From: Opitutus terrae PB90-1
GTDB lineage: Bacteria > Verrucomicrobiota > Verrucomicrobiia > Opitutales > Opitutaceae
NCBI RefSeq assembly: GCF_000019965.1
Contig: NC_010571.1
Location: forward strand, 5,031,001 to 5,095,000
DNA length: 64,000 nucleotides
Direction of reading: 5' to 3'
The notes below the pieces were generated by a model. The model made no database searches. It had not been told where the DNA came from and was given only the letters and a program-made list of their open reading frames with translations. The position numbers were made by a program, and so were the translations under genes. This document shows, in pieces, positions 1 through 64,000 of this stretch (positions are counted from its first letter, which is position 1; each line of letters starts with the position of its first letter).

Positions 1-1
1 A

Positions 2-619
2 ATGCTCCGCGAGTTCGATGCCGGCTACGCGCTGATGGCCGGTCAGATTTCCCCGCGGCGGTTGTTTCGCGGCTTGCATCCCGACCTCAAGGCGGTGCGC
101 CTGCTCGCTTCGTTGAAACGACGCAACGCCGAGACGATCTTCGGCGCCATCGCCGCGGAAATCGAAGGACTCGGGATCACGTTGCTCGACGCCCGCTCGT
201 TCTTGGACGACCAGCTCGCCACCGCCGGCTGCATGACCGGCCGATCGTTTCCGATCGATCGCGACTACGTGGAGCATGGCGTCCACATCGCGCGCGAATG
301 CGCCCGGCTCGACATCGGCCAGGGCTGTGTCGTTCGGAAAGGCACCGTGCTCGCGGTCGAAGCCTACGAGGGCACCGACGAGATGCTGCGGCGTGCCGGG
401 GCATTCAAGACCGACGCCGCGCTGTTCGTGAAGACGGTCAAGGCCGGCCAGGATTATCGCTTCGACGTCCCTTGCTTCGGCCAGCGCACGCTTGAGACCA
501 TGCGCGAGGCCGGCATCGCTGCCGCGGCGCTCGAGGCCGGCCGAGTGATCATGCTCGATCGGCCCGCGGTGCTCGCGCAGGCGCGCACCTGGGGGATCAA
601 TCTGCTCGGCTTCGAGTAA
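2..619 (+). CDS. lpxI: UDP-2,3-diacylglucosamine pyrophosphatase LpxI, 5' end missing
   Basis: The 205 visible residues match the C-terminal two thirds of the LpxI (DUF1009) family. These enzymes cleave UDP-2,3-diacylglucosamine to lipid X and UMP in lipid A synthesis at the inner membrane. Diagnostic stretches are MAGQISPRRL near the start of the visible part, VVRKGTVLAVEAYEGTDEM in the middle and VIMLDRPAVLAQA near the C-terminus. The family is usually about 270-290 residues, so roughly 70 residues lie left of the window. The ATG at base 2 is therefore an internal methionine, not the start. LpxI replaces the metal-dependent LpxH in many bacteria, and its presence implies a lipopolysaccharide-bearing outer membrane. 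Confidence 0.88.
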   Translation: MLREFDAGYALMAGQISPRRLFRGLHPDLKAVRLLASLKRRNAETIFGAIAAEIEGLGITLLDARSFLDDQLATAGCMTGRSFPIDRDYVEHGVHIARECARLDIGQGCVVRKGTVLAVEAYEGTDEMLRRAGAFKTDAALFVKTVKAGQDYRFDVPCFGQRTLETMREAGIAAAALEAGRVIMLDRPAVLAQARTWGINLLGFE

Positions 620-810
620 GTCGCACGGGCATCCCGCCGCGTGGTCCGGGGCTTGGCGACAGCCTCCCGCGCTCAGCCCTTCCCCAGCCAGCGCTCGTGC
701 ACCGCGCCTTCATCTTCACCACGTTCTCGCGTCGGGCGGGACATCCAGCCCGCGGCCGCGTCCGGAGACACGACGCCACCCGTTCACTGCCGAACCCGAC
801 TTGCGCTTTC

Positions 811-824
811 TGGGCTTAAGCCCA
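811..824. promoter_or_regulatory. 14-bp perfect palindrome directly upstream of the bifunctional nuclease gene
   Basis: TGGGCTTAAGCCCA is a perfect dyad that ends 11 bases before the ATG at 836 and is followed by ATTTCTTTC. As RNA it would form a short GC stem next to a pyrimidine tract, so it could act as the lpxI terminator, as a translation-controlling hairpin or as an operator. The sequence alone does not separate these. Confidence 0.35.
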
Positions 825-835
825 TTTCTTTCCTC

Positions 836-1309
836 ATGCAGAATGATGCCGTCACCGTGACCGTGAAAGGCGTGATGCCGACCGCCAACGGCTGCGCCGT
901 GTTTCTCGGCAACGACGGCAAGACGTTCGTGATCTACGTCGATCATTCGGTCGGCAACGCCATCCAGATGACGCTTAATGGCGTGAAGAAAGAGCGCCCG
1001 CTGACGCACGATTTGATCGGCAGCATTTTTCTCGGCTTGGGCGCCCACCTCGAGCACGTGCTCGTCAATGACGCTCGCGACGGCACGTTCTTCGCCCGCA
1101 TCCTGCTCAAGATGGAGAACGAACTTGGCAAGAAGATCGTCGAAATCGACGCGCGGCCGAGCGACTCGATCGTCCTCGCCCTCCAGCAGAAACGGCCGAT
1201 CTTCGTCGCCCGCGCGGTACTCGACGCCGTCGAGGACATGACCGAGATCCTCGAACGCGTGCGCCAGCAGCAGGCCGAGGAACCCGGCGAGGAAGAGGAA
1301 AATCCCTGA
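836..1309 (+). CDS. Bifunctional nuclease (BFN, DUF151) family protein
   Basis: This is a 157-residue protein of the bifunctional nuclease domain family (DUF151), which is known from Thermotoga and plant members with DNase/RNase activity. Family features visible here are the central region GSIFLGLGAHLEHVLVND and the block IVEIDARPSDSIVLALQQK near residues 100-120, where the A-R-P-S-D-S-I/A-L-A motif is the hallmark. The C-terminal 20 residues are a Glu-rich tail. An upstream extension in the same frame is possible, but its composition is unlike the family. The ATG at 836 places the start one β-strand before the conserved domain, so I prefer it. The cellular role in this organism is not evident from the neighbours. 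Confidence 0.85.
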   Translation: MQNDAVTVTVKGVMPTANGCAVFLGNDGKTFVIYVDHSVGNAIQMTLNGVKKERPLTHDLIGSIFLGLGAHLEHVLVNDARDGTFFARILLKMENELGKKIVEIDARPSDSIVLALQQKRPIFVARAVLDAVEDMTEILERVRQQQAEEPGEEEENP

Positions 1310-1452
1310 GCGCTTGCGTCCCTCACCAGCGAAGATGGTAGGGCGAGGCGTCCCGCCGAGCCGTCCTGGGAGCACGGGCGTTCTGCCCGCATCGAGTGCG
1401 CTCCTGCCTCCCGGCGTGCGTATCCGAGCACGCGCCTCAGCGCGTCCGCGCC

Positions 1453-2607
1453 ATGACTGATCTCCCCGCACCGCTTCCGCCACCCGTCGTTGCTGGACTC
1501 CCGCTGACCGCGCTCGCGCCGATGCAGGACGTCACCGATCTGACGTTCATGCGGGTGATCGCGCATTACGGCGCGCCCGACTATTTTTTCACCGAGTTCT
1601 TCCGCGTGCACTCCCAGTCGCGGCTGGAGAAGCACATCGTCCGGTGCCTCGATGACAACACCACCGGCCGGCCAATTTTTGCCCAGGTAATCGGCGAGGA
1701 CCTCGAGCAACTGGTCCGCACAGCGCGTGAGCTTCAGCAACACCCGATCGCGGGGATCGATCTGAACCTCGGCTGTCCTGCACCCAAGGTCTACAAGAAG
1801 AACGTCGGTGGCGGGCTGCTGCGCGATCTCGCTCATGTGGACCGGATCCTCGGCGCGCTCCGCGCCGCCACGCCCGGCGGCCTGTTTACGGTGAAGATGC
1901 GGATCGGGTTCGACGACACGACGCCGTTCGAACCGATGCTCGACCTGGTGAATGCCCACCGCGTCGACCTGCTCAGTGTGCACGGGCGAACCGTGAAGGA
2001 GATGTATCGCAGCCGCGTGCACTACGATTTCATCGCGCGCGCGGTGCAGCGCGTGCGCTGTCCTGTGCTCGCGAACGGCAACGTGACGTCCGCGCCCCGC
2101 GCCGTCGCGATCCTCCGCGAAACCGGCGCCGCGGGTGTGATGATTGGCCGCCACGCCATCCGCAATCCGTGGATCTTTCGCCAGTGCCGCGAGCTGTTTC
2201 ACCCGCCACCGGCGCTTCAGTCGACGACAGAACCAAGCAGCCTCCCCGCGACGGCAGGCGCCACCTCGCCGGCCTGCTTCCGTCCCACGTTCGCCGATGT
2301 CCGCGACTACATCGCACATCTTTACCAGGCGACCCAGACGCCGGGGATCCCGGAGCGAATCCACGTGAGCAAGATGAAGAAGTATCTCAACTTCGTCGGC
2401 CAGGCGGTGGACCCCACGGGCGCCTTCCTGCGCGAGATGCGCCGCGCCGAATCCGAAGCCGAACTCTTCCGCGTCTGCGATCGACATCTGCTGCCCGAGC
2501 CCGCGCACCTGATCGCGGACGAGCCTTACGAGGGTGTCATCGCCCGGCCGAATTGCGAAACGCCTCACCCCGCCGACCGCGGTTCACCTGAGACGATCTC
2601 GGCGTAA
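1453..2607 (+). CDS. tRNA-dihydrouridine synthase family protein
   Basis: This is an FMN-dependent tRNA-dihydrouridine synthase that reduces uridine in the tRNA D-loop using NADPH. The TIM barrel begins with PLTALAPMQDVTDLTF, a variant of the usual APM-x-GVTD opening. The catalytic cysteine lies in the DLNLGCPAPKVYKKNVGGG motif near residue 108. VKMRIG and SVHGRTVKEMY contribute the phosphate and flavin contacts, and ANGNV and MIGRHAIRNPW complete the family signature. A proline- and serine-rich insertion of about 25 residues follows the barrel before the helical C-terminal domain. The 384-residue length is slightly above the usual 310-350 because of this insert. The ATG at 1453 is chosen because sequence before it is not conserved in character. 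The subfamily (A, B or C) cannot be fixed by eye. Confidence 0.92.
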   Translation: MTDLPAPLPPPVVAGLPLTALAPMQDVTDLTFMRVIAHYGAPDYFFTEFFRVHSQSRLEKHIVRCLDDNTTGRPIFAQVIGEDLEQLVRTARELQQHPIAGIDLNLGCPAPKVYKKNVGGGLLRDLAHVDRILGALRAATPGGLFTVKMRIGFDDTTPFEPMLDLVNAHRVDLLSVHGRTVKEMYRSRVHYDFIARAVQRVRCPVLANGNVTSAPRAVAILRETGAAGVMIGRHAIRNPWIFRQCRELFHPPPALQSTTEPSSLPATAGATSPACFRPTFADVRDYIAHLYQATQTPGIPERIHVSKMKKYLNFVGQAVDPTGAFLREMRRAESEAELFRVCDRHLLPEPAHLIADEPYEGVIARPNCETPHPADRGSPETISA

Positions 2608-2666
2608 ACCGCAATCGGCTGCAGCGGAACGTGCCAGCGTTTCGCCGCAGGTCTCCGCCGGGCGAT

Positions 2667-3206
2667 CTACTCCAACCCGAGCACCTGCCGGCCTTCGGTC
2701 GAAATCATCTGCGGCGTCCACACGGGATCCCAGACGATGTGCACTTTCGCCGCTTCCACCTGCGGGAGCCGCGCAATCTTCTCGCGCGCGTCCTCGGCAA
2801 TGATCGGACCCATTCCGCAACCCGGGGCGGTCAGCGTCATCTTCACCTCGACCGCAAAGCCGCCCGTCGGCGTCTTCTCCGCCGCAAGATCGTACACCAG
2901 TCCGAGATCGACGATGTTCACCGGAATCTCCGGATCGAAACAGGTCTTCAACGCATCCCACACCATCTGCTCGCTGAACTCGCCCTGCACCGGCTCGCCG
3001 CCGACACTCGCGGACTTCGGCACATAACCTTCGATCGCGTCCCCATGCTCGGCGGCGATCCGGAACAGCCCGTGATCCGTGCGCACGGTCACGTTGCCGC
3101 CCAGGGTCTGGACGATGTGCACTTCGGTCCCGGCGGGCAGCGTGGTAGCGTCGCCCGCGGGGATCATCGTCGCCGGCGTGGCGCGTTGGAGAACGTGATT
3201 CGACAT
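2667..3206 (-). CDS. sufT: Iron-sulfur cluster assembly factor SufT (MIP18 family)
   Basis: This 179-residue protein has the SufT architecture: an N-terminal β-rich segment of about 75 residues followed by a MIP18/DUF59 domain. Family members help mature [Fe-S] proteins in the cytoplasm. The DUF59 domain includes DPEIPVNIVDLGLVYDL around residues 90-106 and the cluster-related LTAPGCGMGP motif with its single conserved cysteine. No other suf genes are in the window. The gene converges on the dihydrouridine synthase gene with a gap of about 60 bases and follows sppA on the same strand, 61 bases downstream of its stop. Confidence 0.9.
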   Translation of the reverse strand: MSNHVLQRATPATMIPAGDATTLPAGTEVHIVQTLGGNVTVRTDHGLFRIAAEHGDAIEGYVPKSASVGGEPVQGEFSEQMVWDALKTCFDPEIPVNIVDLGLVYDLAAEKTPTGGFAVEVKMTLTAPGCGMGPIIAEDAREKIARLPQVEAAKVHIVWDPVWTPQMISTEGRQVLGLE

Positions 3207-3267
3207 GGAGGCAGGGAGTCGCAGCGGACACCGGCATGACGCCCGCCGTGCCGCAGCTTCCCACGTT

Positions 3268-5238
3268 CTACTGAATCATCAAGTTTTCCGGCAAGCGTGC
3301 GTACACTCCCTGCGGATCGTTGAACGTCCCCAGCACGCGCAGCTCGCTCTCCACCCGCTGCACCACCTGGCCCACCACGCCCGACGCGCGGGCGCTGTTC
3401 GGCGCCATCTTCTCGAACACCTCCTGCAGCGCCTCGGCGAACTCCTTCTTCCGCGGATATTCCACCAACCGGTAATCGCTGCCGAGCCCCGCGCGGCCCG
3501 CGGCGTAACGAATCGCCGCGTCCAAGCCGCCGAGTTCGTCCACGAGTCCGAGCTTCTTCGCCTCGACGCCGGACCACACCCGCCCTTGCGCGATCTCCTC
3601 GACGTGCTCGCGCGCGAGGTGCCGGCCCTCGACCACCTTCGAGACGAACTGGTCGTAGATCCAGTCCACCGAGCGCTGGAACAGCGCCATCTCCTCCGGC
3701 GTCTTCGGCCGCGCGATCGTCAGCGTGTCGGCAAACCGGCCGGTTTTGACGCTGTCGAAGGTCAGCCCCCAGCCATTGAAGAGTTTCTGCACATCGAACA
3801 TGATCCCGAACACGCCGATCGATCCGGTCACGGTCGTGGGTTCGGCGAAAATTCGGTCGCCATACGCGGAAATCCAATACCCGCCGGACGCCGCGTAGGA
3901 CCCCATCGAGACGATCACTGGCTTCACTTCGCGCGCCAGCCGGATCTCGCGCTGAATTGTCTCCGACGCCGACGCGCTGCCACCCGGGCTGTTCACGCGC
4001 AGCACGATCGCCTTCACGCTGTCGTCCTGCCGCAGCCGGCGCAATTCGCGACTGAAACGCGTGCCGCCGATCTCGCCTTGCTCGTTGCCCTCGCCGTCGA
4101 CGATGTCGCCCTCCGCGTAAACCACCGCGACGCGCCCCGAGCGGCTGGATCGACGCACCTGGTCATCGTCGTCTTTCACCGCCACCGCGGGTGCTTCGGC
4201 TTTCTTCGCCGCCGGGCTTGTTTTCTGCGCCGCGGCGTCCGGCGTCTTGGTGGCGACCGCCGGTTTCGCGGAGGCGTCGCCCTCCGTTTTGGCCAGCTCC
4301 TCGACCCGATCCGCCGGCTTCATCGTTCGCAACGGCGGCGGCTGGTCCTTGGCCACTTTCGAATAGTCCACGAGTCCGATCTGCTTGAACGATTCCTTGG
4401 AATTGTCCCGGCCCGTGATGCGCTTCAGCTCGCCGATGATCTCGTCGCGATAGGCTATGCGATCGACCAGGTTCGCGGCCTTGGCGGCGTCGGCGCGGAT
4501 CAACCCTTCGGCATCGACCGTCGCTTGAATCGCATTCGACTTCAGTTTTCGCGAGCCCGCCATGTCGCGCAGCAATCCGGCCCAGACATCGTCGAGCAGC
4601 TTCTGGATCTGCGCCCGATTTTCCGGGCTCATGTCCGTGCGCGTGAACGGCTCGACCGCCGATTTGTATTTGCCCACGCGCGTGACCTGCACGCCGATGC
4701 CGTATTTCTCGAACGCGCCCGCGAGGAACATCGGCTGGCTCGCGAGTCCCGGCATGATGATCGTGCCGTAGGGATCGATCGTCAGCTCGTCGGCCACCGA
4801 AGCCAGATAGTAGTTCTTCGTGGTCGCATACGTGAGATACGCCTTCACCGGCTTGCCCGACGCCTTGAACTGGTTGAGCGCCGCGCGCACCTCCTTAAGC
4901 GCGCCATAACCGGGCCCGCCCGCCGGCACATCGCCGAAAATGAAGATGCCCGCGATCCGGTCGTCCTTCGCCGCCGCGCGCAGCGTGCGCGTGACGGTGC
5001 GCAGCTGCAGCGTCGGTTTGTGGTCTGATCCCAGCGCGCGAAAGTCGATCACCGGCGGTGCGTCCGTGATCGCCGACGAGAGATCGAACACCAGGTACGA
5101 GCCCTTCTCCACCGCGACCTGTTTCTCACCCAGCGCGGCCATCGCGCCAATGAGGCCGAGCATCAACAGTCCGCCGCCCAGCGTGAAGACGATCAGGGCC
5201 ACCAACGCGCCAAGCATCGACGTGAAAAAGTTTTTCAT
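3268..5238 (-). CDS. sppA: Signal peptide peptidase SppA, 67K type
   Basis: This is a membrane-anchored serine protease that degrades released signal peptides. The 656-residue length matches the long, tandem-domain SppA class. One hydrophobic N-terminal anchor spans residues about 8-36. The catalytic dyad is visible: general-base lysine in VGKYKSAVEPF (Lys192) from the N-terminal half, and nucleophile Ser421 in VNSPGGSASASE from the C-terminal half. The oligomerisation region GSYAASGGYWISAYGDRI follows. Between the halves, residues about 300-368 form an Ala/Lys/Pro-rich, low-complexity linker (for example AAKKAEAPAVAVKDDDD), longer than usual for the family. The promoter region is the 499-bp divergent gap that contains two large palindromes. 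Confidence 0.93.
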   Translation of the reverse strand: MKNFFTSMLGALVALIVFTLGGGLLMLGLIGAMAALGEKQVAVEKGSYLVFDLSSAITDAPPVIDFRALGSDHKPTLQLRTVTRTLRAAAKDDRIAGIFIFGDVPAGGPGYGALKEVRAALNQFKASGKPVKAYLTYATTKNYYLASVADELTIDPYGTIIMPGLASQPMFLAGAFEKYGIGVQVTRVGKYKSAVEPFTRTDMSPENRAQIQKLLDDVWAGLLRDMAGSRKLKSNAIQATVDAEGLIRADAAKAANLVDRIAYRDEIIGELKRITGRDNSKESFKQIGLVDYSKVAKDQPPPLRTMKPADRVEELAKTEGDASAKPAVATKTPDAAAQKTSPAAKKAEAPAVAVKDDDDQVRRSSRSGRVAVVYAEGDIVDGEGNEQGEIGGTRFSRELRRLRQDDSVKAIVLRVNSPGGSASASETIQREIRLAREVKPVIVSMGSYAASGGYWISAYGDRIFAEPTTVTGSIGVFGIMFDVQKLFNGWGLTFDSVKTGRFADTLTIARPKTPEEMALFQRSVDWIYDQFVSKVVEGRHLAREHVEEIAQGRVWSGVEAKKLGLVDELGGLDAAIRYAAGRAGLGSDYRLVEYPRKKEFAEALQEVFEKMAPNSARASGVVGQVVQRVESELRVLGTFNDPQGVYARLPENLMIQ

Positions 5239-5431
5239 AGGACAACGGCGCGGACCCTACCTCGTTTGGCGGGTTCCTCCAGTCCAATCCGGATGGGCGG
5301 TCGCAAATCGCCGCCAGCGGCGCGCGGCTCGCTCGACGGTGCCGCGGCCTACGTAGTAGCGTCTTGCGGAATCGCGCTCGCGTCGCCCCGCGCTCCTACC
5401 GCCGGCTCCTGCGCCCGCCCGCCGCCCCGGC

Positions 5432-5456
5432 CAATTTCACGTAATACGTGAAATTG
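5432..5456. promoter_or_regulatory. 25-bp perfect palindrome, copy 1
   Basis: This is a 12+1+12 perfect inverted repeat with left arm CAATTTCACGTA and a central A. The inner 19 bp (TTTCACGTA, A, TACGTGAAA) are identical in copy 2. The size and symmetry fit an operator for a dimeric helix-turn-helix regulator. It lies 194 bp from the sppA start. A dispersed palindromic repeat is the alternative. Confidence 0.55.
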
Positions 5457-5567
5457 TCCGGGACCTCGCTCTCCCCGATTCGCCACGCTCCTTCCCCGCT
5501 CAGTATACTCCCGCCGCGGCTCTGGTTCGTGCAATTCCCGCGGCGCGTCAACGCGATCGCGCCGGCG

Positions 5568-5592
5568 CATTTTCACGTAATACGTGAAAATG
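5568..5592. promoter_or_regulatory. 25-bp perfect palindrome, copy 2
   Basis: This is a 12+1+12 perfect inverted repeat with left arm CATTTTCACGTA and a central A. It differs from copy 1 only in compensating positions of the outer arms, so the symmetry is kept. Its centre is 136 bp from that of copy 1 and 158 bp upstream of the ATG at 5738. The paired changes suggest selection for dyad symmetry. Confidence 0.55.
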
Positions 5593-5737
5593 GCTTGGGA
5601 ACTGGGCGCAAGGGTCGGCATTGGGACGACGCGGCTCCAGCGCGAGCCGCGGCGCCGCCAGCGCACGCGCGAGAGGCTCCGGCGCGAGTCGGGCGCGGCG
5701 CAGTTGCGCTGGCGGCCTCCCGCCTCATATTCGCCGC

Positions 5738-7216
5738 ATGCCGGTCCCGCAGAAGACCCTTCTCACCACCAACCGCAAGGCGCTCACGATCAATCTCGAC
5801 GAGCCGAAATACGGCACCTTCGCCGAGATCGGTGCGGGCCAGGAGGTCGCCCGGATCTTTTTCCAGGCCGGCGGCGCGTCCGGTACGGTCGCAAAGACGA
5901 TTTCCGCCTACGACATGACGTTCAGCGATGCGATTTACGGCAAGGCGCCGCGGTACGTCTCGCGCGAGCGGCTCGCGCTCATGCTCGAACACGAATACCA
6001 GCTGCTGCTGGAGCGCCTCGCCACCACCCGCGGCGATCGCACGACGTTTTTCGTTTTCGCCAACACCGTCGCAGCCACCAGCTACAAGGGCAACAACGAC
6101 GCCCACGGCTGGATCGGCATTCGCTTCCAATCCGAGCCCGGCGGCGCGCCGAGCGAAATCGTGCTGCACGTGCGCATGTGGGACAAGGAAGCGCTGCTGC
6201 AGCAGGAGGCCCTCGGCATCGTCGGCACCAACCTGATCTATGGCGCCTTCTATTTCCGCGAGGATCCGCTGCAGCTGATCCAGTCGCTCGTCGACAACGT
6301 CGGCACCGCGCGCGTCGAGGTCGACATGGTCCAGTTCGCCGGGCCGGCGTTTCCCCACGTCGACAATCGCCGGATGGCGCTCAGCCTCGTCCAACTCGGA
6401 CTCACCAACGCCGTCATGCTCGCCCCGCGCCACGAGGTGCTGCAGCCTGCCGAACTCTTCTACAAGAAAGCGGTGCTGATCGAGCGCGGCACCTTCCGCC
6501 CGGTCACCCGCGTGAACATCGACATGCTCAACTGCGCCGCCGCGCAGTTCGTCCAGGAGCCGCTGATCCAGGGCAAGGAGATCGTGACGCTGATGGAGAT
6601 CTCGATCCACAACCTACTCGACAGCGGCACGCTCGACCTCGACGAACTGCTCGCCCGCGTCGACCTGGTCGGCGAACTCGGGTTTACCGCCATGGTCTCG
6701 AATTACGCCGAGTTCTACCGGCTCACCTCCTACTTCCGCCGGTACACGAAGGAGATGATCGGGGTCACGCTCGGCGTCGACAACCTCCTGGAAATTTTCA
6801 ACGAGAAATATTACGAGCACCTCGAGGGCGGCATTCTCGAATCGTTTGGCCGGATGTTCCGGCACGCGGTGAAACTCTACATCTACCCGATGCGGCAGGA
6901 CACCTATGCGCGATTTGTCCGTGGCGAAGCGCCGGCGCCCTCGACTCCGCGCGATGGATCCGGCGGTCAGCTGTTGATCACCGCGAAGAACGTCCACGTC
7001 GCCGATCACTTGAGCAACCTCTACGCGCACCTGCTGGAGAACCACTACCTCGAATGCGTGATCGGTTTCGACCGCGAGCTGCTGGGGATCCATGGTCGCG
7101 ACGTGCTGCGTCGGATCAGGGAGGGCGATACCACTTGGGAAACGATGGTGCCGCCGCTCGTCGCGAGGACGATCAGGCAGCAAGGCCTGTTCGGTGCCCC
7201 CGTGCCGGCGGCCTAG
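5738..7216 (+). CDS. Conserved protein of unknown function, 492 residues
   Basis: This soluble 492-residue protein has no signal peptide, no membrane segment and no catalytic motif that I can name. It opens with a well-ordered segment (LTTNRKALTINLDEPKYG, then TFAEIGAGQEVARIFFQAGG), which I remember as strongly conserved in homologues from Bacteroidetes, Chlamydiae and Verrucomicrobia. Those homologues carry unhelpful propagated names such as adenylyltransferase or TonB receptor that nothing here supports. The body contains alternating α/β sequence (VFANTVAATSYKGNNDAHGW, then TLGVDNLLEIFNEKYYEHL). The start at 5738 is the ATG directly before the conserved block. It diverges from sppA across a gap with two large palindromes, which may control it. 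Confidence 0.75.
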   Translation: MPVPQKTLLTTNRKALTINLDEPKYGTFAEIGAGQEVARIFFQAGGASGTVAKTISAYDMTFSDAIYGKAPRYVSRERLALMLEHEYQLLLERLATTRGDRTTFFVFANTVAATSYKGNNDAHGWIGIRFQSEPGGAPSEIVLHVRMWDKEALLQQEALGIVGTNLIYGAFYFREDPLQLIQSLVDNVGTARVEVDMVQFAGPAFPHVDNRRMALSLVQLGLTNAVMLAPRHEVLQPAELFYKKAVLIERGTFRPVTRVNIDMLNCAAAQFVQEPLIQGKEIVTLMEISIHNLLDSGTLDLDELLARVDLVGELGFTAMVSNYAEFYRLTSYFRRYTKEMIGVTLGVDNLLEIFNEKYYEHLEGGILESFGRMFRHAVKLYIYPMRQDTYARFVRGEAPAPSTPRDGSGGQLLITAKNVHVADHLSNLYAHLLENHYLECVIGFDRELLGIHGRDVLRRIREGDTTWETMVPPLVARTIRQQGLFGAPVPAA

Positions 7217-7276
7217 CCGGCATCGTCCTGAGTCCTCCCGCGCGTACCTCGCTCTTCGCCGTTCCGTCCAGCGCTG

Positions 7277-7501
7277 CTATCGCAAGTAGCCGTTTCTGAC
7301 TTTCGGATGCGTGTTGATGAACGTCGTCAGGCCATCACCGGCGTCCGCCAGCCGTTTCATCGTCTCCAGGTTCGCGCGTCCGATCTTCGCGGCTCGGTAG
7401 GTGTAAGGTTTGCCCCGCGAAAACTGCAGCCGGATCCAATCCGTCCCATAGTCATAGGCGACCACGCCGGAATCGCCGACGGCATTTCGATAGCGTTTCA
7501 T
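7277..7501 (-). CDS. Small conserved protein, possibly KTSC-like
   Basis: This 74-residue protein starts at the ATG ending at 7501. The order of motifs is VVAYDYGTDWIRLQFSRG, then YTYRAAKIG, then NLETMKRLADAGDGL and FINTH. This resembles widespread short bacterial proteins with a β-hairpin followed by one helix, and is reminiscent of KTSC domains that occur next to nucleic-acid enzymes. No catalytic residues are evident. It lies alone on the minus strand between two plus-strand genes. Function unknown. Confidence 0.6.
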   Translation of the reverse strand: MKRYRNAVGDSGVVAYDYGTDWIRLQFSRGKPYTYRAAKIGRANLETMKRLADAGDGLTTFINTHPKVRNGYLR

Positions 7502-7636
7502 GGTTTTTCCGTCGTCCCATTTTGAGAGCTCAGGGCGGCCGGGCTGCACCCATGCCTACGCCAGACATCTGTCAGCCACCCGGTGTTCTTTTTCCGTGCC
7601 TTTTGCCCCAAACCGTGGTTCGCATCCCGCTCCGTC

Positions 7637-8497
7637 ATGCGCTACCACAAATATCACGCTCTCGGCAACGACTACATCGTCCTCGATCCGCGCGATTTCC
7701 CGTCGTGGCAGCCCGCGCCCACGATCGACCAGATCCGCGTGGTCTGTCATCGCAACTTCGGGGTCGGCTCCGACGGCATCCTGTGGGGCCCGTTGCCCTC
7801 CAAACAAAGCGAGTTCGGGCTGCGCATCTTCAATCCAGACGGTTCCGAGGCGGAAAAGTCCGGCAACGGGCTGCGAATCTTTTCCCGTTTTCTGTGGGAC
7901 CAGAAGCTCGTGCGCGCACCCGCCTTCACCGTCGAGACACCGGGCGGCAACGTGGAATCGGTCATCAAGGAAAACGGCCGGTTGATCACCGTGGCGATGG
8001 GCCGCGTCAGCTTCGACAGCGCGAAGATCCCGGTGAATCTCGCCGGCGCGGCCCGCGAGGTCATCAACGAGAAACTCACCGTGCTGGATCGCGAGTTCAC
8101 CTATTGCGCCGCCACGATCGGCAATCCGCATTGCGTGATTCCGCTCGCCGAGATCTCGCCCGAAATTGCGCATCGCTACGGTCCAGCCATCGAGACGCAT
8201 CCGAATTTCCCGCGCAAAACCAACGTCCAGTTTCTGCGCGTCCGTGATCGGCAGAATATCCAACTCGAGATCTGGGAACGCGGCGCTGGTTACACGCTCG
8301 CCTCGGGCAGTAGCTCGAGCGCCGCAGCCGCGGTGGCGCACCGGCTCGGATTGGTGGATCGCAACGTCACCGTCCACATGCCCGGGGGCACGATCGGCAT
8401 CGAGATCGGCGGCGATTTCTCGATCATGATGACCGGCACGGTGAACAAGGTGGCCGAGGGAACGATGCACCCCGAGTTGTTCGCGGTGAAGGTCTGA
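7637..8497 (+). CDS. dapF: DapF-family epimerase homologue with both catalytic cysteines replaced by serine
   Basis: The 286-residue length, the two-domain diaminopimelate epimerase fold signature and the start MRYHKYHALGNDYIVLD are typical of DapF, which converts LL- to meso-diaminopimelate for lysine and peptidoglycan. Substrate-ring residues are kept: Asn11, Asn66 in IFNPDGSEAEK, Asn163 in IGNPHC, Asn196, and Glu214-Arg215 in WERGAG. The two catalytic cysteines are not. The first (normally CGNG) is Ser75 in EKSGNGLRIF, and the second (normally ACGTG) is Ser223 in TLASGSSSSAAA. The codons are TCC (7859-7861) and TCG (8303-8305) and the frame is intact. The conserved Glu-Thr after GAG is Tyr-Thr. 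It may be a genuine DapF clade with a changed acid/base pair, a racemase for another amino acid, or a non-catalytic paralogue. Family assignment is secure; activity is not. Confidence 0.85.
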   Translation: MRYHKYHALGNDYIVLDPRDFPSWQPAPTIDQIRVVCHRNFGVGSDGILWGPLPSKQSEFGLRIFNPDGSEAEKSGNGLRIFSRFLWDQKLVRAPAFTVETPGGNVESVIKENGRLITVAMGRVSFDSAKIPVNLAGAAREVINEKLTVLDREFTYCAATIGNPHCVIPLAEISPEIAHRYGPAIETHPNFPRKTNVQFLRVRDRQNIQLEIWERGAGYTLASGSSSSAAAAVAHRLGLVDRNVTVHMPGGTIGIEIGGDFSIMMTGTVNKVAEGTMHPELFAVKV

Positions 8498-8505
8498 CAC
8501 GAAGG

Positions 8506-8527
8506 TGCCGTCTTTTATTGGACGGCA
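8506..8527. terminator. Hairpin downstream of the dapF homologue
   Basis: TGCCGTC and GACGGCA form a 7-bp stem around the loop TTTTATTG, starting nine bases after the stop codon. There is no clear U-tract after the stem. It lies between convergent genes, so it could stop transcripts from either side. Weak support. Confidence 0.35.
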
Positions 8528-8575
8528 ATCTCCCGCCCCGCCGCGTCCATGTCCCCCTAAGACTGGCAGGCGGAC

Positions 8576-9472
8576 CTATCGTCCTGCCGCCGCAGCCGCT
8601 TCGTCGCGCCGTTTGCGCGCCTGCGGACCGACGGCATCGGGTCCATCATCGGCGTCGGTAATCGGCAATACATCGGGATCGATCGTCTCGATCACCTTCA
8701 GTTCACCAAGATCCACGCGGCCCTCGCGGGGCGGCGCCGTGACCCACACCGGCTGTGCCGTCTCCCGTCCGACGTGCGGTGCCGCCTGGCGGGCCATTTG
8801 TTTCAACGTGGGCGTGAGAGCGAGTCCGATCGCCGGGCAACTCACCTTCGTGTGCCACAGCAGCCGCGTCTTGCCCTCGACCGCCGCGGCCCGATCCAGC
8901 GCCAGGATTGAGATGACGTAAAGCGGACCCTGCGACGATTCCTTCACCAGCTGCGCCAGCGAACTCTGCCGGAACCGGGTGAGCGCCTGCACCGTGTTGC
9001 TGATCGAGAGCGGCTCCATCTCCCAGAGGATGTCCAGCTTGTCGCCGCCCATGAAGAGCATGGCCTTGCCCCAGTCGTAATTCAGCGTGCCCCACGAGAG
9101 CACCAGCAGCACCTCGGGCATGTGTTTCACGCTGCCGGGGTGATAGCCCTGGTCCGCGAGAATCTTCAGGATCAGCTTCAGCATCTCCTTCTTCTGCGGA
9201 GGCCGCAGCCCCGCGATGCTGCGACCGTAGTCCTGATAGCCCAGCACGAGCGCCTCGTAGTAGATCGGATTCGCGGCGTTCGGCTGCCGCAAGAGCCGGC
9301 CTTGCGGCGTCATGTCCGTCACCGTGATCACCTCGACGTCGTGATGGAAGAACCGGCTGAAGAAACTCTCCTGCGCCGACGCCTTCGTTGCCGCCATCGT
9401 CAACGCGGCGGCGAGCAGTGCCCTGCCCACTCCGTCCAAACCCGCTCGGATTCTGCCGGACCAAGTCTGCAT
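8576..9472 (-). CDS. Secreted hypothetical protein
   Basis: This 298-residue protein begins with a signal peptide (RALLAAALTMAATKASAQES, probable cleavage after SAQ near residue 34). The mature part contains a basic and aromatic segment (FFSRFFHHDVEVITV) followed by helical regions such as PPQKKEMLKLILKILADQGY. It ends with a charged Arg/Ala-rich tail. No catalytic motif or known domain was recognised. The composition suggests a periplasmic or envelope protein. The start chosen is the ATG ending at 9472, because the upstream alternative adds a highly charged segment before the signal peptide. Standalone gene, convergent with the dapF homologue. Confidence 0.7.
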   Translation of the reverse strand: MQTWSGRIRAGLDGVGRALLAAALTMAATKASAQESFFSRFFHHDVEVITVTDMTPQGRLLRQPNAANPIYYEALVLGYQDYGRSIAGLRPPQKKEMLKLILKILADQGYHPGSVKHMPEVLLVLSWGTLNYDWGKAMLFMGGDKLDILWEMEPLSISNTVQALTRFRQSSLAQLVKESSQGPLYVISILALDRAAAVEGKTRLLWHTKVSCPAIGLALTPTLKQMARQAAPHVGRETAQPVWVTAPPREGRVDLGELKVIETIDPDVLPITDADDGPDAVGPQARKRRDEAAAAAGR

Positions 9473-9658
9473 GAAATCGTGCCGAAGGCTCGTGATCGCA
9501 CCGCGGCGTGTCAATCGAGAGCCGGGCGCGCGCGTGTGCCTTCACCTCACCCACGCCCTAGCGGTTTGCAGCCCACGTGGTACGGGCGTCTCGTCCGTGG
9601 AGTTGGCTGAAACCGGGCTGCGCGCCGCCAGGGTACGGGATGATCTTTTTGCCGGATC

Positions 9659-10270
9659 TCAGTATTTGACCGCGCAACCGTACGGCTGCGTGGCGGCTGT
9701 TGCCACCGGCCGGCCCGCTTTGAGATCCGCGAGCGCGGCGCTCACGTAATTCGTCGCGCGGCCGATGTCCTCCAGATCCGCGGAGCGAATGCTGTCGATC
9801 GCGCCGTTGTAAACGAGCACGCCGTCGGCGTTGATCACGAAGAGGTGGGGCGTGGCTTTCGCGCCGTACAGCCGGCCGACGGTCCCGTCCTGATCCCGCA
9901 GGTAAGCGGTCGGCGCGGCCTTCTGCTCCTGCAACCAGCGCGAAGCCGCACCGCTGGCGAGCGCGCCCTGCGTGCCATCCCGCCCGGTGTTAATCGCGAG
10001 CCACACCACGCCGTCGCTCGTCGCGGATTGCTGCAGTCGCGGGATATTGCCGCTGTGATAATGCTTCTGCACGAACGGGCAGCCCGAGTTGACCCATTCG
10101 AGCACCACGATCTTGCCGCGGTAGTCGGCCAGCTTGTGCGTCCGACCGTTGATATCGTTCAAGGTGAAGTCGGGCGCGGGCGCACCGATCGTAACCACGG
10201 CCATGGCCTGGGAAACCAACGCGACGGACCCGACCGACGCGGCGAGGAGGAGTGCACGAAAGGTCTTCAT
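9659..10270 (-). CDS. Periplasmic redoxin (AhpC/TSA thioredoxin-like) protein
   Basis: This 203-residue exported protein has a signal peptide (residues 1-24, ending in SQAMA) followed by a thioredoxin-fold redoxin domain. PAPDFTLNDINGRTHKLADY is the typical redoxin entry strand, and the active-site loop is WVNSGCPFVQKHY with a single cysteine, Cys64. There is no CxxC. A second cysteine, Cys199, sits in the C-terminal PYGCAVKY, a motif common in this subfamily, and may be the resolving partner. ATPHLFVINADG supplies the cis-proline region. It probably reduces thiols or peroxides in the periplasm. The start at the ATG ending at 10270 puts the signal peptide at the N-terminus. Confidence 0.85.
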   Translation of the reverse strand: MKTFRALLLAASVGSVALVSQAMAVVTIGAPAPDFTLNDINGRTHKLADYRGKIVVLEWVNSGCPFVQKHYHSGNIPRLQQSATSDGVVWLAINTGRDGTQGALASGAASRWLQEQKAAPTAYLRDQDGTVGRLYGAKATPHLFVINADGVLVYNGAIDSIRSADLEDIGRATNYVSAALADLKAGRPVATAATQPYGCAVKY

Positions 10271-10354
10271 GGTGGGGAAAGGACGCGGGAATCTGTCGCG
10301 CCCCCGCCCATCCGCCACCCCGTGACACAGAATTTGCGCGCGTGGCGCGCCGAG

Positions 10355-11041
10355 TCACTGGTAGCTGCTGATCTTTTCCAGCAACGGGCAACCGCAGCGC
10401 ATGAACGCCAGCTCGCAAAGCCACAGCACACCGTGCCGCGGGCTGCGGTTCAGATCCGTCACATCGATAAGCTTGTAGCCTAGCTCCGTCATTCGCGCCA
10501 TCACCGCCGCCATCGTGTTCTCGATGCCCATCGCGCACACGCCGGCTTCGATCAGGATGATGTCGGTTTTACCGATGCAGTCCGAGGCCCCCGCGAGCAC
10601 CTTCAGGTCGAATCCTTCCGCATCGATCTTGAGCATGTCCGGCACCGGCAGCCGCTCCGTCGCCAGAATCTCGTCCAACGTACGAATCTCCACCGTGGTT
10701 TGCTGGTAGCCATGGGCCGCAGCGGCCTCCGGGGTCATGCCGAAGTTGCTGCTGCAGTCCTGCGGCGCGATCGTCAACGGCAGCCGCCCCGGCGCGTCGC
10801 TCACCCCGGCGCTGATCCAGCGCAGCTTGAAGCCCTGTCGCACCAAATCCTGCACCTCCGCCTCGAGCTGCCCCTGCGGCTCGATCAACAAGAACTCCGC
10901 CGTGGGAAAATGCTGCAGCGCACCGCGCGTCCAGAGCCCGTGGTTCGCGCCCACGTCGACGATCTGCCGCGGGCGGAAACCCTGTCGTTGCAACAAGGAG
11001 AAAAAACTTTCCCAACTCGCGTCAGCAGAAGTGGCAGCCAT
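10355..11041 (-). CDS. FkbM family methyltransferase
   Basis: This 228-residue S-adenosylmethionine-dependent methyltransferase belongs to the FkbM family. The SAM-binding motif I is IVDVGANHGLWT near residues 20-31. An acidic post-motif follows (FLLIEPQ), then the FkbM-specific block TLDEIL with PDMLKIDAEGFDLKVLAGA. Members O-methylate sugars, polyketides or glycans, and the target cannot be inferred. The gene is divergent from the exosortase unit, whose first gene begins 164 bp away, so a role in modifying a secreted or capsular glycan is possible but unproven. Confidence 0.88.
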   Translation of the reverse strand: MAATSADASWESFFSLLQRQGFRPRQIVDVGANHGLWTRGALQHFPTAEFLLIEPQGQLEAEVQDLVRQGFKLRWISAGVSDAPGRLPLTIAPQDCSSNFGMTPEAAAAHGYQQTTVEIRTLDEILATERLPVPDMLKIDAEGFDLKVLAGASDCIGKTDIILIEAGVCAMGIENTMAAVMARMTELGYKLIDVTDLNRSPRHGVLWLCELAFMRCGCPLLEKISSYQ

Positions 11042-11205
11042 GGATCGGTGAGAGGTGCAGGGAAGGACAAGGCGTCGCGCGAGAGGCGCGCAGCGCACCC
11101 TGCTGAATGCCGCAAACCGCGACCAGCGCAAGTCCGCGCCGGCGCGCGTGGCGATCTCAGGATTCGCATTGCCGGTCCGGTGGGCGCCGGTAGCCTCGGG
11201 GGCCT

Positions 11206-12699
11206 GTGACTGGCCGCCTCGCTGACCTCTTCCGCCTAGCTTGGGGACTGGTATATTGGAACGTCCGGAAAACGTGGTTCCAAGCGCGTCGCGGCCGTTC
11301 CCCCTGCCCGTGCCAGAGTCCCAGCGATTCGGGCCGCGCCTTCGAAACGCGCTGCGAAGCGTGCCTGAGTTGGGCGGACGCTGCGCGTTTCCGGCGCGTC
11401 TGCCCGTTGCTGGTGCCCACGCCCAACGGACTGCGTTGCTCGGTCGATACGCCGCAGGTGCGGCCGTTCTGGGGCCGGGCGTTGGCGCTGTACCTCGGCG
11501 CGGGATTGGCGATCTATCTGGCGGGCGCCTGCGCGCTGTTTGGGTTTTTGCGCACGGTCGGTTATCCCATCAGCATCGTGCACCTGGTGTGGCCGCCCTC
11601 CTGGCACCGGGTCGGCCAGGCCCGCGGCTCGTTCTTCTGGGGCCGCGCGCAGCAAGCCTTCGCGGCCGGCCGCATGAGCGAGGGCATGCTCTATCTCACC
11701 AACGCCCACGAGTTCGATCCCGACAACTATGCGATCGCCTTCACGCTCGCGCAGCGGCTGCAACTCACTCATCCGCTTCGCGCCGATGAGCTTTACCGCG
11801 AGTTGATCCACGACCACCCGGCCCAGCGCCCGCTCACTTATCAATTGTGGTTTCGCACCCGGCTCGCCCGCGGCGATTTCGCCGGCGTCGAAGAAATCGC
11901 CCGGTTGCGACTGCTCGAGGATCCGGACAACGCTTCGGTCTGGATGCGCGCGCTCGTGTTTGTCAGCCGGCAGACCGGCGAGCAGGCGACGCTGCGCCAG
12001 TTGCTCGCGTCCGAGCACGCCGCAGCGATCCCGTGGCGACCGCTCCTCGGCACCGAGCTCCTCCTTCGCGAAAACCGCGCCCGCGCCCGCATCGAGCTCA
12101 CCCGCCCCTGGCCCGACATTCCGCCTTACGGGCTCTACTACCAGATCGACGAGCGGATCGAGCTCGGTGACGTGATTGGCGCGGTCGATCTCCTGGAAGC
12201 AAACCGCCCGCGGCTCGATGACACCGCCATCGCCGCCCTGCTCCTTCATGCCTACGCGACCATGGGGGCGACCACGTCCCGCGACCGCCTCACCACATCC
12301 CTGCTCGCGCCCGCGCTCACGGCCCCGACGGTGAACCTGCTGGCGGCGCACCTGATCCGGCATCCCGATTCCGCCACGCTCGATCGACTGTTCACCAAAT
12401 TCGAGCACGCCAACCTGGCGCTCACCGACGCCACGTTGGAAAGCCACCTCGCACTCTTCTGCGCCATCGGCGTCGCCGGCGATTGGGCCAAATTGCAGAC
12501 GCTCGGCGCGAAAATTCGAAGCCAGATCGGCGGTCAGGCGGCGATGCTCGGCGTCGCCGAGGCCTTCTTCCGGCACCGCGGCGATGACGCCCCCGTCGCC
12601 CGGCTGCTGCCCATCCTCCCGATGTCGCTCGAGGTTCACTATGCGCTGCTCGAGCGTTACCCCGCGCCACGACCGAAGCCCGCGCGCTTTCTCCCATGA
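11206..12699 (+). CDS. Cys-rich membrane protein with TPR-like repeats, exosortase-linked
   Basis: This 497-residue protein starts at GTG 11206. The N-terminal 90 residues are basic and carry six cysteines (34, 36, 50, 53, 66, 78), including CPC and CEAC pairs resembling a small zinc ribbon. One transmembrane helix follows (about residues 91-115). The remaining 380 residues are α-helical and look like degenerate tetratricopeptide repeats, for example GRMSEGMLYLTNAHEFDPD. The stop overlaps the exosortase start (ATGA), so the two are translationally coupled. A paralogue with the same order of membrane helix and repeats is encoded at 44723-46645. It is likely a scaffold or polymer-processing partner of the exosortase; this is inferred from context. 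Confidence 0.7.
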   Translation: MTGRLADLFRLAWGLVYWNVRKTWFQARRGRSPCPCQSPSDSGRAFETRCEACLSWADAARFRRVCPLLVPTPNGLRCSVDTPQVRPFWGRALALYLGAGLAIYLAGACALFGFLRTVGYPISIVHLVWPPSWHRVGQARGSFFWGRAQQAFAAGRMSEGMLYLTNAHEFDPDNYAIAFTLAQRLQLTHPLRADELYRELIHDHPAQRPLTYQLWFRTRLARGDFAGVEEIARLRLLEDPDNASVWMRALVFVSRQTGEQATLRQLLASEHAAAIPWRPLLGTELLLRENRARARIELTRPWPDIPPYGLYYQIDERIELGDVIGAVDLLEANRPRLDDTAIAALLLHAYATMGATTSRDRLTTSLLAPALTAPTVNLLAAHLIRHPDSATLDRLFTKFEHANLALTDATLESHLALFCAIGVAGDWAKLQTLGAKIRSQIGGQAAMLGVAEAFFRHRGDDAPVARLLPILPMSLEVHYALLERYPAPRPKPARFLP

Positions 12700-14348
12700 G
12701 TCGCCTGCTCCAGCTCGACGCTCCCAACGCTGCAGGCCCGCGGCCGCTCACCTCCGCTCCGAGCTTGGCGAAAATCAACCTGCTGCTGCTCGCCGGTTTT
12801 TTCGTCGCGCTGGTCGCCTTGCTCTGGCCGCACTGGCGAGACAACGCGGATCTCTCCCACGGGTTCGTCACACCCGTCCTTTTTCTCCTGCTGCTCCACG
12901 AAGCGCGTCGCGGCCCCCAACGTTATCTTCGCTGCACCGCCGGACTCCGGGCGGTGCAATCCACCCTGCTCGCGCTCGCCCTCCTGCTGGTCTGCGCCAG
13001 CGGACTCTACGCCGCCACGCTCGACTGGACGCACTCCCTCGTGGCGTTCGTTCTCACCGGCGCATTCGTGCTGCTGCTCGGTGCCAGCCTGTTGGGGTTT
13101 GCTGCGGATTCGGCACGCATCATCCCCTTCAACTGGACCGCGGTGGTCGCGATCGCCGTGTGGCTGCTGAGTGCGCCCATCCCGCCCGGAACCTACCTGC
13201 GGCTCATGCTGGCCCTGCAGCTCACCGTCACCGAGAACGTGCTGCGTGCCCTGCACCTGCTTGGAATCGCCGCCCAGCGGCATGGCAATGTGATTGAACT
13301 CGCCACCGCGACGGTCGGCGTCGAGGAGGCCTGCAGCGGGATCCGCAGCCTGATCTCCTGCATTTTCGCCGGACTCTTTTTCTCCGCCACGCTGGTCCGC
13401 CGACCTTGGGCGCGAGCGTTGATCATCGCGCTCGCCGCTCCGCTCGCGATCGCGATGAATTTCCTGCGCTCGCTCATCCTGACCCTGCTCGCCAATCACG
13501 GCGCCGACATTTCCGGACTCTGGCACGACCTGACCGGTTTTGCCGTGCTCGGCGTAACCGCGGGATTGCTGGCGGCAATCGCGCTCGCGCTCGAACGCCG
13601 CTCACCGCCAGCCGCCACGCCGACGGCCACCACGGAGGCCGCAACCGGATACGTCCGGCCAGCAGGCTACCGTTCCTCGCTCGAAAAACTGCAGCTCCCG
13701 GTCACCGTCGCCGGCGCGATCACCGTCGCGCTCGCGCTTTTTTTCGTGGTCAACACGCGTCCGTCCGCGCGCCAGAACCTGCCGCCACCCGACCTCCTCG
13801 CCGTTCTCCCGGGCGAGAGCGGTGGATGGAACGTTCAGACCGCGGACGATCTTTACCAGTTCACTGCGACGCTGCAAACCGAGCATCTGGCGCAACGCAC
13901 CTACACGCGGGTTCGCAACGACCAGCTCGAGCAGATCACCGTGTATCTCGCGTACTGGCCGGCCGGGCAGGCTCCCGTCAGCCTCGTCGCGTCGCATACA
14001 CCCGACGCGTGCTGGCCGGGCAGCGGCTGGGTGCCGGTTCCGCTCGCGCCCGCCGCCACTCTGATCTCGCTGCCCGGCCGCCCGCTTGCGCAGCCCGAAG
14101 CGCGGCTTTTTCTCAGCGGCCAGCGTCCGCAATACGTCTGGTTCTGGCATCTCTACGATGGCCGGCCGATCGCGCATCGCGAACCTCGTTCGCCGCTCGC
14201 GCTGCTCAAGCTCGCGTCGAAGTACGGCTTCTCGCACAACGGCGACCAACTCTTCGTCCGTGTTTCCAGCAATCGTCCGTGGCCCGAATTTTCCGGCGAG
14301 CCGCTGATCGCCCAGTTGTTCGAGCGGCTCCAGCCGTTCGGGCTGTAG
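12696..14348 (+). CDS. xrt: Exosortase fused to an EpsI (DUF3485) domain
   Basis: This 550-residue protein is a membrane transpeptidase that cleaves PEP-CTERM sorting signals and hands proteins on to the envelope. About eight hydrophobic helices span residues 25-300. The exosortase triad is visible: Cys213 in VEEACSGIRSLISC, Arg258 in AMNFLRSLIL and His277 in GLWHDLTGF. After a Pro/Thr linker and one more helix (about 335-353), the last 185 residues form a soluble EpsI-type domain (NLPPPDLLAVLPGESGGW, TYTRVRNDQLEQITVYLAYW), as seen in exopolysaccharide loci. A PEP-CTERM substrate is encoded at 23317-24003. Its start overlaps the stop of the upstream membrane protein. Confidence 0.92.
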   Translation: MSRLLQLDAPNAAGPRPLTSAPSLAKINLLLLAGFFVALVALLWPHWRDNADLSHGFVTPVLFLLLLHEARRGPQRYLRCTAGLRAVQSTLLALALLLVCASGLYAATLDWTHSLVAFVLTGAFVLLLGASLLGFAADSARIIPFNWTAVVAIAVWLLSAPIPPGTYLRLMLALQLTVTENVLRALHLLGIAAQRHGNVIELATATVGVEEACSGIRSLISCIFAGLFFSATLVRRPWARALIIALAAPLAIAMNFLRSLILTLLANHGADISGLWHDLTGFAVLGVTAGLLAAIALALERRSPPAATPTATTEAATGYVRPAGYRSSLEKLQLPVTVAGAITVALALFFVVNTRPSARQNLPPPDLLAVLPGESGGWNVQTADDLYQFTATLQTEHLAQRTYTRVRNDQLEQITVYLAYWPAGQAPVSLVASHTPDACWPGSGWVPVPLAPAATLISLPGRPLAQPEARLFLSGQRPQYVWFWHLYDGRPIAHREPRSPLALLKLASKYGFSHNGDQLFVRVSSNRPWPEFSGEPLIAQLFERLQPFGL

Positions 14349-14362
14349 CCGGCAGCCCTTCC

Positions 14363-14455
14363 ATGCCCCTCCCCCTCACTCGTCTCGAGCGTCACATCCT
14401 CTGCATCCTGGCCGGGCTGATCGTGCTCGGGCTGATCGGACTCGCAGTGCTGTAG
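14363..14455 (+). CDS. Possible 30-residue single-pass membrane peptide
   Basis: An ATG 15 bases after the exosortase stop opens a 30-codon frame: a short polar head (MPLPLTRLERH) followed by a run of about 18 hydrophobic residues (ILCILAGLIVLGLIGLAVL) that ends the protein. The hydrophobicity, coupling distance and lack of a competing gene make a real microprotein plausible. No Shine-Dalgarno sequence is seen and chance cannot be excluded at this length. Confidence 0.4.
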   Translation: MPLPLTRLERHILCILAGLIVLGLIGLAVL

Positions 14456-14687
14456 CTGCGTCGCCCGCGATCGCACGGGCGCATAGTTCCCGAACTGGGC
14501 GCAGCCCGCTGAGTTGCGCGCCAATTGCGAGGAGCCGCTCCACAGACGGGCGGCAATTGGCAGAAAATGCGGAGTGAATTGAATCGTCCCGCTCCCGCCG
14601 AATTTCAGAGTTTTTGGACGCGCGGGTCGACGTCCCCACCCCGGCGGCCGGCTCTCGTTCCACCGAAACTTCCAGCAAGGCATCCCC

Positions 14688-16772
14688 ATGGTTTCTCCTG
14701 CCTCTTCCCAGCCCCGCGAAATGCTGAAGACCCTTCCCGGCGACGACGTGCGCCAGATCATGTGGCGGTTTCAGCACCGTTACGATCTGCAGATGTTGAT
14801 CCAATCCTCGCGCGGCGTCGCCCGCGGACTGGTGGCGCACCTCGTCGCGGAAGGCGCGCGCAACAGTCACGAGTGGACCGCCGCGAAGCAGCAACTGCTC
14901 AAAGCCTACGACGAAGCCGGCATCACGACGTGCTTCATGGATCCGCATCAGGGCGGATTCATCGAGGGCCCGAAGAATCTCGCGCTCGCGCTCGTCGCCC
15001 TCGAGCTCGCCTGGGTCGACGCCGGCGCCGCCACCGGCAGTCTCGCCGGCAACCTCGCTCTCTCCCCCATCCACGAGCGCGGCACCCAGGCCCAACGCGA
15101 CGTCTACATGAGCCGCTGCGTCCCGCCGCAGCCGGGCGAACAGAAGCAGGTCTGGCGCGGCGCGTTCAGTCTGACCGAGCCCTTGCCGTATGTCGGCGTG
15201 GAGACCGGCCTGCTCAGCGGCCGCGTGTCGATCGCGGAATGGCCGGACGGACAGGAGCCGCTGCTGCAGGTCGACAAGCGCGCGCGCTTCATCACCAACA
15301 TGGGTTTCGCGAACTTCACGACGGCCGCCGTTGAGAGCGCCGATCCGCGCCTCAAGGGCAGCTGCATCGTGATCCTCGAGGAGACCGATCCCGGCACGTA
15401 CGACCGCGGCGTGCCAACGCGCAAGATGGTGCACCAGCTGTCGTCGACCAACGATCCGGTGTTCAGCCTCAAGGTGCCCGCGAGCCGGATCATCGGCGGC
15501 TACACGATCAAGGATGGCGTGATCATTCCAAACTACAGCCACGGTGAAATCATCGAGGCCGTGTTCCGCCGCACGCGCGTGACCGTCGGCATCATGACCG
15601 CCGCCAAACTGCTCTCGGCAGTCGAGCCGGTGATTCGCTATCACCGCAATCGGTTCCGCGGCGCCTCGAGCGTCAATCCTGGCACGCCCCGGTTCGACCA
15701 GGGGCTGCAGCAGAAGGAAGACTGCCTGCAACGGCTCGTGGATATCTGGGCCAACGGCGAGGCCGCGGCCTCGCTCGGGTTCGCCGCCGCCCGGCTCTTC
15801 GACGAGCTCGATCCGCTCGAAAAACTCAAGGACCAGAAGTTCGCCGAACAGAAAATCGCGCCCGGCATGGCGCAGATGAAGGCGTTTCGGGCCATCGCGA
15901 AACAGGCACTCGAGTTCATCGCGCTCGAGGCGCAGCCCGCGGCGACACGCGATGCCGCGCGTTACGAGGCGCTGAAAGCCGACGCGCTCGTGCAGTATCT
16001 CATCCTCGACTCGCAGGCCAACGTCCTCTGCCCCGCGACCAAGCTCTGGAACACCGGCCACGGCGCGAACGTCATGCGCGAAGCGGTCAGCCTCGTCGGC
16101 GGCTACGGCATCACCGAAGACTGTCCGGGTTTCCTCGGCCACAAATGGATGGATGCCCAGCTCGAGGCCACCTACGAAGGGCCGGAAGCGGTGCAGCGTC
16201 GCCAGCTTTCGGTGACGATGACCAACGAGGTTTTCCTCGGCTCGTGCCGTAGCTGGATCCGCGACCTGCAGCAGATCGCCGCCACCCATCCCGGCATCGG
16301 TGCAAACTCAGTCGCCGCGGGCATGGAGCTGTGGCTCTGGACGCTCGAACATCTGCAGAAGGGCACCGACGCGCTTGGCGCAAAACTCTTCTCGAGCAAT
16401 CGGCAGGGCGTCACGTTTCCGCTCGCCGATGCACTGTGCTGGCTCCTCGCCTCGCGCCAGCAAATCCTCGATGTGATCGAACTCGAGACGAAGGGCCACG
16501 AAAGCGCCACGCTCGCCGATGGCCTCAGCGGCTACGTCAATTTCTTCACCGATCTTTGCGCGGTGCAGGCCGCGACGGCCGCCGGCGAAGTCGGCCGGAT
16601 TTGCGCCGAATTGGTCTACGGTTACGGCAGCGCGCCCGCGGGAGCCGAGTCGTTCGTCGCACTGCGTACGAAGCTCGACGCGAGCCTCGCGGGGGCCCGG
16701 CTCGCCAAGGACCGCGCCGCGGACGCCCTCACCACCGTCATGATTCCCGAGGCGCTCGATTATCCCGCGTAG
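14688..16772 (+). CDS. Acyl-CoA dehydrogenase family flavoprotein, 694 residues
   Basis: This is an FAD-dependent dehydrogenase of the acyl-CoA dehydrogenase fold, long like the VLCAD/ACAD9 and related bacterial types. Visible signatures include GAFSLTEP in the middle domain and the C-terminal block SLVGGYGITEDCPGFLGHKW. This is followed by TYEGPEAVQRRQ, where Glu497 corresponds to the catalytic base. The extra 200 C-terminal residues are helical, and QGVTFPLADALCWLLASRQQ is typical. It heads an operon with a FixC/ETF-QO-like protein and EtfB/EtfA homologues, so its electrons very likely enter that ETF. The substrate is unknown; no other β-oxidation gene is nearby. Confidence 0.85.
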   Translation: MVSPASSQPREMLKTLPGDDVRQIMWRFQHRYDLQMLIQSSRGVARGLVAHLVAEGARNSHEWTAAKQQLLKAYDEAGITTCFMDPHQGGFIEGPKNLALALVALELAWVDAGAATGSLAGNLALSPIHERGTQAQRDVYMSRCVPPQPGEQKQVWRGAFSLTEPLPYVGVETGLLSGRVSIAEWPDGQEPLLQVDKRARFITNMGFANFTTAAVESADPRLKGSCIVILEETDPGTYDRGVPTRKMVHQLSSTNDPVFSLKVPASRIIGGYTIKDGVIIPNYSHGEIIEAVFRRTRVTVGIMTAAKLLSAVEPVIRYHRNRFRGASSVNPGTPRFDQGLQQKEDCLQRLVDIWANGEAAASLGFAAARLFDELDPLEKLKDQKFAEQKIAPGMAQMKAFRAIAKQALEFIALEAQPAATRDAARYEALKADALVQYLILDSQANVLCPATKLWNTGHGANVMREAVSLVGGYGITEDCPGFLGHKWMDAQLEATYEGPEAVQRRQLSVTMTNEVFLGSCRSWIRDLQQIAATHPGIGANSVAAGMELWLWTLEHLQKGTDALGAKLFSSNRQGVTFPLADALCWLLASRQQILDVIELETKGHESATLADGLSGYVNFFTDLCAVQAATAAGEVGRICAELVYGYGSAPAGAESFVALRTKLDASLAGARLAKDRAADALTTVMIPEALDYPA

Positions 16773-16786
16773 CGTTCTCTCACCTC

Positions 16787-16814
16787 ATAGGTCCCACCCG
16801 TCCGATAGGTCCCA
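16787..16814. repeat. ATAGGTCCCA direct repeat in the acyl-CoA dehydrogenase/FixC-like gap
   Basis: ATAGGTCCCA occurs at 16787-16796 and again at 16805-16814, with an 18-bp period, inside the 54-bp junction between two co-directional genes. It may be a remnant of a short dispersed repeat or a regulatory double site. Confidence 0.4.
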
Positions 16815-16826
16815 TTCAGCCACGCC

Positions 16827-18683
16827 ATGAGCACCTCTCTCCCCGATCGTCAGTCGATGTCGGTCGACATCGTTTGCGTTGGGTTTGGGCCCGCGATGGG
16901 TGGATTTCTCACCACGCTGTCGCGGCAGCTCGTCAAGGAAGACGGCACACCGGCGGTCGAAAGCCCCAGCGCGCCGGGCCTGCCGCCGCAGGTGATCTGC
17001 TACGAGCGCGCCGATGACTTGGGCTTCGGCGTCTCCGGCGTCGTCACTCCGGCGCGCGCGATCAAGCAGAGTTTCCCGCAGTTCGATCCTGCGCAGGTGC
17101 CGATGGCCGCCCCGGTGAAGCACGAGAAGATCGCCTATCTGCTCGACCCGATCGGCGCGAGTCGTCGCTCGACCGCATTGCGCGTGGCCGACGCGCTCAT
17201 CCGCGCCGGCCAATGGGCGCTGCCTTACGAACATCAGGCGGTGAACCTGCCCTGGACGCCGCCGTTCCTGCGCAAGCACGACGGCCTCGTGCTCTCGATG
17301 GGCCAATTCATGCAGTGGGTGGGCTCGCAGGTGATGGGATCCGGCACCGTGCAGGTGTGGCCCTCCACTCCCGTGGCGAGTCCGTTGTTCGAAAACGGCA
17401 GCGTCGTCGGCGTCCGGCTGATCGATCAGGGCACGGACAAACAGGGACAACCCGCGGACGGGTTCATGCCCGGGATGGACATCCGCGCCGCGCTCACCGT
17501 CGTAGGCGACGGACCCGTCGGCGCACTCGGCCGGCAACTCGATGAACACTTCCGGCTGCCGATGGGCAATCACCAGTTCGATTGGGCGATCGGCATGAAG
17601 GCCGTGGTCGATCTGCCGCCGCACGTCGAGCTCGCGCCTGGTACCGTTTTCCACACGTTCGGTTATCCCGAGCCCGAGATTTTTGGTTTTATGTACGTGC
17701 ATCCGGGACGGATCGCCTCGCTCGGCATTTTCGTGCCGTCGTGGTTCGATTCACCCGTCCGCACCGCCTACCGCTACCTGCAGCATTGGATGCTGCATCC
17801 GTATCTCTGGCGCTACCTCGAGGGCGGCACGCTGCGGTCGTGGGGCGCGAAATCGCTGCAGGAGTCCGGCCGCGCGGGTGAGCCACGACTCGCCGGCAAC
17901 GGCTACGCGCGCATCGGCGAGGGCTCCGGCAGCACCAACGTGCTCACCGGCTCTGGCGTCGACGAAGCGTGGGCCACCGGCACGATGCTGGCCGAGGGCG
18001 TGGTCGAGTTGCTCAAGGCCGGCAAGCCGTTCACGCAGGAAAACCTCGAGCAAGCCTACGTTCGCCGCCGGCGCGCGAGCTGGGTCGAACGCGAAGCCCG
18101 TGTCGCCGAACAAGCGCGCGACGGCTTTCAGCGCGGCGTGGTCACCGGCCTGCTCGGAATGGGCCTCACCGGACTCAGCGGCGGCCGGTTGAATCTCGGT
18201 GGTGATCCGAAACCCCCACATCGCCGCGTCCCGAGTCTCGAGTCCTACTACCGCGGCAAGCTCACGCCGGCCGAGATCCAGCAATTGCGCGAGGACTGTG
18301 CGGCGAAAGGCACCAGCCTGCGCGACGCGTTGATGGATCGCGTGGGCTGGCCGGCCGTCCCGCTGGATGGCAAGCTGCTCATCTCGCAGCAGGACGCGCT
18401 GCTGACCGGCGGCAAGGTGCAGGCTCCGCCCGGCTACGCGGACCACGTCACGTTCGTCGACCCAAACACCTGTGCCCAGTGCGGCGTGAAGATCTGCATC
18501 GACGCGTGCTCCGGCCAGGCGATCAGCGCGGGCACCAACGGAGTCCCCCAGTTCGACCGCGAGAAATGCGTGCATTGCGGCGCCTGCCTCTGGAACTGCT
18601 CGCAACCGCACCCTTCGGATCCGCGGCGCACCAACATCGCGTTTCTCGCCGGCGCCGGCGGGCTGCACTCCGCAGAAAACTAG
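16827..18683 (+). CDS. FixC/ETF-QO-like flavoprotein fused to a FixX-like ferredoxin
   Basis: This 618-residue protein has an N-terminal FAD-binding region (IVCVGFGPAMGGF) and an ETF-quinone-oxidoreductase/FixC-like body with GVVTPARAIKQSFPQF and long amphipathic helices. The C-terminal 70 residues form a two-cluster ferredoxin. Cys549-x2-Cys552-x4-Cys557-x3-Cys561 and Cys581-x2-Cys584-x2-Cys587-x3-Cys591 have the spacing of FixX. Classical ETF-QO holds a single [4Fe-4S] cluster, so this looks like a natural FixC-FixX fusion. With the downstream EtfB/EtfA (FixA/FixB) it would pass electrons from the ETF to quinone or, if bifurcating, to ferredoxin as well. The fusion reading is mine, based on cysteine spacing. 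Confidence 0.8.
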   Translation: MSTSLPDRQSMSVDIVCVGFGPAMGGFLTTLSRQLVKEDGTPAVESPSAPGLPPQVICYERADDLGFGVSGVVTPARAIKQSFPQFDPAQVPMAAPVKHEKIAYLLDPIGASRRSTALRVADALIRAGQWALPYEHQAVNLPWTPPFLRKHDGLVLSMGQFMQWVGSQVMGSGTVQVWPSTPVASPLFENGSVVGVRLIDQGTDKQGQPADGFMPGMDIRAALTVVGDGPVGALGRQLDEHFRLPMGNHQFDWAIGMKAVVDLPPHVELAPGTVFHTFGYPEPEIFGFMYVHPGRIASLGIFVPSWFDSPVRTAYRYLQHWMLHPYLWRYLEGGTLRSWGAKSLQESGRAGEPRLAGNGYARIGEGSGSTNVLTGSGVDEAWATGTMLAEGVVELLKAGKPFTQENLEQAYVRRRRASWVEREARVAEQARDGFQRGVVTGLLGMGLTGLSGGRLNLGGDPKPPHRRVPSLESYYRGKLTPAEIQQLREDCAAKGTSLRDALMDRVGWPAVPLDGKLLISQQDALLTGGKVQAPPGYADHVTFVDPNTCAQCGVKICIDACSGQAISAGTNGVPQFDREKCVHCGACLWNCSQPHPSDPRRTNIAFLAGAGGLHSAEN

Positions 18684-18685
18684 CG

Positions 18686-18802
18686 CGGAAATTTCATGAA
18701 CAGGAGTGAAGCTCAGTCCGAAATTTCCGTCCGCCTGCGGCGGAGCGACCTTGTCGCTAGCCCCGACAGACGGAGGGCGGATGTTTCATGAACCTCATGA
18801 AA
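18686..18802. repeat. Cluster of AT-richer inverted repeats between the FixC-like and etfB genes
   Basis: CGGAAATTT (18686-18694) pairs with AAATTTCCG (18721-18729). Farther on, TTTCATGA (18784-18791) and TCATGAAA (18795-18802) form an 8+3+8 hairpin. The words ATTTCATGAA and TTTCATGAA recur. The first stem starts two bases after the stop codon and could attenuate transcription inside the operon. Confidence 0.45.
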
Positions 18803-18828
18803 TATCCGGGCTAGAATCCTCGACCTTC

Positions 18829-18940
18829 GGCCCGCGAATCACGCGAACCCCCGCGAATGCCGCCCGCACCGTCATCGCTAAAAACCCTCTCTCTTTCCAA
18901 CTCCGTTCGGCTTCGCGTCCATCCGCGTGATTCGCGGGCC
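18829..18940. repeat. 17-bp perfect inverted repeat upstream of etfB
   Basis: GGCCCGCGAATCACGCG at 18829-18845 is the exact reverse complement of 18924-18940, with a 78-bp interior. The right arm ends 14 bases before the etfB start. The wording (CGCGAATCACGCG) resembles short dispersed intergenic repeats of GC-rich bacteria. A miniature mobile element or a long-range stem are both possible. Confidence 0.55.
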
Positions 18941-18954
18941 CCTGTCTTATCCTC

Positions 18955-19767
18955 ATGAGTAACGCCTACCACATCGTCGTCTGCGGCAGCCTCGTGCCTG
19001 ATCCGCTGCAGACGCTGGAACCCATCAGCACGCCCACCGGGCCCGCGCTGAAAAACGAAATGATGTTGCCCGCCGTGCTCGACCCTTGGGCCGGCCACGC
19101 GCTGTTCGAAGCCGCGAACCTCGCGAAGAAAAATCCTGGCAGCAAGGTGTGGCTGGTGAGTATCGGCCCCAAGGCGAAGCTCCAGCAGGTGATGATGACG
19201 GTCGCGCAGAAGGTGCCGTTTGAACTCGTCGCGCTCGACGGCCCGGCCAGCGGATTCACCGAATCGGCCGACATTGCCGCTGCGCTCGCCACGGCGATCC
19301 AAGGCATCGCCGGACTCGATCGCTCGCGCCTGCTCGTTTTCGGCGGATGGGAATCCGCCTCGCGCGGCGCCGGCACGACCCTGCAGATGGTCGGCGAGCG
19401 GCTCGGCATCACCGATCAATTCCAAGGCGTGGACGAACTCACCGTGCAACCCGACGGCGTGATCCGCGTACTCGAGCGCATCGAGGGCGGCCGGCATCAG
19501 GTTTCCACGTGCAACGCGTTGCCCGCGCTACTCGGCTGGGCGACCGGCAATCTTCCCGAACCGCCCAATAACCCGCAGGTCGGAATGGCGAACATGCGCA
19601 CGGTCATGCCGGCGTTGCAGCGCGCGCAGCCGGCCAAGATCGCGAGTGACGGCGTCGCCTTCGCCAGCGTCTCGCTGCCCAAGCAGCGGCGCGAAACCAG
19701 GGTCGTCAAGGACCTCACGCCCGACGCCATCGCCGCCGAAATCGTCGCCTGGATCGGAAAGGAATAA
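18955..19767 (+). CDS. etfB: Electron transfer flavoprotein beta subunit family protein (FixA/EtfB-like)
   Basis: This 270-residue protein follows the EtfB fold: HIVVCGSLVPDPLQTLE at the N-terminus, ALFEAANLAKKNPGSKVWLV and VSIGPKAKLQQVMM around the nucleotide pocket, and LLVFGGWESASRGAGTT corresponding to the EtfB D-x-x-T/G loop. It pairs with EtfA encoded immediately downstream. In normal ETFs EtfB binds AMP, and in bifurcating ones a second FAD. The sequence is divergent enough that I cannot decide which. The operon order is acyl-CoA dehydrogenase, FixC-like, EtfB, EtfA. The 271-bp gap in front is unusual inside an operon and is rich in inverted repeats. Confidence 0.85.
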   Translation: MSNAYHIVVCGSLVPDPLQTLEPISTPTGPALKNEMMLPAVLDPWAGHALFEAANLAKKNPGSKVWLVSIGPKAKLQQVMMTVAQKVPFELVALDGPASGFTESADIAAALATAIQGIAGLDRSRLLVFGGWESASRGAGTTLQMVGERLGITDQFQGVDELTVQPDGVIRVLERIEGGRHQVSTCNALPALLGWATGNLPEPPNNPQVGMANMRTVMPALQRAQPAKIASDGVAFASVSLPKQRRETRVVKDLTPDAIAAEIVAWIGKE

Positions 19768-19771
19768 GCCC

Positions 19772-20806
19772 ATGGAAACCCTCCTCTTTCTCGCTCACAC
19801 CGAACCCGATGGCTCGCTCGCAAAGCCGGCACTCGAAACCCTCACGTCCGCGAAGTCGCTCGCGGCGAGCCTTAGCGCGACATTCGTCGCCGGGCTCGTC
19901 GGCGGTGAAGTGCAACCCGCAGCGAACCAGATCGCCGCTTGCGGTGCGACGCGCTTGCTCGGCGTCGCCGGCCCGGAGTTCGCGGCCTCGCGCTACGCCA
20001 CCGACATCGTCGCCATCGAAGCGCTCGCGAAATCCGCCAACGCCACGCTCGTCGTCGCGCCCGCCACGTCGCGCTGGAACCGCGTGCTCGCCGGCGCGGC
20101 GCAGCGGCTCGGCGGCCGGATCGACGCCCACGTCACCGGCGCGGCCGTCACCGAAGGGAAACTGAATCTCACGCGCTGGTACTACCGCCAGCGGATGGAA
20201 GCGGTGGTCCAGCGCACCCGCCGGCCGTGGTTCATCCTGCTTGAGTCGGGTTGCGCCGAGCCGTGGCAGGGCGCGGCCGGAACCGCGACCGTCGAAGCTG
20301 TCGCCGTCCCGCTCACTCCTGCCCAGCAGCACACTGCCGTGGTCGGCGTGCAGGCGCCCGCCGCCGACGCGCAGACCATCCGGCCCGACGCCCAGCTTCT
20401 GTTCGTCGCCGGCGCGGGCTGGACCAAGAAACAATCCGACGGCCAGCCGCACGTGCCGGAAGCCGAAAAACTGATCCTCGATTTTCTCGGCAAAACCAAG
20501 GCCTCGCTCGGCAGCACCAAGTCGCTCGTCGATCTCAGCGGCGAAGGTCAGGCCGTGCTCCCGTTCATGTCGCACCTCAACCAGGTCGGCCAGACCGGCT
20601 CCACGCCGCGGCACCCGAAAGGTCTGGCGACGTGCTGCCACGGTGAGGAGCCGCACACCGTCGGCTGGCGGTTCATCAACGAGCGCCGCGCGATCAATCT
20701 CAACCCGAGCTGCAGCTGGGCGCAGGGCAAGGCCGACGTCCTCTACGTCGCCGACGCGTTCGCGGTCATGCGCAAGGTGAACGAGCTTCTTGCCGCGAGA
20801 TCCTAG
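19772..20806 (+). CDS. etfA: Electron transfer flavoprotein alpha subunit family protein (FixB/EtfA-like)
   Basis: This 344-residue protein starts four bases after the etfB stop. The N-terminal half has the EtfA Rossmann-like region (LVVAPATSRWNRVLAGAAQRLGG). The C-terminal FAD domain contains the diagnostic NQVGQTG and, near the end, VLYVADAFAVMRKVNELL. Where ordinary EtfA has the conserved ISGAIQH helix cap, this protein has GLATCCHGEEPHTVGWR, a vicinal cysteine pair. The expected final INxD strand reads AINLNPSC. FAD binding by the C-terminal domain is likely, but the cap is atypical, hinting at a changed redox potential or partner. Confidence 0.83.
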   Translation: METLLFLAHTEPDGSLAKPALETLTSAKSLAASLSATFVAGLVGGEVQPAANQIAACGATRLLGVAGPEFAASRYATDIVAIEALAKSANATLVVAPATSRWNRVLAGAAQRLGGRIDAHVTGAAVTEGKLNLTRWYYRQRMEAVVQRTRRPWFILLESGCAEPWQGAAGTATVEAVAVPLTPAQQHTAVVGVQAPAADAQTIRPDAQLLFVAGAGWTKKQSDGQPHVPEAEKLILDFLGKTKASLGSTKSLVDLSGEGQAVLPFMSHLNQVGQTGSTPRHPKGLATCCHGEEPHTVGWRFINERRAINLNPSCSWAQGKADVLYVADAFAVMRKVNELLAARS

Positions 20807-20841
20807 CTCCCCCGCGCCCATCTGCAGCCCCCCGCCTCGGC

Positions 20842-20868
20842 CCAATGTAACCTGTTAGGTTACATTGG
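20842..20868. promoter_or_regulatory. 27-bp perfect inverted repeat, operator-like
   Basis: CCAATGTAACCT (20842-20853) and AGGTTACATTGG (20857-20868) form a perfect 12+3+12 dyad. It lies 36 bp after the etfA stop and 68 bp before a small membrane-protein gene. It could be an operator (TGTAACCT half-sites) or a terminator hairpin of the ETF operon, although no U-tract follows. A degenerate copy lies at 55978-56007. Confidence 0.55.
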
Positions 20869-20936
20869 CGGAGTGCCGTCGCCGACAATCCGCGTTGCCT
20901 CGCGGCCTGTTCGCGCGAGGATGCCATGTCGCCCGC

Positions 20937-21227
20937 ATGAACTCGGCCGATTCCTCACCCCCTCCCCCCGCCGCGGTTCCTTCCGGTTCCAACGCGCCGT
21001 ACGGACCGACGCGGTGGGTGCCGTGGATGATGGTGGCCACGCTGGCAATTCTTTGCGCCTGTTTGGCGCAGCTCTGGTTTATGACACGCGCAGAGAACGC
21101 CCTCCTGCGTGACCAGCAGCGGCTCACAGAGCTGGAATTACGCAACGCGCGCCAGCACGCCGAAGCCGAACGCATCCTGACGCAGCGCGAGATCGCTGAC
21201 CTGCGGAGACAGCTTTCCCCTCGGTAA
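20937..21227 (+). CDS. Small membrane protein with coiled-coil tail, hypothetical
   Basis: This 96-residue protein has a Pro/Ser-rich N-terminus of about 25 residues, one transmembrane helix (WVPWMMVATLAILCACLAQL) and a charged helical tail likely to form a coiled coil (LLRDQQRLTELELRNARQ, then EAERILTQREIADLRRQL). The topology is that of an anchor or anti-sigma-like adaptor, but no specific family was recognised. The perfect palindrome 68 bp upstream may regulate it. Confidence 0.6.
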   Translation: MNSADSSPPPPAAVPSGSNAPYGPTRWVPWMMVATLAILCACLAQLWFMTRAENALLRDQQRLTELELRNARQHAEAERILTQREIADLRRQLSPR

Positions 21228-21400
21228 AATTCGCTCTGCCGCCGCCACAGGCCGCCGATCGAACTGGTCATCGGCCAGCGAGCGAGATTCCACCCACGGT
21301 CAGCCGCGGCTGCCCATGGTCCGCCCGGTCTTTTGGGGGCGAAAACGGATCACAGACTAGGACTTGCCAGACGTGCCATCACCCTAACACTGCGCCCGGT

Positions 21401-22585
21401 ATGATTATCCAACCCCGCGTTCGCGGATTTGTCTGCGTCACCTCTCACCCCGTGGGTTGTGCCGCTCACGTTCAGGAATGGATCGATTACGTTAAGTCGA
21501 AGGGCGTGATCGCCCACGGGCCGAAGAAGGTCCTCGTGATCGGTGCCTCCACGGGCTACGGGCTGGCTTCCCGAGTGACCGCCGCGTTCGGATCCGGCGC
21601 CGCCACGATCGGCGTGTTCTACGAGCGTCCCTCCGAGGAGGGACGGTTGGCGACGCCGGGTTGGTATAACAGCATCGGGTTCACGCGCGCCGCGCGCGCC
21701 GCCGGGCTATACGCCCGCAACTTCAACGGCGACGCCTTTTCCGACGACATCAAGAAGCAGGTGCTCGACGCCATCAAAGCCGATCTCGGCCAGGTGGACT
21801 TGGTCATCTACTCGCTCGCTTCGCCCCGCCGGACGCATCCGCGCACCGGGACGGTGCACAAATCCGTCCTCAAACCCGTCGGTGCGCCCTACACCAACAA
21901 GACGGTCGACACCGACACCGGGATCGTCAGCGAGATCACGATCGAACCCGCCACCGAAACCGAGATCGCCGACACGATCGCGGTGATGGGCGGCGAGGAT
22001 TGGGAGCTGTGGATGCACGCCCTCCGCGACGCCAACCTCCTCGCGCCCAACGCGCAAACCGTCGCCTACTCTTACATCGGCCCGGAGGTCACCTGGCCGG
22101 TCTACAAAAACGGCACGATCGGTCTCGCCAAGAACGACCTGGAGCGCGCCGCGCAAGCGCTCGACGCACTGCTCAAGCCCACCGGCGGCCGCGCGTTCAT
22201 CGCGGTGAACAAGGCGCTGGTCACGCAAGCCAGCTCGGCGATTCCCGTCGTGCCACTCTACATTTCGATTCTCTACAAGATCATGAAGGCCCGCGGTACG
22301 CATGAACGCTGCATCGAGCAGATGCAGCGGCTGTTCGCGACGCACATGTACAACGGCCAGACGCCGCGCTTCGACGAGACGGGCCGCGTCCGGATCGACG
22401 ATCTCGAGATGGCGCCCGAAGTCCAGGCAGCCGTGCGTGAGATCTGGCCGACGGTGACCACCGCCAACCTCGTCGAACGCACCGACATCGCTGGCTATCG
22501 TTCGGAATTCCTCCGGCTCTTCGGCTTCGGCATGCCCGGCGTCGACTACCAGGCCGACGTCGATCCGCACATTCCGATGATCTGA
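21401..22585 (+). CDS. fabV: Trans-2-enoyl-ACP/CoA reductase FabV
   Basis: This 394-residue NAD(P)H-dependent enoyl reductase carries out the last step of each fatty-acid elongation cycle. It is an SDR-superfamily enzyme, larger than FabI and resistant to triclosan in known cases. The start MIIQPRVRGFVCVTSHPVGC is the typical FabV N-terminus. The cofactor loop is VLVIGASTGYGLASR, and VDLVIYSLASPRR follows. The Tyr-x8-Lys active site is complete: Tyr235 and Lys244 in VYKNGTIGLAK. Length is normal for the family. No FabI is present in the window. Transcribed alone, with a 173-bp upstream gap. Confidence 0.97.
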   Translation: MIIQPRVRGFVCVTSHPVGCAAHVQEWIDYVKSKGVIAHGPKKVLVIGASTGYGLASRVTAAFGSGAATIGVFYERPSEEGRLATPGWYNSIGFTRAARAAGLYARNFNGDAFSDDIKKQVLDAIKADLGQVDLVIYSLASPRRTHPRTGTVHKSVLKPVGAPYTNKTVDTDTGIVSEITIEPATETEIADTIAVMGGEDWELWMHALRDANLLAPNAQTVAYSYIGPEVTWPVYKNGTIGLAKNDLERAAQALDALLKPTGGRAFIAVNKALVTQASSAIPVVPLYISILYKIMKARGTHERCIEQMQRLFATHMYNGQTPRFDETGRVRIDDLEMAPEVQAAVREIWPTVTTANLVERTDIAGYRSEFLRLFGFGMPGVDYQADVDPHIPMI

Positions 22586-22600
22586 CGCGCGGACGGCGCG

Positions 22601-22680
22601 AAGGAGTAGGTGCCAAGTGACAAGCATCAAGACCCCCGGGGGCCGAGTTCTTGCCACTTGGCCCTTGCTCCTTGTTACTT
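22601..22680. repeat. Inverted heptad array (AAGNNNN x5 / NNNNCTT x5)
   Basis: Five consecutive 7-bp units with AAG (once AGG) at their start (22601-22635) are followed by a 10-bp GC core and five units ending in CTT (22646-22680). The variable positions differ from unit to unit, so this is a phase-conserved, sequence-degenerate array with overall inverted symmetry. It fills nearly the whole gap between fabV and dtd. A second copy lies at 40095-40187. Confidence 0.55.
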
Positions 22681-22686
22681 CGTTCC

Positions 22687-23139
22687 GTGCGCGCCGTAAT
22701 CCAGCGGGTCTCGTCGGCCAGTGTCGCCGTTGATGGTCAGATCACCGGCGCGATCGCACGCGGGCTGCTCGTGCTGCTGGGCGTGGCCCACGACGACACG
22801 CCCGCGGATGTGGAATGGCTGGCGGGGAAGATCTGCGCGCTGCGGATCTTCGAGGATGATGAGGGCCGGATGAATCGTTCCGTTGTGGAAACCGCTGGCG
22901 GCGTGCTGGTCGTGAGCCAGTTCACGCTGCTGGCCAGCACCCGCAAAGGCACGCGTCCCTCGTTCAACGACGCTGCCCGTCCGGAACTCGCGGAGCCGCT
23001 CTACGCAGCTTTCCTGCAACAGGTATCCGGCCGGCTCGGCCGCCCCGCTGCCAGCGGGGTCTTCGGCGCGATGATGACCGTGAGTTTGGTCAACGACGGC
23101 CCGGTCACGCTCGTCATCGATTCACACGCCCGCGAGTAA
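22687..23139 (+). CDS. dtd: D-aminoacyl-tRNA deacylase
   Basis: This 150-residue enzyme hydrolyses D-aminoacyl-tRNAs (and Gly-tRNA-Ala), preventing D-residue misincorporation. The GTG start at 22687 gives the canonical N-terminus (M)[12 protein letters not shown]. The two active-site motifs are present: [17 protein letters not shown] and the Gly-cisPro motif in [10 protein letters not shown]. The start codon follows seven bases after the last heptad of the intergenic array, leaving no room for a conventional ribosome-binding site. Confidence 0.95.
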
Positions 23140-23316
23140 GCGTCCCGGCATCGCGCGCCGTGCCTGCCGGGGAAAGCCTGATACACGGCCTTCGCTTTCG
23201 CGCACGCTGCGCTCCATCCTTTTCGCGCCGGTCGGTCGTTGTAACCGACGTACGGTGACAGCACTCTGTGCGCGTCGGCAGCCTGTCGGCGGCCGCAGTC
23301 CTGGCACAACCCACCC

Positions 23317-24003
23317 ATGAAACGTATCCTCAGTCTCCTCCTGCTCTCCGTCCTGGCGTGCGCGGGCTCCGCGCACGGCCAGTTGCTCCTCACCGGTACC
23401 ACCCGCGGTGATTTCACCGGCCCGCTGCCGGCCAACACCTGGGTGCTCAACGGTCCCGTAACCTCCATCTTCGCCTCGGGCATCCCCGGCTCGGGCATCG
23501 ACACCCAGACCTCGATCACCTTCACCGGCGCGAGTTTCACCAACGAGCCGGCGAGTTGGTGGTTCGGCATCGGCAGTGTGAAAATCAAGAATGGCATGAC
23601 GCTGCTCGGCACCACCGCCGCTACGGCGACGATGGATCTTTACATGGATATTCCGGCCGAGGGTGTGTCGAACTTCCTGCTCACCACGCTGACCTTCGGG
23701 CTCGACAACACCAGCAACAGCGGCACGCAAAACATTCCCGACATCTTCTATCTCGGCCACAGCGCGCCCGCCACCCTCGTGCTTCCCGACAAGATCGTCT
23801 CGTTCGATATCGCGCTGACGGATCCCACGTATGAGACCGGCCAGTCCATCGGCGAGCGCAAGACGGGCACCGTCGGTCTGACCGCGGCCTTCACGTTCGT
23901 GCCCGTTCCCGAACCTTCAACCTATGCCGCCTTCGCCGCGCTTGGCTTGATCGGCGTGGCCGCGGTGCGTCGCTTCCGACGGCCCGCAGCCCAGCTCGGC
24001 TGA
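23317..24003 (+). CDS. PEP-CTERM sorting domain protein
   Basis: This 228-residue secreted protein has an N-terminal signal peptide (ILSLLLLSVLACAGSAHG, cleavage near residue 21) and a β-rich, Thr/Ser/Gly-rich mature domain resembling the choice-of-anchor class of PEP-CTERM proteins. The C-terminal sorting signal comprises the PEP motif (VPEPSTYAAF, residues 197-206), a hydrophobic stretch and the basic cluster RRFRR (218-222), with a six-residue extension after it. The exosortase at 12696-14348 is the expected processing enzyme. Such proteins are exported and attached to the envelope or extracellular matrix. Function unknown. Confidence 0.9.
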   Translation: MKRILSLLLLSVLACAGSAHGQLLLTGTTRGDFTGPLPANTWVLNGPVTSIFASGIPGSGIDTQTSITFTGASFTNEPASWWFGIGSVKIKNGMTLLGTTAATATMDLYMDIPAEGVSNFLLTTLTFGLDNTSNSGTQNIPDIFYLGHSAPATLVLPDKIVSFDIALTDPTYETGQSIGERKTGTVGLTAAFTFVPVPEPSTYAAFAALGLIGVAAVRRFRRPAAQLG

Positions 24004-24044
24004 GTTTTCCCGTCGGCTGGAGAGAATCGGCTTCAGCCGCCTCC

Positions 24045-24869
24045 TCACGGCTGCCAATACGGCGCCAGCTCTGACGAGCTCAAGGTGCGTTCCACATAGG
24101 TGAACGCACCTTTTTCTTTGATCTCATCCGCCGCCGCACACAACGCCGTCATCGCGGCGCGATAGAGCGACATGGCCAGGCTGATCCGCTTCACGCCAGC
24201 CGCTTCGAGCGCCGCCACCGAAAAGGTGGCTCCCTTCATCCCGTTCATGAAGTTCACCGGCCTCGACACGGCCGAGCAGACGGTGCGGACGGACGCGAGG
24301 TCGCGCAGCCCGGGTGCGAACAATACATCGGCACCGGCGCGCTCGTAGGCCTGCAGCCGCCGGATAGCCTCATCGAGATCCGGCCGGCCGCAGACGAAAC
24401 CTTCCGTGCGTGCCGTGAGCGTGAAGGGAAAGCGCAGAGCGCGCGCCGCCTCGACCGCCGCCGCCACGCGTTCCGTGGCCAAGCCGAAGTCGTAGAGCGG
24501 CGCCGCATTGTTGTTGGTGCCGTCCTCGATGGATCCGCCGACCAACCCGACCTCCGCGGCACGTCGAATGGTCTCCGCCACGTTTTCGGGCGAGTCGCCG
24601 TAACCATTTTCCAAATCCGCTGACACCGGCAGGTGCGTGGCCTGAACGATCGCCCGCGCGCCGGCCAGCGCTTCGTCCCGCGACAGTCCGTGATCCGCGC
24701 GACCCAGCGCACCGGCCGCCGCCGCGCTCGAGGTGGCGAGCGCCTTGAATCCGCGCCCCGCGAGAATTCGCGCGGAGCCCGCATCCCATGGATTCGGAAT
24801 CACGAAAATTCCCGGATGTTCGTGGAGCGCCCGGAACTGCTGCGCCTTCTCGGCCTGCGTTGTGCTCAT
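24045..24869 (-). CDS. Isocitrate lyase/PEP mutase family protein
   Basis: This 274-residue TIM-barrel enzyme belongs to the isocitrate lyase/phosphoenolpyruvate mutase superfamily. The barrel shows FVIPNPWDAGSARIL, SADLENGYGD (metal-binding acidic residues), GGSIEDGT and LTARTEGFVCGR in the order typical of the superfamily. The substitution of the KKCGH loop by a short loop and the ENGYG motif indicate a member of the broad PEP-mutase-like branch. Known branches include oxaloacetate decarboxylases, carboxyvinyl-phosphonate mutases and methylisocitrate lyases. The exact C-C or C-P lyase reaction cannot be assigned. The gene is monocistronic and converges on the PEP-CTERM gene. Confidence 0.85.
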   Translation of the reverse strand: MSTTQAEKAQQFRALHEHPGIFVIPNPWDAGSARILAGRGFKALATSSAAAAGALGRADHGLSRDEALAGARAIVQATHLPVSADLENGYGDSPENVAETIRRAAEVGLVGGSIEDGTNNNAAPLYDFGLATERVAAAVEAARALRFPFTLTARTEGFVCGRPDLDEAIRRLQAYERAGADVLFAPGLRDLASVRTVCSAVSRPVNFMNGMKGATFSVAALEAAGVKRISLAMSLYRAAMTALCAAADEIKEKGAFTYVERTLSSSELAPYWQP

Positions 24870-24988
24870 GTCGTGTCGGAGGGTTGGCGGTCAGAGTCGG
24901 ATTCTGCGCCGCTGTCCTCGCAAGGCGATGCTCAGGGTGCGGCGGGTCCGATACACCACCGGCGAAATCCGGCCGTCGCAGGCCGGCC

Positions 24989-26011
24989 TCACTCGTGCGG
25001 CTTCGCTTCCAAGGTGTCCTCGACGTAAAGATCCTTGACCAGGACCATCACCACCACGGCGAGCGGCATCGCGAAGATCACGCCGGGCACGCCGAGCAAC
25101 AGGCCAAACGCCACGATCGCCAGCAAGCCGAGCACCGGCGGCAGTTTCACCGCCCAGCGCTGCACGAGCGGCGTGATGACGTTGCTCTCGATCTGCTGCA
25201 CCGCCACATACACCAGCGCCGCATACAGCACCGTGTTCGGTCCATGCGAGAACGCCAGCAGCAGGCCCGGCACCGCCGCGACGATCGGACCGATCACCGG
25301 CACGAACTCCAGCAGGCCGGCGAGCACGCCGAGCGAGAGCGCCAGGGGCACGCCGATCAGCCCGAGCGCGACGCCGGTGAGCACGCCAACCGCAAGCATC
25401 GCGATGGCTTGCGCGACCAGCCACTTCCGCAGCGCGACGCCCGCATCGTCCAACGCCCGCCGTAGCTGCGGTCGCCGCCGCGGGGGCACGAGCCGCAGCG
25501 CGCCATCGCGGTAAAGCTGCGGATCCGCGGCGAAATAAACCCCAAGAAAAAGGACCAGCAGCAGGTTCGCCGCCGCGCCGAAGACCGAACCCACGAACGC
25601 GCCCGCCTGCGACAACGCTTCCGTGTTGCCGCCCACCTGCCGCACCGAGTCGACCACCATGCGTCCGGCGGGCGACTGGCCGAGCCACTGCTCGACCTTG
25701 TGCAGCGCCTCAGGGAGCTGCCGCTGCAGTTCGCCAAACTGGGTTACGATCTCGTTGCCAAACAGCCAGCTCAGGGCGGCGACCGCCACGAGCATCAGCG
25801 CCACCACGATCAACAGACTCCAACGCGCCCCGAGGTGTGTTTTCCGCGACAGCGGGCCCGACAGCGATAGGAGCACGCTGGCGAGCACGATCCCGCCAAA
25901 CGCGACCACGATCGCGTCGGCAATCAGCCACAGCACGGCGGCGAGCGCCACCAGCCCGATCGCGATCAGGATCGTGCGCGTGCCGCGAGAAGTGGTGGGA
26001 GATGAGGGCAT
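24989..26011 (-). CDS. AI-2E family transporter (PerM-like permease)
   Basis: This 340-residue polytopic membrane protein has about eight hydrophobic segments: two near the N-terminus, then a helical soluble stretch (about 85-150), then the C-terminal membrane block. The family signature is visible as LAGLLEFVPVIGPIVAAVP and VQQIESNVITPLVQRWAV. Members export autoinducer-2 or act as Na+/H+ antiporters in different bacteria, so the cargo is open. The start at the ATG ending at 26011 is chosen because upstream residues are highly basic and unlike the family. It diverges from the aroE-like gene with a 121-bp gap. Confidence 0.88.
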   Translation of the reverse strand: MPSSPTTSRGTRTILIAIGLVALAAVLWLIADAIVVAFGGIVLASVLLSLSGPLSRKTHLGARWSLLIVVALMLVAVAALSWLFGNEIVTQFGELQRQLPEALHKVEQWLGQSPAGRMVVDSVRQVGGNTEALSQAGAFVGSVFGAAANLLLVLFLGVYFAADPQLYRDGALRLVPPRRRPQLRRALDDAGVALRKWLVAQAIAMLAVGVLTGVALGLIGVPLALSLGVLAGLLEFVPVIGPIVAAVPGLLLAFSHGPNTVLYAALVYVAVQQIESNVITPLVQRWAVKLPPVLGLLAIVAFGLLLGVPGVIFAMPLAVVVMVLVKDLYVEDTLEAKPHE

Positions 26012-26132
26012 CGGAACGGCAGCGGCGCGCTTGGAGCGCTGGATTGCCGCTCGGTTCCCGCTCCTGTCCTCCGCCGCAGGAGGCCGCGCCAAACGCTCGA
26101 CTCGCCCCAGCCGCTTTTTCAACGTGGCGCTG

Positions 26133-26993
26133 ATGCCGACGCCTACGTCTTTTCTCCACGAACTGGTTGGCTGCATGTCGCAGGGCGCCGCCGGCAACCC
26201 GACCGTCGCCATGATCCAGGCAGCATTTACGCACCACCAGCTGCCGTGGCGTTACATCAATCTCGAGGTCGCGCCTGCTGACCTGCCCGCCGCGGTCCAC
26301 GGCGCTTTGGCGATGGGCTTTCGCGGCTTCAATCTCTCGATGCCGCACAAGGTCGCGGTCATCCCGCTCCTCGCTGGACTTGGCGAGTCGGCCAAGCTGA
26401 TTGGGGCGGTCAACTGCGTCGTGCGCCGCGACGGCGCGTTCGTCGGCGAGAACACGGACGGGAAGGGTTTTCTCACGTCGCTCCAGACGGTGATCGATCC
26501 GCGCGGGACCAACGTGGTGCTGTTCGGCGCCGGCGGAGCGGCGCGCGCGATTGCGATCGAGCTCGCGCTCGCCGGGATTCGCCACCTTACGATCGTCAAC
26601 CGCGCAATGGATCGCGGCCGCGGCCTGGTCGACGCGTTGCGCGCGGGCACGCCCACCGAGGTGACTTTCGTGCCGTGGAGCGGCAACTATGTTGTGCCCT
26701 CCGACACTCAGGTCCTCATCAATGCGACCTCGATCGGCCTCTACGCGCCCGAGGCCCGCGTGCCGGTCGCGGTGGAATCACTCCGGCCCGAGATGGTGGT
26801 GGCTGACGTGGTCTTCAACCCGCCCAACACCCGGTTCCTGGACGAGGCCGCCGCGCGCGGCTGCACCACGCTCGACGGACTGGGCATGCTGGTGAACCAA
26901 GGCGTGATCGGCGTCTCGTACTGGACCGGTGTCACCCCCGACGCTGCGGTGATGCGCCGCGCGCTGGAGCAGGCGCTCGGATTGGCGCGCTGA
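26133..26993 (+). CDS. aroE: Shikimate dehydrogenase family protein
   Basis: This 286-residue NADP-dependent dehydrogenase of the AroE family reduces 3-dehydroshikimate in the aromatic amino-acid pathway. Lys and Asp of the catalytic pair are in place (LSMPHKVAVIPLL and GENTDGKGFLTSL). The cofactor loop is VVLFGAGGAARAIAIELAL, and the C-terminal LDGLGMLVNQGVIG is typical. The N-terminal shikimate-carboxylate motif, normally containing two serines before the first helix (S-x-S-P), is replaced by CMSQGAAGNPTVAMIQ. The substrate may therefore differ (for example quinate or an amino-shikimate analogue), or another serine may serve. Confidence 0.85.
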   Translation: MPTPTSFLHELVGCMSQGAAGNPTVAMIQAAFTHHQLPWRYINLEVAPADLPAAVHGALAMGFRGFNLSMPHKVAVIPLLAGLGESAKLIGAVNCVVRRDGAFVGENTDGKGFLTSLQTVIDPRGTNVVLFGAGGAARAIAIELALAGIRHLTIVNRAMDRGRGLVDALRAGTPTEVTFVPWSGNYVVPSDTQVLINATSIGLYAPEARVPVAVESLRPEMVVADVVFNPPNTRFLDEAAARGCTTLDGLGMLVNQGVIGVSYWTGVTPDAAVMRRALEQALGLAR

Positions 26994-27048
26994 CGTTTAT
27001 TCGCGGCGCCCGTCGCAGGTCCCTCGCCAGTCAGAGACCGGCGCCCGT

Positions 27049-27071
27049 AGCGCCAGTCTTCGACTGGCGCT
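27049..27071. terminator. 10-bp perfect hairpin between convergent genes
   Basis: AGCGCCAGTC and GACTGGCGCT flank a TTC loop, giving a strong 10+3+10 hairpin about 55 bases after the aroE stop. It faces the end of the glycoside hydrolase gene on the other strand. A short U-run is lacking. It may be a bidirectional terminator or a REP-like palindrome. Confidence 0.45.
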
Positions 27072-27135
27072 TGAGGGATTGCTGCGCGGTCGGCGAAAGG
27101 ACGCAGACCGCGCCTGCCGGGAGGTCTTGCCGGTG

Positions 27136-29715
27136 TTACTTCACCGTGAAACCCACCTGCAGGGACGTCCCGGCGGTGCCGGTGCGATCCTTGCCGGAGT
27201 ACGGCACCACTTTCAGCGTGTGCGACCCGACCGACGGCGTCCACGAATAGTAGTTGCCAGTGCCGTCGCCCGCCAGCGTGTAAGGAGCGACGTTCTCCGT
27301 CCGCAGGGTTTTGCCGTCGAGGATGAACGCCACGCTGCCGACCGTGCCGCTGGTTTCCGCGCGGACGTTGAGTGCCTTGCCATCGGTGCCGAACGTGATC
27401 GTGCTGCCGTTGGTGAGCGCCCGGAGGTCCTTTTCCGTGCTGGCGTTGATCAACGTCAGCTTGGTCACACTCGCACCGCTGGCGGGCTCGCTGACCACCG
27501 GCGCCGACGACGAGTCTTCGGTGGCCGTCGATTGCACGGTGAAGCTCACCTGCAGCGCGGTCCCCGCATTGCCCGTCCGGTCCCGGCCGGAATAGGGCAC
27601 CACTTTCAGCACGTGCGTACCGACCGATGGGGTCCACGACGCATAGTCGCCGTTGCTGTCGCCTGCGAGCGTGTACGGAGCCATATTCTCCGTCTGGATC
27701 GTCTGGCCGTCGAGGATGAACGCCACGCTGCCGACCGTGCCGCTGGTCGTCGCGCGCACGTTGAGTGCCTTGCCATCGGTGCCGAACGTGATCGTGCTGC
27801 CGTTGGTGAGCGCGCGGAGGTCCTTTTCGGTGCTCGCGTTGACCAGCGTCAGCTGGGTCACCGCGGTCGTGCTCGTCGGCTCCGTAGGGGCGGGGGCGGG
27901 AGCGCCCGTCGTGGTGCCCGAGGTTCGGCGCAGCAGCGCCACCCAGTCCTCGCTCTGTTGCGTCGGCGGCCGACCGATGGCGGCGGTGCCGCCCGCGATC
28001 GACTTCACTGTCCCCGTCTGCAGGCTGCCACCGGCGCGCGGGTTGTACCAATGCACCGTGTAGCCCTCGCCTGACGGGACCGTGATGTTCGTGATCGCCC
28101 CCTGCGGCAGATAGATCGCGTACGCGACTCCGGGCTTGCCAAAGCAGTAGTCCGAGGTCGAGGAGGTGATGCTGTCGTAGTTGGCCACCAGCGGCAGCGG
28201 CATGTAGTCGCGCATGAACTGCGCCGCATGCTGCGTGAGCGTCCACATCTTGTCGCGGCTCTTCCAGTCCTCGAGCGTCAGGTCGGTCTGCGGATAGTTG
28301 TACCCAAAGTACCACTCCACGCCCGCGCCACCCGCCAGCAGGCTGCCCCACAGCACGCGGTGCACGATCGTCTCGTGCGCCGGATCGTTCGCATCCGGCA
28401 CCACGCCCGCACTCGAGGGCCCGAGCTCGTCGACCGACACGACCCATTTGGAGCCGGCGGCCGCCGATTTCTTGACCCACTTGAGCGTCTGCTCATGCAC
28501 GATCGACGGACTTTCCAGCTGCAGCGACGCGCCGCTGATCAGCTCGCTGCCGAGATGTCCGGTATAGATCGTGTCGCGTTGGCTCGGGTAGGTGTGGACC
28601 GCGATGAGGCTGAAGTATGGATCGAGCGCGTTGAGGTAGTCCGCGAACGCCTCGCGCTGTGCATCGGTGTTGGTGTTTTCCTCCCCGAGATTCCACGTGA
28701 CGCCGAGGTGATGGCCAAAGCGGGCGACCAGCTCGCGGTAGTAAATCTTGCGCGTGTTGCCCAGCGAACCGCCGTCAAGCAACTGGTCGCACTCCTGCTC
28801 CTGCGTGACCACGTTCAACATGATCCCGAGCTTGTCCATGTGCGAGAACACGATCTCCCACTGGGCCAGCTTGCTCACGTCAAACCGGGTGCGGTCCGTC
28901 TTGCTGACAAACGGGAACACGTCGTCGCCGTCGCCCCCGATGTTCATGGTCAGGAAATATACCGAGTTGACCTTCTTGCTCGCGAGGTAGTTGAGCGCGC
29001 CGATGATCGCCTTCCCCTTCCCGCTCTTCCAGGTCGGATCGCCCGAGCGGTAGGCGCTCAGGTGGGCGGTATAGTGATGGAGGATTTTCTTCCCGGCGCT
29101 GGTGTTGTCGAAATCGGCAAACGCGAGGAAATTCTCCGGGCTGCCGGCACCGGACTTGATGAAATATTCCTTGGAGCCCGCATGCTGCAGGTAGTGTTGG
29201 CCCACCTCCCGGAGCCGGCCTTTCGCGCGAAAATCCGCGCCGGTCTTGTCTGTCGGATCGATCGTGAAGCTGCCCGACTCACCGTTGAAGCTCGTGGCGG
29301 TGCCCGCCGTCGCCGAAGTCGAGGCCGCGACATTGCTGCCGGTCCGGAACGACGCCACGTAGGTCCAAGTGCCGGTCGCATCCGGCGTGAAATCGACGCG
29401 CCATTTGTCGCCGGAGACGGCGCCCGTGTTCGCGGCGTTGCCGTCCGCGGCAAAATAGCCCGGCACGATTAACGTGCGATTCGACGCACTGTGCTTGAAC
29501 GTGACGTTCAGCCGATAGTTGGTGAACGGGTTGACCGAATTCGTCTCGCTCGTGGACGGTCCGGCAAAGGTCAGCGACACCTTGTGCCACTGTTTCTGCT
29601 CACCAGAAAAGGTTGTTTTGCTGCCCAGATTGCGGGTCGCACCCGAGGCAGAGACACAAAAGACGGAGCCCAGCACCAGCGCGCCGGCCCACACAACAGT
29701 TCGCAACAACATCAT
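27136..29715 (-). CDS. Secreted glycoside hydrolase with DUF5060 domain and two tandem C-terminal modules
   Basis: This 859-residue protein has a signal peptide (residues 1-26, ending in SASGA) and a β-sandwich of the DUF5060 type (about 30-155; WHKVSLTFAGPSTSET, DKWRVDFTPDATGTWTYVASF). A (β/α)8 catalytic domain follows (about 165-530) with GVTWNLGEENTNTD supplying the probable acid/base Glu near residue 341 and WVVSVDELGPS the nucleophile near 428, as in clan GH-A. After a linker come two nearly identical modules of about 110 residues each, probable carbohydrate-binding or adhesion domains. It is likely to act on a plant or algal polysaccharide; the exact GH family is not assigned. Operators may lie in the large upstream gap. 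Confidence 0.82.
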   Translation of the reverse strand: MMLLRTVVWAGALVLGSVFCVSASGATRNLGSKTTFSGEQKQWHKVSLTFAGPSTSETNSVNPFTNYRLNVTFKHSASNRTLIVPGYFAADGNAANTGAVSGDKWRVDFTPDATGTWTYVASFRTGSNVAASTSATAGTATSFNGESGSFTIDPTDKTGADFRAKGRLREVGQHYLQHAGSKEYFIKSGAGSPENFLAFADFDNTSAGKKILHHYTAHLSAYRSGDPTWKSGKGKAIIGALNYLASKKVNSVYFLTMNIGGDGDDVFPFVSKTDRTRFDVSKLAQWEIVFSHMDKLGIMLNVVTQEQECDQLLDGGSLGNTRKIYYRELVARFGHHLGVTWNLGEENTNTDAQREAFADYLNALDPYFSLIAVHTYPSQRDTIYTGHLGSELISGASLQLESPSIVHEQTLKWVKKSAAAGSKWVVSVDELGPSSAGVVPDANDPAHETIVHRVLWGSLLAGGAGVEWYFGYNYPQTDLTLEDWKSRDKMWTLTQHAAQFMRDYMPLPLVANYDSITSSTSDYCFGKPGVAYAIYLPQGAITNITVPSGEGYTVHWYNPRAGGSLQTGTVKSIAGGTAAIGRPPTQQSEDWVALLRRTSGTTTGAPAPAPTEPTSTTAVTQLTLVNASTEKDLRALTNGSTITFGTDGKALNVRATTSGTVGSVAFILDGQTIQTENMAPYTLAGDSNGDYASWTPSVGTHVLKVVPYSGRDRTGNAGTALQVSFTVQSTATEDSSSAPVVSEPASGASVTKLTLINASTEKDLRALTNGSTITFGTDGKALNVRAETSGTVGSVAFILDGKTLRTENVAPYTLAGDGTGNYYSWTPSVGSHTLKVVPYSGKDRTGTAGTSLQVGFTVK
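27139..27468 (-). repeat. C-terminal module repeat 2 of the glycoside hydrolase
   Basis: This 330-bp unit encodes the last 110 residues, beginning VTKLTLINASTEKDLRAL and ending LQVGFTVK. It aligns without gaps to the unit at 27532-27861 and differs at a minority of positions, mostly synonymous or conservative. Long stretches (for example around GTDGKALNVRA) are identical in DNA. This indicates a recent internal duplication or gene conversion. Confidence 0.9.
27532..27861 (-). repeat. C-terminal module repeat 1 of the glycoside hydrolase
   Basis: This 330-bp unit begins VTQLTLVNASTEKDLRAL and ends LQVSFTVQ. It is separated from the next unit by a 21-residue Ser/Ala/Glu-rich linker, giving a repeat period of 393 bp (131 residues). 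Each unit has the Ig-like pattern VGSVAFILDG followed by APYTLAGD. Confidence 0.9.
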
Positions 29716-29810
29716 TTTTCATTCGGATTCGAGTTCTAGTCACGGCGACTGCGCTGCCGCGGTCGCCTATCGTTCGCTGGGCTGGATTTCGCGCACACTG
29801 CGACGCGAGC

Positions 29811-29827
29811 ACTCCTCGTCGAGGAGT
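29811..29827. promoter_or_regulatory. 17-bp palindrome upstream of the glycoside hydrolase
   Basis: ACTCCTCG, T, CGAGGAGT forms a perfect 8+1+8 dyad about 96 bp before the hydrolase start codon. Position and symmetry fit an operator for a sugar-responsive dimeric regulator. On the plus strand it is followed by TTTCTTTA, so a terminator for an unseen plus-strand transcript is the alternative. Confidence 0.4.
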
Positions 29828-29851
29828 TTCTTTATGGCCGTCCGCGAAGTA

Positions 29852-29874
29852 TCTCCGGTGGGTTACCCCGGAGA
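29852..29874. promoter_or_regulatory. 7-bp stem with 9-base loop upstream of the glycoside hydrolase
   Basis: TCTCCGG and CCGGAGA enclose the loop TGGGTTACC, about 137 bp before the hydrolase start. The region around it continues with GAATCTCC, offering an alternative pairing for the left arm. It could be a leader RNA structure or an operator. Weak evidence. Confidence 0.3.
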
Positions 29875-30163
29875 ATCTCCTAATGTGCTGATGCGGGCAG
29901 CCCTCGTGCACCGCTTCCTCCATCGCCGTCGGAAAGGGAGCTTCGGGATTAAATCCATTTTTTACTCCAGCAGACGGCAACGGGATGCGCGCGACATGTT
30001 CGCATGGGAGCCCTGCGAGCCATCGGAGTTCCCTCGATTTGTGTCCTACTGCGCCGCCCGTACGGAAAAACCCGCAGTCGCTCGCCGCGAGCCCCGCGCC
30101 ATACGCCGTCCCTGCCCGCAGCGGGCAAATGGTCCCTCCACCCGCGCGGGCGCGCTGCCGAGG

Positions 30164-31501
30164 TCACTCGAGCGCGTAAATGGCGCCGTCAGCGCTGCCG
30201 AAATAGACCCGCCCCTGCTCCACCGCCGGCGAAGACAGGATGGCGCCGGACGCCAGCAGATGATCCACCGCCACGGTCATCTTCTCGAAGAAGCGCGAGG
30301 GAAACAGCACCGGAGAATTCAGCTGCCCCTCGGGGGTCAGCGCCTGACGCACGTTCGCCTTCGCCGCATCGGTCTCGTATACCCATGCGATCTTCCGTCC
30401 GGCGAGATCCACCGCATAGAGCCGGCCGTTGAACGAGCCCACGAACGCGAGATCACCGGCCAGCGTCGGGGAAGAGAACGCCGGCGCGCCGAGTTCCACG
30501 CGATAAACCTCCTCGCCGGTCTGCGCATCGAGCGCGAAGAACATCGAGGGGATCGAGGTCGACGCATACACCCGGCCGTCGCGCACCGTCGGAGTGGCGT
30601 TGATCCAGGTGATCTTGTGTTTCCACCTCTGTGTCCCGGTCTGCGCCTCCACCGCGTAAAGGTGGAAATCGCGACAGCCGAAATACACCACGCCCTCCAC
30701 CACCGTCGGCGAGGATTGAATGCCTTCCTGATTGTGGTTCTCCGGATCCTCGCCGGTTTTGAATTTCCATTTCAGCGCCCCGTTCGTCGCGTCCAACGCG
30801 TACAGAAACGTGTCCCAGCTGCCCACGTAGACCACGCCATCGACGACCGCCGGCGAAGCATGCACGACGTCCTGCGTGGCGAATTTCCACCGCAGTTCCC
30901 CACTTCGCGCGTCGAGCGCATAGACGTGACCGTCCCCGCTGCCGACGTGCACGCGCCCGTCCACGACCGTCGGCGACGACAAATAGCAGTCCCAGGCGTC
31001 GGCGATGACCTGCTGCTTCGGGCGGCTGCCATGCAGGCCTTTCGCGGAAAACTTTCGCTCGCCCGCCGTCTCGAATTTCCACCGCAACTGTCCGGTAGCC
31101 GCGTCCACCGCGTAAATGAAGCCGTCATAGCTGCCAAAGTAGGCCGTGCCGTCGACGATCGCGGGCGTCGAACGAACATAACCTTCGGTCGCAAACTTCC
31201 ACTTTGTCGCCCCCGACCCGGCCTCCACGGCATAGAGCGAACCATCGTCGCTTCCCACGTAGAGCGTGCCGTCGACCAGCACCGGCGACGACACGACGGG
31301 ACCCCCGGTTTTCACGGTCCATTTCACGCCTTTCAACGTGGCTGGACCGGTCTCCCCGCTTCGGCCGCTGTGCGCGGGATCACCGCGGAACATCGCTTGC
31401 GCGCCCAAGGCCGCCGGAACCACCAGCGCGAGCATCGTCCATGCGATCGTTAGGCCGCGGCTGCCACGCCAAGGCCGGACACAGGCGGGGGAAATAGGCA
31501 T
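30164..31501 (-). CDS. Exported PQQ-like beta-propeller repeat protein
   Basis: This 445-residue protein has a signal peptide (LTIAWTMLALVVPAALGAQA) and at least seven propeller blades. Each blade ends in a version of VGSxDGxxYALDAxTGxxxWKF (for example YVGSDDGSLYAVEAGSGATKWKF, shown here with its variable residues, and YALDARSGELRWKF). The blades match the PQQ/BamB-like repeat class. Residues that bind PQQ in true quinoprotein dehydrogenases are not evident, so a structural or binding role in the periplasm is more likely than dehydrogenase activity. Start at the ATG ending at 31501, because upstream residues are an Arg-rich extension before the signal peptide. Confidence 0.85.
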   Translation of the reverse strand: MPISPACVRPWRGSRGLTIAWTMLALVVPAALGAQAMFRGDPAHSGRSGETGPATLKGVKWTVKTGGPVVSSPVLVDGTLYVGSDDGSLYAVEAGSGATKWKFATEGYVRSTPAIVDGTAYFGSYDGFIYAVDAATGQLRWKFETAGERKFSAKGLHGSRPKQQVIADAWDCYLSSPTVVDGRVHVGSGDGHVYALDARSGELRWKFATQDVVHASPAVVDGVVYVGSWDTFLYALDATNGALKWKFKTGEDPENHNQEGIQSSPTVVEGVVYFGCRDFHLYAVEAQTGTQRWKHKITWINATPTVRDGRVYASTSIPSMFFALDAQTGEEVYRVELGAPAFSSPTLAGDLAFVGSFNGRLYAVDLAGRKIAWVYETDAAKANVRQALTPEGQLNSPVLFPSRFFEKMTVAVDHLLASGAILSSPAVEQGRVYFGSADGAIYALE

Positions 31502-31608
31502 AGTGCGCCGGTTCAACACCGTGCGGCCGCCCACCCCTTCGCCTTTCCTGCGACCGACCCGCCACGACGGCAGGGAACCGACCCGGGCGGTCGCCGCACC
31601 ATTCAGCT

Positions 31609-33387
31609 GTGACTCTCTCCATCGCCCTGCTCCTCGGCTTGATCGTCGTCGCGCTGGTGTTGTTTTCATTCGAGTGGGTGTCGAGCGACGTGGTCGCGCT
31701 CGGGCTGCTCCTTGCCCTCATCCTTACCGGACTGCTGCCCGTGAAGGAGGCCTTCGCCGGCTTCGGCAGCGAAACCGTGCTCATGATTTTCGCGCTGCTC
31801 GTGATGACCTCGGCCCTGGTGAAAACCGGCATGGTCGATCTCGTGGCGCAGGCGATTCTCCGTCACGCCGGCACGCGGTTCACCGCCCTGTTCGCCGTCA
31901 TCCTGCTCACCGTGGCCGGCCTGAGCGCCTTCATCAGCAACACCGCGGCCGCCGCGCTGTTTCTGCCGATCGTCCTCGGCTTGGCCGCCAAGGCGAAGGT
32001 CTCGCCCTCCCGCCTGCTGATGCCGGTCGCCTTCGCCTCGATCCTCACCAGTTCGGTGACGCTGATCAGCACCTCCACCAATCTCGTGGTCAGCGGACTT
32101 ATGACCCGGGCCGGGCTGGCGCCCTTGCGCATGTTTGAACTCGCGCCGGTCGGCATCCCGATCGCCGTCGTCGGCCTCGCCTACATGTTCTTCATCGGGC
32201 GCAAGCTCATCCCCGACCGCGCGCCCGCGAGCGGGTTGCTCGATCAATTCGGCGTCCGTTCCTACATCACCGAGGTGCTCGTGCTGCCCGATTCGCCGCT
32301 CGTCCACAAAACCCTCGCCGAATCCAACCTCGGTCGGGATCTGGACCTCGAGATCGTCCGGGTCCTGCGCAAGCCCGACGTCTCGCTCTGGCCCCGGCGC
32401 AACATGACGCTGCGCGCCGGCGACGTCCTGCTCGTCCGCGGCGCGCGGGAAGACGTGCTGAAGGTCAAGGATACCGCCGGCATCGAGATCCGGCCCGATG
32501 TGGAGCTGTCGGATCCCGATCTCCGCGCCGAAGACACGCAGCTCGTCGAGGCCCTGGTCGTGCCGCGCTCGCCCATGGTGGGTCGCACGCTCCGCCTGAT
32601 CGGCCTGCGCGAACGCTATCGCGTGCAGGTGCTCGCGATCAACCGCCATGGCCGCAACCTGCTCGAGAAACTCAGCCACACACTCCTGCGCGTGGGCGAC
32701 GTGCTGCTGGTGCAGGGCCGGCCGCAGGATCTCGCCCGCTTGTCCGAGGACAACATGGTGAGCGTCCTCAATGCGGTGAACGAGCGCCGCATCGACCGGC
32801 CCCGGGCCTGGCGCGCGACGATCATCTTCGCCGGCTCGCTGGCGCTGGCCACCTTCAGTGTTCTGCCCCTCCCGGTCGCCGTCCTGCTCGGCGCCTTCGC
32901 GATTTTCCTCACGCGCTGCATCTCCCCGACCGACGCGTATCGCGACATGGAGTGGCGTGCGGTCATCCTCATCGCCTGCATGCTCGCGCTGGGCGAGGCG
33001 ATGATGCGCACCGGCACCGCCACTTATCTGGCCCAGCACGTCGCCACGTGGACCGCCAACTTCTCCCCGGGCTGGCTGCTCGGCGGATTCTTCGTTCTCA
33101 CCGTCGCGCTCACCCAGCCCATGTCGAACCAGGCCGCCGCCGCCGTCCTGTTGCCGATCGCGGTCCAGACCGCGACGCATGCCGGACTGAACCCGCGCGC
33201 GTTCGCGATCATGATCGCGGTGGCCGCCAGCTGTTCGTATCTCACGCCACTCGAACCGGCGTGCTTGATGGTCTACGGTCCCGGGCACTATCGCTTCATC
33301 GATTTCGTGCGGGTCGGCGCCCCGCTCACTCTCCTCCTCTTCCTGATTGCGCTGGTCCTCGTTCCGCGCACCTGGCCGTTGCTGTAA
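31609..33387 (+). CDS. SLC13-family anion permease with two RCK_C (TrkA-C) domains
   Basis: This 592-residue transporter of the divalent anion:Na+ symporter superfamily starts at GTG 31609. The two membrane halves (about residues 1-200 and 395-592) carry the paired re-entrant motifs FISNTAAAALFLP (110-112 = SNT) and PMSNQAAAAVLLP. Between them are two RCK_C domains (about 215-295 and 300-385; GDVLLVRGAREDVL, GDVLLVQGRPQDLA), which in other members bind regulatory ligands. Sulfate, dicarboxylates or other anions are possible substrates. It diverges from the beta-propeller gene across about 107 bp, so the two may share control. Confidence 0.9.
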   Translation: MTLSIALLLGLIVVALVLFSFEWVSSDVVALGLLLALILTGLLPVKEAFAGFGSETVLMIFALLVMTSALVKTGMVDLVAQAILRHAGTRFTALFAVILLTVAGLSAFISNTAAAALFLPIVLGLAAKAKVSPSRLLMPVAFASILTSSVTLISTSTNLVVSGLMTRAGLAPLRMFELAPVGIPIAVVGLAYMFFIGRKLIPDRAPASGLLDQFGVRSYITEVLVLPDSPLVHKTLAESNLGRDLDLEIVRVLRKPDVSLWPRRNMTLRAGDVLLVRGAREDVLKVKDTAGIEIRPDVELSDPDLRAEDTQLVEALVVPRSPMVGRTLRLIGLRERYRVQVLAINRHGRNLLEKLSHTLLRVGDVLLVQGRPQDLARLSEDNMVSVLNAVNERRIDRPRAWRATIIFAGSLALATFSVLPLPVAVLLGAFAIFLTRCISPTDAYRDMEWRAVILIACMLALGEAMMRTGTATYLAQHVATWTANFSPGWLLGGFFVLTVALTQPMSNQAAAAVLLPIAVQTATHAGLNPRAFAIMIAVAASCSYLTPLEPACLMVYGPGHYRFIDFVRVGAPLTLLLFLIALVLVPRTWPLL

Positions 33388-33486
33388 ACTTGCCACTCAG
33401 GTCCGCCGCCGTGGCGACGCACCGGATTCTACGCCACTGCCCCGTCCGAACCGGCTCCGGCCCCACGGGTCCACCGTCCCGGCCGC

Positions 33487-34398
33487 ATGAACGCCATTCT
33501 CATACTCAACCCTCAGGCGGGCGCTCTCGCCCATGGCGCCGGGGATGCAGCCAGCCCGATCAAGCTGCACGATGCCTTCGCCGCCGCCGGGGTCGACGTG
33601 GCGCTTCGGCCGGTCAACGGCGATGAACTGGGCGCGACCGTGGCGGCGGCGGTCGCGCAGAAACCGGAGGCCATTTTTGTCGGCGGGGGCGACGGCACGA
33701 TCAGCGCTGCCGCGGCGCATCTGGTTGATACGGGCGTGCCGCTCGGGGTGCTGCCGCTAGGCACGCTAAACCACTTCGCCCGCGATCTCGGCGTCCCCAC
33801 GCCGTGGCGCGAAGCGGTCGTGGCGCTCGCGTGCGGACAGGTGCGCCACGTTGACGTGGGCGAAGTCAACGGCCGGATTTTCATCAATAACTGCTCGATC
33901 GGCTCCTACGCCGAGGCGGTGCGGCGGCGCGACGCGCTCCGTTCGGATCGCGGCCACGGCAAATGGCGCGCGATGCTCCTGGCCAGCTTCAGCGTGTTTC
34001 GCGAACTCCGGCGCATTCGTCTGCACCTCAATCTCCCCCACCAGGCGCTCGATCTGCGCACGCCGTTCCTCCTCGTGGCAAACAACCGCTACTCGGGTCA
34101 CGTGCTCGAGTCGTCGTTGCGCGATCGCCTCGACCAGGGGCAGCTCTGGTTCTACAGCACCCGCGCGCGCGGCCGCGCCGACGTGCTGCGGTTGGTCTGG
34201 CAAACGCTCGTGCGCGAACTCGACGACGCCGATGCGCTCGACGTGCAGGCCGCCTCGACCGCGGTGCTCTCCTCGCCTCAGGCATCGCTGCCCGTCGCCG
34301 CCGACGGCGAACTCCTCACGCTGCACCCGCCGCTGCAGTTGCGTATTCGCCCGGGCGCGCTGAGCGTGCTGGCACCTGCCCCCGCGGGGACCGGATGA
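33487..34398 (+). CDS. Diacylglycerol/lipid kinase family protein (YegS-like)
   Basis: This 303-residue cytoplasmic kinase has the DAGK catalytic fold. The start ILILNPQAGALA is the conserved NP-x-(S/A)G opening, VGGGDGTISAAAAHLVDTG holds the nucleotide-binding GGGDGT (66-71), and LGTLNHFARDLGVP completes the signature. It phosphorylates a lipid hydroxyl such as diacylglycerol, phosphatidylglycerol or a sphingoid base; which one is not predictable. Its stop overlaps the metallophosphoesterase start (ATGA), so the two are translationally coupled, suggesting a lipid-phosphate turnover module. Confidence 0.9.
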   Translation: MNAILILNPQAGALAHGAGDAASPIKLHDAFAAAGVDVALRPVNGDELGATVAAAVAQKPEAIFVGGGDGTISAAAAHLVDTGVPLGVLPLGTLNHFARDLGVPTPWREAVVALACGQVRHVDVGEVNGRIFINNCSIGSYAEAVRRRDALRSDRGHGKWRAMLLASFSVFRELRRIRLHLNLPHQALDLRTPFLLVANNRYSGHVLESSLRDRLDQGQLWFYSTRARGRADVLRLVWQTLVRELDDADALDVQAASTAVLSSPQASLPVAADGELLTLHPPLQLRIRPGALSVLAPAPAGTG

Positions 34399-35198
34399 GA
34401 ACGATCGCGCATCTCTCCGATCTGCATTTCGGCACGGAGATCCTCGCCGTCGTCGACGGGCTGGCGCACGAGTTGCACACCCGCCTGCCGTCGCTGGTGG
34501 TGATCAGCGGCGATCTCACGCAACGCGCCCGCCGAGCCCAGTTCGCCGCCGCTCGTAGCTTCCTCGCGCGCTTGCCTCGCCCCCAGCTGATCGTGCCGGG
34601 CAATCACGACGTTCCGCTCTACGATCTCGCGCGGCGGTTCTTCGCGCCGCTCGCGCGTTACCGCCACTACATCTGCGCGGAATTGAATCCGCTCCACTGC
34701 GACGCGGAGGTATGTGCCATCGGACTCAACACCGCGCGCTCACTCACCTGGAAAAGCGGACGCATCTCCGCCGCGCAGATCGCCCGGCTGCGCGCGCATC
34801 TCCAACACGCCGGCCCGCGGCTGAAGGTGATCGTCACGCATCACCCCTTCGTGCCGCCACCCGACGACGTCGGGATCAAGCTCGTCGGTCGCGCCGGCCT
34901 CGCAATTCCGCTCTTCGACGCGCATCAGGCGGACCTGCTTCTCGCCGGACACCTCCATCGCGGTTACGCGGCCGACATCCGCGCCCACTACCAGCTGGCG
35001 CGCCGCTCGGTGCTCGCCGCCCAGGCCGGCACCGCCACGTCGGGTCGGACCCGGCACGAACCGAATGCGTATAACTGGATCCAGCTCGAGGCGGAGCGGA
35101 TCACGATCGAGGTGCGTTCGTGGAGCGGCCGTGGATTCACGACGTTGCGCACGGCGCGTTACGCGCGATCGCCCGAGGGCTGGACGCCGGAGCCGTGA
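34395..35198 (+). CDS. Calcineurin-like metallophosphoesterase
   Basis: This 267-residue enzyme has the ordered metal-binding motifs of the family: AHLSDLHFG (D-x-H), VISGDLTQRA (G-D), VPGNHDVPL (G-N-H-D), THHPFVPP (H) and LLAGHLHRGY (G-H-x-H). The His, Asp and Asn ligands are complete, so it should be an active dimetal phosphohydrolase or phosphodiesterase. It is coupled to the upstream lipid kinase by a 4-bp overlap, so a lipid phosphate or nucleotide-lipid substrate is a reasonable guess. No signal peptide, hence cytoplasmic. Confidence 0.92.
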   Translation: MRTIAHLSDLHFGTEILAVVDGLAHELHTRLPSLVVISGDLTQRARRAQFAAARSFLARLPRPQLIVPGNHDVPLYDLARRFFAPLARYRHYICAELNPLHCDAEVCAIGLNTARSLTWKSGRISAAQIARLRAHLQHAGPRLKVIVTHHPFVPPPDDVGIKLVGRAGLAIPLFDAHQADLLLAGHLHRGYAADIRAHYQLARRSVLAAQAGTATSGRTRHEPNAYNWIQLEAERITIEVRSWSGRGFTTLRTARYARSPEGWTPEP

Positions 35199-35287
35199 GG
35201 CCTTTCCGTCGACCGGCGCGAGTGAGCGGCGGCGGGCTCGCGCACTCGACACTCCGCGGCGCGCCGTGCAGCGTTTTGCCGTTACCC

Positions 35288-35719
35288 ATGAACGAACTGC
35301 CCGATTGCTTTTACTGCCGCAAAGATCAGCGGCTGCACGATCTCATGATCGAAATCGCGCCGCTGCGCGTTTCGACGCTCTACCTGTTCAAGGAGCAGAC
35401 GTATCGTGGCCGCTGCGTGCTGGCGGCGCGGCAGCACGTGAACGAGTGGTTCGAGCTGCCGGAAGCGGAGCTCGCGCTCTTCGCCCAGGATATCGCGCGC
35501 GCGGCGCGCGCGATCAAAGCCGCGACCGGCGCGGCGAAAATCAATTACGGTGCCTACTCGGACAAGCTGCCGCACCTGCACGTGCACCTCGTGCCGAAGT
35601 ATCCGAACGGCCCGACGTGGGGCTCAACCTTCACGATGATGCCCGACCCGAAGGTGCTGCTCGGCGCGGCGGAATACGCGGAACTAAGCGCCAAGATCTC
35701 CCGCGCTCTCGCCTTGTAG
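35288..35719 (+). CDS. HIT family protein
   Basis: This 143-residue histidine-triad protein contains the triad LPHLHVHLVPKY (H-x-H-x-H-x-x), with its usual preceding Asn/Ser-bearing strand (INYGAYSD). CFYCRK at the N-terminus gives a CxxC likely to bind zinc. Family members hydrolyse nucleotide phosphoramidates or dinucleoside polyphosphates. It is slightly longer than minimal Hint proteins at the C-terminus. It lies 89 bp after the phosphoesterase gene on the same strand. Confidence 0.88.
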   Translation: MNELPDCFYCRKDQRLHDLMIEIAPLRVSTLYLFKEQTYRGRCVLAARQHVNEWFELPEAELALFAQDIARAARAIKAATGAAKINYGAYSDKLPHLHVHLVPKYPNGPTWGSTFTMMPDPKVLLGAAEYAELSAKISRALAL

Positions 35720-35725
35720 CCGGGG

Positions 35726-35760
35726 TCGCTCTGGACTCTCAGCTCTCCGCTCTGGGCTTT
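35726..35760. repeat. CTCT heptad array after the HIT gene
   Basis: Five consecutive 7-bp units of the form NNNCTCT (last one NNNCTTT) run from 35726 to 35760. Bases 1-3 vary while CTCT is held in phase. The array ends six bases before the stop codon of the convergent GH43 gene. The same class is seen at 57759-57793. Confidence 0.5.
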
Positions 35761-35766
35761 CGACCG

Positions 35767-36738
35767 CTACTTCGCTCCGCCAACTTTCTGCGGACTCGTC
35801 GTCGGGCCGAGACAGCGCGGCCCGTCCGGTGTAAACACGAGCGGGTCGATGCATAGCCGCCGCGCAGTTTGGGCGGCATCCCAGGCGTGGTAGACCACCC
35901 ACTGGCTCTCGCCGTCGGGCCCGTGCACGACGCTGTTGTGCCCCGGCCCCAGCACTTGCCCGGGAACGCCGCGGAGCACCGCCGGGCCTGAGTGACTCCA
36001 CTCGTCGCACCACGGCCCGAGCGGATGATCCGCGACCGCGTAGCTGACGCCGTAGTCAGCCGTTTCCCAACGTCCGCCCGAATAGAAGCAATAGTAGCGC
36101 CCCGCGTGCGGCACGACGAAGGGGCCCTCCACCGTGTGCCACGCCTCCCACACGCGATCATACCAGCGCCGCTGACGCTGAAAAATCTGCCAGTCACTCG
36201 TCGCCCGCACGACGACCTGCGCGGGGCCGGCGATGCTCAGCATATCATCACCGAGTGGCACCACCGCCGTGCCCGTCCCCACCCGCTCGTCGAAATAGTC
36301 CTTCGCAAAAAAGAGATACCAGCGGCCATCGCGTGGATCCCGGAATGGACTCGCGTCGATCGAGAACGGCTCATCGGGAAACAAATCGCGGCCCGCATCG
36401 CGGAACGGCCCCGCGGGATGTTCCGCCACCGCGACGCGCAGCCGCATGTCCGCCGCGTAGTAGAGGTAAAAACGCCCATCACGCTCGGCCACCTCGGGCG
36501 CCCAGTACGCCACCGGTTTCGTGGACGTCAGCGGCTCTAGCGCGCCGCCGACCAGCGTCCAGTTCACCAGGTCACGCGACCGCAACACGGGGAACACGCG
36601 GCCGTCCGACTGTCGGCCATCGCCCGCATCCGAGCCGGTGCCATAAGCGAAATATTCGTCGCCCGTCCGCAGCACGAACGGGTCCGCAAAATATCCCGGC
36701 CAAACTGGATTCTGGTACGTGAGTGGGAGCGCGCTCAT
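35767..36738 (-). CDS. Glycoside hydrolase family 43 enzyme
   Basis: This 323-residue five-bladed β-propeller hydrolase is of the GH43 type, acting on arabinose- or xylose-containing glycans. The three catalytic acids are visible in order: Asp in YFADPFVLR (general base), Asp in FSIDASPFRD (pKa modulator) and Glu in TVEGPFVV (general acid). There is no signal peptide, so it is cytoplasmic and would act on imported oligosaccharides, or export is atypical. Start at the ATG ending at 36738. The specific activity (β-xylosidase, α-arabinofuranosidase and others) is not assignable by eye. Confidence 0.9.
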   Translation of the reverse strand: MSALPLTYQNPVWPGYFADPFVLRTGDEYFAYGTGSDAGDGRQSDGRVFPVLRSRDLVNWTLVGGALEPLTSTKPVAYWAPEVAERDGRFYLYYAADMRLRVAVAEHPAGPFRDAGRDLFPDEPFSIDASPFRDPRDGRWYLFFAKDYFDERVGTGTAVVPLGDDMLSIAGPAQVVVRATSDWQIFQRQRRWYDRVWEAWHTVEGPFVVPHAGRYYCFYSGGRWETADYGVSYAVADHPLGPWCDEWSHSGPAVLRGVPGQVLGPGHNSVVHGPDGESQWVVYHAWDAAQTARRLCIDPLVFTPDGPRCLGPTTSPQKVGGAK

Positions 36739-36852
36739 GCCGGCACACGCTCCCTCGCCGCGGGATTCCCGCAAGCGGGGACGTAGCATTGTAGGAGCAG
36801 GTTCAGGCCGCGAAACAAACCTGCGACGCTAGCAAGGACTGCGCTCCCTTTT

Positions 36853-36919
36853 TAGGGCGGGGTCGCCTGACCTCGCCGGTCGACACAAAATCGCGGGGGG
36901 GTCGGGCGACCCCGCCCTA
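36853..36919. repeat. REP-like inverted repeat with TAGGGCGGGGTCGCC arms
   Basis: TAGGGCGGGGTCGCC (36853-36867) is inverted at 36905-36919, with a 37-bp interior. The arm wording (TAGGGCGRGG) recurs near 1336 and as a variant near 37708, always in gene junctions. This suggests a dispersed palindromic element family. Nothing else occupies the 208-bp gap. Confidence 0.55.
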
Positions 36920-36946
36920 CCGCCATCGAACTCGCGGCGGTGATCG

Positions 36947-37633
36947 TTACGCTTCGAACGGCGCCACCGTCAGCGACTGTCCGTTGTCCTTCGCTCCGAG
37001 TTGCAGCAGGAATGGCGCGGCCACCTTCGCCCACGCCTCGGCCTTCGGATAAGTCCCCGCATCCTCGCCCCACGCCGAGCGGAGCATGTCGGTGTCGATC
37101 ACGCCGGGATTCAGCGCCACCGCCGCCATGCCTTTCGGCAGTTCCTGCGCCAGCGCCTTCGTCAGCCCTTCGATGGCAAACTTGGACGCGCAATACGGCG
37201 CCACCTGCGGCGACGTGCTGCGCCCCCAACCCGAGCTGAAATTCACGATCACGCCTTGCTTCCGCGCGACCATCGCCGGCACGAAATGCCGGATCATGTT
37301 CGCCACGCCGCGCACATTCACGTCGAGCACCTTCGCGAACTCGCGGTCCTCAATCTCCCACAGCGGCGCCAGCCGGTTCATCACGCCCGCGTTGTTGATC
37401 AGCAGGTCGGGCGCGGCCTCGTTCTCGAGCACTTTCGCCGCCCAGATCGCCACCTTCGTGTCTTGCGCCACGTCCACCGCGGAAAAATCGTGCGGCGCCT
37501 GATGCGCCATCCGCAGGTCGAAGATCGCCTCGCCGCCGCGGCCGCAACCGATCACAGCGTGCCCGCCGCGAATGAACTCCTCCGCCAGCGCCCGGCCCAG
37601 CCCGCGCGTCGCCCCGGTGATCACGATCTTCAT
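36947..37633 (-). CDS. Short-chain dehydrogenase/reductase
   Basis: This 228-residue NAD(P)-dependent oxidoreductase is of the classical SDR family. MKIVITGATRGLGRAL provides the TG-x3-G-x-G cofactor loop, LLINNAGVM the NNAG strand, and NFSSGWGR plus the Y-x3-K active site APYCASKFAIEG with its Tyr and Lys. NPGVIDTDML closes the motif set. The N-terminal loop lacks a clear acidic specificity residue, so cofactor choice (NADH or NADPH) is open. The substrate is unknown. Confidence 0.92.
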   Translation of the reverse strand: MKIVITGATRGLGRALAEEFIRGGHAVIGCGRGGEAIFDLRMAHQAPHDFSAVDVAQDTKVAIWAAKVLENEAAPDLLINNAGVMNRLAPLWEIEDREFAKVLDVNVRGVANMIRHFVPAMVARKQGVIVNFSSGWGRSTSPQVAPYCASKFAIEGLTKALAQELPKGMAAVALNPGVIDTDMLRSAWGEDAGTYPKAEAWAKVAAPFLLQLGAKDNGQSLTVAPFEA

Positions 37634-37753
37634 GCGGGAACAGCTACCGGTCTGTCGGCGGACCGCCACTCCGAAATCGAGACTCCGTTCCGCTCACTCA
37701 GCCCATGTAGGGGGGCTCCCGCCCCCGCCACCGCGCAATCGTGGGTTCCCCTC

Positions 37754-37775
37754 GGCGGGATCAGGAGATCCCGCC
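37754..37775. terminator. 9+4+9 perfect hairpin downstream of exbD
   Basis: GGCGGGATC and GATCCCGCC flank AGGA. On the minus strand it lies nine bases after the exbD stop, well placed to end the exbB-exbD transcript, but no U-tract follows. It sits inside a larger imperfect repeat (CATGTAGGGG near 37704 against CCCCACATG ending at 37782), so it may be a REP-type element doing double duty. Confidence 0.45.
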
Positions 37776-37783
37776 CCACATGC

Positions 37784-38185
37784 CTACCGGCTCTGCAGGC
37801 TGAACTTGTTCAGCCCGGTCTTGCGGCAGGCATCCATCACGAACGCCAGCCGCTTCAACGGCGTCGTCTCGTCCGCCTTGATCAGCACCGGGATGTCCTT
37901 GTCGACGCTCTTCACCTGCTGCAGCAGCGCGGTGAGTTCTTCATCCGACACGGGCTTCCCGTTGAACGAAATCACGCTCTCCTTGTTGATCGCGATCGTC
38001 ACCGTGCCCTTGAACTCGTTTTTGCCCGCAGTCTCAACCTTCGGCAGCGTGATGTTCAGCGTCGCCGCCGACTTGAACTGCATCGTGACGAACGCGAAAA
38101 AAATCAGCATCACGAGCACGTCGATCAACGGCACGAGATTCATTTCCGGCCGCCGCCGGCGGCGCTGACGCAGGCTGCTGCTCAT
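37784..38185 (-). CDS. exbD: ExbD/TolR biopolymer transport protein
   Basis: This 133-residue inner-membrane protein has an Arg-rich N-terminus, then PEMNLVPLIDVLVMLIFFAFV. This is the single transmembrane helix with the essential Asp of ExbD/TolR that faces the proton channel. The periplasmic domain runs from about residue 45 and includes VPVLIKADETTPLKRLAFVM. It pairs with the ExbB/TolQ homologue whose gene overlaps it by 4 bp. No TonB gene is in the window, so whether this unit energises TonB or Tol is undecided. Confidence 0.92.
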   Translation of the reverse strand: MSSSLRQRRRRRPEMNLVPLIDVLVMLIFFAFVTMQFKSAATLNITLPKVETAGKNEFKGTVTIAINKESVISFNGKPVSDEELTALLQQVKSVDKDIPVLIKADETTPLKRLAFVMDACRKTGLNKFSLQSR

Positions 38186-38772
38186 GACCGGCCGCGCTGC
38201 AGAATCCGCTCGAGCAACACGTCCAGTTGCGCCGCGTAGTTCTCGATCCGCCGCTGCAGGTAGCCGCTGCCCACCAGCGAGGGAATCGCGATCACCAACC
38301 CGATCACCGTCGCGGAAAGCGCGAGCGCCACGCCTTGGGTGAATGCCACCGGATCAGGCAGCCCCGTTTCCGGGGAAATCTGGGAAAACACCTGCAACAA
38401 ACCCGTCACCGTGCCGGTGAGCCCGATCAGCGGCGCCGCAGCATAGATCACGTCCAGATATGGCACGCCGCGTTCCATCCGGTTGATCTCAAGCCGCGCG
38501 AAGGCCTTCACCGCGTCCTCGTCGTTCTTGTGCTGCTCCGCGAACGCCACGATCCGCGAGAGGACCGTGTGCTTGCCGCCAATCAATGGCCGACCGCCCA
38601 CCACCGCGTCGACCAGATCCTCCGGCATCACCGCCGCGCGGCGCAACGCATAGGACCGCTCGCAAACGATGAAGACCATGACCAGCGAGCAGAGCAAAAG
38701 CGGCCAGATCAGGACACCGGCGCCTTTGATGACATTGGCGACGTTCAGGACCTCGGTGATGGCGAGAAACAT
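38182..38772 (-). CDS. exbB: ExbB/TolQ/MotA proton channel family protein
   Basis: This 196-residue protein has three transmembrane segments: residues about 17-35 (VLIWPLLLCSLVMVFIVCE), 103-125 and 148-168. The family core is complete: LIGLTGTVTGLLQVFSQIS and ALSATVIGLVIAIPSL. Start at the ATG ending at 38772; longer upstream starts would add a basic, Cys-rich extension unlike the family. Its stop overlaps the exbD start. It forms the ExbB-ExbD motor that uses proton-motive force. Confidence 0.92.
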   Translation of the reverse strand: MFLAITEVLNVANVIKGAGVLIWPLLLCSLVMVFIVCERSYALRRAAVMPEDLVDAVVGGRPLIGGKHTVLSRIVAFAEQHKNDEDAVKAFARLEINRMERGVPYLDVIYAAAPLIGLTGTVTGLLQVFSQISPETGLPDPVAFTQGVALALSATVIGLVIAIPSLVGSGYLQRRIENYAAQLDVLLERILQRGRS

Positions 38773-39103
38773 AGGTGAAGAGGTGCACGTTGTGACGTGC
38801 AGCGGGAACAAATGTTCAAGAAAAACGGGCAAGTCCATGTCGCGCTGCGCGCCGCATTGCAAGCGTCGGCTGGACCGGCGGCTTGCGCCAGTCGACGCAC
38901 CGCCGCCGCAATAACGAATCCGAGGTGCGGTGACACGGATGGTAACAACGCTCACGTGCCTGCCACCGCGGGGAGGTTGTCACGCCTTTTCTAACCACCC
39001 TCTCGAAGGCAGGAAGGGTATTTCGCTGCCCGCCGGGAGCCCGTCAAACGCTCACGGAGTGACCGCCCTACCTTGGCTGGATCGGGCAGAAGCACTGACA
39101 GCT
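38773..39103. other. 331-bp intergenic region between exbB and opcA
   Basis: Both flanking genes are on the minus strand, so this is the opcA 3' region and the exbB promoter region. I see no gene, no strong palindrome and no heptad array. The frames crossing it are Arg/Ala-rich shadows. A promoter for exbBD is expected but no clear -35/-10 pair stands out. Confidence 0.5.
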
Positions 39104-40087
39104 CTAGAAGAACATCGCCTCGCTCAGGGCGAGTTCCGGGCTGAGCAATCCGGCCGGCGCCGGCAACGTCGTCCGGCCCGTGCCGAAATCGGCTTCAAAC
39201 AACGCGTGGCCCGCGGCCAGATCGCCGTTCCAACGGAAATATTTCCCCGGGCTCGCGTACTCGAAGCGCACGCCGAGCGTGTGTGCGGGCGCCTTCGCGT
39301 CTGAGAACGGCAGCTTCGCCACGTCGGCTCCGCAGGCTTCCAACCGCTGCCGCAACCAGCCCATCGTTTCACATGCCTCCGCGCCCAGCCCAGGCGCGTG
39401 CAGCACCACCACCCGGGTCAGGTCCGCCACCAGGTTCTCCGCCGGAAACCGCGCGAGAAACTGGCCCACCGTCTGCCGCACCGGCAGCAAGCGCGCATCC
39501 ACCAGATCGCGCAGGCTCTCCGGCTTGGGCCACGGATAGACGAACGTGTCGAACGGCGCGATCGCACTGTCGATCAGCACGCGTTTGGCCCGCGTCAGCA
39601 GATACGTGTAGTCCGCGAGCCGCTTGCAGTCGGAAAACCGATGCGGCCAGTAGTACAGCGGCAGATCCGTCGAGAGACACACGGACACTTGGTTCTCCAA
39701 ATACTGCCGCGCCACCATCGGATAGCTGAGCATCACGAACTCGACGCAGCGCGTGTCGTCCTTCGATTTGCCCAGGAAACACTCGCCGTAAATCTTCGCC
39801 CGCATCTCGGTCGCGCCCTGGTCGTGCCGCAGCGGACACAGCATCACCACGCGGCTCGGATAACGCTGCGAGAACCGCAGCAGTGTCTGAAACTGCGCCA
39901 CCGCATCCTCCGTCGTCGTGTTGAATCCGAGATGCAGCACGAAGTTGACCTGCGTCGCCTTGACATCCTCCGCGTTGGGTCCGCCGCGCCCCTCCGCCGC
40001 GGCGCGGTCCCACATATCCGTCAGGCTGCGGGAAATCGCACCGACCGGCACCTCGATCCCCGGCAAGGCATTGAAAACTTCAGGCAT
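39104..40087 (-). CDS. opcA: Glucose-6-phosphate dehydrogenase assembly protein OpcA
   Basis: This 327-residue protein is of the OpcA family, the redox-responsive activator of Zwf best known from cyanobacteria and actinobacteria. Visible features are the N-terminal NFVLHLGFNTTTEDAV, the central RVVMLCPLRHDQGATEM, and the block STDLPLYYWPHRFSD typical of OpcA. Several cysteines are spread along the chain (for example MLCPLR, GECFLG, TRCVEF, DCKRL). It lies just downstream of zwf on the same strand, separated by 119 bp that contain a heptad array, strongly supporting the pairing. Confidence 0.9.
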   Translation of the reverse strand: MPEVFNALPGIEVPVGAISRSLTDMWDRAAAEGRGGPNAEDVKATQVNFVLHLGFNTTTEDAVAQFQTLLRFSQRYPSRVVMLCPLRHDQGATEMRAKIYGECFLGKSKDDTRCVEFVMLSYPMVARQYLENQVSVCLSTDLPLYYWPHRFSDCKRLADYTYLLTRAKRVLIDSAIAPFDTFVYPWPKPESLRDLVDARLLPVRQTVGQFLARFPAENLVADLTRVVVLHAPGLGAEACETMGWLRQRLEACGADVAKLPFSDAKAPAHTLGVRFEYASPGKYFRWNGDLAAGHALFEADFGTGRTTLPAPAGLLSPELALSEAMFF

Positions 40088-40094
40088 GGTTCGA

Positions 40095-40187
40095 AAGTAA
40101 CAAGTGGGAAGTCACAAGTAGCAAGAGGTGCACTCGGTCCGGTTCACGCTCCAAGTCTTGAGCCTCGCTACTTGGTCCTTGGTTCTT
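40095..40187. repeat. Inverted heptad array between zwf and opcA
   Basis: Units of 7 bp beginning AAGT (AAGTAAC, AAGTGGG, AAGTCAC, AAGTAGC, then AAGA) run from 40095 to 40129. After a spacer of about 37 bp, three units ending in CTT (GCTACTT, GGTCCTT, GGTTCTT) run from 40167 to 40187. This is the same design as 22601-22680 with a longer core, and it starts seven bases upstream of the opcA start codon. Confidence 0.55.
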
Positions 40188-40206
40188 GCGCGGCCCCGCC
40201 GCGTTT

Positions 40207-41745
40207 TCATGGCTTCCTCCAGTGATGTCCGTTGCGCGCGAGCAACGTTTCGGCCGCCGGCGGGCCCCATGATCCAGCGGGATACGTGTCCATGCCTTGG
40301 GGACCGGCCGCCGCCCACGCTTCCAACACCGGCGTGCACAAGCGCCACGACGCCTCCGTCTCGTCGCCGCGGATAAAGAGCGTGCCGTCGCCGACCATCG
40401 CATCCAGCACGAGCCGCTCGTAGGCTTCGGGCGTGTTCGAGCCGAACGTCGTCGCATAGCGGAAGCTCATCTTCACCGGCTGCGTCCGCGTCTCGAGGCC
40501 CGGCACCTTCGCATTGAGGATCACGCCGAGACCTTCGTCTGGCTGAATCTGGAACGACAGCGTGTTCGCCGCCAGATCGAACTCGTCACCCGCGGCGAAC
40601 AATGTACCGGGCGGCCGCTTGAAATTGATCGCGATCTCCGACACGCGACGCGCCATCCGTTTTCCCGAGCGCAGGTAGAACGGCACGCCCTGCCAGCGCC
40701 AGTTGTTGATCGAAAGCCGCAGCGCCGCGTAGGTCTCCGTCGCCGAGTTCGCCGCGATCCCCTCCTCCTCGAGATAGCCGCGCACCTTTCTCCCGCCCGT
40801 CATCCCGGCGCCATACTGCGCGCGGGCCACGTCGCCGTTGGGCCCCAGATCCAGCGGCTGAATGGCCTTCAACAGCTTCACCTTCTCGTCGCGGATCGAT
40901 TCCGCCCCGAGCGACACCGGCGGCTCCATGGCGGTCAACGCGAGGAGTTGCATCGTGTGATTCTGGATCATGTCCCGCAACGCGCCGCTCTGCTCGTAAT
41001 AGCCGCCGCGGCTGCCCACGCCGACCTCCTCCGCCACGGTGATCTGCACGTTGTCGATGAAGTTCCGGTTCCACAGCGGCTCGAAGATCGCGTTGGCGAA
41101 TCGCTGCACCAACAAATCCTGCACCGTCTCTTTGCCGAGGTAGTGGTCGATGCGGTAGACCTGGTGCTCCTCGAACACGCCGCGGAGCGTGGCGTTGAGC
41201 GCCCGCGCCGAGGCGAGGTCCTTGCCGAAGGGTTTTTCGACGATCACCTTGGCCTGATGCGGCTCGCCGACGTAGCGCGCCGCCAGTCCGCTCGCGCCGA
41301 GATTCGCGATGATGGGCGCGAACACCGACGGCGGCGTGGAAATGTAGAACAACGTCTGCAGCGGCCGGCCGAGCTGCTTCTCGATCTCGGCAAGGTGCTG
41401 CGCGAGCCGGTCGAACGCCGGCCTTTCGTCGTAGCCACCCGCCACATAGCTCGTGCGCGCCGCCAACCGGTCCCACACCGCGGGCACCAATTCACGCCGG
41501 GAAAACTCCTTGATTGCCTCGGCCGCCAGCCCGCGGAACTCGTCGTCCGGAATCGGCTTCCGGCCATAGCCGACCAGATAGAAGTCGGCCGGCAGCAAGC
41601 CATCGACGCCGAGGTTGTAGACCGCCGGAATGAGTTTGCGCGCGGTGAGATCGCCGGAGGCGCCGAAAATCACCACGACGGTCGGGGGAGCGCCGCGGTG
41701 CTTGCTCAGTCCGTGAAGGAAGGGATGCCGCTGTGTATCAGACAT
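40207..41745 (-). CDS. zwf: Glucose-6-phosphate dehydrogenase
   Basis: This 512-residue enzyme is the entry point of the oxidative pentose phosphate and Entner-Doudoroff pathways, producing NADPH and 6-phosphogluconolactone. The nucleotide loop is VVIFGASGDLTARKL, VEKPFGKDLASA precedes the substrate motif YRIDHYLGKETVQ with its catalytic His and Lys, and the C-terminal VPFYLRSGKRM is typical. Length is normal. Start at the ATG ending at 41745, giving an N-terminus MSDTQRHPFLHGL. Transcribed with opcA downstream. Confidence 0.97.
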   Translation of the reverse strand: MSDTQRHPFLHGLSKHRGAPPTVVVIFGASGDLTARKLIPAVYNLGVDGLLPADFYLVGYGRKPIPDDEFRGLAAEAIKEFSRRELVPAVWDRLAARTSYVAGGYDERPAFDRLAQHLAEIEKQLGRPLQTLFYISTPPSVFAPIIANLGASGLAARYVGEPHQAKVIVEKPFGKDLASARALNATLRGVFEEHQVYRIDHYLGKETVQDLLVQRFANAIFEPLWNRNFIDNVQITVAEEVGVGSRGGYYEQSGALRDMIQNHTMQLLALTAMEPPVSLGAESIRDEKVKLLKAIQPLDLGPNGDVARAQYGAGMTGGRKVRGYLEEEGIAANSATETYAALRLSINNWRWQGVPFYLRSGKRMARRVSEIAINFKRPPGTLFAAGDEFDLAANTLSFQIQPDEGLGVILNAKVPGLETRTQPVKMSFRYATTFGSNTPEAYERLVLDAMVGDGTLFIRGDETEASWRLCTPVLEAWAAAGPQGMDTYPAGSWGPPAAETLLARNGHHWRKP

Positions 41746-41889
41746 GCGAAGCCGCCAACGTCGCCCGTGACCTTCGGCGATGCAAGTCGGCAGTGCCGTC
41801 CGGTGTGTCAGCGCGAGCGTCTGCCTTCTGGGGGAGCCCGGCATCCCGCCGGCTTTCATTGCGCTTCGCGCCCGCCACGCGAGTCATCC

Positions 41890-42315
41890 TCACGGTCGGA
41901 AATGTTTCCCGAACAGCGGTACGTTTTCGAAGTGCCGCACCGTCGGCTCCGCGTCTCCCCCACCCTCCGCGATTTCCACCACATCCAGCCGAAAGGTCGC
42001 GGGCTTCGCCGTGAGCCGCGCGAGGTACGCCTTGATCGCACGACCGAGCACCCGCTTCTTGCGCTTATCCACCGCGTAGTAGCCCGGCACGAGCGCGTTC
42101 GCCGCGCGGCTCTTCACCTCGACAAACACCAGCACCTCCCGGTCGCGGCACACCAGATCGAGCTCCTCACGACGATCGCGTGGATTCCGCCAATTGCGTG
42201 CGACCACTCGGAAGCCGCGCTCGCGCTGCAGCCACGCCGCCGCCAGCCGCTCTCCGGCGGCTCCGGCATCGTCGGCCGGCCTCAGCCCCAGCAATCGCCG
42301 CATTCGCTCCAGCAT
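41890..42315 (-). CDS. YraN/UPF0102 family nuclease-fold protein
   Basis: This 141-residue protein is of the UPF0102 family with a predicted Holliday-junction-resolvase-like endonuclease fold. Signature blocks are [23 protein letters not shown], here split by its variable residues, the acidic [21 protein letters not shown] (E-x-D and E-V-K of the active site), and [12 protein letters not shown]. These are all family hallmarks. Cellular function is undetermined, with a role in DNA processing suspected. It diverges from the PilB-like gene across a 79-bp gap that must hold both promoters. Confidence 0.9.
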
Positions 42316-42394
42316 CGCAGTCGTACCCCAGCGTGGTTTCTCATTGCGGGCCGCCGCCACCCGCGGACAATCGATTCACTCGATTTCGCGCCCC

Positions 42395-44578
42395 ATGGCC
42401 ACCCCAAACATCGCCGGCACGCTGCGCCGTTCGCTGCTCATCAAAGTCATCTCCAAGCCGGCGCCCAGCCGCGAGGACGTGAGTTCGGTCATCGAGCTGA
42501 CCTCGTCCAAGATCGTCGAGGCGCTCCAGGCACAGTCGATGACCTTCTACCTGGTCGAGGGCAATGACATCACCTTCCGCAATGTCTATTACTCGCCGAC
42601 GCTTTGGGCCAAGGATCCCTCGCTCGAGAAAAAGCTCCAGGAAACCGCCGCCACACTGCTCGCGCTGAAACTGCCGCTCGGCACCGGTATCGTCGGCAAG
42701 GTGATCGGCACCGGCGAACCCGTTTTCTTCCGCAACACCGAGGAGCAGGCGCCGCTCATGGCGTCGCTGGCCAAAACGACCGGCTTCGAGGTCCGCTCGA
42801 TGCTCACCGTGCCGCTCAAGACGAACATCGTCATCGGCGCGATCCAGGTGCTGAACAAGGAACTCTCCGCCGGCACCGACGGCGCGTTCACCGAAAAGGA
42901 CCTCACGCTGCTCCGCGAGGTCGCGGAATACTCCGCCACGCTGCTGCACCGGATGCTGGATCCGAAGTTCCAGCTGAGCGCCGACGATACCGCCCGCTTC
43001 ATCGCCAAGCTCACCGATCTGCCGCTCGTCACCAAGCTCAGCGAACTCGAGGTCGACGACAAACTCGTCGAGGTGATCGGCGACGCGATCATCCGCCGCG
43101 AAGGCATCTTCCCGCACAAGCGCGTCTCGCCGAATTCGCTCTCGGTGCTGATGACCAATCCGCTCGACTACGCGAAGCGGGAGTCGTTCTCGCAGGCGAC
43201 CGAGATGAGCATCGACGAGGTCGCGGTGATCTCGGCCACGCAGTTCGACGAGCTGCTCCACAAGTATTTCAAGGCCGCCGCCAACGCGCCGGCCGCCGAC
43301 ATCGACATCGGCTCGGTCGCCGAGGTGATCAGCACCGCGTATTCGCCCGAAGGCGGCAGCTCGGAGGTGAGCGCCGCGGATCTGGAGAAGGAGGACTCCG
43401 CGCCCATCATCCAGCTCACCAACCGGATCATCGAGGACGCCTACGTTTCGGGCGCGTCCGATATTCACATCGAGCCGATGGAAAAGGACCTGCTCGTCCG
43501 CTACCGGATCGACGGTCTCTGCCAGGAGAAGCTGCGGCTGCCGAAGCAGGTCGCGAATGCGATGGTCACGCGCATCAAGATCATGTGCAACCTGGACATC
43601 TCCGAGCGCCGGTTGCCGCAGGACGGCCGCATCGTGTTCAAGAAATACACGAAAAAGAACATCGACATCGACCTGCGCGTCGCGACCGGCCCGATGAACC
43701 ACGGCGAAAAGGTGGTCATGCGCATCCTCGACAAGACCAAGAGCACGCTGCCCCTGCCCGCGCTGGGTTTCTCCGAGGAAAACCTCGCCAAGTATCGCGA
43801 GTGCATCCGCCAGCCCTACGGCATGATCCTGCACTGCGGCCCCACCGGCTCCGGCAAGTCGATGACCCTCTACTCGGCGCTCGGCGAGATCAACGCGCCG
43901 GACATCAACATTCAGACGGCCGAGGATCCGATCGAATACACGCTCGCCGGCATCAACCAGATGCAGATGAGCCGGCAGATCGGGCTCACGTTCGAGCGGG
44001 CGCTGCGCTGCTACCTGCGCATGGACCCCGACGTGATTCTCGTCGGCGAAATCCGCGACAGGGAAACCGCGCAGATCGCCGTCGAAGCCGCGCTCACCGG
44101 TCACTTGCTGGTCTCGACGCTGCACACCAACGACGCGCCGTCCACGATCTCGCGCATCGGCGAGATGGGCGTGGAGCCGTTCAACATTTCCGCCTCGCTT
44201 GTCTGCGTCTGCGCCCAGCGGCTGCTCCGCCGCGTGTGCAAAAACTGCAAGGTGCCCTACGAGCCGGAAGGCCGCGAAAAGGACATCATCGAGAAAGCGC
44301 TCGGCTGGAGCGGGCCGATCTACAAAGCCAATCCGCGCGGCTGCCCCACCTGCGCGGGGCTCGGCTACAAGGGCCGTGTCGGCATCCACGAGTTGATGCT
44401 CAACTCCGAGGAACTCACCGAGGGCATCAACAAGGAAATCGAGGTCGCCGCGCTGAAACGCATCGCGATGAAAAACGGCATGAAGACGCTCCACCAGGAC
44501 TCGATGCTCAAGGTCAAGCAGGGGCTCACCACGATCGAAGAAGCGCTCAGCAACGTGCCGCCGGACCTCGTGCTGTAA
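42395..44578 (+). CDS. PilB/GspE-type secretion ATPase with N-terminal GAF domain
   Basis: This 727-residue hexameric motor ATPase belongs to the type II secretion/type IV pilus class. An N-terminal GAF-like domain (about residues 30-190; [20 protein letters not shown]) precedes a GspE N-domain (about 205-310; [19 protein letters not shown]). The ATPase core has [12 protein letters not shown] (Walker A, about 482), the Asp box AEDPIEY, Walker [13 protein letters not shown] (about 548) and the His box [13 protein letters not shown]. The tetracysteine zinc site is CKNC (about 614) and CPTC (about 649). The GAF fusion suggests ligand or light/redox input to pilus or secretion activity. No other pilus genes are nearby. 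Confidence 0.92.
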
Positions 44579-44722
44579 ACCCGCCACGCCTTCACGCACG
44601 GGAGTCGGTATCGGCCATTGCGGCCGACTTCGGTGAGGTCGGTTCCGGCGTCAGCCAGCCGCCCGATTTTTCGGGGAAGCCGACTCTCTGACCGCCCGTC
44701 CGGACGAACCTCAAAACACCAC

Positions 44723-46645
44723 CTACCGCTGCGGGGCTCCCGGCTCCGCTGCGGCCGCCGGTTCGGTCTGCTGCCATTCCTTCCGCAACCGCAGCGCAGG
44801 CGGAAACGCGTGGTTTTTCCGCAACACTTCGTTGAGCAGCAGCGCCGCCGTGTCGCGGCTTCCACTCTCGCCCAGTTCGCGCGCCAGCGCCACCACGCGT
44901 TGGGCCGATTCGCGTCGCCCGTCGAGAAACAGCTTCGCCGCGCCCAGCAGTTCCAGCGTATCCCCCGTCCGGATCGCCACCCGCATCTGCCAGTCGAACA
45001 CGTCCGGCTCGCGCGCCGCGAGCCAGGCCGGTTTTGCCACGCGAATTTCCCGGATCGCTTGGGCTGCGTCGCTCCAGCGCTCCGCCGCCGTGAGCTGAAC
45101 CAATCGCTCGAAAAACTCCCTCTCATCAGCCGCCGCGGCCCCCGCGGGCATCGCCGCCGCGGTGGCGACCGGCGCGGCCCGCCGACCGACGTCGGCGCGC
45201 TCCCGCAACACCGCGAGGCTCCCGCTGTTCGGAAACGCGCGCTCGGCGATCTGCACCACCGCGGCCGCTCCGGCGAAGCGCCCCGCCTTCACCAGCACCT
45301 CGGCCGTTTGCCGGTAGACCCGCATCGGCAACGGCCGTTGCTCGAGCAGCTCGGTGAGCCGCGTCTGCGCGCCTTCGTCCGCCTCGGCGGCCGATTGCAG
45401 CAAGCGTTCCAGCCACTGCGCCGCGAACGCTTCCACCGGTGGCGCATCCGCGGGCAACGGCGTCACTTGGTCCAGCGTCTGGGTCGCCCCCGGCCAATCG
45501 CCGGCAATCACCTGCGCTTGCAGCAACACCAACTGCATCGAGCACAGTGGGAACCCCTGCTGCGCCGCCCGCTCGGCACAGCGCTGCACCAGCGATGGTT
45601 GGCCGGCCTCCAGCAACGCACTGGCTGCCATCATCAGATCCGGTTGTGACGCCGAGAACCGCAGGAAGAACCGGTCCAGGGCGGCGGCGGCCGACGCCTG
45701 CTCGCCCGCGAGCGCTTTCTGCACCACGCCGTAAACGTAGGTGCGCGGATCATTCGGGGTGAGTTCGCGCAACTGTTCCCAAGCCGACTCCATCTCGTCC
45801 ACGCGCCCGGCCTCCCGCAACGCGCGCACCTGCAGCCGCAAAATCTGTGGATGCGTCGCGCCCGGCGCGTTCGCCACCCACGTCTCGAGTTCCGCCAGCG
45901 CCTCCGTCGTACGCCGGAGTTGCAGCAGCGCCAGCACCCGCGCCTCCCGGACCAACGCATCCGCAGGCTCGCCGCTGGCACTCGCCGCATCCAGCGCTTC
46001 CGCGGCGCGATTCGCGGCCAGCAACGCCTGCAGCCGCTGACTCACCAGCCAGTCGCGCTCGCTCGTTGCACCGCCGAGAAGTCGGTCGCACGTACGGACA
46101 ATCACCTCGTAATCCTCGCCGTCGGCCGCGGTGCTGAACAACAACTCGAGCAACGGCCGGCCCGGATTTCCGTGAGCCAGATCCGCCGTTAGGACCTCGA
46201 GCGCCTGCGGACGACGGTTCGCCCCGAGATAGAATCGCGCCAGTGCCAGCCGGCCAATCGTGTTATGCGGATCGCGCGCGAGCCCCACCCGCAGCTTCAT
46301 CACCGCTTCGCTCCAGCGGCGCGCCTCGAGGTCGGCCAGCCCTTCGGTGATCATCATCCGCCCCCTCAATTCCCGCACCGCGTCACGCCGCAGCGGCAGC
46401 AACAACGTATCCGAGTAGCGAATCAGATTGCCGGGCTTGCGATCGAACCAGAAGAAAAGTGCCGTCGTGGCGGCCACGTAGCCGACGACCGCCAGCACAA
46501 TCAACCAGCACAGCACGCCACGTAGGCTCACGGCGAGCCCCTGTCCGCCATGACTGCGCTCATAGGCGCCGAAGAGACCCAGCCGCCAGCGGGCCCGAAT
46601 CGTATCGCTGGCTCCCCACACAAGCTTGATGCGCCGGCTGGACAT
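44723..46645 (-). CDS. Membrane-anchored tetratricopeptide-like protein, paralogue of the exosortase-linked protein
   Basis: This 640-residue protein has a cytoplasmic N-terminus of about 42 residues, one transmembrane helix (about 43-66, VLCWLIVLAVVGYVAATTAL) and a long Ala/Leu/Arg-rich α-helical region of TPR-like repeats (EGLADLEARRWSEAVMKLR, LALARFYLGANRRPQALEV). The region after the helix aligns in layout with residues 115-200 of the protein at 11206-12699 (GRM/RRW followed by SE-x7-A-x4-DPxN). It lacks the Cys-rich head of that protein. The role is probably scaffold-like in the envelope. It converges on the PilB-like gene. Confidence 0.7.
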   Translation of the reverse strand: MSSRRIKLVWGASDTIRARWRLGLFGAYERSHGGQGLAVSLRGVLCWLIVLAVVGYVAATTALFFWFDRKPGNLIRYSDTLLLPLRRDAVRELRGRMMITEGLADLEARRWSEAVMKLRVGLARDPHNTIGRLALARFYLGANRRPQALEVLTADLAHGNPGRPLLELLFSTAADGEDYEVIVRTCDRLLGGATSERDWLVSQRLQALLAANRAAEALDAASASGEPADALVREARVLALLQLRRTTEALAELETWVANAPGATHPQILRLQVRALREAGRVDEMESAWEQLRELTPNDPRTYVYGVVQKALAGEQASAAAALDRFFLRFSASQPDLMMAASALLEAGQPSLVQRCAERAAQQGFPLCSMQLVLLQAQVIAGDWPGATQTLDQVTPLPADAPPVEAFAAQWLERLLQSAAEADEGAQTRLTELLEQRPLPMRVYRQTAEVLVKAGRFAGAAAVVQIAERAFPNSGSLAVLRERADVGRRAAPVATAAAMPAGAAAADEREFFERLVQLTAAERWSDAAQAIREIRVAKPAWLAAREPDVFDWQMRVAIRTGDTLELLGAAKLFLDGRRESAQRVVALARELGESGSRDTAALLLNEVLRKNHAFPPALRLRKEWQQTEPAAAAEPGAPQR

Positions 46646-46773
46646 GCGGTCGCGGGGAATTCAGTTCTCAAATGCGAATTTGTCCAGCCCGGCGATGCAA
46701 CTCGCGCCGCCACGAACCGGCCCCGAGTTTGCTGTTGTCGGCTGTCTGAGGGCAGACGAAGCTGTCCGATGCG

Positions 46774-47922
46774 ATGAAATCTCCGGGCCACCGCAAGCAG
46801 ACGCTGCTGCTCCTGTCCGGCTTCTGGCTCTTCTCGGCGCTCTATTACGCGAGTCATCCACTCGCCTGGCGGCTTATCTACGGCAGCCCTTTCAACCTGC
46901 GGGAAACGGTCGCCTCCGGCACGCAATGGCTGCTCTGCATTCCGCTCTCGCTTTATTGCCTGACACTGCCCGCGCGATTTCCACTCGACCGCACCGGCCG
47001 GCGCGCGAGCCTGCGCCGGCTGGTCCAGATCGGGCTGATCGTTTGCGTGCTCCTCTTCGTGCTCGACGTGCTGGTGTTCCATCTGCTCAGCCTCACCAGC
47101 GCCAAGCCGCCGCCGTTCCTGCAGTTCGTCGCGATGATCGCCGTGTCGCGCACGCACACTTACATCCTGATTTACCTGCTGCTCACCGGCTTCGCCTACG
47201 CGCTCGACTCGCTGCAACGCTCGCAGGCGCTCGAGGAGCAGGCCGCGCAACAGGCCCGGGCCGCGGCGGAGCTGCAGCGCGACTTGGCCGACGCGCGGCT
47301 GCGCACGCTGCGGATGCAGCTTCAGCCTCACTTCATCTTCAACACGCACCACGCGATCACCGGGCTGATGCTCGAAGGCCAGACCGACAAGGCCGTCCAA
47401 ATGCTGGTCCGACTCAGCGACCTGCTGCGCCTCACGCTCGAACAAGGCGACGGCCACGAGGTCAGCCTGCGGCAGGAGATCGCCCTGCTGCGGCAGTATC
47501 TCGAGATCCAGCAAATCCGCTTCGGCGACCGGCTGCAGGTCGACATCGCCGTCGACGCCGAGACGCTCGACGCCGCGGTGCCGAGTTTGATTCTTCAGCC
47601 CCTCGTTGAAAATGCCGTCCGCCACGGCATCGACCGGCAGATCGCGCCGGGCTGGATCAAGGTCACCGGCGCGCGCGACGGTGAACGCTTGGTGCTCGCC
47701 GTCGAGAACAGCGGCAAAGCCGAAGCCGCTCCCGAGCGTGCGAGGCGCAATGGCATCGGGCTGGCCACCACGCGCGCGCGACTGCAACAGGCCTATGGCG
47801 CGGCGCACGCGTTCGCCCTCACGCGCATGCCGCACGGCGGCATGAAAGCGGAACTTTCGCTCCCGTTCACCCCGATGCAATCACCGGCGAGTGCGATCGT
47901 CTCCGAGGCCGTTCCCGCATGA
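46774..47922 (+). CDS. LytS/YehU-type sensor histidine kinase
   Basis: This 382-residue membrane kinase has four hydrophobic segments in the first 165 residues (for example TLLLLSGFWLFSALYYA and LIVCVLLFVLDVLVFHLL) and a short coiled coil (QALEEQAAQQARAAAELQ). A His_kinase domain follows with phospho-acceptor His186 in LQPHFIFNTHHAI, and an HATPase domain with VENAVRHGIDR (N box) and NGIGLATTRARL (G box). It lacks a separate sensor module, so the membrane part is the likely sensor. It overlaps the response regulator gene by 4 bp. Confidence 0.93.
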   Translation: MKSPGHRKQTLLLLSGFWLFSALYYASHPLAWRLIYGSPFNLRETVASGTQWLLCIPLSLYCLTLPARFPLDRTGRRASLRRLVQIGLIVCVLLFVLDVLVFHLLSLTSAKPPPFLQFVAMIAVSRTHTYILIYLLLTGFAYALDSLQRSQALEEQAAQQARAAAELQRDLADARLRTLRMQLQPHFIFNTHHAITGLMLEGQTDKAVQMLVRLSDLLRLTLEQGDGHEVSLRQEIALLRQYLEIQQIRFGDRLQVDIAVDAETLDAAVPSLILQPLVENAVRHGIDRQIAPGWIKVTGARDGERLVLAVENSGKAEAAPERARRNGIGLATTRARLQQAYGAAHAFALTRMPHGGMKAELSLPFTPMQSPASAIVSEAVPA

Positions 47923-48725
47923 AAGTCCGCGTGCTGATCGTCGACGACGAACCGCTCGCGCGCAGCGTCATCCGACACTGGCTGGCGGACAAACGCGGCG
48001 CGGAGATCGTCGGCGAATGCGGCAACGGAGTCGCCGCGCTCGAACTGCTCCGGCAGCAACGGGTCGACGTGCTGTTCCTCGACGTACAGATGCCGGAGAT
48101 GGATGGCTTCGCGCTGCTCCGCCGGGCCCGCGCGATCGAGATCCCGGTCGTCATCTTCGTGACGGCCTACGACAAATATGCGCTCCAGGCCTTCGCAGCG
48201 CATGCGCTCGACTACCTGCTGAAGCCGTTCGACAAGGAGCGCTTCGATCACGCGTTCAAACGCGCCCGGCTCGCGCTCGAGCAGGTGCGCGCCGCCGGCG
48301 AGTATCGGACGCGGGTGCGCGCGCTGCTCGACACGCTCGAACTCCCCGTCGGCGAGGAAGCGCGGGCCCAGGACAGGCAGCTCGTGTTCTCCAGCCGGCT
48401 CGCGCTCCGGCAGGACGGCAAGATCGTGCTGGTGCGCACGAGCGACGTGCACTGGCTCGAAGCCGAGGGCGACTACGTCCGGATCCACACCCGCGAGCGC
48501 CGTCATCTGCTCCACGACACGCTGAGCCACCTTGCCACGCAGCTCGATCCACGGCTGTTCGTCCGCGTGCACCGCTCGGCAGTGGTGAACGTGGAGTGCA
48601 TTCGCGAGCTGGAGCCTTCGAGCAATGGCGAGTTCGAGATCGTGCTGGTCGATGGCCGGAGACTGCACTCGAGTCGCACGCATCGCGACGACTTGCTGGC
48701 AGCGCTCGGACGGCCGGCGGGCTGA
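47919..48725 (+). CDS. LytR/AlgR-family response regulator (REC-LytTR)
   Basis: This 268-residue protein has a receiver domain at residues 3-118 with acidic pocket VDDEP, phospho-acceptor Asp55 in LFLDVQMPEMDG, Thr in FVTAYDKYALQAF and Lys in YLLKPFDKERF. A LytTR DNA-binding domain follows at about 160-262 (VHWLEAEGDYVRIHT, FVRVHRSAVVNVECI). Such regulators control virulence-, quorum- or cell-wall-related genes in other bacteria. It forms a two-component system with the overlapping upstream kinase. The amino-acid permease gene 189 bp downstream is a possible target. Confidence 0.94.
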   Translation: MKVRVLIVDDEPLARSVIRHWLADKRGAEIVGECGNGVAALELLRQQRVDVLFLDVQMPEMDGFALLRRARAIEIPVVIFVTAYDKYALQAFAAHALDYLLKPFDKERFDHAFKRARLALEQVRAAGEYRTRVRALLDTLELPVGEEARAQDRQLVFSSRLALRQDGKIVLVRTSDVHWLEAEGDYVRIHTRERRHLLHDTLSHLATQLDPRLFVRVHRSAVVNVECIRELEPSSNGEFEIVLVDGRRLHSSRTHRDDLLAALGRPAG

Positions 48726-48914
48726 GCGGAAACGCGCGGAACCTCCGTCGATCCAGATCGTCCGCTGATCGACGGAAGTCCTCCGTTCGCCGAATTCGCC
48801 TGTTCGCAGCCACCGGGCCGCGGCATTGGCTGCCGCTTGTGAATCGAATGTTCCGTTGCATGTTCCGCTCACGAGCTTCCTCGCCTTCCCGGCGAGCCAC
48901 ACTGCGCGCGGACC

Positions 48915-50402
48915 ATGCCCGCTGAATCGCCGTCGCCGCTTTCGCCCGAATCCGCCGGTCTGCCGCGGCGGCTGGGCGGTTTCGATGCCACGATGCTGAT
49001 CGTGGGCGACATCATCGGCGTCGGGATTTTCACCACGACCGGCTTGGTCGCCGACGCGTTTCCTCATCCCGTCTGGCTCCTGCTCGCCTGGCTGGCCGGC
49101 GGACTCCTGACCCTGTGCGGCGCCCTCACCCTCGCCGAACTCGGCGGAGCTCTGCCCCACGCCGGCGGCGAATACGTTTATCTCAAACACGCGTACGGGC
49201 GGTGGGTCGGATTTTTGAACGGCTGGACTTATCTCACCATGACCAGTTCCGGCTCGATCGCGGCCATGGCGGTCGCGCTCACGTCGTTCCTGCCCCTTCC
49301 CTCCACGCCGCTCGTGCGCGGCCCGGACTGGCTCGGGGGCGTGGCGGTCAGCCCGGCGCAGCTTTTCGCCATTGCCGTGGTGGTCGTGCTCTCGGCGGCC
49401 AGCTACGTGGGCGTCCGCTGCGGCAGCTTGCTGCAGAATTTTCTCAGCGTCGCCAAGATCGCCGCCGTGCTCGGGCTCGTGGCCGCCGGCCTCTGGTTCG
49501 GCCACGGATCGTGGACGCATTTCAAGTCCGCGACCTTCGCCCTTCCCGCCACCGGACTCACGCCGGCGATCGGTGCCGCCGCGATCGGAGTGTTGTTCTC
49601 CTACTCCGGCTGGTTCGCCTGCACCTACATCGCTGGAGAAATCAAAGATCCTTCGCGGAACATCCCCCGCTCGCTGATCGCCGGCACCCTGCTCGCAACC
49701 GGCATCTATGTCCTCGTCAACATCGTCTATCTTTACGCGCTTCCGATCGGCGAGCTCCGCGGCACGGTGCAGGTGGGCGAAGCCGCGGCCCTGCGGCTGT
49801 TCGGCGGCCACATCTCGACGGTCTTCACCGTCGTGATGATCGTCACGATTCTGGGATCGCTCAACTCCGTGATCCTCACGTCGCCGCGAATCTACTACGC
49901 GATGGCGCGCGACCGGCTGTTTTTCCAGGCGATCGGCACGGTGCATCCGCGTTTCCAGACCCCCGCGTATTCCCTGCTTCTGCAAACGGCGCTCGCCGCG
50001 CTGCTGATTCTCACCGGCTCGTTCGCGCAGCTCCTCGCCTACGTGACGACCGCCATGGTGTTGTTCTCCATCCTCAGCGCCGCCGCCGTCTTCGTGCTGC
50101 GCCGCCGCCGGCCCGATCTGCCCCGCCCCTACTCGCTCCCGGGTTATCCGTGGGTGCCGGCGATCTTCGTCGGCGTCTACAGTTGCATCTTCATCAGCTT
50201 GATCGTGGCCCGCCCCCAGGAGGCGGGCCTCGGACTGGCTACCGTTGCCGCCGGCATTCCGGTCTACTGGCTCTGGAATCGCCGGCAGCCGCAGGCTCAC
50301 GCGAGCCGCCCGCCGGCACCGCTGCCGGTCGCGGCGGTAGCCGCGCGGCAAGACTACCCTGTTTGCAGCCACAAGGAACCCCATGAAACTGATCTCGCCT
50401 AA
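48915..50402 (+). CDS. APC-superfamily amino acid permease
   Basis: This 495-residue permease has twelve hydrophobic helices. The unwound helix-1 signature is LIVGDIIGVGIFTTTG and the helix-6 region is FSYSGWFACTYIAGEIKDPSRN, placing it near the LAT/cationic amino-acid branch of the APC superfamily. Loops and the C-terminal tail (Pro/Ala-rich) are of normal length. Substrate is unassigned. Its last 20 bases overlap the start of the exported methyltransferase-like gene, suggesting co-transcription. Confidence 0.92.
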   Translation: MPAESPSPLSPESAGLPRRLGGFDATMLIVGDIIGVGIFTTTGLVADAFPHPVWLLLAWLAGGLLTLCGALTLAELGGALPHAGGEYVYLKHAYGRWVGFLNGWTYLTMTSSGSIAAMAVALTSFLPLPSTPLVRGPDWLGGVAVSPAQLFAIAVVVVLSAASYVGVRCGSLLQNFLSVAKIAAVLGLVAAGLWFGHGSWTHFKSATFALPATGLTPAIGAAAIGVLFSYSGWFACTYIAGEIKDPSRNIPRSLIAGTLLATGIYVLVNIVYLYALPIGELRGTVQVGEAAALRLFGGHISTVFTVVMIVTILGSLNSVILTSPRIYYAMARDRLFFQAIGTVHPRFQTPAYSLLLQTALAALLILTGSFAQLLAYVTTAMVLFSILSAAAVFVLRRRRPDLPRPYSLPGYPWVPAIFVGVYSCIFISLIVARPQEAGLGLATVAAGIPVYWLWNRRQPQAHASRPPAPLPVAAVAARQDYPVCSHKEPHETDLA

Positions 50403-51255
50403 ACTCCAATTCGCGCTCGCCCTGCTCGCGCTGGCCAGCGCCCCCGTCCTCGGCGCAGCGCCGAACGACACCGAACAGCAGGCGTGGGACGACTTCGTCG
50501 CCTGGGTCAAAGTGCAACCCGGCGTGCCCAATCGTTCCGAGTGGCAGCGCTATCAGGAGAAGCTCGTCGCTGACGGCTTCACGGCTGAAGCGGCCGGTGC
50601 CCGCATGGGCTTGCTGGGTAAGCTGCGCGCAACCCACGGCTCGGACTTGGGCCGCGTGTATTTCAACCGGCTCTACGCCGCGCGTGATCACTCGCGCTTC
50701 ATCGCCACGCCGAACACGTTCCTTGTCGACGTCGCGAAAACGCTCCAGCCTGGCAAGGCGCTGGACGTGGCGATGGGCCAGGGTCGCAACGCCGTCTATC
50801 TCGCCGCGCTCGGCTGGGATGTGACCGGCGTCGACCTGGCGGACGAGGGGCTGCGTATCGCCCAGGAGAACGCTGCCGCCGCCGGCACCAAGCTCACGAC
50901 CGTCAACAAATCGTTCGAGGAATTCGACTACGGCGAGGCGCAGTGGGATTTGATTTGTTTCATCTACACCGACGCCCCGGTCATCGATCCGGTGTATGTC
51001 GCCCGCATCATCAAGGCCCTGAAACCTGGCGGCCTGCTCCTGATCGAACGCCCGCATCGTCGGCTCGACGTCGAGGATCCGGAGCTCGGCGCGCTTCTGC
51101 CCAAGGATTTCCCCAACGCGCTGCCGCGCGCCTGGGATGGGCTGAGAATCCTGCGCTACGAGGATCTTCTCGGGGTCTCCGACTGGCAACAGACCAGCGC
51201 CAACCGTGAGCAGCTCAAGCTCCGCATCATTCGGCTGCTGGCGGAAAAGAGGTGA
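50383..51255 (+). CDS. Class I SAM-methyltransferase-fold protein with a signal peptide
   Basis: This 290-residue protein starts with a clear signal peptide (LQFALALLALASAPVLGAAP) and continues with a mostly helical segment (about 30-110). A methyltransferase fold follows: ALDVAMGQGRNAVYLAALGW (motif I, with the G-x-G-R-N common in tellurite-resistance TehB-like enzymes), VTGVDLADEGLRIA, and IIKALKPGGLLLIERPH. S-adenosylmethionine is not known to be available in the periplasm, so export is odd. Either the leader acts as a membrane anchor facing inward, or the protein has lost methyltransferase activity. It overlaps the permease gene by 20 bp. Confidence 0.8.
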   Translation: MKLISPKLQFALALLALASAPVLGAAPNDTEQQAWDDFVAWVKVQPGVPNRSEWQRYQEKLVADGFTAEAAGARMGLLGKLRATHGSDLGRVYFNRLYAARDHSRFIATPNTFLVDVAKTLQPGKALDVAMGQGRNAVYLAALGWDVTGVDLADEGLRIAQENAAAAGTKLTTVNKSFEEFDYGEAQWDLICFIYTDAPVIDPVYVARIIKALKPGGLLLIERPHRRLDVEDPELGALLPKDFPNALPRAWDGLRILRYEDLLGVSDWQQTSANREQLKLRIIRLLAEKR

Positions 51256-51325
51256 GCGCCTGACGTGTAGCCGGGGTCACCGATTCTTGACAGCCCGGCT
51301 CGGCGAACCGGTCCACAGCCCTGGA

Positions 51326-51347
51326 GACGCGACGCCCTCGTCGCGTC
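51326..51347. terminator. 9+4+9 perfect hairpin between convergent genes
   Basis: GACGCGACG and CGTCGCGTC flank CCCT, 70 bases after the methyltransferase-fold gene and 66 bases after the end of smc on the other strand. It is a strong GC stem without a U-tract, usable by either transcript. Confidence 0.4.
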
Positions 51348-51413
51348 CGGTCACCGCGCGGCACACTGCTCCCTCAGCGCGCCGCCTTCCGGAGTTCAGG
51401 GTCGATGGCCGGC

Positions 51414-54400
51414 CTACCCTGCCACCGGCACCGCAGGCACCGCCGGCACGGCTTGCACGGTCCGCGTGACCGCTTGCGCGATGTTCTGCGGATGCGCCTC
51501 GGGCTCGCCGCGCTCGGCGTTGAACTTCATCGACACCGTCTTCGAGACGCCGCGCTCCTCCATCGTCACCCCATAGATCGCGCGCGCCGCCGAGACCGTC
51601 CGCTTGTTATGCGTGATGATGATGAACTGCGACGACTCGACGAATTTCTTCAACAGGTCGGTGAACCGGCCGATGTTCGATTCGTCGAGCGGCGCATCGA
51701 GCTCGTCGAGCAGGCAGAAGGGCGACGGCTTGACCATGTAAAGCGCGAACAACAGCGCGACCGCGGTCAGCGTCTTCTGGCCACCAGAGAGCAGCGTGAT
51801 GCCCTTGAGCTTCGTGCCTGGCGGCTGCGCCACGATCTCGATGCCGCTCTCGAGGATGTCCTCGGCCTGCACGAGTTCCAGATGCGCCCGGCCACCGCCG
51901 AAGAGCGTGTGGAACGTGTACTCGAAGTTCTTTTTGATCTGCTCGAACGTGAGCTCGAACTGTCGTTGTGAGGTCTGGTTGATCTCGTCGATCGCCTTCA
52001 GCAACTCGGCCTTCGCGGTGGTCAGGTCGTTCGACTGCCCCTGCAGGAAATCGAACCGTTGCTTCAACTCGGCGTATTCTTCGATCGCGACGAGATTGAC
52101 CGCACCCATGCTGCCGATCCGCGAACGCAACGCGTCGGCCTCGGTCTTGATCGCATCCCAGTCCGTGCTGTCCAGCGCCGCCAGGTCCGCTTCGGTCGGC
52201 TCGCCCTTCGGCCCCTTCGGCTTCCGCCGACGCTTTGTCGGCGCCGGTTGCGCCGATGCAACGACCTGGGCCGGTTCATCTCCGTTGTGGCCGGGGTCGC
52301 CGACCTCGGCAACCGCCGACGTGATCGACAGCGGCTGCTCCGCTTCCTTGGCTTCTCCCGCCTCGTCCTCGTCCTCATCGAGATCGATCGGCTTCACGCC
52401 TTCCGGCTCGTCGTCGGCGTGCCAGAGCTGCTGTTTCCAATCCAGCGTACCGATGTCGGTCTGATACTCGCGGGTAACTTCCTCCACGAGGAACTGGGTT
52501 CGCTGGCGCGTCTCGGCGAGTTTCACCTCGTGCGCGCTCAACTGGTCGTGCGCGGCCTCCGACTGCGTGTGCAGCGAAATCTGCGCGCCTTCCAAGCCGC
52601 TGATCGCTCGCTCGAGCTCCACCAACTCAGCTCGCACCGTTTCGACCTGCTGCTGAGCAACGGTCAACGTTTCCGCCAGCTGGGTGCTCCGCTCGCGCTG
52701 CTCGGCGCTCTCGCGCTCGAGCTGACCGATCTGCTCGCTCCAGGTCTCGATTTCCTGCTGCCGCTGAATCAGGAGCTCCGATAACTGCCCGCGCCGGCGC
52801 TCCATTTCCCCGAGCCCGCGGTCGAGCACCTCGACCTTCTGCCGCCGTTCCGCCAGCTCCAGCCGGGCCTGCGCGAGCGACTCGCGTTTCACATCGCGAT
52901 CCGCGCGCAGTTCGTTGAGCCGGACCTCCGCTTGTTGAATCTTCTCGCGTTGCGCAGCGGCCTCGGCCTCGGCGGTGGTCAGCGTCGCCTGCGCCTTCTG
53001 CCAGCGTGCCTGCGCCTCGTTCCGCGCCTGCTCCAGCCCGGCAACCTCCCGCTCCATCCGCTCGACCCGATTCGCAATGTCCTCGGCGTTGCGCTGCGCG
53101 CCGCGCTGGTCGGCCTGCGCCGCGGCCAGATTCTGCGTGGCCGTAAGCACGTCGGTGCGGCGCTGTTCGAGCGCCTGCTCCGCCTCGGCCAGCCGCGCGT
53201 TCAGCGCATCGATGACGGCCTTCTGCTCGTCGTGCACCTTCTGCTCCTCCGCCAGCAGCCGCGCGGTTTCGCGCAGGTCGATCTCGCGTTGCACGATGCT
53301 GTTTGCCGAACGTTTCGTGCTGTGGTGTCCGCCGTAGACGAAACCGCGCCGGTCCACGAGGTCACCCTTGCGTGTCGCCACCGCGAGAAACGCGAAGGCG
53401 GGATTCGCCTTCCAGAAATTCAGGAACGCCCCCAGGTCGTCGGCCACATAGCACTCGCTGAGCACGCCGAGCGCGGGATGCGCCGGATCCATTTCCGCGA
53501 GCGCCTGCACCGCCGGCGTCAACCCCGCCGGCAACTCGGCACTCAGCTCCGGGCGCTCAGCTCTCAGCTCGTTCACCCGCAACACCGCCGAGCCAATCTG
53601 CTCCTGCTCGAGCTGCGCCAGAATCCGCTGCGCCGTTTCCAGATCGCTGACACTGATTGCTTCCGCTGCGGCGCCGAGGATCGCCTCGACGGCCTTGCCG
53701 AACTCCGGTTTCACCGCGAGTCCGTGCGTGATCGGGCTGACTTTCGCGCCGGCCAGCGCGCCGTCGAGCCGGCCCTGCAGCACCGCTTTCGCGCCCTCGC
53801 CAAAACCTTCCCAGCGTTCCTGCAATTGCTGCAACAGCCGCAGTCGCGCGGTCCGCTGCGCGAGCTGCCGGTCGACTTCCTGCAGCTTGCGCTGCGCGTC
53901 GCGAAACTCGCGCGTCAGATCCGTGATCGCCTGCTGCGCCGCCGCGGCCGCGTTGTTCGTCCGCGATTTTTCCGCCAGCGCCGCCTCGACTTTCGTCTCG
54001 TGCTCCGCGGCGACCTGCGTCGCCTCCGCGAGTTGCTGCCGCACGCCCTCCAGCTCCTGCGCGAGCATGTCGTGCCGGTGGACGCTGGTCTTCTGGTCGA
54101 CTTCGTAGCCGGAGCAATCCGTCCGCAGCCGGGCCACGCTGCTCTCGATCTGCAGCAGCTGGAACTTCGCCTGATTCAGCTCCTGTTCCAGTTTGGTCAA
54201 CTCGCCCTCGACGATCGCGAGCTCGCGGTTCCGTTGCTGGAACACCGCATCGCTGCTGCCCAGCAGCCCAAGCTGCATCTGCTTGTCCTGCGCGCCGGAA
54301 TCCGCCTGCGCGGTGACTTCGCGCAACTGCATCTCCAGCTCCTCAAGATTCGTGCGTGATGAACCCAACCGGTCCTCCAACCCCGCGCGCTTGATGTGCG

Positions 54401-55319
54401 CCAGGTTGGCCTGGTTCTCCGCCTGTTCCCGTTGCGAACGGACGTCGAACACCGCCTGCTGCGCGTCCTGCACACGCTGATTCAGCCGGCTGCGCTCCGT
54501 TTTCTTCGACTCCAGCGCGCCCTGTTGCTGCTCGAGATTCGCCCGCCGCGCGTTCGCTTCGTCGCGGAGGACGTGCACTTTGCTCTCCAATTCCGCGAGC
54601 GTCGCGGCCAACTGCGCATGATGATACGCGCTCCACGCCAGACTCAGGTGCCGCAGGCGAAAGCTCAGCCGCTTGTAGCGCATCGCCTTCGAGGCCTGCC
54701 GGCGCAGGCTGCCGATCTGTCGACCGACCTCACCGATGACGTCGGCCACGCGCGCGAGATTCTGGTCGGTCAGCGCGAGCTTGTTCATCGCCTCGCGCCG
54801 CTGGCTCTTGTATTTCGTGATTCCCGCCGCTTCCTCGAACACCGAACGCCGTTCCTCCGGCTTGGACGACAGGATCAAATCGATCTGGCCCTGCGCCATG
54901 ATCGAGTAGCTCGTCCGGCCGATGCCGGTGTCCATGAAAAGTTTCTGGATGTCCTTCAACCGGCACGCCTGGCCGTTGAAGAAATACTCGCTCTGCCCGT
55001 CGCGGTACACCCGGCGCGTGATTTCGATCTCGTGATACTCGCTGCCCAGCTGTTTCTCGCACTCGGTCAACAGCAGCGAGACTTCGCACATCTGCGCTGG
55101 CTTCCGCGTGTCCGCGCCCTCGAAGATCACGTCCTGCATTTTCCCGCCGCGCAATGCCTTCGCGCTCTGCTCGCCCAGCACCCAGCGGATCGAATCCGCG
55201 ATGTTGGATTTACCACAGCCATTGGGTCCGACCACCGCGGTCACTCCGGGCTCGAAACGGAGCATGGTGGGATCGGCAAAGGACTTAAAACCGTGAAGCT
55301 TGAGCGCCTTTAGATACAT
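51414..55319 (-). CDS. smc: Chromosome segregation protein SMC
   Basis: This 1301-residue condensin ATPase compacts and segregates the chromosome. Walker A is GPNGCGKSN (31-39), followed by DSIRWVLGEQS. Long coiled-coil arms follow, then a hinge at about residues 520-640 with FVYGGHHS, the second coil, the ABC signature LLSGGQKTLTAVALLFAL (about 1172) and Walker B CLLDELDAPLD. The start MYLKALKLHGFKSFADP is canonical; the frame continues upstream without a better start. An unusual low-complexity insert in the C-terminal head-proximal part combines an acidic run (about 977-995, DLDEDEDEAGEAKEAEQ) and a basic run (about 1027-1037, KRRRKPKGPKG). The C-terminus ends AVPAVPAVPVAG. The ScpA/ScpB partners are not in the window. 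Confidence 0.97.
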   Translation of the reverse strand: MYLKALKLHGFKSFADPTMLRFEPGVTAVVGPNGCGKSNIADSIRWVLGEQSAKALRGGKMQDVIFEGADTRKPAQMCEVSLLLTECEKQLGSEYHEIEITRRVYRDGQSEYFFNGQACRLKDIQKLFMDTGIGRTSYSIMAQGQIDLILSSKPEERRSVFEEAAGITKYKSQRREAMNKLALTDQNLARVADVIGEVGRQIGSLRRQASKAMRYKRLSFRLRHLSLAWSAYHHAQLAATLAELESKVHVLRDEANARRANLEQQQGALESKKTERSRLNQRVQDAQQAVFDVRSQREQAENQANLAHIKRAGLEDRLGSSRTNLEELEMQLREVTAQADSGAQDKQMQLGLLGSSDAVFQQRNRELAIVEGELTKLEQELNQAKFQLLQIESSVARLRTDCSGYEVDQKTSVHRHDMLAQELEGVRQQLAEATQVAAEHETKVEAALAEKSRTNNAAAAAQQAITDLTREFRDAQRKLQEVDRQLAQRTARLRLLQQLQERWEGFGEGAKAVLQGRLDGALAGAKVSPITHGLAVKPEFGKAVEAILGAAAEAISVSDLETAQRILAQLEQEQIGSAVLRVNELRAERPELSAELPAGLTPAVQALAEMDPAHPALGVLSECYVADDLGAFLNFWKANPAFAFLAVATRKGDLVDRRGFVYGGHHSTKRSANSIVQREIDLRETARLLAEEQKVHDEQKAVIDALNARLAEAEQALEQRRTDVLTATQNLAAAQADQRGAQRNAEDIANRVERMEREVAGLEQARNEAQARWQKAQATLTTAEAEAAAQREKIQQAEVRLNELRADRDVKRESLAQARLELAERRQKVEVLDRGLGEMERRRGQLSELLIQRQQEIETWSEQIGQLERESAEQRERSTQLAETLTVAQQQVETVRAELVELERAISGLEGAQISLHTQSEAAHDQLSAHEVKLAETRQRTQFLVEEVTREYQTDIGTLDWKQQLWHADDEPEGVKPIDLDEDEDEAGEAKEAEQPLSITSAVAEVGDPGHNGDEPAQVVASAQPAPTKRRRKPKGPKGEPTEADLAALDSTDWDAIKTEADALRSRIGSMGAVNLVAIEEYAELKQRFDFLQGQSNDLTTAKAELLKAIDEINQTSQRQFELTFEQIKKNFEYTFHTLFGGGRAHLELVQAEDILESGIEIVAQPPGTKLKGITLLSGGQKTLTAVALLFALYMVKPSPFCLLDELDAPLDESNIGRFTDLLKKFVESSQFIIITHNKRTVSAARAIYGVTMEERGVSKTVSMKFNAERGEPEAHPQNIAQAVTRTVQAVPAVPAVPVAG
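53532..53573. repeat. In-frame heptad stretch inside the smc hinge
   Basis: On the plus strand the units CAACTCG, GCACTCA, GCTCCGG, GCGCTCA, GCTCTCA and GCTCGTT form six 7-bp steps (42 bp), with CTC in a constant phase in four of them. On the coding strand they give the residues ELRAERPELSAEL. The pattern is that of the intergenic CTCT arrays at 35726 and 57759. An in-frame capture of such an array is possible, but GAG/CTC-rich coding could mimic it. Confidence 0.4.
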
Positions 55320-55498
55320 GAAAAACCCGAGTTGAGCGGGGCCGGTTCGCCCGCGCAATGGGATTCTTGGCCAGCACGGTTTTCGCTGGTAAAAACGTTG
55401 CCAATCCACTCGCGGCGGACCAATCGCGACCGTGCCCCGATCGGCCCCCCGACACGGTCGCCGGCGAGTCGTCGACGGCAAACCAGATCCGGCGCGGA

Positions 55499-55915
55499 TC
55501 AGTCGACTTCGAGCCGCTTGCCGAGACTGACGACATCGTCCACCGCGAAGCCGAGCTGCCGGTAAAACGCCACCGCCGCCTCGTTGTTCGTGCGCACCTG
55601 CAAGTTGATCTTCGGACATCCCGCGGCGCGCAGGATTCGCTCCGCTTCGTCCATCAACGCTCGGCCAAACCCCGTGCGCTGGAATCGCGGCTCGACCGCC
55701 AAATAGTTGATCCAACCGCGATGGCCTTCGTAGCCCACCATCGCGCTCGCCACCACGCGCCCATCGTGCTCGCCCACGAGAAACCACTCGGGATTCACCT
55801 TCAGCTTGCGACGGATGTCCTTGCGCGGATCGTTCTGCGGCCGGACGAGTCCGCACGCGCGCCATAACCCCACCACGGCTTTTTCGTCGGCGTCGCGGTA
55901 GGCGCGGATGGTCAT
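55499..55915 (-). CDS. GNAT family acetyltransferase (YpeA-like)
   Basis: This 138-residue N-acetyltransferase shows the acetyl-CoA loop RFQRTGFGRALMDEAERIL (the Q/R-x2-G-x-G/A signature) preceded by WINYLAVEP. The C-terminal NLQVRTNNEAAVAFYRQLGF is typical of the RimI/YpeA branch. The substrate is unknown. It lies 179 bp upstream of smc on the same strand and diverges from the MFS transporter gene. Confidence 0.9.
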   Translation of the reverse strand: MTIRAYRDADEKAVVGLWRACGLVRPQNDPRKDIRRKLKVNPEWFLVGEHDGRVVASAMVGYEGHRGWINYLAVEPRFQRTGFGRALMDEAERILRAAGCPKINLQVRTNNEAAVAFYRQLGFAVDDVVSLGKRLEVD

Positions 55916-55977
55916 CAGCTTCGCTGATCACCGAATCCGCTCCGTACAGCAAGGGGGAAACGCTGCCGCGTGTCCGT

Positions 55978-56007
55978 CCAATCTACCCTATTGGATTACA
56001 TCGGCGG
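55978..56007. promoter_or_regulatory. Degenerate copy of the palindrome at 20842
   Basis: The 30-bp string beginning CCAATCTACCCTATTGGATT matches the 20842-20871 sequence at 24 of 30 positions, including the flanking GGCGG. The dyad itself is degraded (CCAAT at 55978 against ATTGG at 55990 remains). It lies 110 bp upstream of the exporter start. A shared regulator is possible, but the chance of a spurious match is real. Confidence 0.35.
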
Positions 56008-56116
56008 CAGCTACCCCGGAGGCGACCCTCGGCCGATGGTCAGGGTGGTGCCGCAATCGGCAGCGCAGCGCGAACTCCATTTGCCCCGTCGAGCAGACCA
56101 CGGTTATCCGTGTCGC

Positions 56117-57604
56117 ATGCCCACGGACGCGCCGAGTTGCGACACCGTTACCGCCGAAACCCGGAAATACCTCCCGTGGCTCGTCGCGGTCGCATTGTTC
56201 ATGGAGAACCTCGACGCGACGATCGTGAACACCGCGGTGCCGACAATGGCCCTGAATCTCGAGGTCGCGCCGCTCAGCCTCAAGGCGGTGCTCACGAGCT
56301 ACACGTTGAGCCTCGCCGTGTTCATTCCGATCAGCGGCTGGCTCGCGGATCGGTTCGGGACGTGTCGGATCTTCCGGCTCGCCGTTGTCCTTTTCCTGCT
56401 CGGCTCGCTGGCTTGCGGACTGGCGCCCAACGTGCCCGCACTCGTCGGCGCGCGGATTCTCCAGGGACTCGGCGGCGCGATGATGACCCCGGTGGGCCGG
56501 CTCGCGCTGGTGCGCGCGTTTCCCCGTTCCGAGATGCTGCGGACGATGAACTACGTCGTCATTCCCGCGCTGCTCGGGCCGCTGCTGGGGCCGTTCGTCG
56601 GCGGGCTGATCGTGCACTGGATGTCCTGGCGCGTGATCTTCTTTCTCAACATTCCGCTGGCGCTCGGCGGGCTGTGGATGATCAAGCGTTACATGCCGGA
56701 TTTCCGCGACGAGCAGGTCGCGCCACTCGATCGCACCGGGTTCGTGCTGTTCGGCGTGGGCGTGGCGCTGCTCTCGTATGTGCTCGAGGTGTTCGGCGAA
56801 CACACGCTGCCGGGGCAGGACATCGCGTTCATGCTGCTGCTGTCGCTCGGGCTGCTCGCCGCCTATGGCTGGCACGCAACGCGCGACGAAGCGCCGGTGC
56901 TCGACCTGGCGCTGTTCAAGGTCCGCACGTTTCGGCTGTCCGTCGCCGGCGGCTTTGCCACTCGGCTCGGCGTCGGTGGAATGCCGTTCCTGCTGCCGCT
57001 GCTTTATCAAATCGGGCTCGGGTACGCGCCGTGGCAGGCCGGACTGCTGGTCATGCCGCAGGCCCTCGCCGCGATGGGCATGAAGCTCATCAGCCGGCCG
57101 ATCCTCGGACGTTTCGGCCACCGTACGATCCTGCTCACCAACACCGTGCTGCTCGGGCTGACGATCATGATCTTCACGCAGGTCGGACCCGGCACGCCTT
57201 GGTGGGCGATCATCGCGCTCAGTTTCCTGCAGGGCTTCTTCTCGTCGCTCCAGTTCACGAGCATGAACTCGCTCGTGTATGCCGACGTGCACGACCGAAA
57301 GGCGAGCCGCGCCAGCAGCATCGCTTCGACAGCCCAGCAGCTCTCGCTCAGCTTCGGCGTCGCGTTCGGCTCGCTGCTCGCGGCCTGGTTCCTGGGCAAC
57401 GTGGATCAGCACGATCCGACCCAAGCGATCCCCGCGTTGCACAAGGCGTTCTTCGCGCTGGGTGCGGTGACGATCATCTCCTCGGCCACCTTCTGGGGTC
57501 TGCATCCAAACGACGGCAACAACGTCAGCAACCGCGGCTCGCGCCAGCCGCCCGGCACCGAGGTCAACATCGCGAGCGACGCCGCCGCGCCCGTCACCAA
57601 GTAG
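56117..57604 (+). CDS. MFS multidrug exporter, DHA2 (EmrB/QacA) type
   Basis: This 495-residue drug:H+ antiporter has fourteen predicted membrane helices. Helix 1 carries LFMENLDATIVNTAVPTM (motif D1 of the 14-TM group), SGWLADRFGTCRIFR is MFS motif A, ARILQGLGGAMMTPVGRLAL is motif B, and LLGPLLGPFVGGLIVHW is the motif C antiporter signature. No cognate membrane-fusion protein is adjacent, so it may act alone. The start at ATG 56117 is preferred over a GTG at 55970 because the extra N-terminal segment is not hydrophobic or family-like. A C-terminal hydrophilic tail of about 35 residues follows. Confidence 0.93.
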   Translation: MPTDAPSCDTVTAETRKYLPWLVAVALFMENLDATIVNTAVPTMALNLEVAPLSLKAVLTSYTLSLAVFIPISGWLADRFGTCRIFRLAVVLFLLGSLACGLAPNVPALVGARILQGLGGAMMTPVGRLALVRAFPRSEMLRTMNYVVIPALLGPLLGPFVGGLIVHWMSWRVIFFLNIPLALGGLWMIKRYMPDFRDEQVAPLDRTGFVLFGVGVALLSYVLEVFGEHTLPGQDIAFMLLLSLGLLAAYGWHATRDEAPVLDLALFKVRTFRLSVAGGFATRLGVGGMPFLLPLLYQIGLGYAPWQAGLLVMPQALAAMGMKLISRPILGRFGHRTILLTNTVLLGLTIMIFTQVGPGTPWWAIIALSFLQGFFSSLQFTSMNSLVYADVHDRKASRASSIASTAQQLSLSFGVAFGSLLAAWFLGNVDQHDPTQAIPALHKAFFALGAVTIISSATFWGLHPNDGNNVSNRGSRQPPGTEVNIASDAAAPVTK

Positions 57605-57758
57605 CCCGCTCTCGTCCGACTTTCTTCGCGGCGAAAGCCTCGCCCAAACTCGCAATCCGAATCGCGACAAACTCAGCCCAGCGAACCGCCGCTCCGGCTC
57701 TCAACTCTTCGGCAAGCTCAGAGCCTGCGGCTCTCATCCCTCAACTCTCAACGGTTTC

Positions 57759-57793
57759 CGGCTCTCAGCTCTAGACTCTGAGCTCTAGACTCA
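57759..57793. repeat. CTCT heptad array ending at the GlcD-type stop codon
   Basis: CGGCTCT, CAGCTCT, AGACTCT, GAGCTCT and AGACTCA are five contiguous 7-bp units. Less regular CTCTCAA-like units extend left to about 57696. The last three bases of the array (TCA) are the stop codon of the minus-strand oxidase gene. This is the same class as 35726-35760. Confidence 0.55.
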
Positions 57794-59224
57794 TTTGTGA
57801 TCCCACGGCAGGTGCACGTTGAGCCGCGGATACTTCCAGATCCGCACCTCTTCGAACATCTTGCCCGGATTCAGAATCCCGTTCGGATCCAGTGCGCGCT
57901 TCACCGCCTGCATCGCCTTCACCTCGGCCGGCCCGTGCTGCACGCGCAGGAACGGCGTTTTCGCGAGACCGATCCCGTGCTCGCCGGAAATCGCTCCCCC
58001 TAGCTTCACCACCGTCCGCATCAACGATTCCACCGCAGCTTCAGCCGCACGGGTCTCCTTCGGATCGGCGCGGTGATACATGATGTTCACGTGCAAATTG
58101 CCGTCCGCCAGGTGCCCGAAGGTGGGGATCGGCAAACCCGACGTGCGCTTCAACCGCTGCAGAAACCGGAAGAACGCCACGTAGTTTTTCATCGGCAGCA
58201 CGACGTCCTCGTTCAGTTTGGCGTCGCCCAGCTCGAACATCGCGCCCGAGCATTTGCGCCGCACGGTCCACAACTGTTCCGCCTCCTCGCGATTCCGTGC
58301 CGCCCGGTAGCCGGCCGCGTGTTCCGCCGCCCACGCCAGCACCTGTCGCTTGTGCTCGCGCACCTCGGCCGCCCCGCCGGCGAATTCCAGCAGGATCACC
58401 GGCCGGCCCGCCTGGCCGGGAAAGATCGTGGTCTGCATCGCACTCTCCGCGCAGCGCACGCTCTCGCGATCGAGAAATTCGCAGATCGCCGGCTGCACGC
58501 GTTGATGAAACAACCGCAGGATCGACTCGATCGCATGCTGCTCGTCGCGGAACGACGTGAGCAGCGTCCAGCGCGTCGCCGGCTGCGGAATCAGTTTCAG
58601 CACCGCGCCCGCGACGACGCCCAGCATCCCTTCGCTCCCGATCCAGAGATCGCGCAGATTGAAACCCGCCGCGAACTTCTTGGTCGCGGTGCCCCACTCG
58701 ACCGCTTCGCCGGTCGGCAGGAACCCGCGCAATGCCACGACGAAGTCCCGCGTCACTCCATACTTGCCGCCGTGCATGCCGCCGGCGTTGCAGGCGATGT
58801 TGCCGCCGATCGTGCAGTATTCCTTCGACGAAGGATCCGGCGGATAAAACCAGCCTGCCTCCGCGGCCGCGCGTTGCACGTCCGCCACTTTCGCGCCGCA
58901 CTGCACGTGCGCCAGTCCGGCCACGGCATCGATCCGGATTTGATTCAGCCCGAGCAGGTCGATGACCCAGCCTCCGCGCACCGGCGCAGCCGAGCCCATC
59001 AACGTCGTGCCGCGTCCGCGGACCGTCACCGGGACGCGATACCGGTTCGCCAACTCGAGCACGACGCCGATCTCGGCTTCGCGACGCGGCTTCACGACCG
59101 CCGCTGGCAGGAACGAAATCTTGCTGGCGTCGAACGACGCCGCGAACCGCGACGCCTCATCCGTCGCGACGATGCGCGCACCGAGGCGGCGGCAGAGCAA
59201 GCGAGTGGCTGTTGCGAAAGACAT
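57791..59224 (-). CDS. FAD-linked oxidase, GlcD/D-lactate dehydrogenase type
   Basis: This 477-residue oxidoreductase has the FAD-binding_4 (PCMH) domain (PVTVRGRGTTLMGSAAPVRGG, split here by its variable residues, PDPSSKEYCTIGGNIACNAG and KYGVTRDFV) and the FAD-oxidase_C domain. The C-terminal GHLADGNLHVNIM and ISGEHGIGLAKTPF carry the active-site histidines. This is the glycolate oxidase GlcD, D-lactate or D-2-hydroxyglutarate dehydrogenase group. The precise 2-hydroxyacid is undetermined and no GlcE/GlcF is adjacent. Start at the ATG ending at 59224, since upstream methionines add a Pro/Arg-rich extension. It diverges from the hybrid kinase. Confidence 0.9.
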   Translation of the reverse strand: MSFATATRLLCRRLGARIVATDEASRFAASFDASKISFLPAAVVKPRREAEIGVVLELANRYRVPVTVRGRGTTLMGSAAPVRGGWVIDLLGLNQIRIDAVAGLAHVQCGAKVADVQRAAAEAGWFYPPDPSSKEYCTIGGNIACNAGGMHGGKYGVTRDFVVALRGFLPTGEAVEWGTATKKFAAGFNLRDLWIGSEGMLGVVAGAVLKLIPQPATRWTLLTSFRDEQHAIESILRLFHQRVQPAICEFLDRESVRCAESAMQTTIFPGQAGRPVILLEFAGGAAEVREHKRQVLAWAAEHAAGYRAARNREEAEQLWTVRRKCSGAMFELGDAKLNEDVVLPMKNYVAFFRFLQRLKRTSGLPIPTFGHLADGNLHVNIMYHRADPKETRAAEAAVESLMRTVVKLGGAISGEHGIGLAKTPFLRVQHGPAEVKAMQAVKRALDPNGILNPGKMFEEVRIWKYPRLNVHLPWDHK

Positions 59225-59465
59225 CGTCGAGACAAAATGCCGGTCGCCCACAGGGCGCGAGAAAGAATCCATGCGCGGACCGGCCGTTCGCTCGGGGGAA
59301 ACTCTCGATTGCGCCCTGCGTCCCGCCGGCCCATTGTGCAAGCCGGGTCCATCCGGCCGGCTCGGTCACAAACGCCCGCGGGTTGCACGGTTTGCTTGAG
59401 TCTGCCGGGAATGTGCCGATAGCAGAAACAACTTCAAAAACAGCGCGTTTTTGCGCGCCCACGGA

Positions 59466-61742
<2,277 letters not shown>

Positions 61743-61800
61743 GCCATCCAGCGCGCGATCGTCTGTGCCCTCCGCGTGAGCGCGGGGATCTTGCAGCAGC

Positions 61801-61818
61801 GGTCCGTAAAATCGGACC
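61801..61818. terminator. Hairpin between convergent genes
   Basis: GGTCCG and CGGACC enclose TAAAAT, a 6+6+6 hairpin in the 91-bp gap between the hybrid kinase and the acyltransferase gene that converge here. Weak, without a clear U-tract. Confidence 0.3.
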
Positions 61819-61833
61819 CTGGGTTGACTCTGC

Positions 61834-64000
61834 CTACCCGCCCGCGCTTTGCAGCGCCAGCGCGCGGCAGCCTTTGATGTCGAGCTTCCCGGAGCCCAGC
61901 AGCGGAATGAGCTCCACGCGTTGGATGATCTTGGGCACCCAGAGATTCGGCAGTCCGGCCTCCAGCAGCCGCGCCCGCAGCTCCTCATTCGAGATCGGAT
62001 CCCGCGTGAGCAACACCAGCGCCTCGCCTTTCGTCGGATCCGGGATGCTCGTCACGGCGATCCGCGGGCCCTCGTTCTGGTCGATTTTGAATAGCTCCGC
62101 GATCTTCTGCTCGATGGTGACGTGCGGCACCATCTCGCCGCCGATTTTCGAAAAACGCGACATGCGACCCTCGATGAACAGGAAGCCGTCCTCATCGAAA
62201 CGTCCCAAGTCGCCCGTCACGAACCAGCCGTCCTTGAAGGCCGCGCGGGTCTTTTCCTCGTCGTTGAGGTAGCCGGAGAATACGTTCGCGCCGCGGAACA
62301 GCACCATGCCGGTCTCCGTCACGGCCAGCTCGCGTCCGGTGTCGGGATCGACGACGCGTGCCGTCATCCCCGGAAACAGCCGGCCGGTCGAACCCGTGCG
62401 CTTGCCATGCTGCGGCGCCGGCGCGGCGGGCTCCAGCGGCGGATCGGGCTGGTTTACGTTCGTCACCGGCGTGGTTTCGGTCAGCCCGTAACCCTGCAGG
62501 ATCTCGATGTGGAAGGTCTCGAGGAACGCGCGATAAAGGTCGTCCGGCAGTTTCTCCGCGCCGGTCACGACGATGTCGAGTGACTTGAGCTCGCTCGGCT
62601 GGGCCTTCTTCAGAATCGGCCGGATAAACGTCGGCGCGCCCACAAGCACGGTTACCTGCTCGTCGCGAATCGCATCGACGATCTTGCGCGTGTCGAGCGG
62701 GCTGGGCACGGTCACCACGCGGCAGCGGCGCAACATCGGGAACCACAGCGTGACGGTGAACCCGAAGCTGTGAAACAGCGGCAGGCAGCCCATGAGCGAG
62801 CACACCGGCGGGAGGATTGGCAGCGACGCGATCTGCGAGCAGTTGGCCAGGATGTTGCGGTGGGTGAGCATCACGCCCTTCGGTTCGCCCGCGCTCCCGC
62901 TGGTGAACAGCAGACCCACCTCCTCGCGATCACCGATGTGCGGGATTCCAAGCAGCGTGGCGACCCACTGGTTCGGCAGCAGCCAGGCGGCGGCGAGCCA
63001 CGGCAAAATCCGCTTTTTCCCGCACGCGGCGATCTCCCTGGTGATATCCAGCGTGCGCTCCGGCCAGGGGAAACTCGGGATTTTCGCGCGCATCGCCTCG
63101 GCCGAGATCACCGTGCGCACGTCCGCCATGCGGATGCACGCAACGGACGAGATGCTGCCGAGCGTGAAATTCAGGTTCACCGGCACCTTGCCCGCGCAGA
63201 TCACCGCGAGGTTCGCGATGAAGGCGCCCGCGCCCGGCGGCAGGACGATGCCGACGCGTTTTTCCGGAATCGTCACCTTGATGCGGCGGGACAACGCCGC
63301 CGCCACGGCGAGCAGGGTCGCCGCCTTGAACGGCTTCCGTTCGGTCGTGCGATCGATCACGAGGACGTGGCCCGGCCGCTTGGCCAGTGACTGCACACAC
63401 TCACGCGCCAGGTTCCTTCGCAGCACCGGCCGTTGATCGAAGGCGATCGCACCCTGGTCGAGCATCGCCTTCCGCGCAACCGCGATGCTGGCCTGTTCGG
63501 AGGGGATCGGGGCGCCGAAGGCGACGAACACCGGCGTGGGCTTCAGCCGCGGGGATTTCCAGAGATACTTGTTACCCGCAAAGGAAAACACCGAGCCCCA
63601 CGCGCCGTCGATGCCGGCGGGAATCACCGGCACGCCCGCGTGGCGCGCCATCACCGAAAAGCCGCGCTTGATCTCCATCAGCTGTCCGGTGCGCGAGATG
63701 TGACCTTCGGGGAAAACGCCCACCAACTCGCCCGCTTTCAGGCAGCGGATAGCCTGCTTCATCCCGTCGATCGGATGGCGCGACGCGATCAGGATCGCGC
63801 CGCTGTGGCGCAGGAAAAAATCGAGCAGCCAAGGCATCCCCGGTTCGCGGAATCCGACAAACCGGATTCGGCGGGGCGATGCCATCTGCAACACCACGCA
63901 ATCGACGTACGACAGGTGATTGGCGATCAGCAGCGCGCCCCCCGTCGGCGGGATGTGCTCGGTGCCGCTGGCGCCGACGCGATAAAGCACGCGGGCCGCG
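61834..64000 (-). CDS. Fused PlsC-type acyltransferase/acyl-ACP synthetase (Aas-like), 5' end beyond the window
   Basis: This bifunctional lipid enzyme has 718 residues visible after a GTG at 63990, and its frame stays open to the right edge. The N-terminal acyltransferase domain shows the PlsC motifs IANHLSYVDCVV (N-H-x4-D) and GVFPEGHISRTG (F-P-E-G-x-x-S). The AMP-binding ligase domain shows LLFTSGSAGEPKGVMLTH, LQGYGLTETTPV, WFVTGDLGRFD and the C-terminal LLGSGKLDIKG lysine region. It would reacylate lysophospholipids and activate fatty acids to ACP. In related bacteria a membrane-transporter domain of the MFS type can precede the acyltransferase, so an upstream N-terminal extension is plausible. 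The true start is not seen. Confidence 0.88.
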   Translation of the reverse strand, partial: AARVLYRVGASGTEHIPPTGGALLIANHLSYVDCVVLQMASPRRIRFVGFREPGMPWLLDFFLRHSGAILIASRHPIDGMKQAIRCLKAGELVGVFPEGHISRTGQLMEIKRGFSVMARHAGVPVIPAGIDGAWGSVFSFAGNKYLWKSPRLKPTPVFVAFGAPIPSEQASIAVARKAMLDQGAIAFDQRPVLRRNLARECVQSLAKRPGHVLVIDRTTERKPFKAATLLAVAAALSRRIKVTIPEKRVGIVLPPGAGAFIANLAVICAGKVPVNLNFTLGSISSVACIRMADVRTVISAEAMRAKIPSFPWPERTLDITREIAACGKKRILPWLAAAWLLPNQWVATLLGIPHIGDREEVGLLFTSGSAGEPKGVMLTHRNILANCSQIASLPILPPVCSLMGCLPLFHSFGFTVTLWFPMLRRCRVVTVPSPLDTRKIVDAIRDEQVTVLVGAPTFIRPILKKAQPSELKSLDIVVTGAEKLPDDLYRAFLETFHIEILQGYGLTETTPVTNVNQPDPPLEPAAPAPQHGKRTGSTGRLFPGMTARVVDPDTGRELAVTETGMVLFRGANVFSGYLNDEEKTRAAFKDGWFVTGDLGRFDEDGFLFIEGRMSRFSKIGGEMVPHVTIEQKIAELFKIDQNEGPRIAVTSIPDPTKGEALVLLTRDPISNEELRARLLEAGLPNLWVPKIIQRVELIPLLGSGKLDIKGCRALALQSAGG

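Follow-up and report, generated by a model that had tools for sequence, protein, structure and literature searches.

The diaminopimelate epimerase-like gene (dapF) of Opitutus terrae PB90-1 encodes a protein with serine at both places where known DapF enzymes carry a catalytic cysteine, and the same Ser/Ser state is found in most Opitutales genomes in which the two positions were read, usually as the sole copy. We consider it somewhat better than an even chance, at about 55%, that this protein is a working diaminopimelate (DAP) epimerase that has the DapF fold and uses two serines in place of the thiolate/thiol pair. We infer its activity, its substrate and the role of the serines as acid and base from sequence and from the pattern of genes across genomes. 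No natural Ser/Ser DapF was found in searches of an open-access library for DapF catalytic residues and for DapF in the phylum.

The dapF gene and its protein

The gene lies at positions 7637–8497 (+) of the window, the whole stretch of 64,000 nucleotides that was analysed, within a genome of one contig (5,957,605 bases). The frame is open and clean over its full length of 286 amino acids, as originally predicted. Its chosen start, the ATG at 7637, is in line with the starts of relatives; an in-frame GTG is located upstream at 7583. The protein scores 233.2 bits against the NCBIfam DapF equivalog TIGR00652 (curated cut-off 114.65), is matched by PF01678 in two stretches, and has the DapF enzymes of Anabaena, Pseudomonas and Arabidopsis as its closest solved relatives. 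The predicted structure (pLDDT 92.3) has the two-domain DapF fold with helices at residues 76–88 and 224–236, and its best match in the PDB is 8qzy (TM 0.88). Fold, length, DAP-contact residues, a score over the cut-off and the company of DapL, LysA and a DAP-adding MurE in the genome are shared with DapF.

This is the only PF01678 gene in the single-contig genome. DapF searches of the genome returned no second DapF, and a hidden second copy was rejected. A sequencing error or a pseudogene is ruled out by conservation among relatives and by a dN/dS of 0.07–0.17 between the gene and 12 relatives; the original prediction had judged an error unlikely, and the same state recurs in many separate assemblies. 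The DNA also bears out that the Ser223 codon (TCG) is two changes from TGC; the Ser75 codon (TCC) is one change away. No dap, lys or mur gene was recognised by Pfam beside dapF among 14 window frames, which comprised ten frames including dapF (some probably non-coding) and then four more. Elsewhere in the window, positions 12696–14348 encode an exosortase fused to an EpsI-like C-terminal part (PF09721 plus PF11984/DUF3485).

Catalytic positions and substrate pocket

Ser75 (7859–7861, +) aligns with the CGN motif of solved DapF at the first catalytic cysteine, and Ser223 (8303–8305, +) aligns with the ACG motif at the second, so that neither catalytic cysteine of DapF is present. The residues predicted by alignment to bind both ends of DAP are retained, all encoded on the same strand (+): Asn11 (7667–7669; Asn13 in Anabaena DapF) as a proximal amino contact, Asn66 (7832–7834; Asn66) as a distal contact, Asn163 (8123–8125; Asn164) and Asn196 (8222–8224; Asn197) as distal carboxylate contacts, and Glu214-Arg215 (8276–8281; Glu215-Arg216) as distal amino and carboxylate contacts. 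DNA and alignment thus agree with the original prediction of two serines at the thiol positions within a preserved DAP-contact set. In Anabaena DapF, Asn66, Asn164, Asn197, Glu215 and Arg216 hold the distal end of the DAP analogue, Gly76, Asn77, Gly225 and Thr226 hold the proximal carboxylate, and each sulfur is close to an amide at the N-end of a helix, that of Gly76 or Gly227 (PMC12039745).

Residue conservation was counted in 190 Ser/Ser and 67 Cys/Cys rows, with duplicates included and plasmid and viral-collection rows left out. N66, N163, N196, E214, R215, G76, N77 and G224 occur in 190/190 Ser/Ser rows and N11 in 188/190 (the other two are gaps), while position 225 is Ser or Thr in all 190. 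Ser226 (8312–8314, +), at +3 from Ser223, is Ser in 189/190 Ser/Ser rows and Gly in 67/67 Cys/Cys rows; its coupling with the Ser/Ser state is only partial, as Gly is found there in the Ser/Ser homologues L288, L289 and L290 from plasmids and a viral collection. Tyr219 (8291–8293, +) is present in 189/190 Ser/Ser rows, against Glu, Val or Ile (mostly Glu) in the 67 Cys/Cys rows. Lys74 (7856–7858, +), which adjoins Ser75, is present in 183/190 Ser/Ser rows, with Ile or Val in the other seven, against Met in 65/67 Cys/Cys rows. Cys166 is found in 174/190 Ser/Ser rows (Val or Ala in the other 16) and also in 6/67 Cys/Cys rows and in Arabidopsis DapF. Position 81 is Ile in the window protein instead of the usual Cys of DapF. 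The PROSITE DapF signature, as quoted in PMC8225329, fits N66–R80 by eye except for Ser in place of Cys at position 75, and so does not match in full.

Distribution and phylogeny

A match to the window protein was found in 110 of the 132 genomes of the Opitutales sample. Both positions were read in 105 of these, giving 90 Ser/Ser, 13 Cys/Cys and 2 Ser/Cys genomes; G015, G037, G088, G089 and G097 are left out of the 105, and G064 is counted as Ser/Ser though it also has a Cys/Cys copy. In a search of the phylum, 85 further genes were read among the matches listed (43 Ser/Ser, many of them from Opitutaceae, and 42 Cys/Cys). Two genomes with both types, G347 and G379, are estimated to be 5% and 9% contaminated. 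Altogether 245 loci were read: 185 Ser/Ser (181 distinct sequences, with some organisms reached by two routes), 56 Cys/Cys, 2 Ser/Cys and 2 that were too short. At 70% identity, these gave 64 Ser/Ser and 31 Cys/Cys clusters.

Phylogenetic trees were built without the two catalytic stretches and are unrooted. A quick tree of 72 rows contains a branch that parts Cys/Cys from Ser/Ser plus Ser/Cys (support 99), and the same branch separates Cys/Cys from all others in a careful tree of 44 rows (support 100/100). A Ser/Ser clade, whose existence the original prediction had left to a tree, is thus present, with the Cys/Cys rows on the other side of the 100/100 branch. The two Ser/Cys sequences of family f28 group within the Ser/Ser side on long, flagged branches, and their placement is unsure. 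Ser/Cys DapF genes L168 and L169 belong to reduced genomes (G125 and G034) and may represent a step between the two states.

Copy number was assessed with TIGR00652 in 27 genomes, of which 18 have one gene, G064 has two and eight have none. G064 is also the only Ser/Ser genome of the order sample with a Cys/Cys copy. Both types occur in closely related genomes: a single genus of family f48 includes G151, whose one gene is Ser/Ser, and G212, G292 and G426, each with one gene that is Cys/Cys; in f55, G393 is Ser/Ser and G184 is Cys/Cys; and in genus g74, which belongs to the window's family, Cys/Cys is the state of G325, G388 and G400. Because the two types replace each other as sole copies, they would most simply be isofunctional.

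Routes to meso-DAP in O. terrae and the order

The O. terrae genome encodes DapL (580 bits), LysA (449 bits) and a DAP-adding MurE (NF001126, 539.5 bits against a cut-off of 373), and judged from these three the company of a lysine/DAP route is in place. MurI is also encoded (166 bits). In addition, the genome encodes a diaminopimelate dehydrogenase (312 bits against a cut-off of 180.6; closest PDB entry 3wb9, 421 bits), so that O. terrae could make meso-DAP with or without DapF. The original argument that meso-DAP would be unexplained in the absence of a second dapF therefore fails for this genome. It holds for the clade.

For the order, 88 of the 132 Opitutales genomes were treated as large and near-complete (at least 1.5 Mb and at least 90% completeness). 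Among these, DapF occurs alone in 76, with the dehydrogenase in 5, and is absent in 6 genomes with the dehydrogenase and in 1 with neither (Fisher p 5.7e-6, which overstates independence since the genomes are related). Across all 132 genomes, small and incomplete ones included, the corresponding counts are 104, 6, 6 and 16 (p 0.005). Of the 81 large genomes with DapF, 71 have the non-Cys type, as judged by reading in 69 and by identity in G037 and G097; the dehydrogenase is missing from 66 of the 71. Conversely, six of the seven large genomes without DapF have the dehydrogenase, DapF absence being judged by the DapF profile for five and by the window protein only for G115. DapL over the cut-off and a LysA homologue, mostly below the curated LysA cut-off, accompany DapF in 27 of the 66; these include G097, assigned by identity, and G064, with its additional Cys copy. 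Six of the 27, all from the window's family (G013, G050, G066, G080, G102 and G114; 99–100% complete), have DapL and LysA over the cut-off, one Ser/Ser DapF each and no dehydrogenase match.

The sole large genome with neither enzyme, G081 (2.3 Mb, single contig), gave no candidates in DapF, DapL, LysA or D-aminotransferase searches, and its sequence was probably not readable. Among the 132 genomes, LysA scores above the cut-off are confined to 9 of the 10 sampled from the window's family and to five from f24. Many of the remaining genomes match LysA below the cut-off, a pattern that suggests a second, divergent type of DAP decarboxylase. The MurI and dehydrogenase genes are 162 bp apart in G053 (C18:63727-65633) and G103 (C10:28302-30208), where the pair resembles one cassette replacing the work of DapF; in G038 and G082 they are on different contigs.

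In a second set of 48 hand-chosen genomes, the dehydrogenase was over the cut-off in 0/19 with a Ser/Ser DapF, in 0/6 with Cys/Cys (f1 and f48) and in 12/15 without a DapF match. Outside the order, all eight genomes of family f42 that keep DapF also have the dehydrogenase, so the either/or pattern is not general. Two other f42 genomes (G216 and G263) have neither DapF, judged by the window protein alone, nor the dehydrogenase, and no match for either was found in G384 of the window's family (97% complete).

Ser/Ser homologues beyond the phylum and related enzymes

The Ser/Ser state extends beyond one order. The window protein matches 118 plasmid records; of six read, two are Ser/Ser and four Cys/Cys. 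Plasmid Ser/Ser dapF homologues of Agrobacterium vitis and Streptomyces share a common cluster (L291:6177-8849 and L292:6308-8936), in which dapF lies with an iron-containing redox enzyme (PF14518) and a 2OG-Fe dioxygenase (PF10014), and a molybdopterin oxidoreductase, an aldo/keto reductase and an EamA transporter are nearby. This cluster looks like one for amino acid tailoring, not lysine making. In the trees, the Agrobacterium vitis and Streptomyces homologues fall inside the Ser/Ser side beside G230, on long branches. A further Ser/Ser dapF (45% identity) is carried by an IMG/VR contig (L290:38-2825), where the neighbours resemble, by eye, the end of a recombinase and a truncated gene for a sporulation sigma factor; the contig is perhaps an integrated element of a Bacillota genome. 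Some Ser/Ser members probably serve other reactions.

Among known enzymes, PhzF shares the fold of the window protein (Foldseek E 3e-15), with 14% identity in that match, and uses carboxylate residues. HisR, PddB and O-ureidoserine racemase are DapF-fold racemases of other amino acids, the last matching the window protein at 129 bits. Unlike the window protein, HisR and PddB use a Cys pair, and Cys-to-Ser replacement slows HisR and nearly abolishes PddB activity. Ser-containing members of the proline racemase superfamily resemble the window protein in their DapF-like fold and natural Ser at the first catalytic position. B9JQV3 (4HypE, Ser93/Cys236) is a hydroxyproline epimerase and B9K4G4 (t3HypD, Ser90/Thr256), a member without a catalytic Cys, is a dehydratase whose Thr orientation is called non-catalytic, the Ser of these enzymes being bound to an Asn at +3 (PMC4113996). 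However, these enzymes belong to a different Pfam family and act on different substrates: the window protein matched no Pfam family but PF01678 (E 0.001), and in place of the Asn it has Gly78 at +3 from the first Ser and Ser226 at +3 from the second. The Ser-containing members offer a partial precedent for a Ser/Ser DapF.

Proposed mechanism and alternative explanations

In the favoured mechanism, LL-DAP would be bound as in DapF, with its distal end held by Asn66, Asn163, Asn196, Glu214 and Arg215 and its proximal carboxylate bound by the main chain of Gly76/Asn77 and Gly224/Ser225. The domains would close, and Ser75 and Ser223, both located where a central helix has its N-end, would act on opposite faces of the alpha carbon, one removing a proton and the other supplying one, to yield meso-DAP. 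Activation of the serines may come from the helix N-ends and from nearby hydroxyls, for example that of Ser226; among the sequence changes, Ser226, Tyr219 and Lys74 are the likeliest to tune them.

Several observations were counted against this mechanism. As an acid, serine is much weaker than cysteine. Enzymes engineered from Cys to Ser have almost no activity: PddB C101S and C233S retain <0.1% activity, and the same kind of trace activity is reported for Cys-to-Ser DapF of Mycobacterium tuberculosis, according to PMC8225329. The dehydrogenase of O. terrae could make meso-DAP without DapF, f42 genomes have both enzymes, G384 has neither, no lysine gene was recognised beside dapF, and the distant plasmid homologues sit in iron-oxygenase clusters, not lysine clusters. 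Cell-wall chemistry was weighed in the same direction: according to PMC5303756, O. terrae hydrolysates contain a low 4 nmol/mg DAP and 11 nmol/mg ornithine, and three related Lacunisphaera strains gave no DL-DAP by TLC, with DAP seen by GC/MS; DapF is listed for strain IG16b.

An enzyme of the DapF fold acting on another amino acid, or catalysing a different reaction (epimerisation or beta-elimination) on a substrate that resembles DAP, with meso-DAP coming from elsewhere, would accommodate the excess of ornithine over DAP (PMC5303756), the plasmid homologues adjoining a haem-oxygenase-like iron enzyme and a 2OG-Fe dioxygenase, and the dehydratase activity of the Ser90/Thr256 protein (PMC4113996). 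It is nevertheless unlikely, given that no Ser/Ser row of the phylum departs from the distal DAP-binding set, that one type takes the place of the other, Ser or Cys, among related genomes, and that the dehydrogenase is missing from 66 large genomes with a non-Cys DapF and present in six of the seven without DapF. Loss of catalysis in favour of a binding role, which the original prediction had entertained for a paralogue, would suit the change of both catalytic residues and the near inactivity of Cys-to-Ser PddB (PMC8225329). We regard this as very improbable, and less likely than had been supposed: the gene is usually the sole copy (only G064 among the Ser/Ser genomes of the order showed a Cys/Cys copy too), it is under strong purifying selection with an invariant substrate pocket, and relatives have a Cys/Cys DapF or the dehydrogenase instead.

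A DAP epimerase whose base or acid is a residue other than the two serines would draw on Tyr219, Lys74 or Cys166, all frequent in Ser/Ser rows, the first two occurring in 0/67 Cys/Cys rows. Replacement of Lys74 by Ile or Val and of Cys166 by Val or Ala in some Ser/Ser rows, together with the occurrence of Cys166 in Cys/Cys DapF, makes this quite improbable. The protein might instead have the dual role suggested for DapF of Chlamydia, supplying D-glutamate as well as meso-DAP; PMC5885031 proposes such use of DapF for PVC bacteria lacking MurI. This would fit the absence of a MurI match in 117/132 genomes of the order and the presence of both MurI and the dehydrogenase in four genomes without DapF (G038, G053, G082 and G103). 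We think a dual role improbable, since O. terrae itself has MurI, two genomes without DapF (G016 and G115) have the dehydrogenase and no MurI match, aminotransferase homologues that might make D-Glu are common (TIGR01121 matches 104/132, 3 over the cut-off), and the protein scores 53.5 bits against the 350 bits required by the bifunctional DapF/glutamate racemase profile NF038284.

Returning to a working Ser/Ser DAP epimerase, its history may be sketched tentatively, at slightly less than even odds. The Ser/Ser pair would have arisen once, spread between families by replacing the Cys/Cys gene and perhaps regained the second Cys in a single reduced lineage. Most of the order and scattered lineages beyond it would then make meso-DAP by a cofactor-free, thiol-free epimerase, which may also supply D-glutamate where MurI is missing.

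Implications

A thiolate/thiol pair is the accepted means by which cofactor-free racemases remove a proton with a pKa of about 29. If the proposed reading is true, 1,1-proton transfer at the unactivated alpha carbon of an amino acid needs no thiols, and a natural Ser/Ser enzyme with the same pocket would be at hand for testing what share of the rate the thiols and the pocket each contribute. It would also be relevant to the cell wall of subdivision 4 Verrucomicrobia, which is under debate, with its low DAP and its ornithine. Inhibitors directed at the cysteines of DapF, and annotation rules that rely on them, would overlook a large group of enzymes. The occurrence of the Ser/Ser state in a large bacterial group, often as the sole copy, questions the textbook two-cysteine account of DapF.
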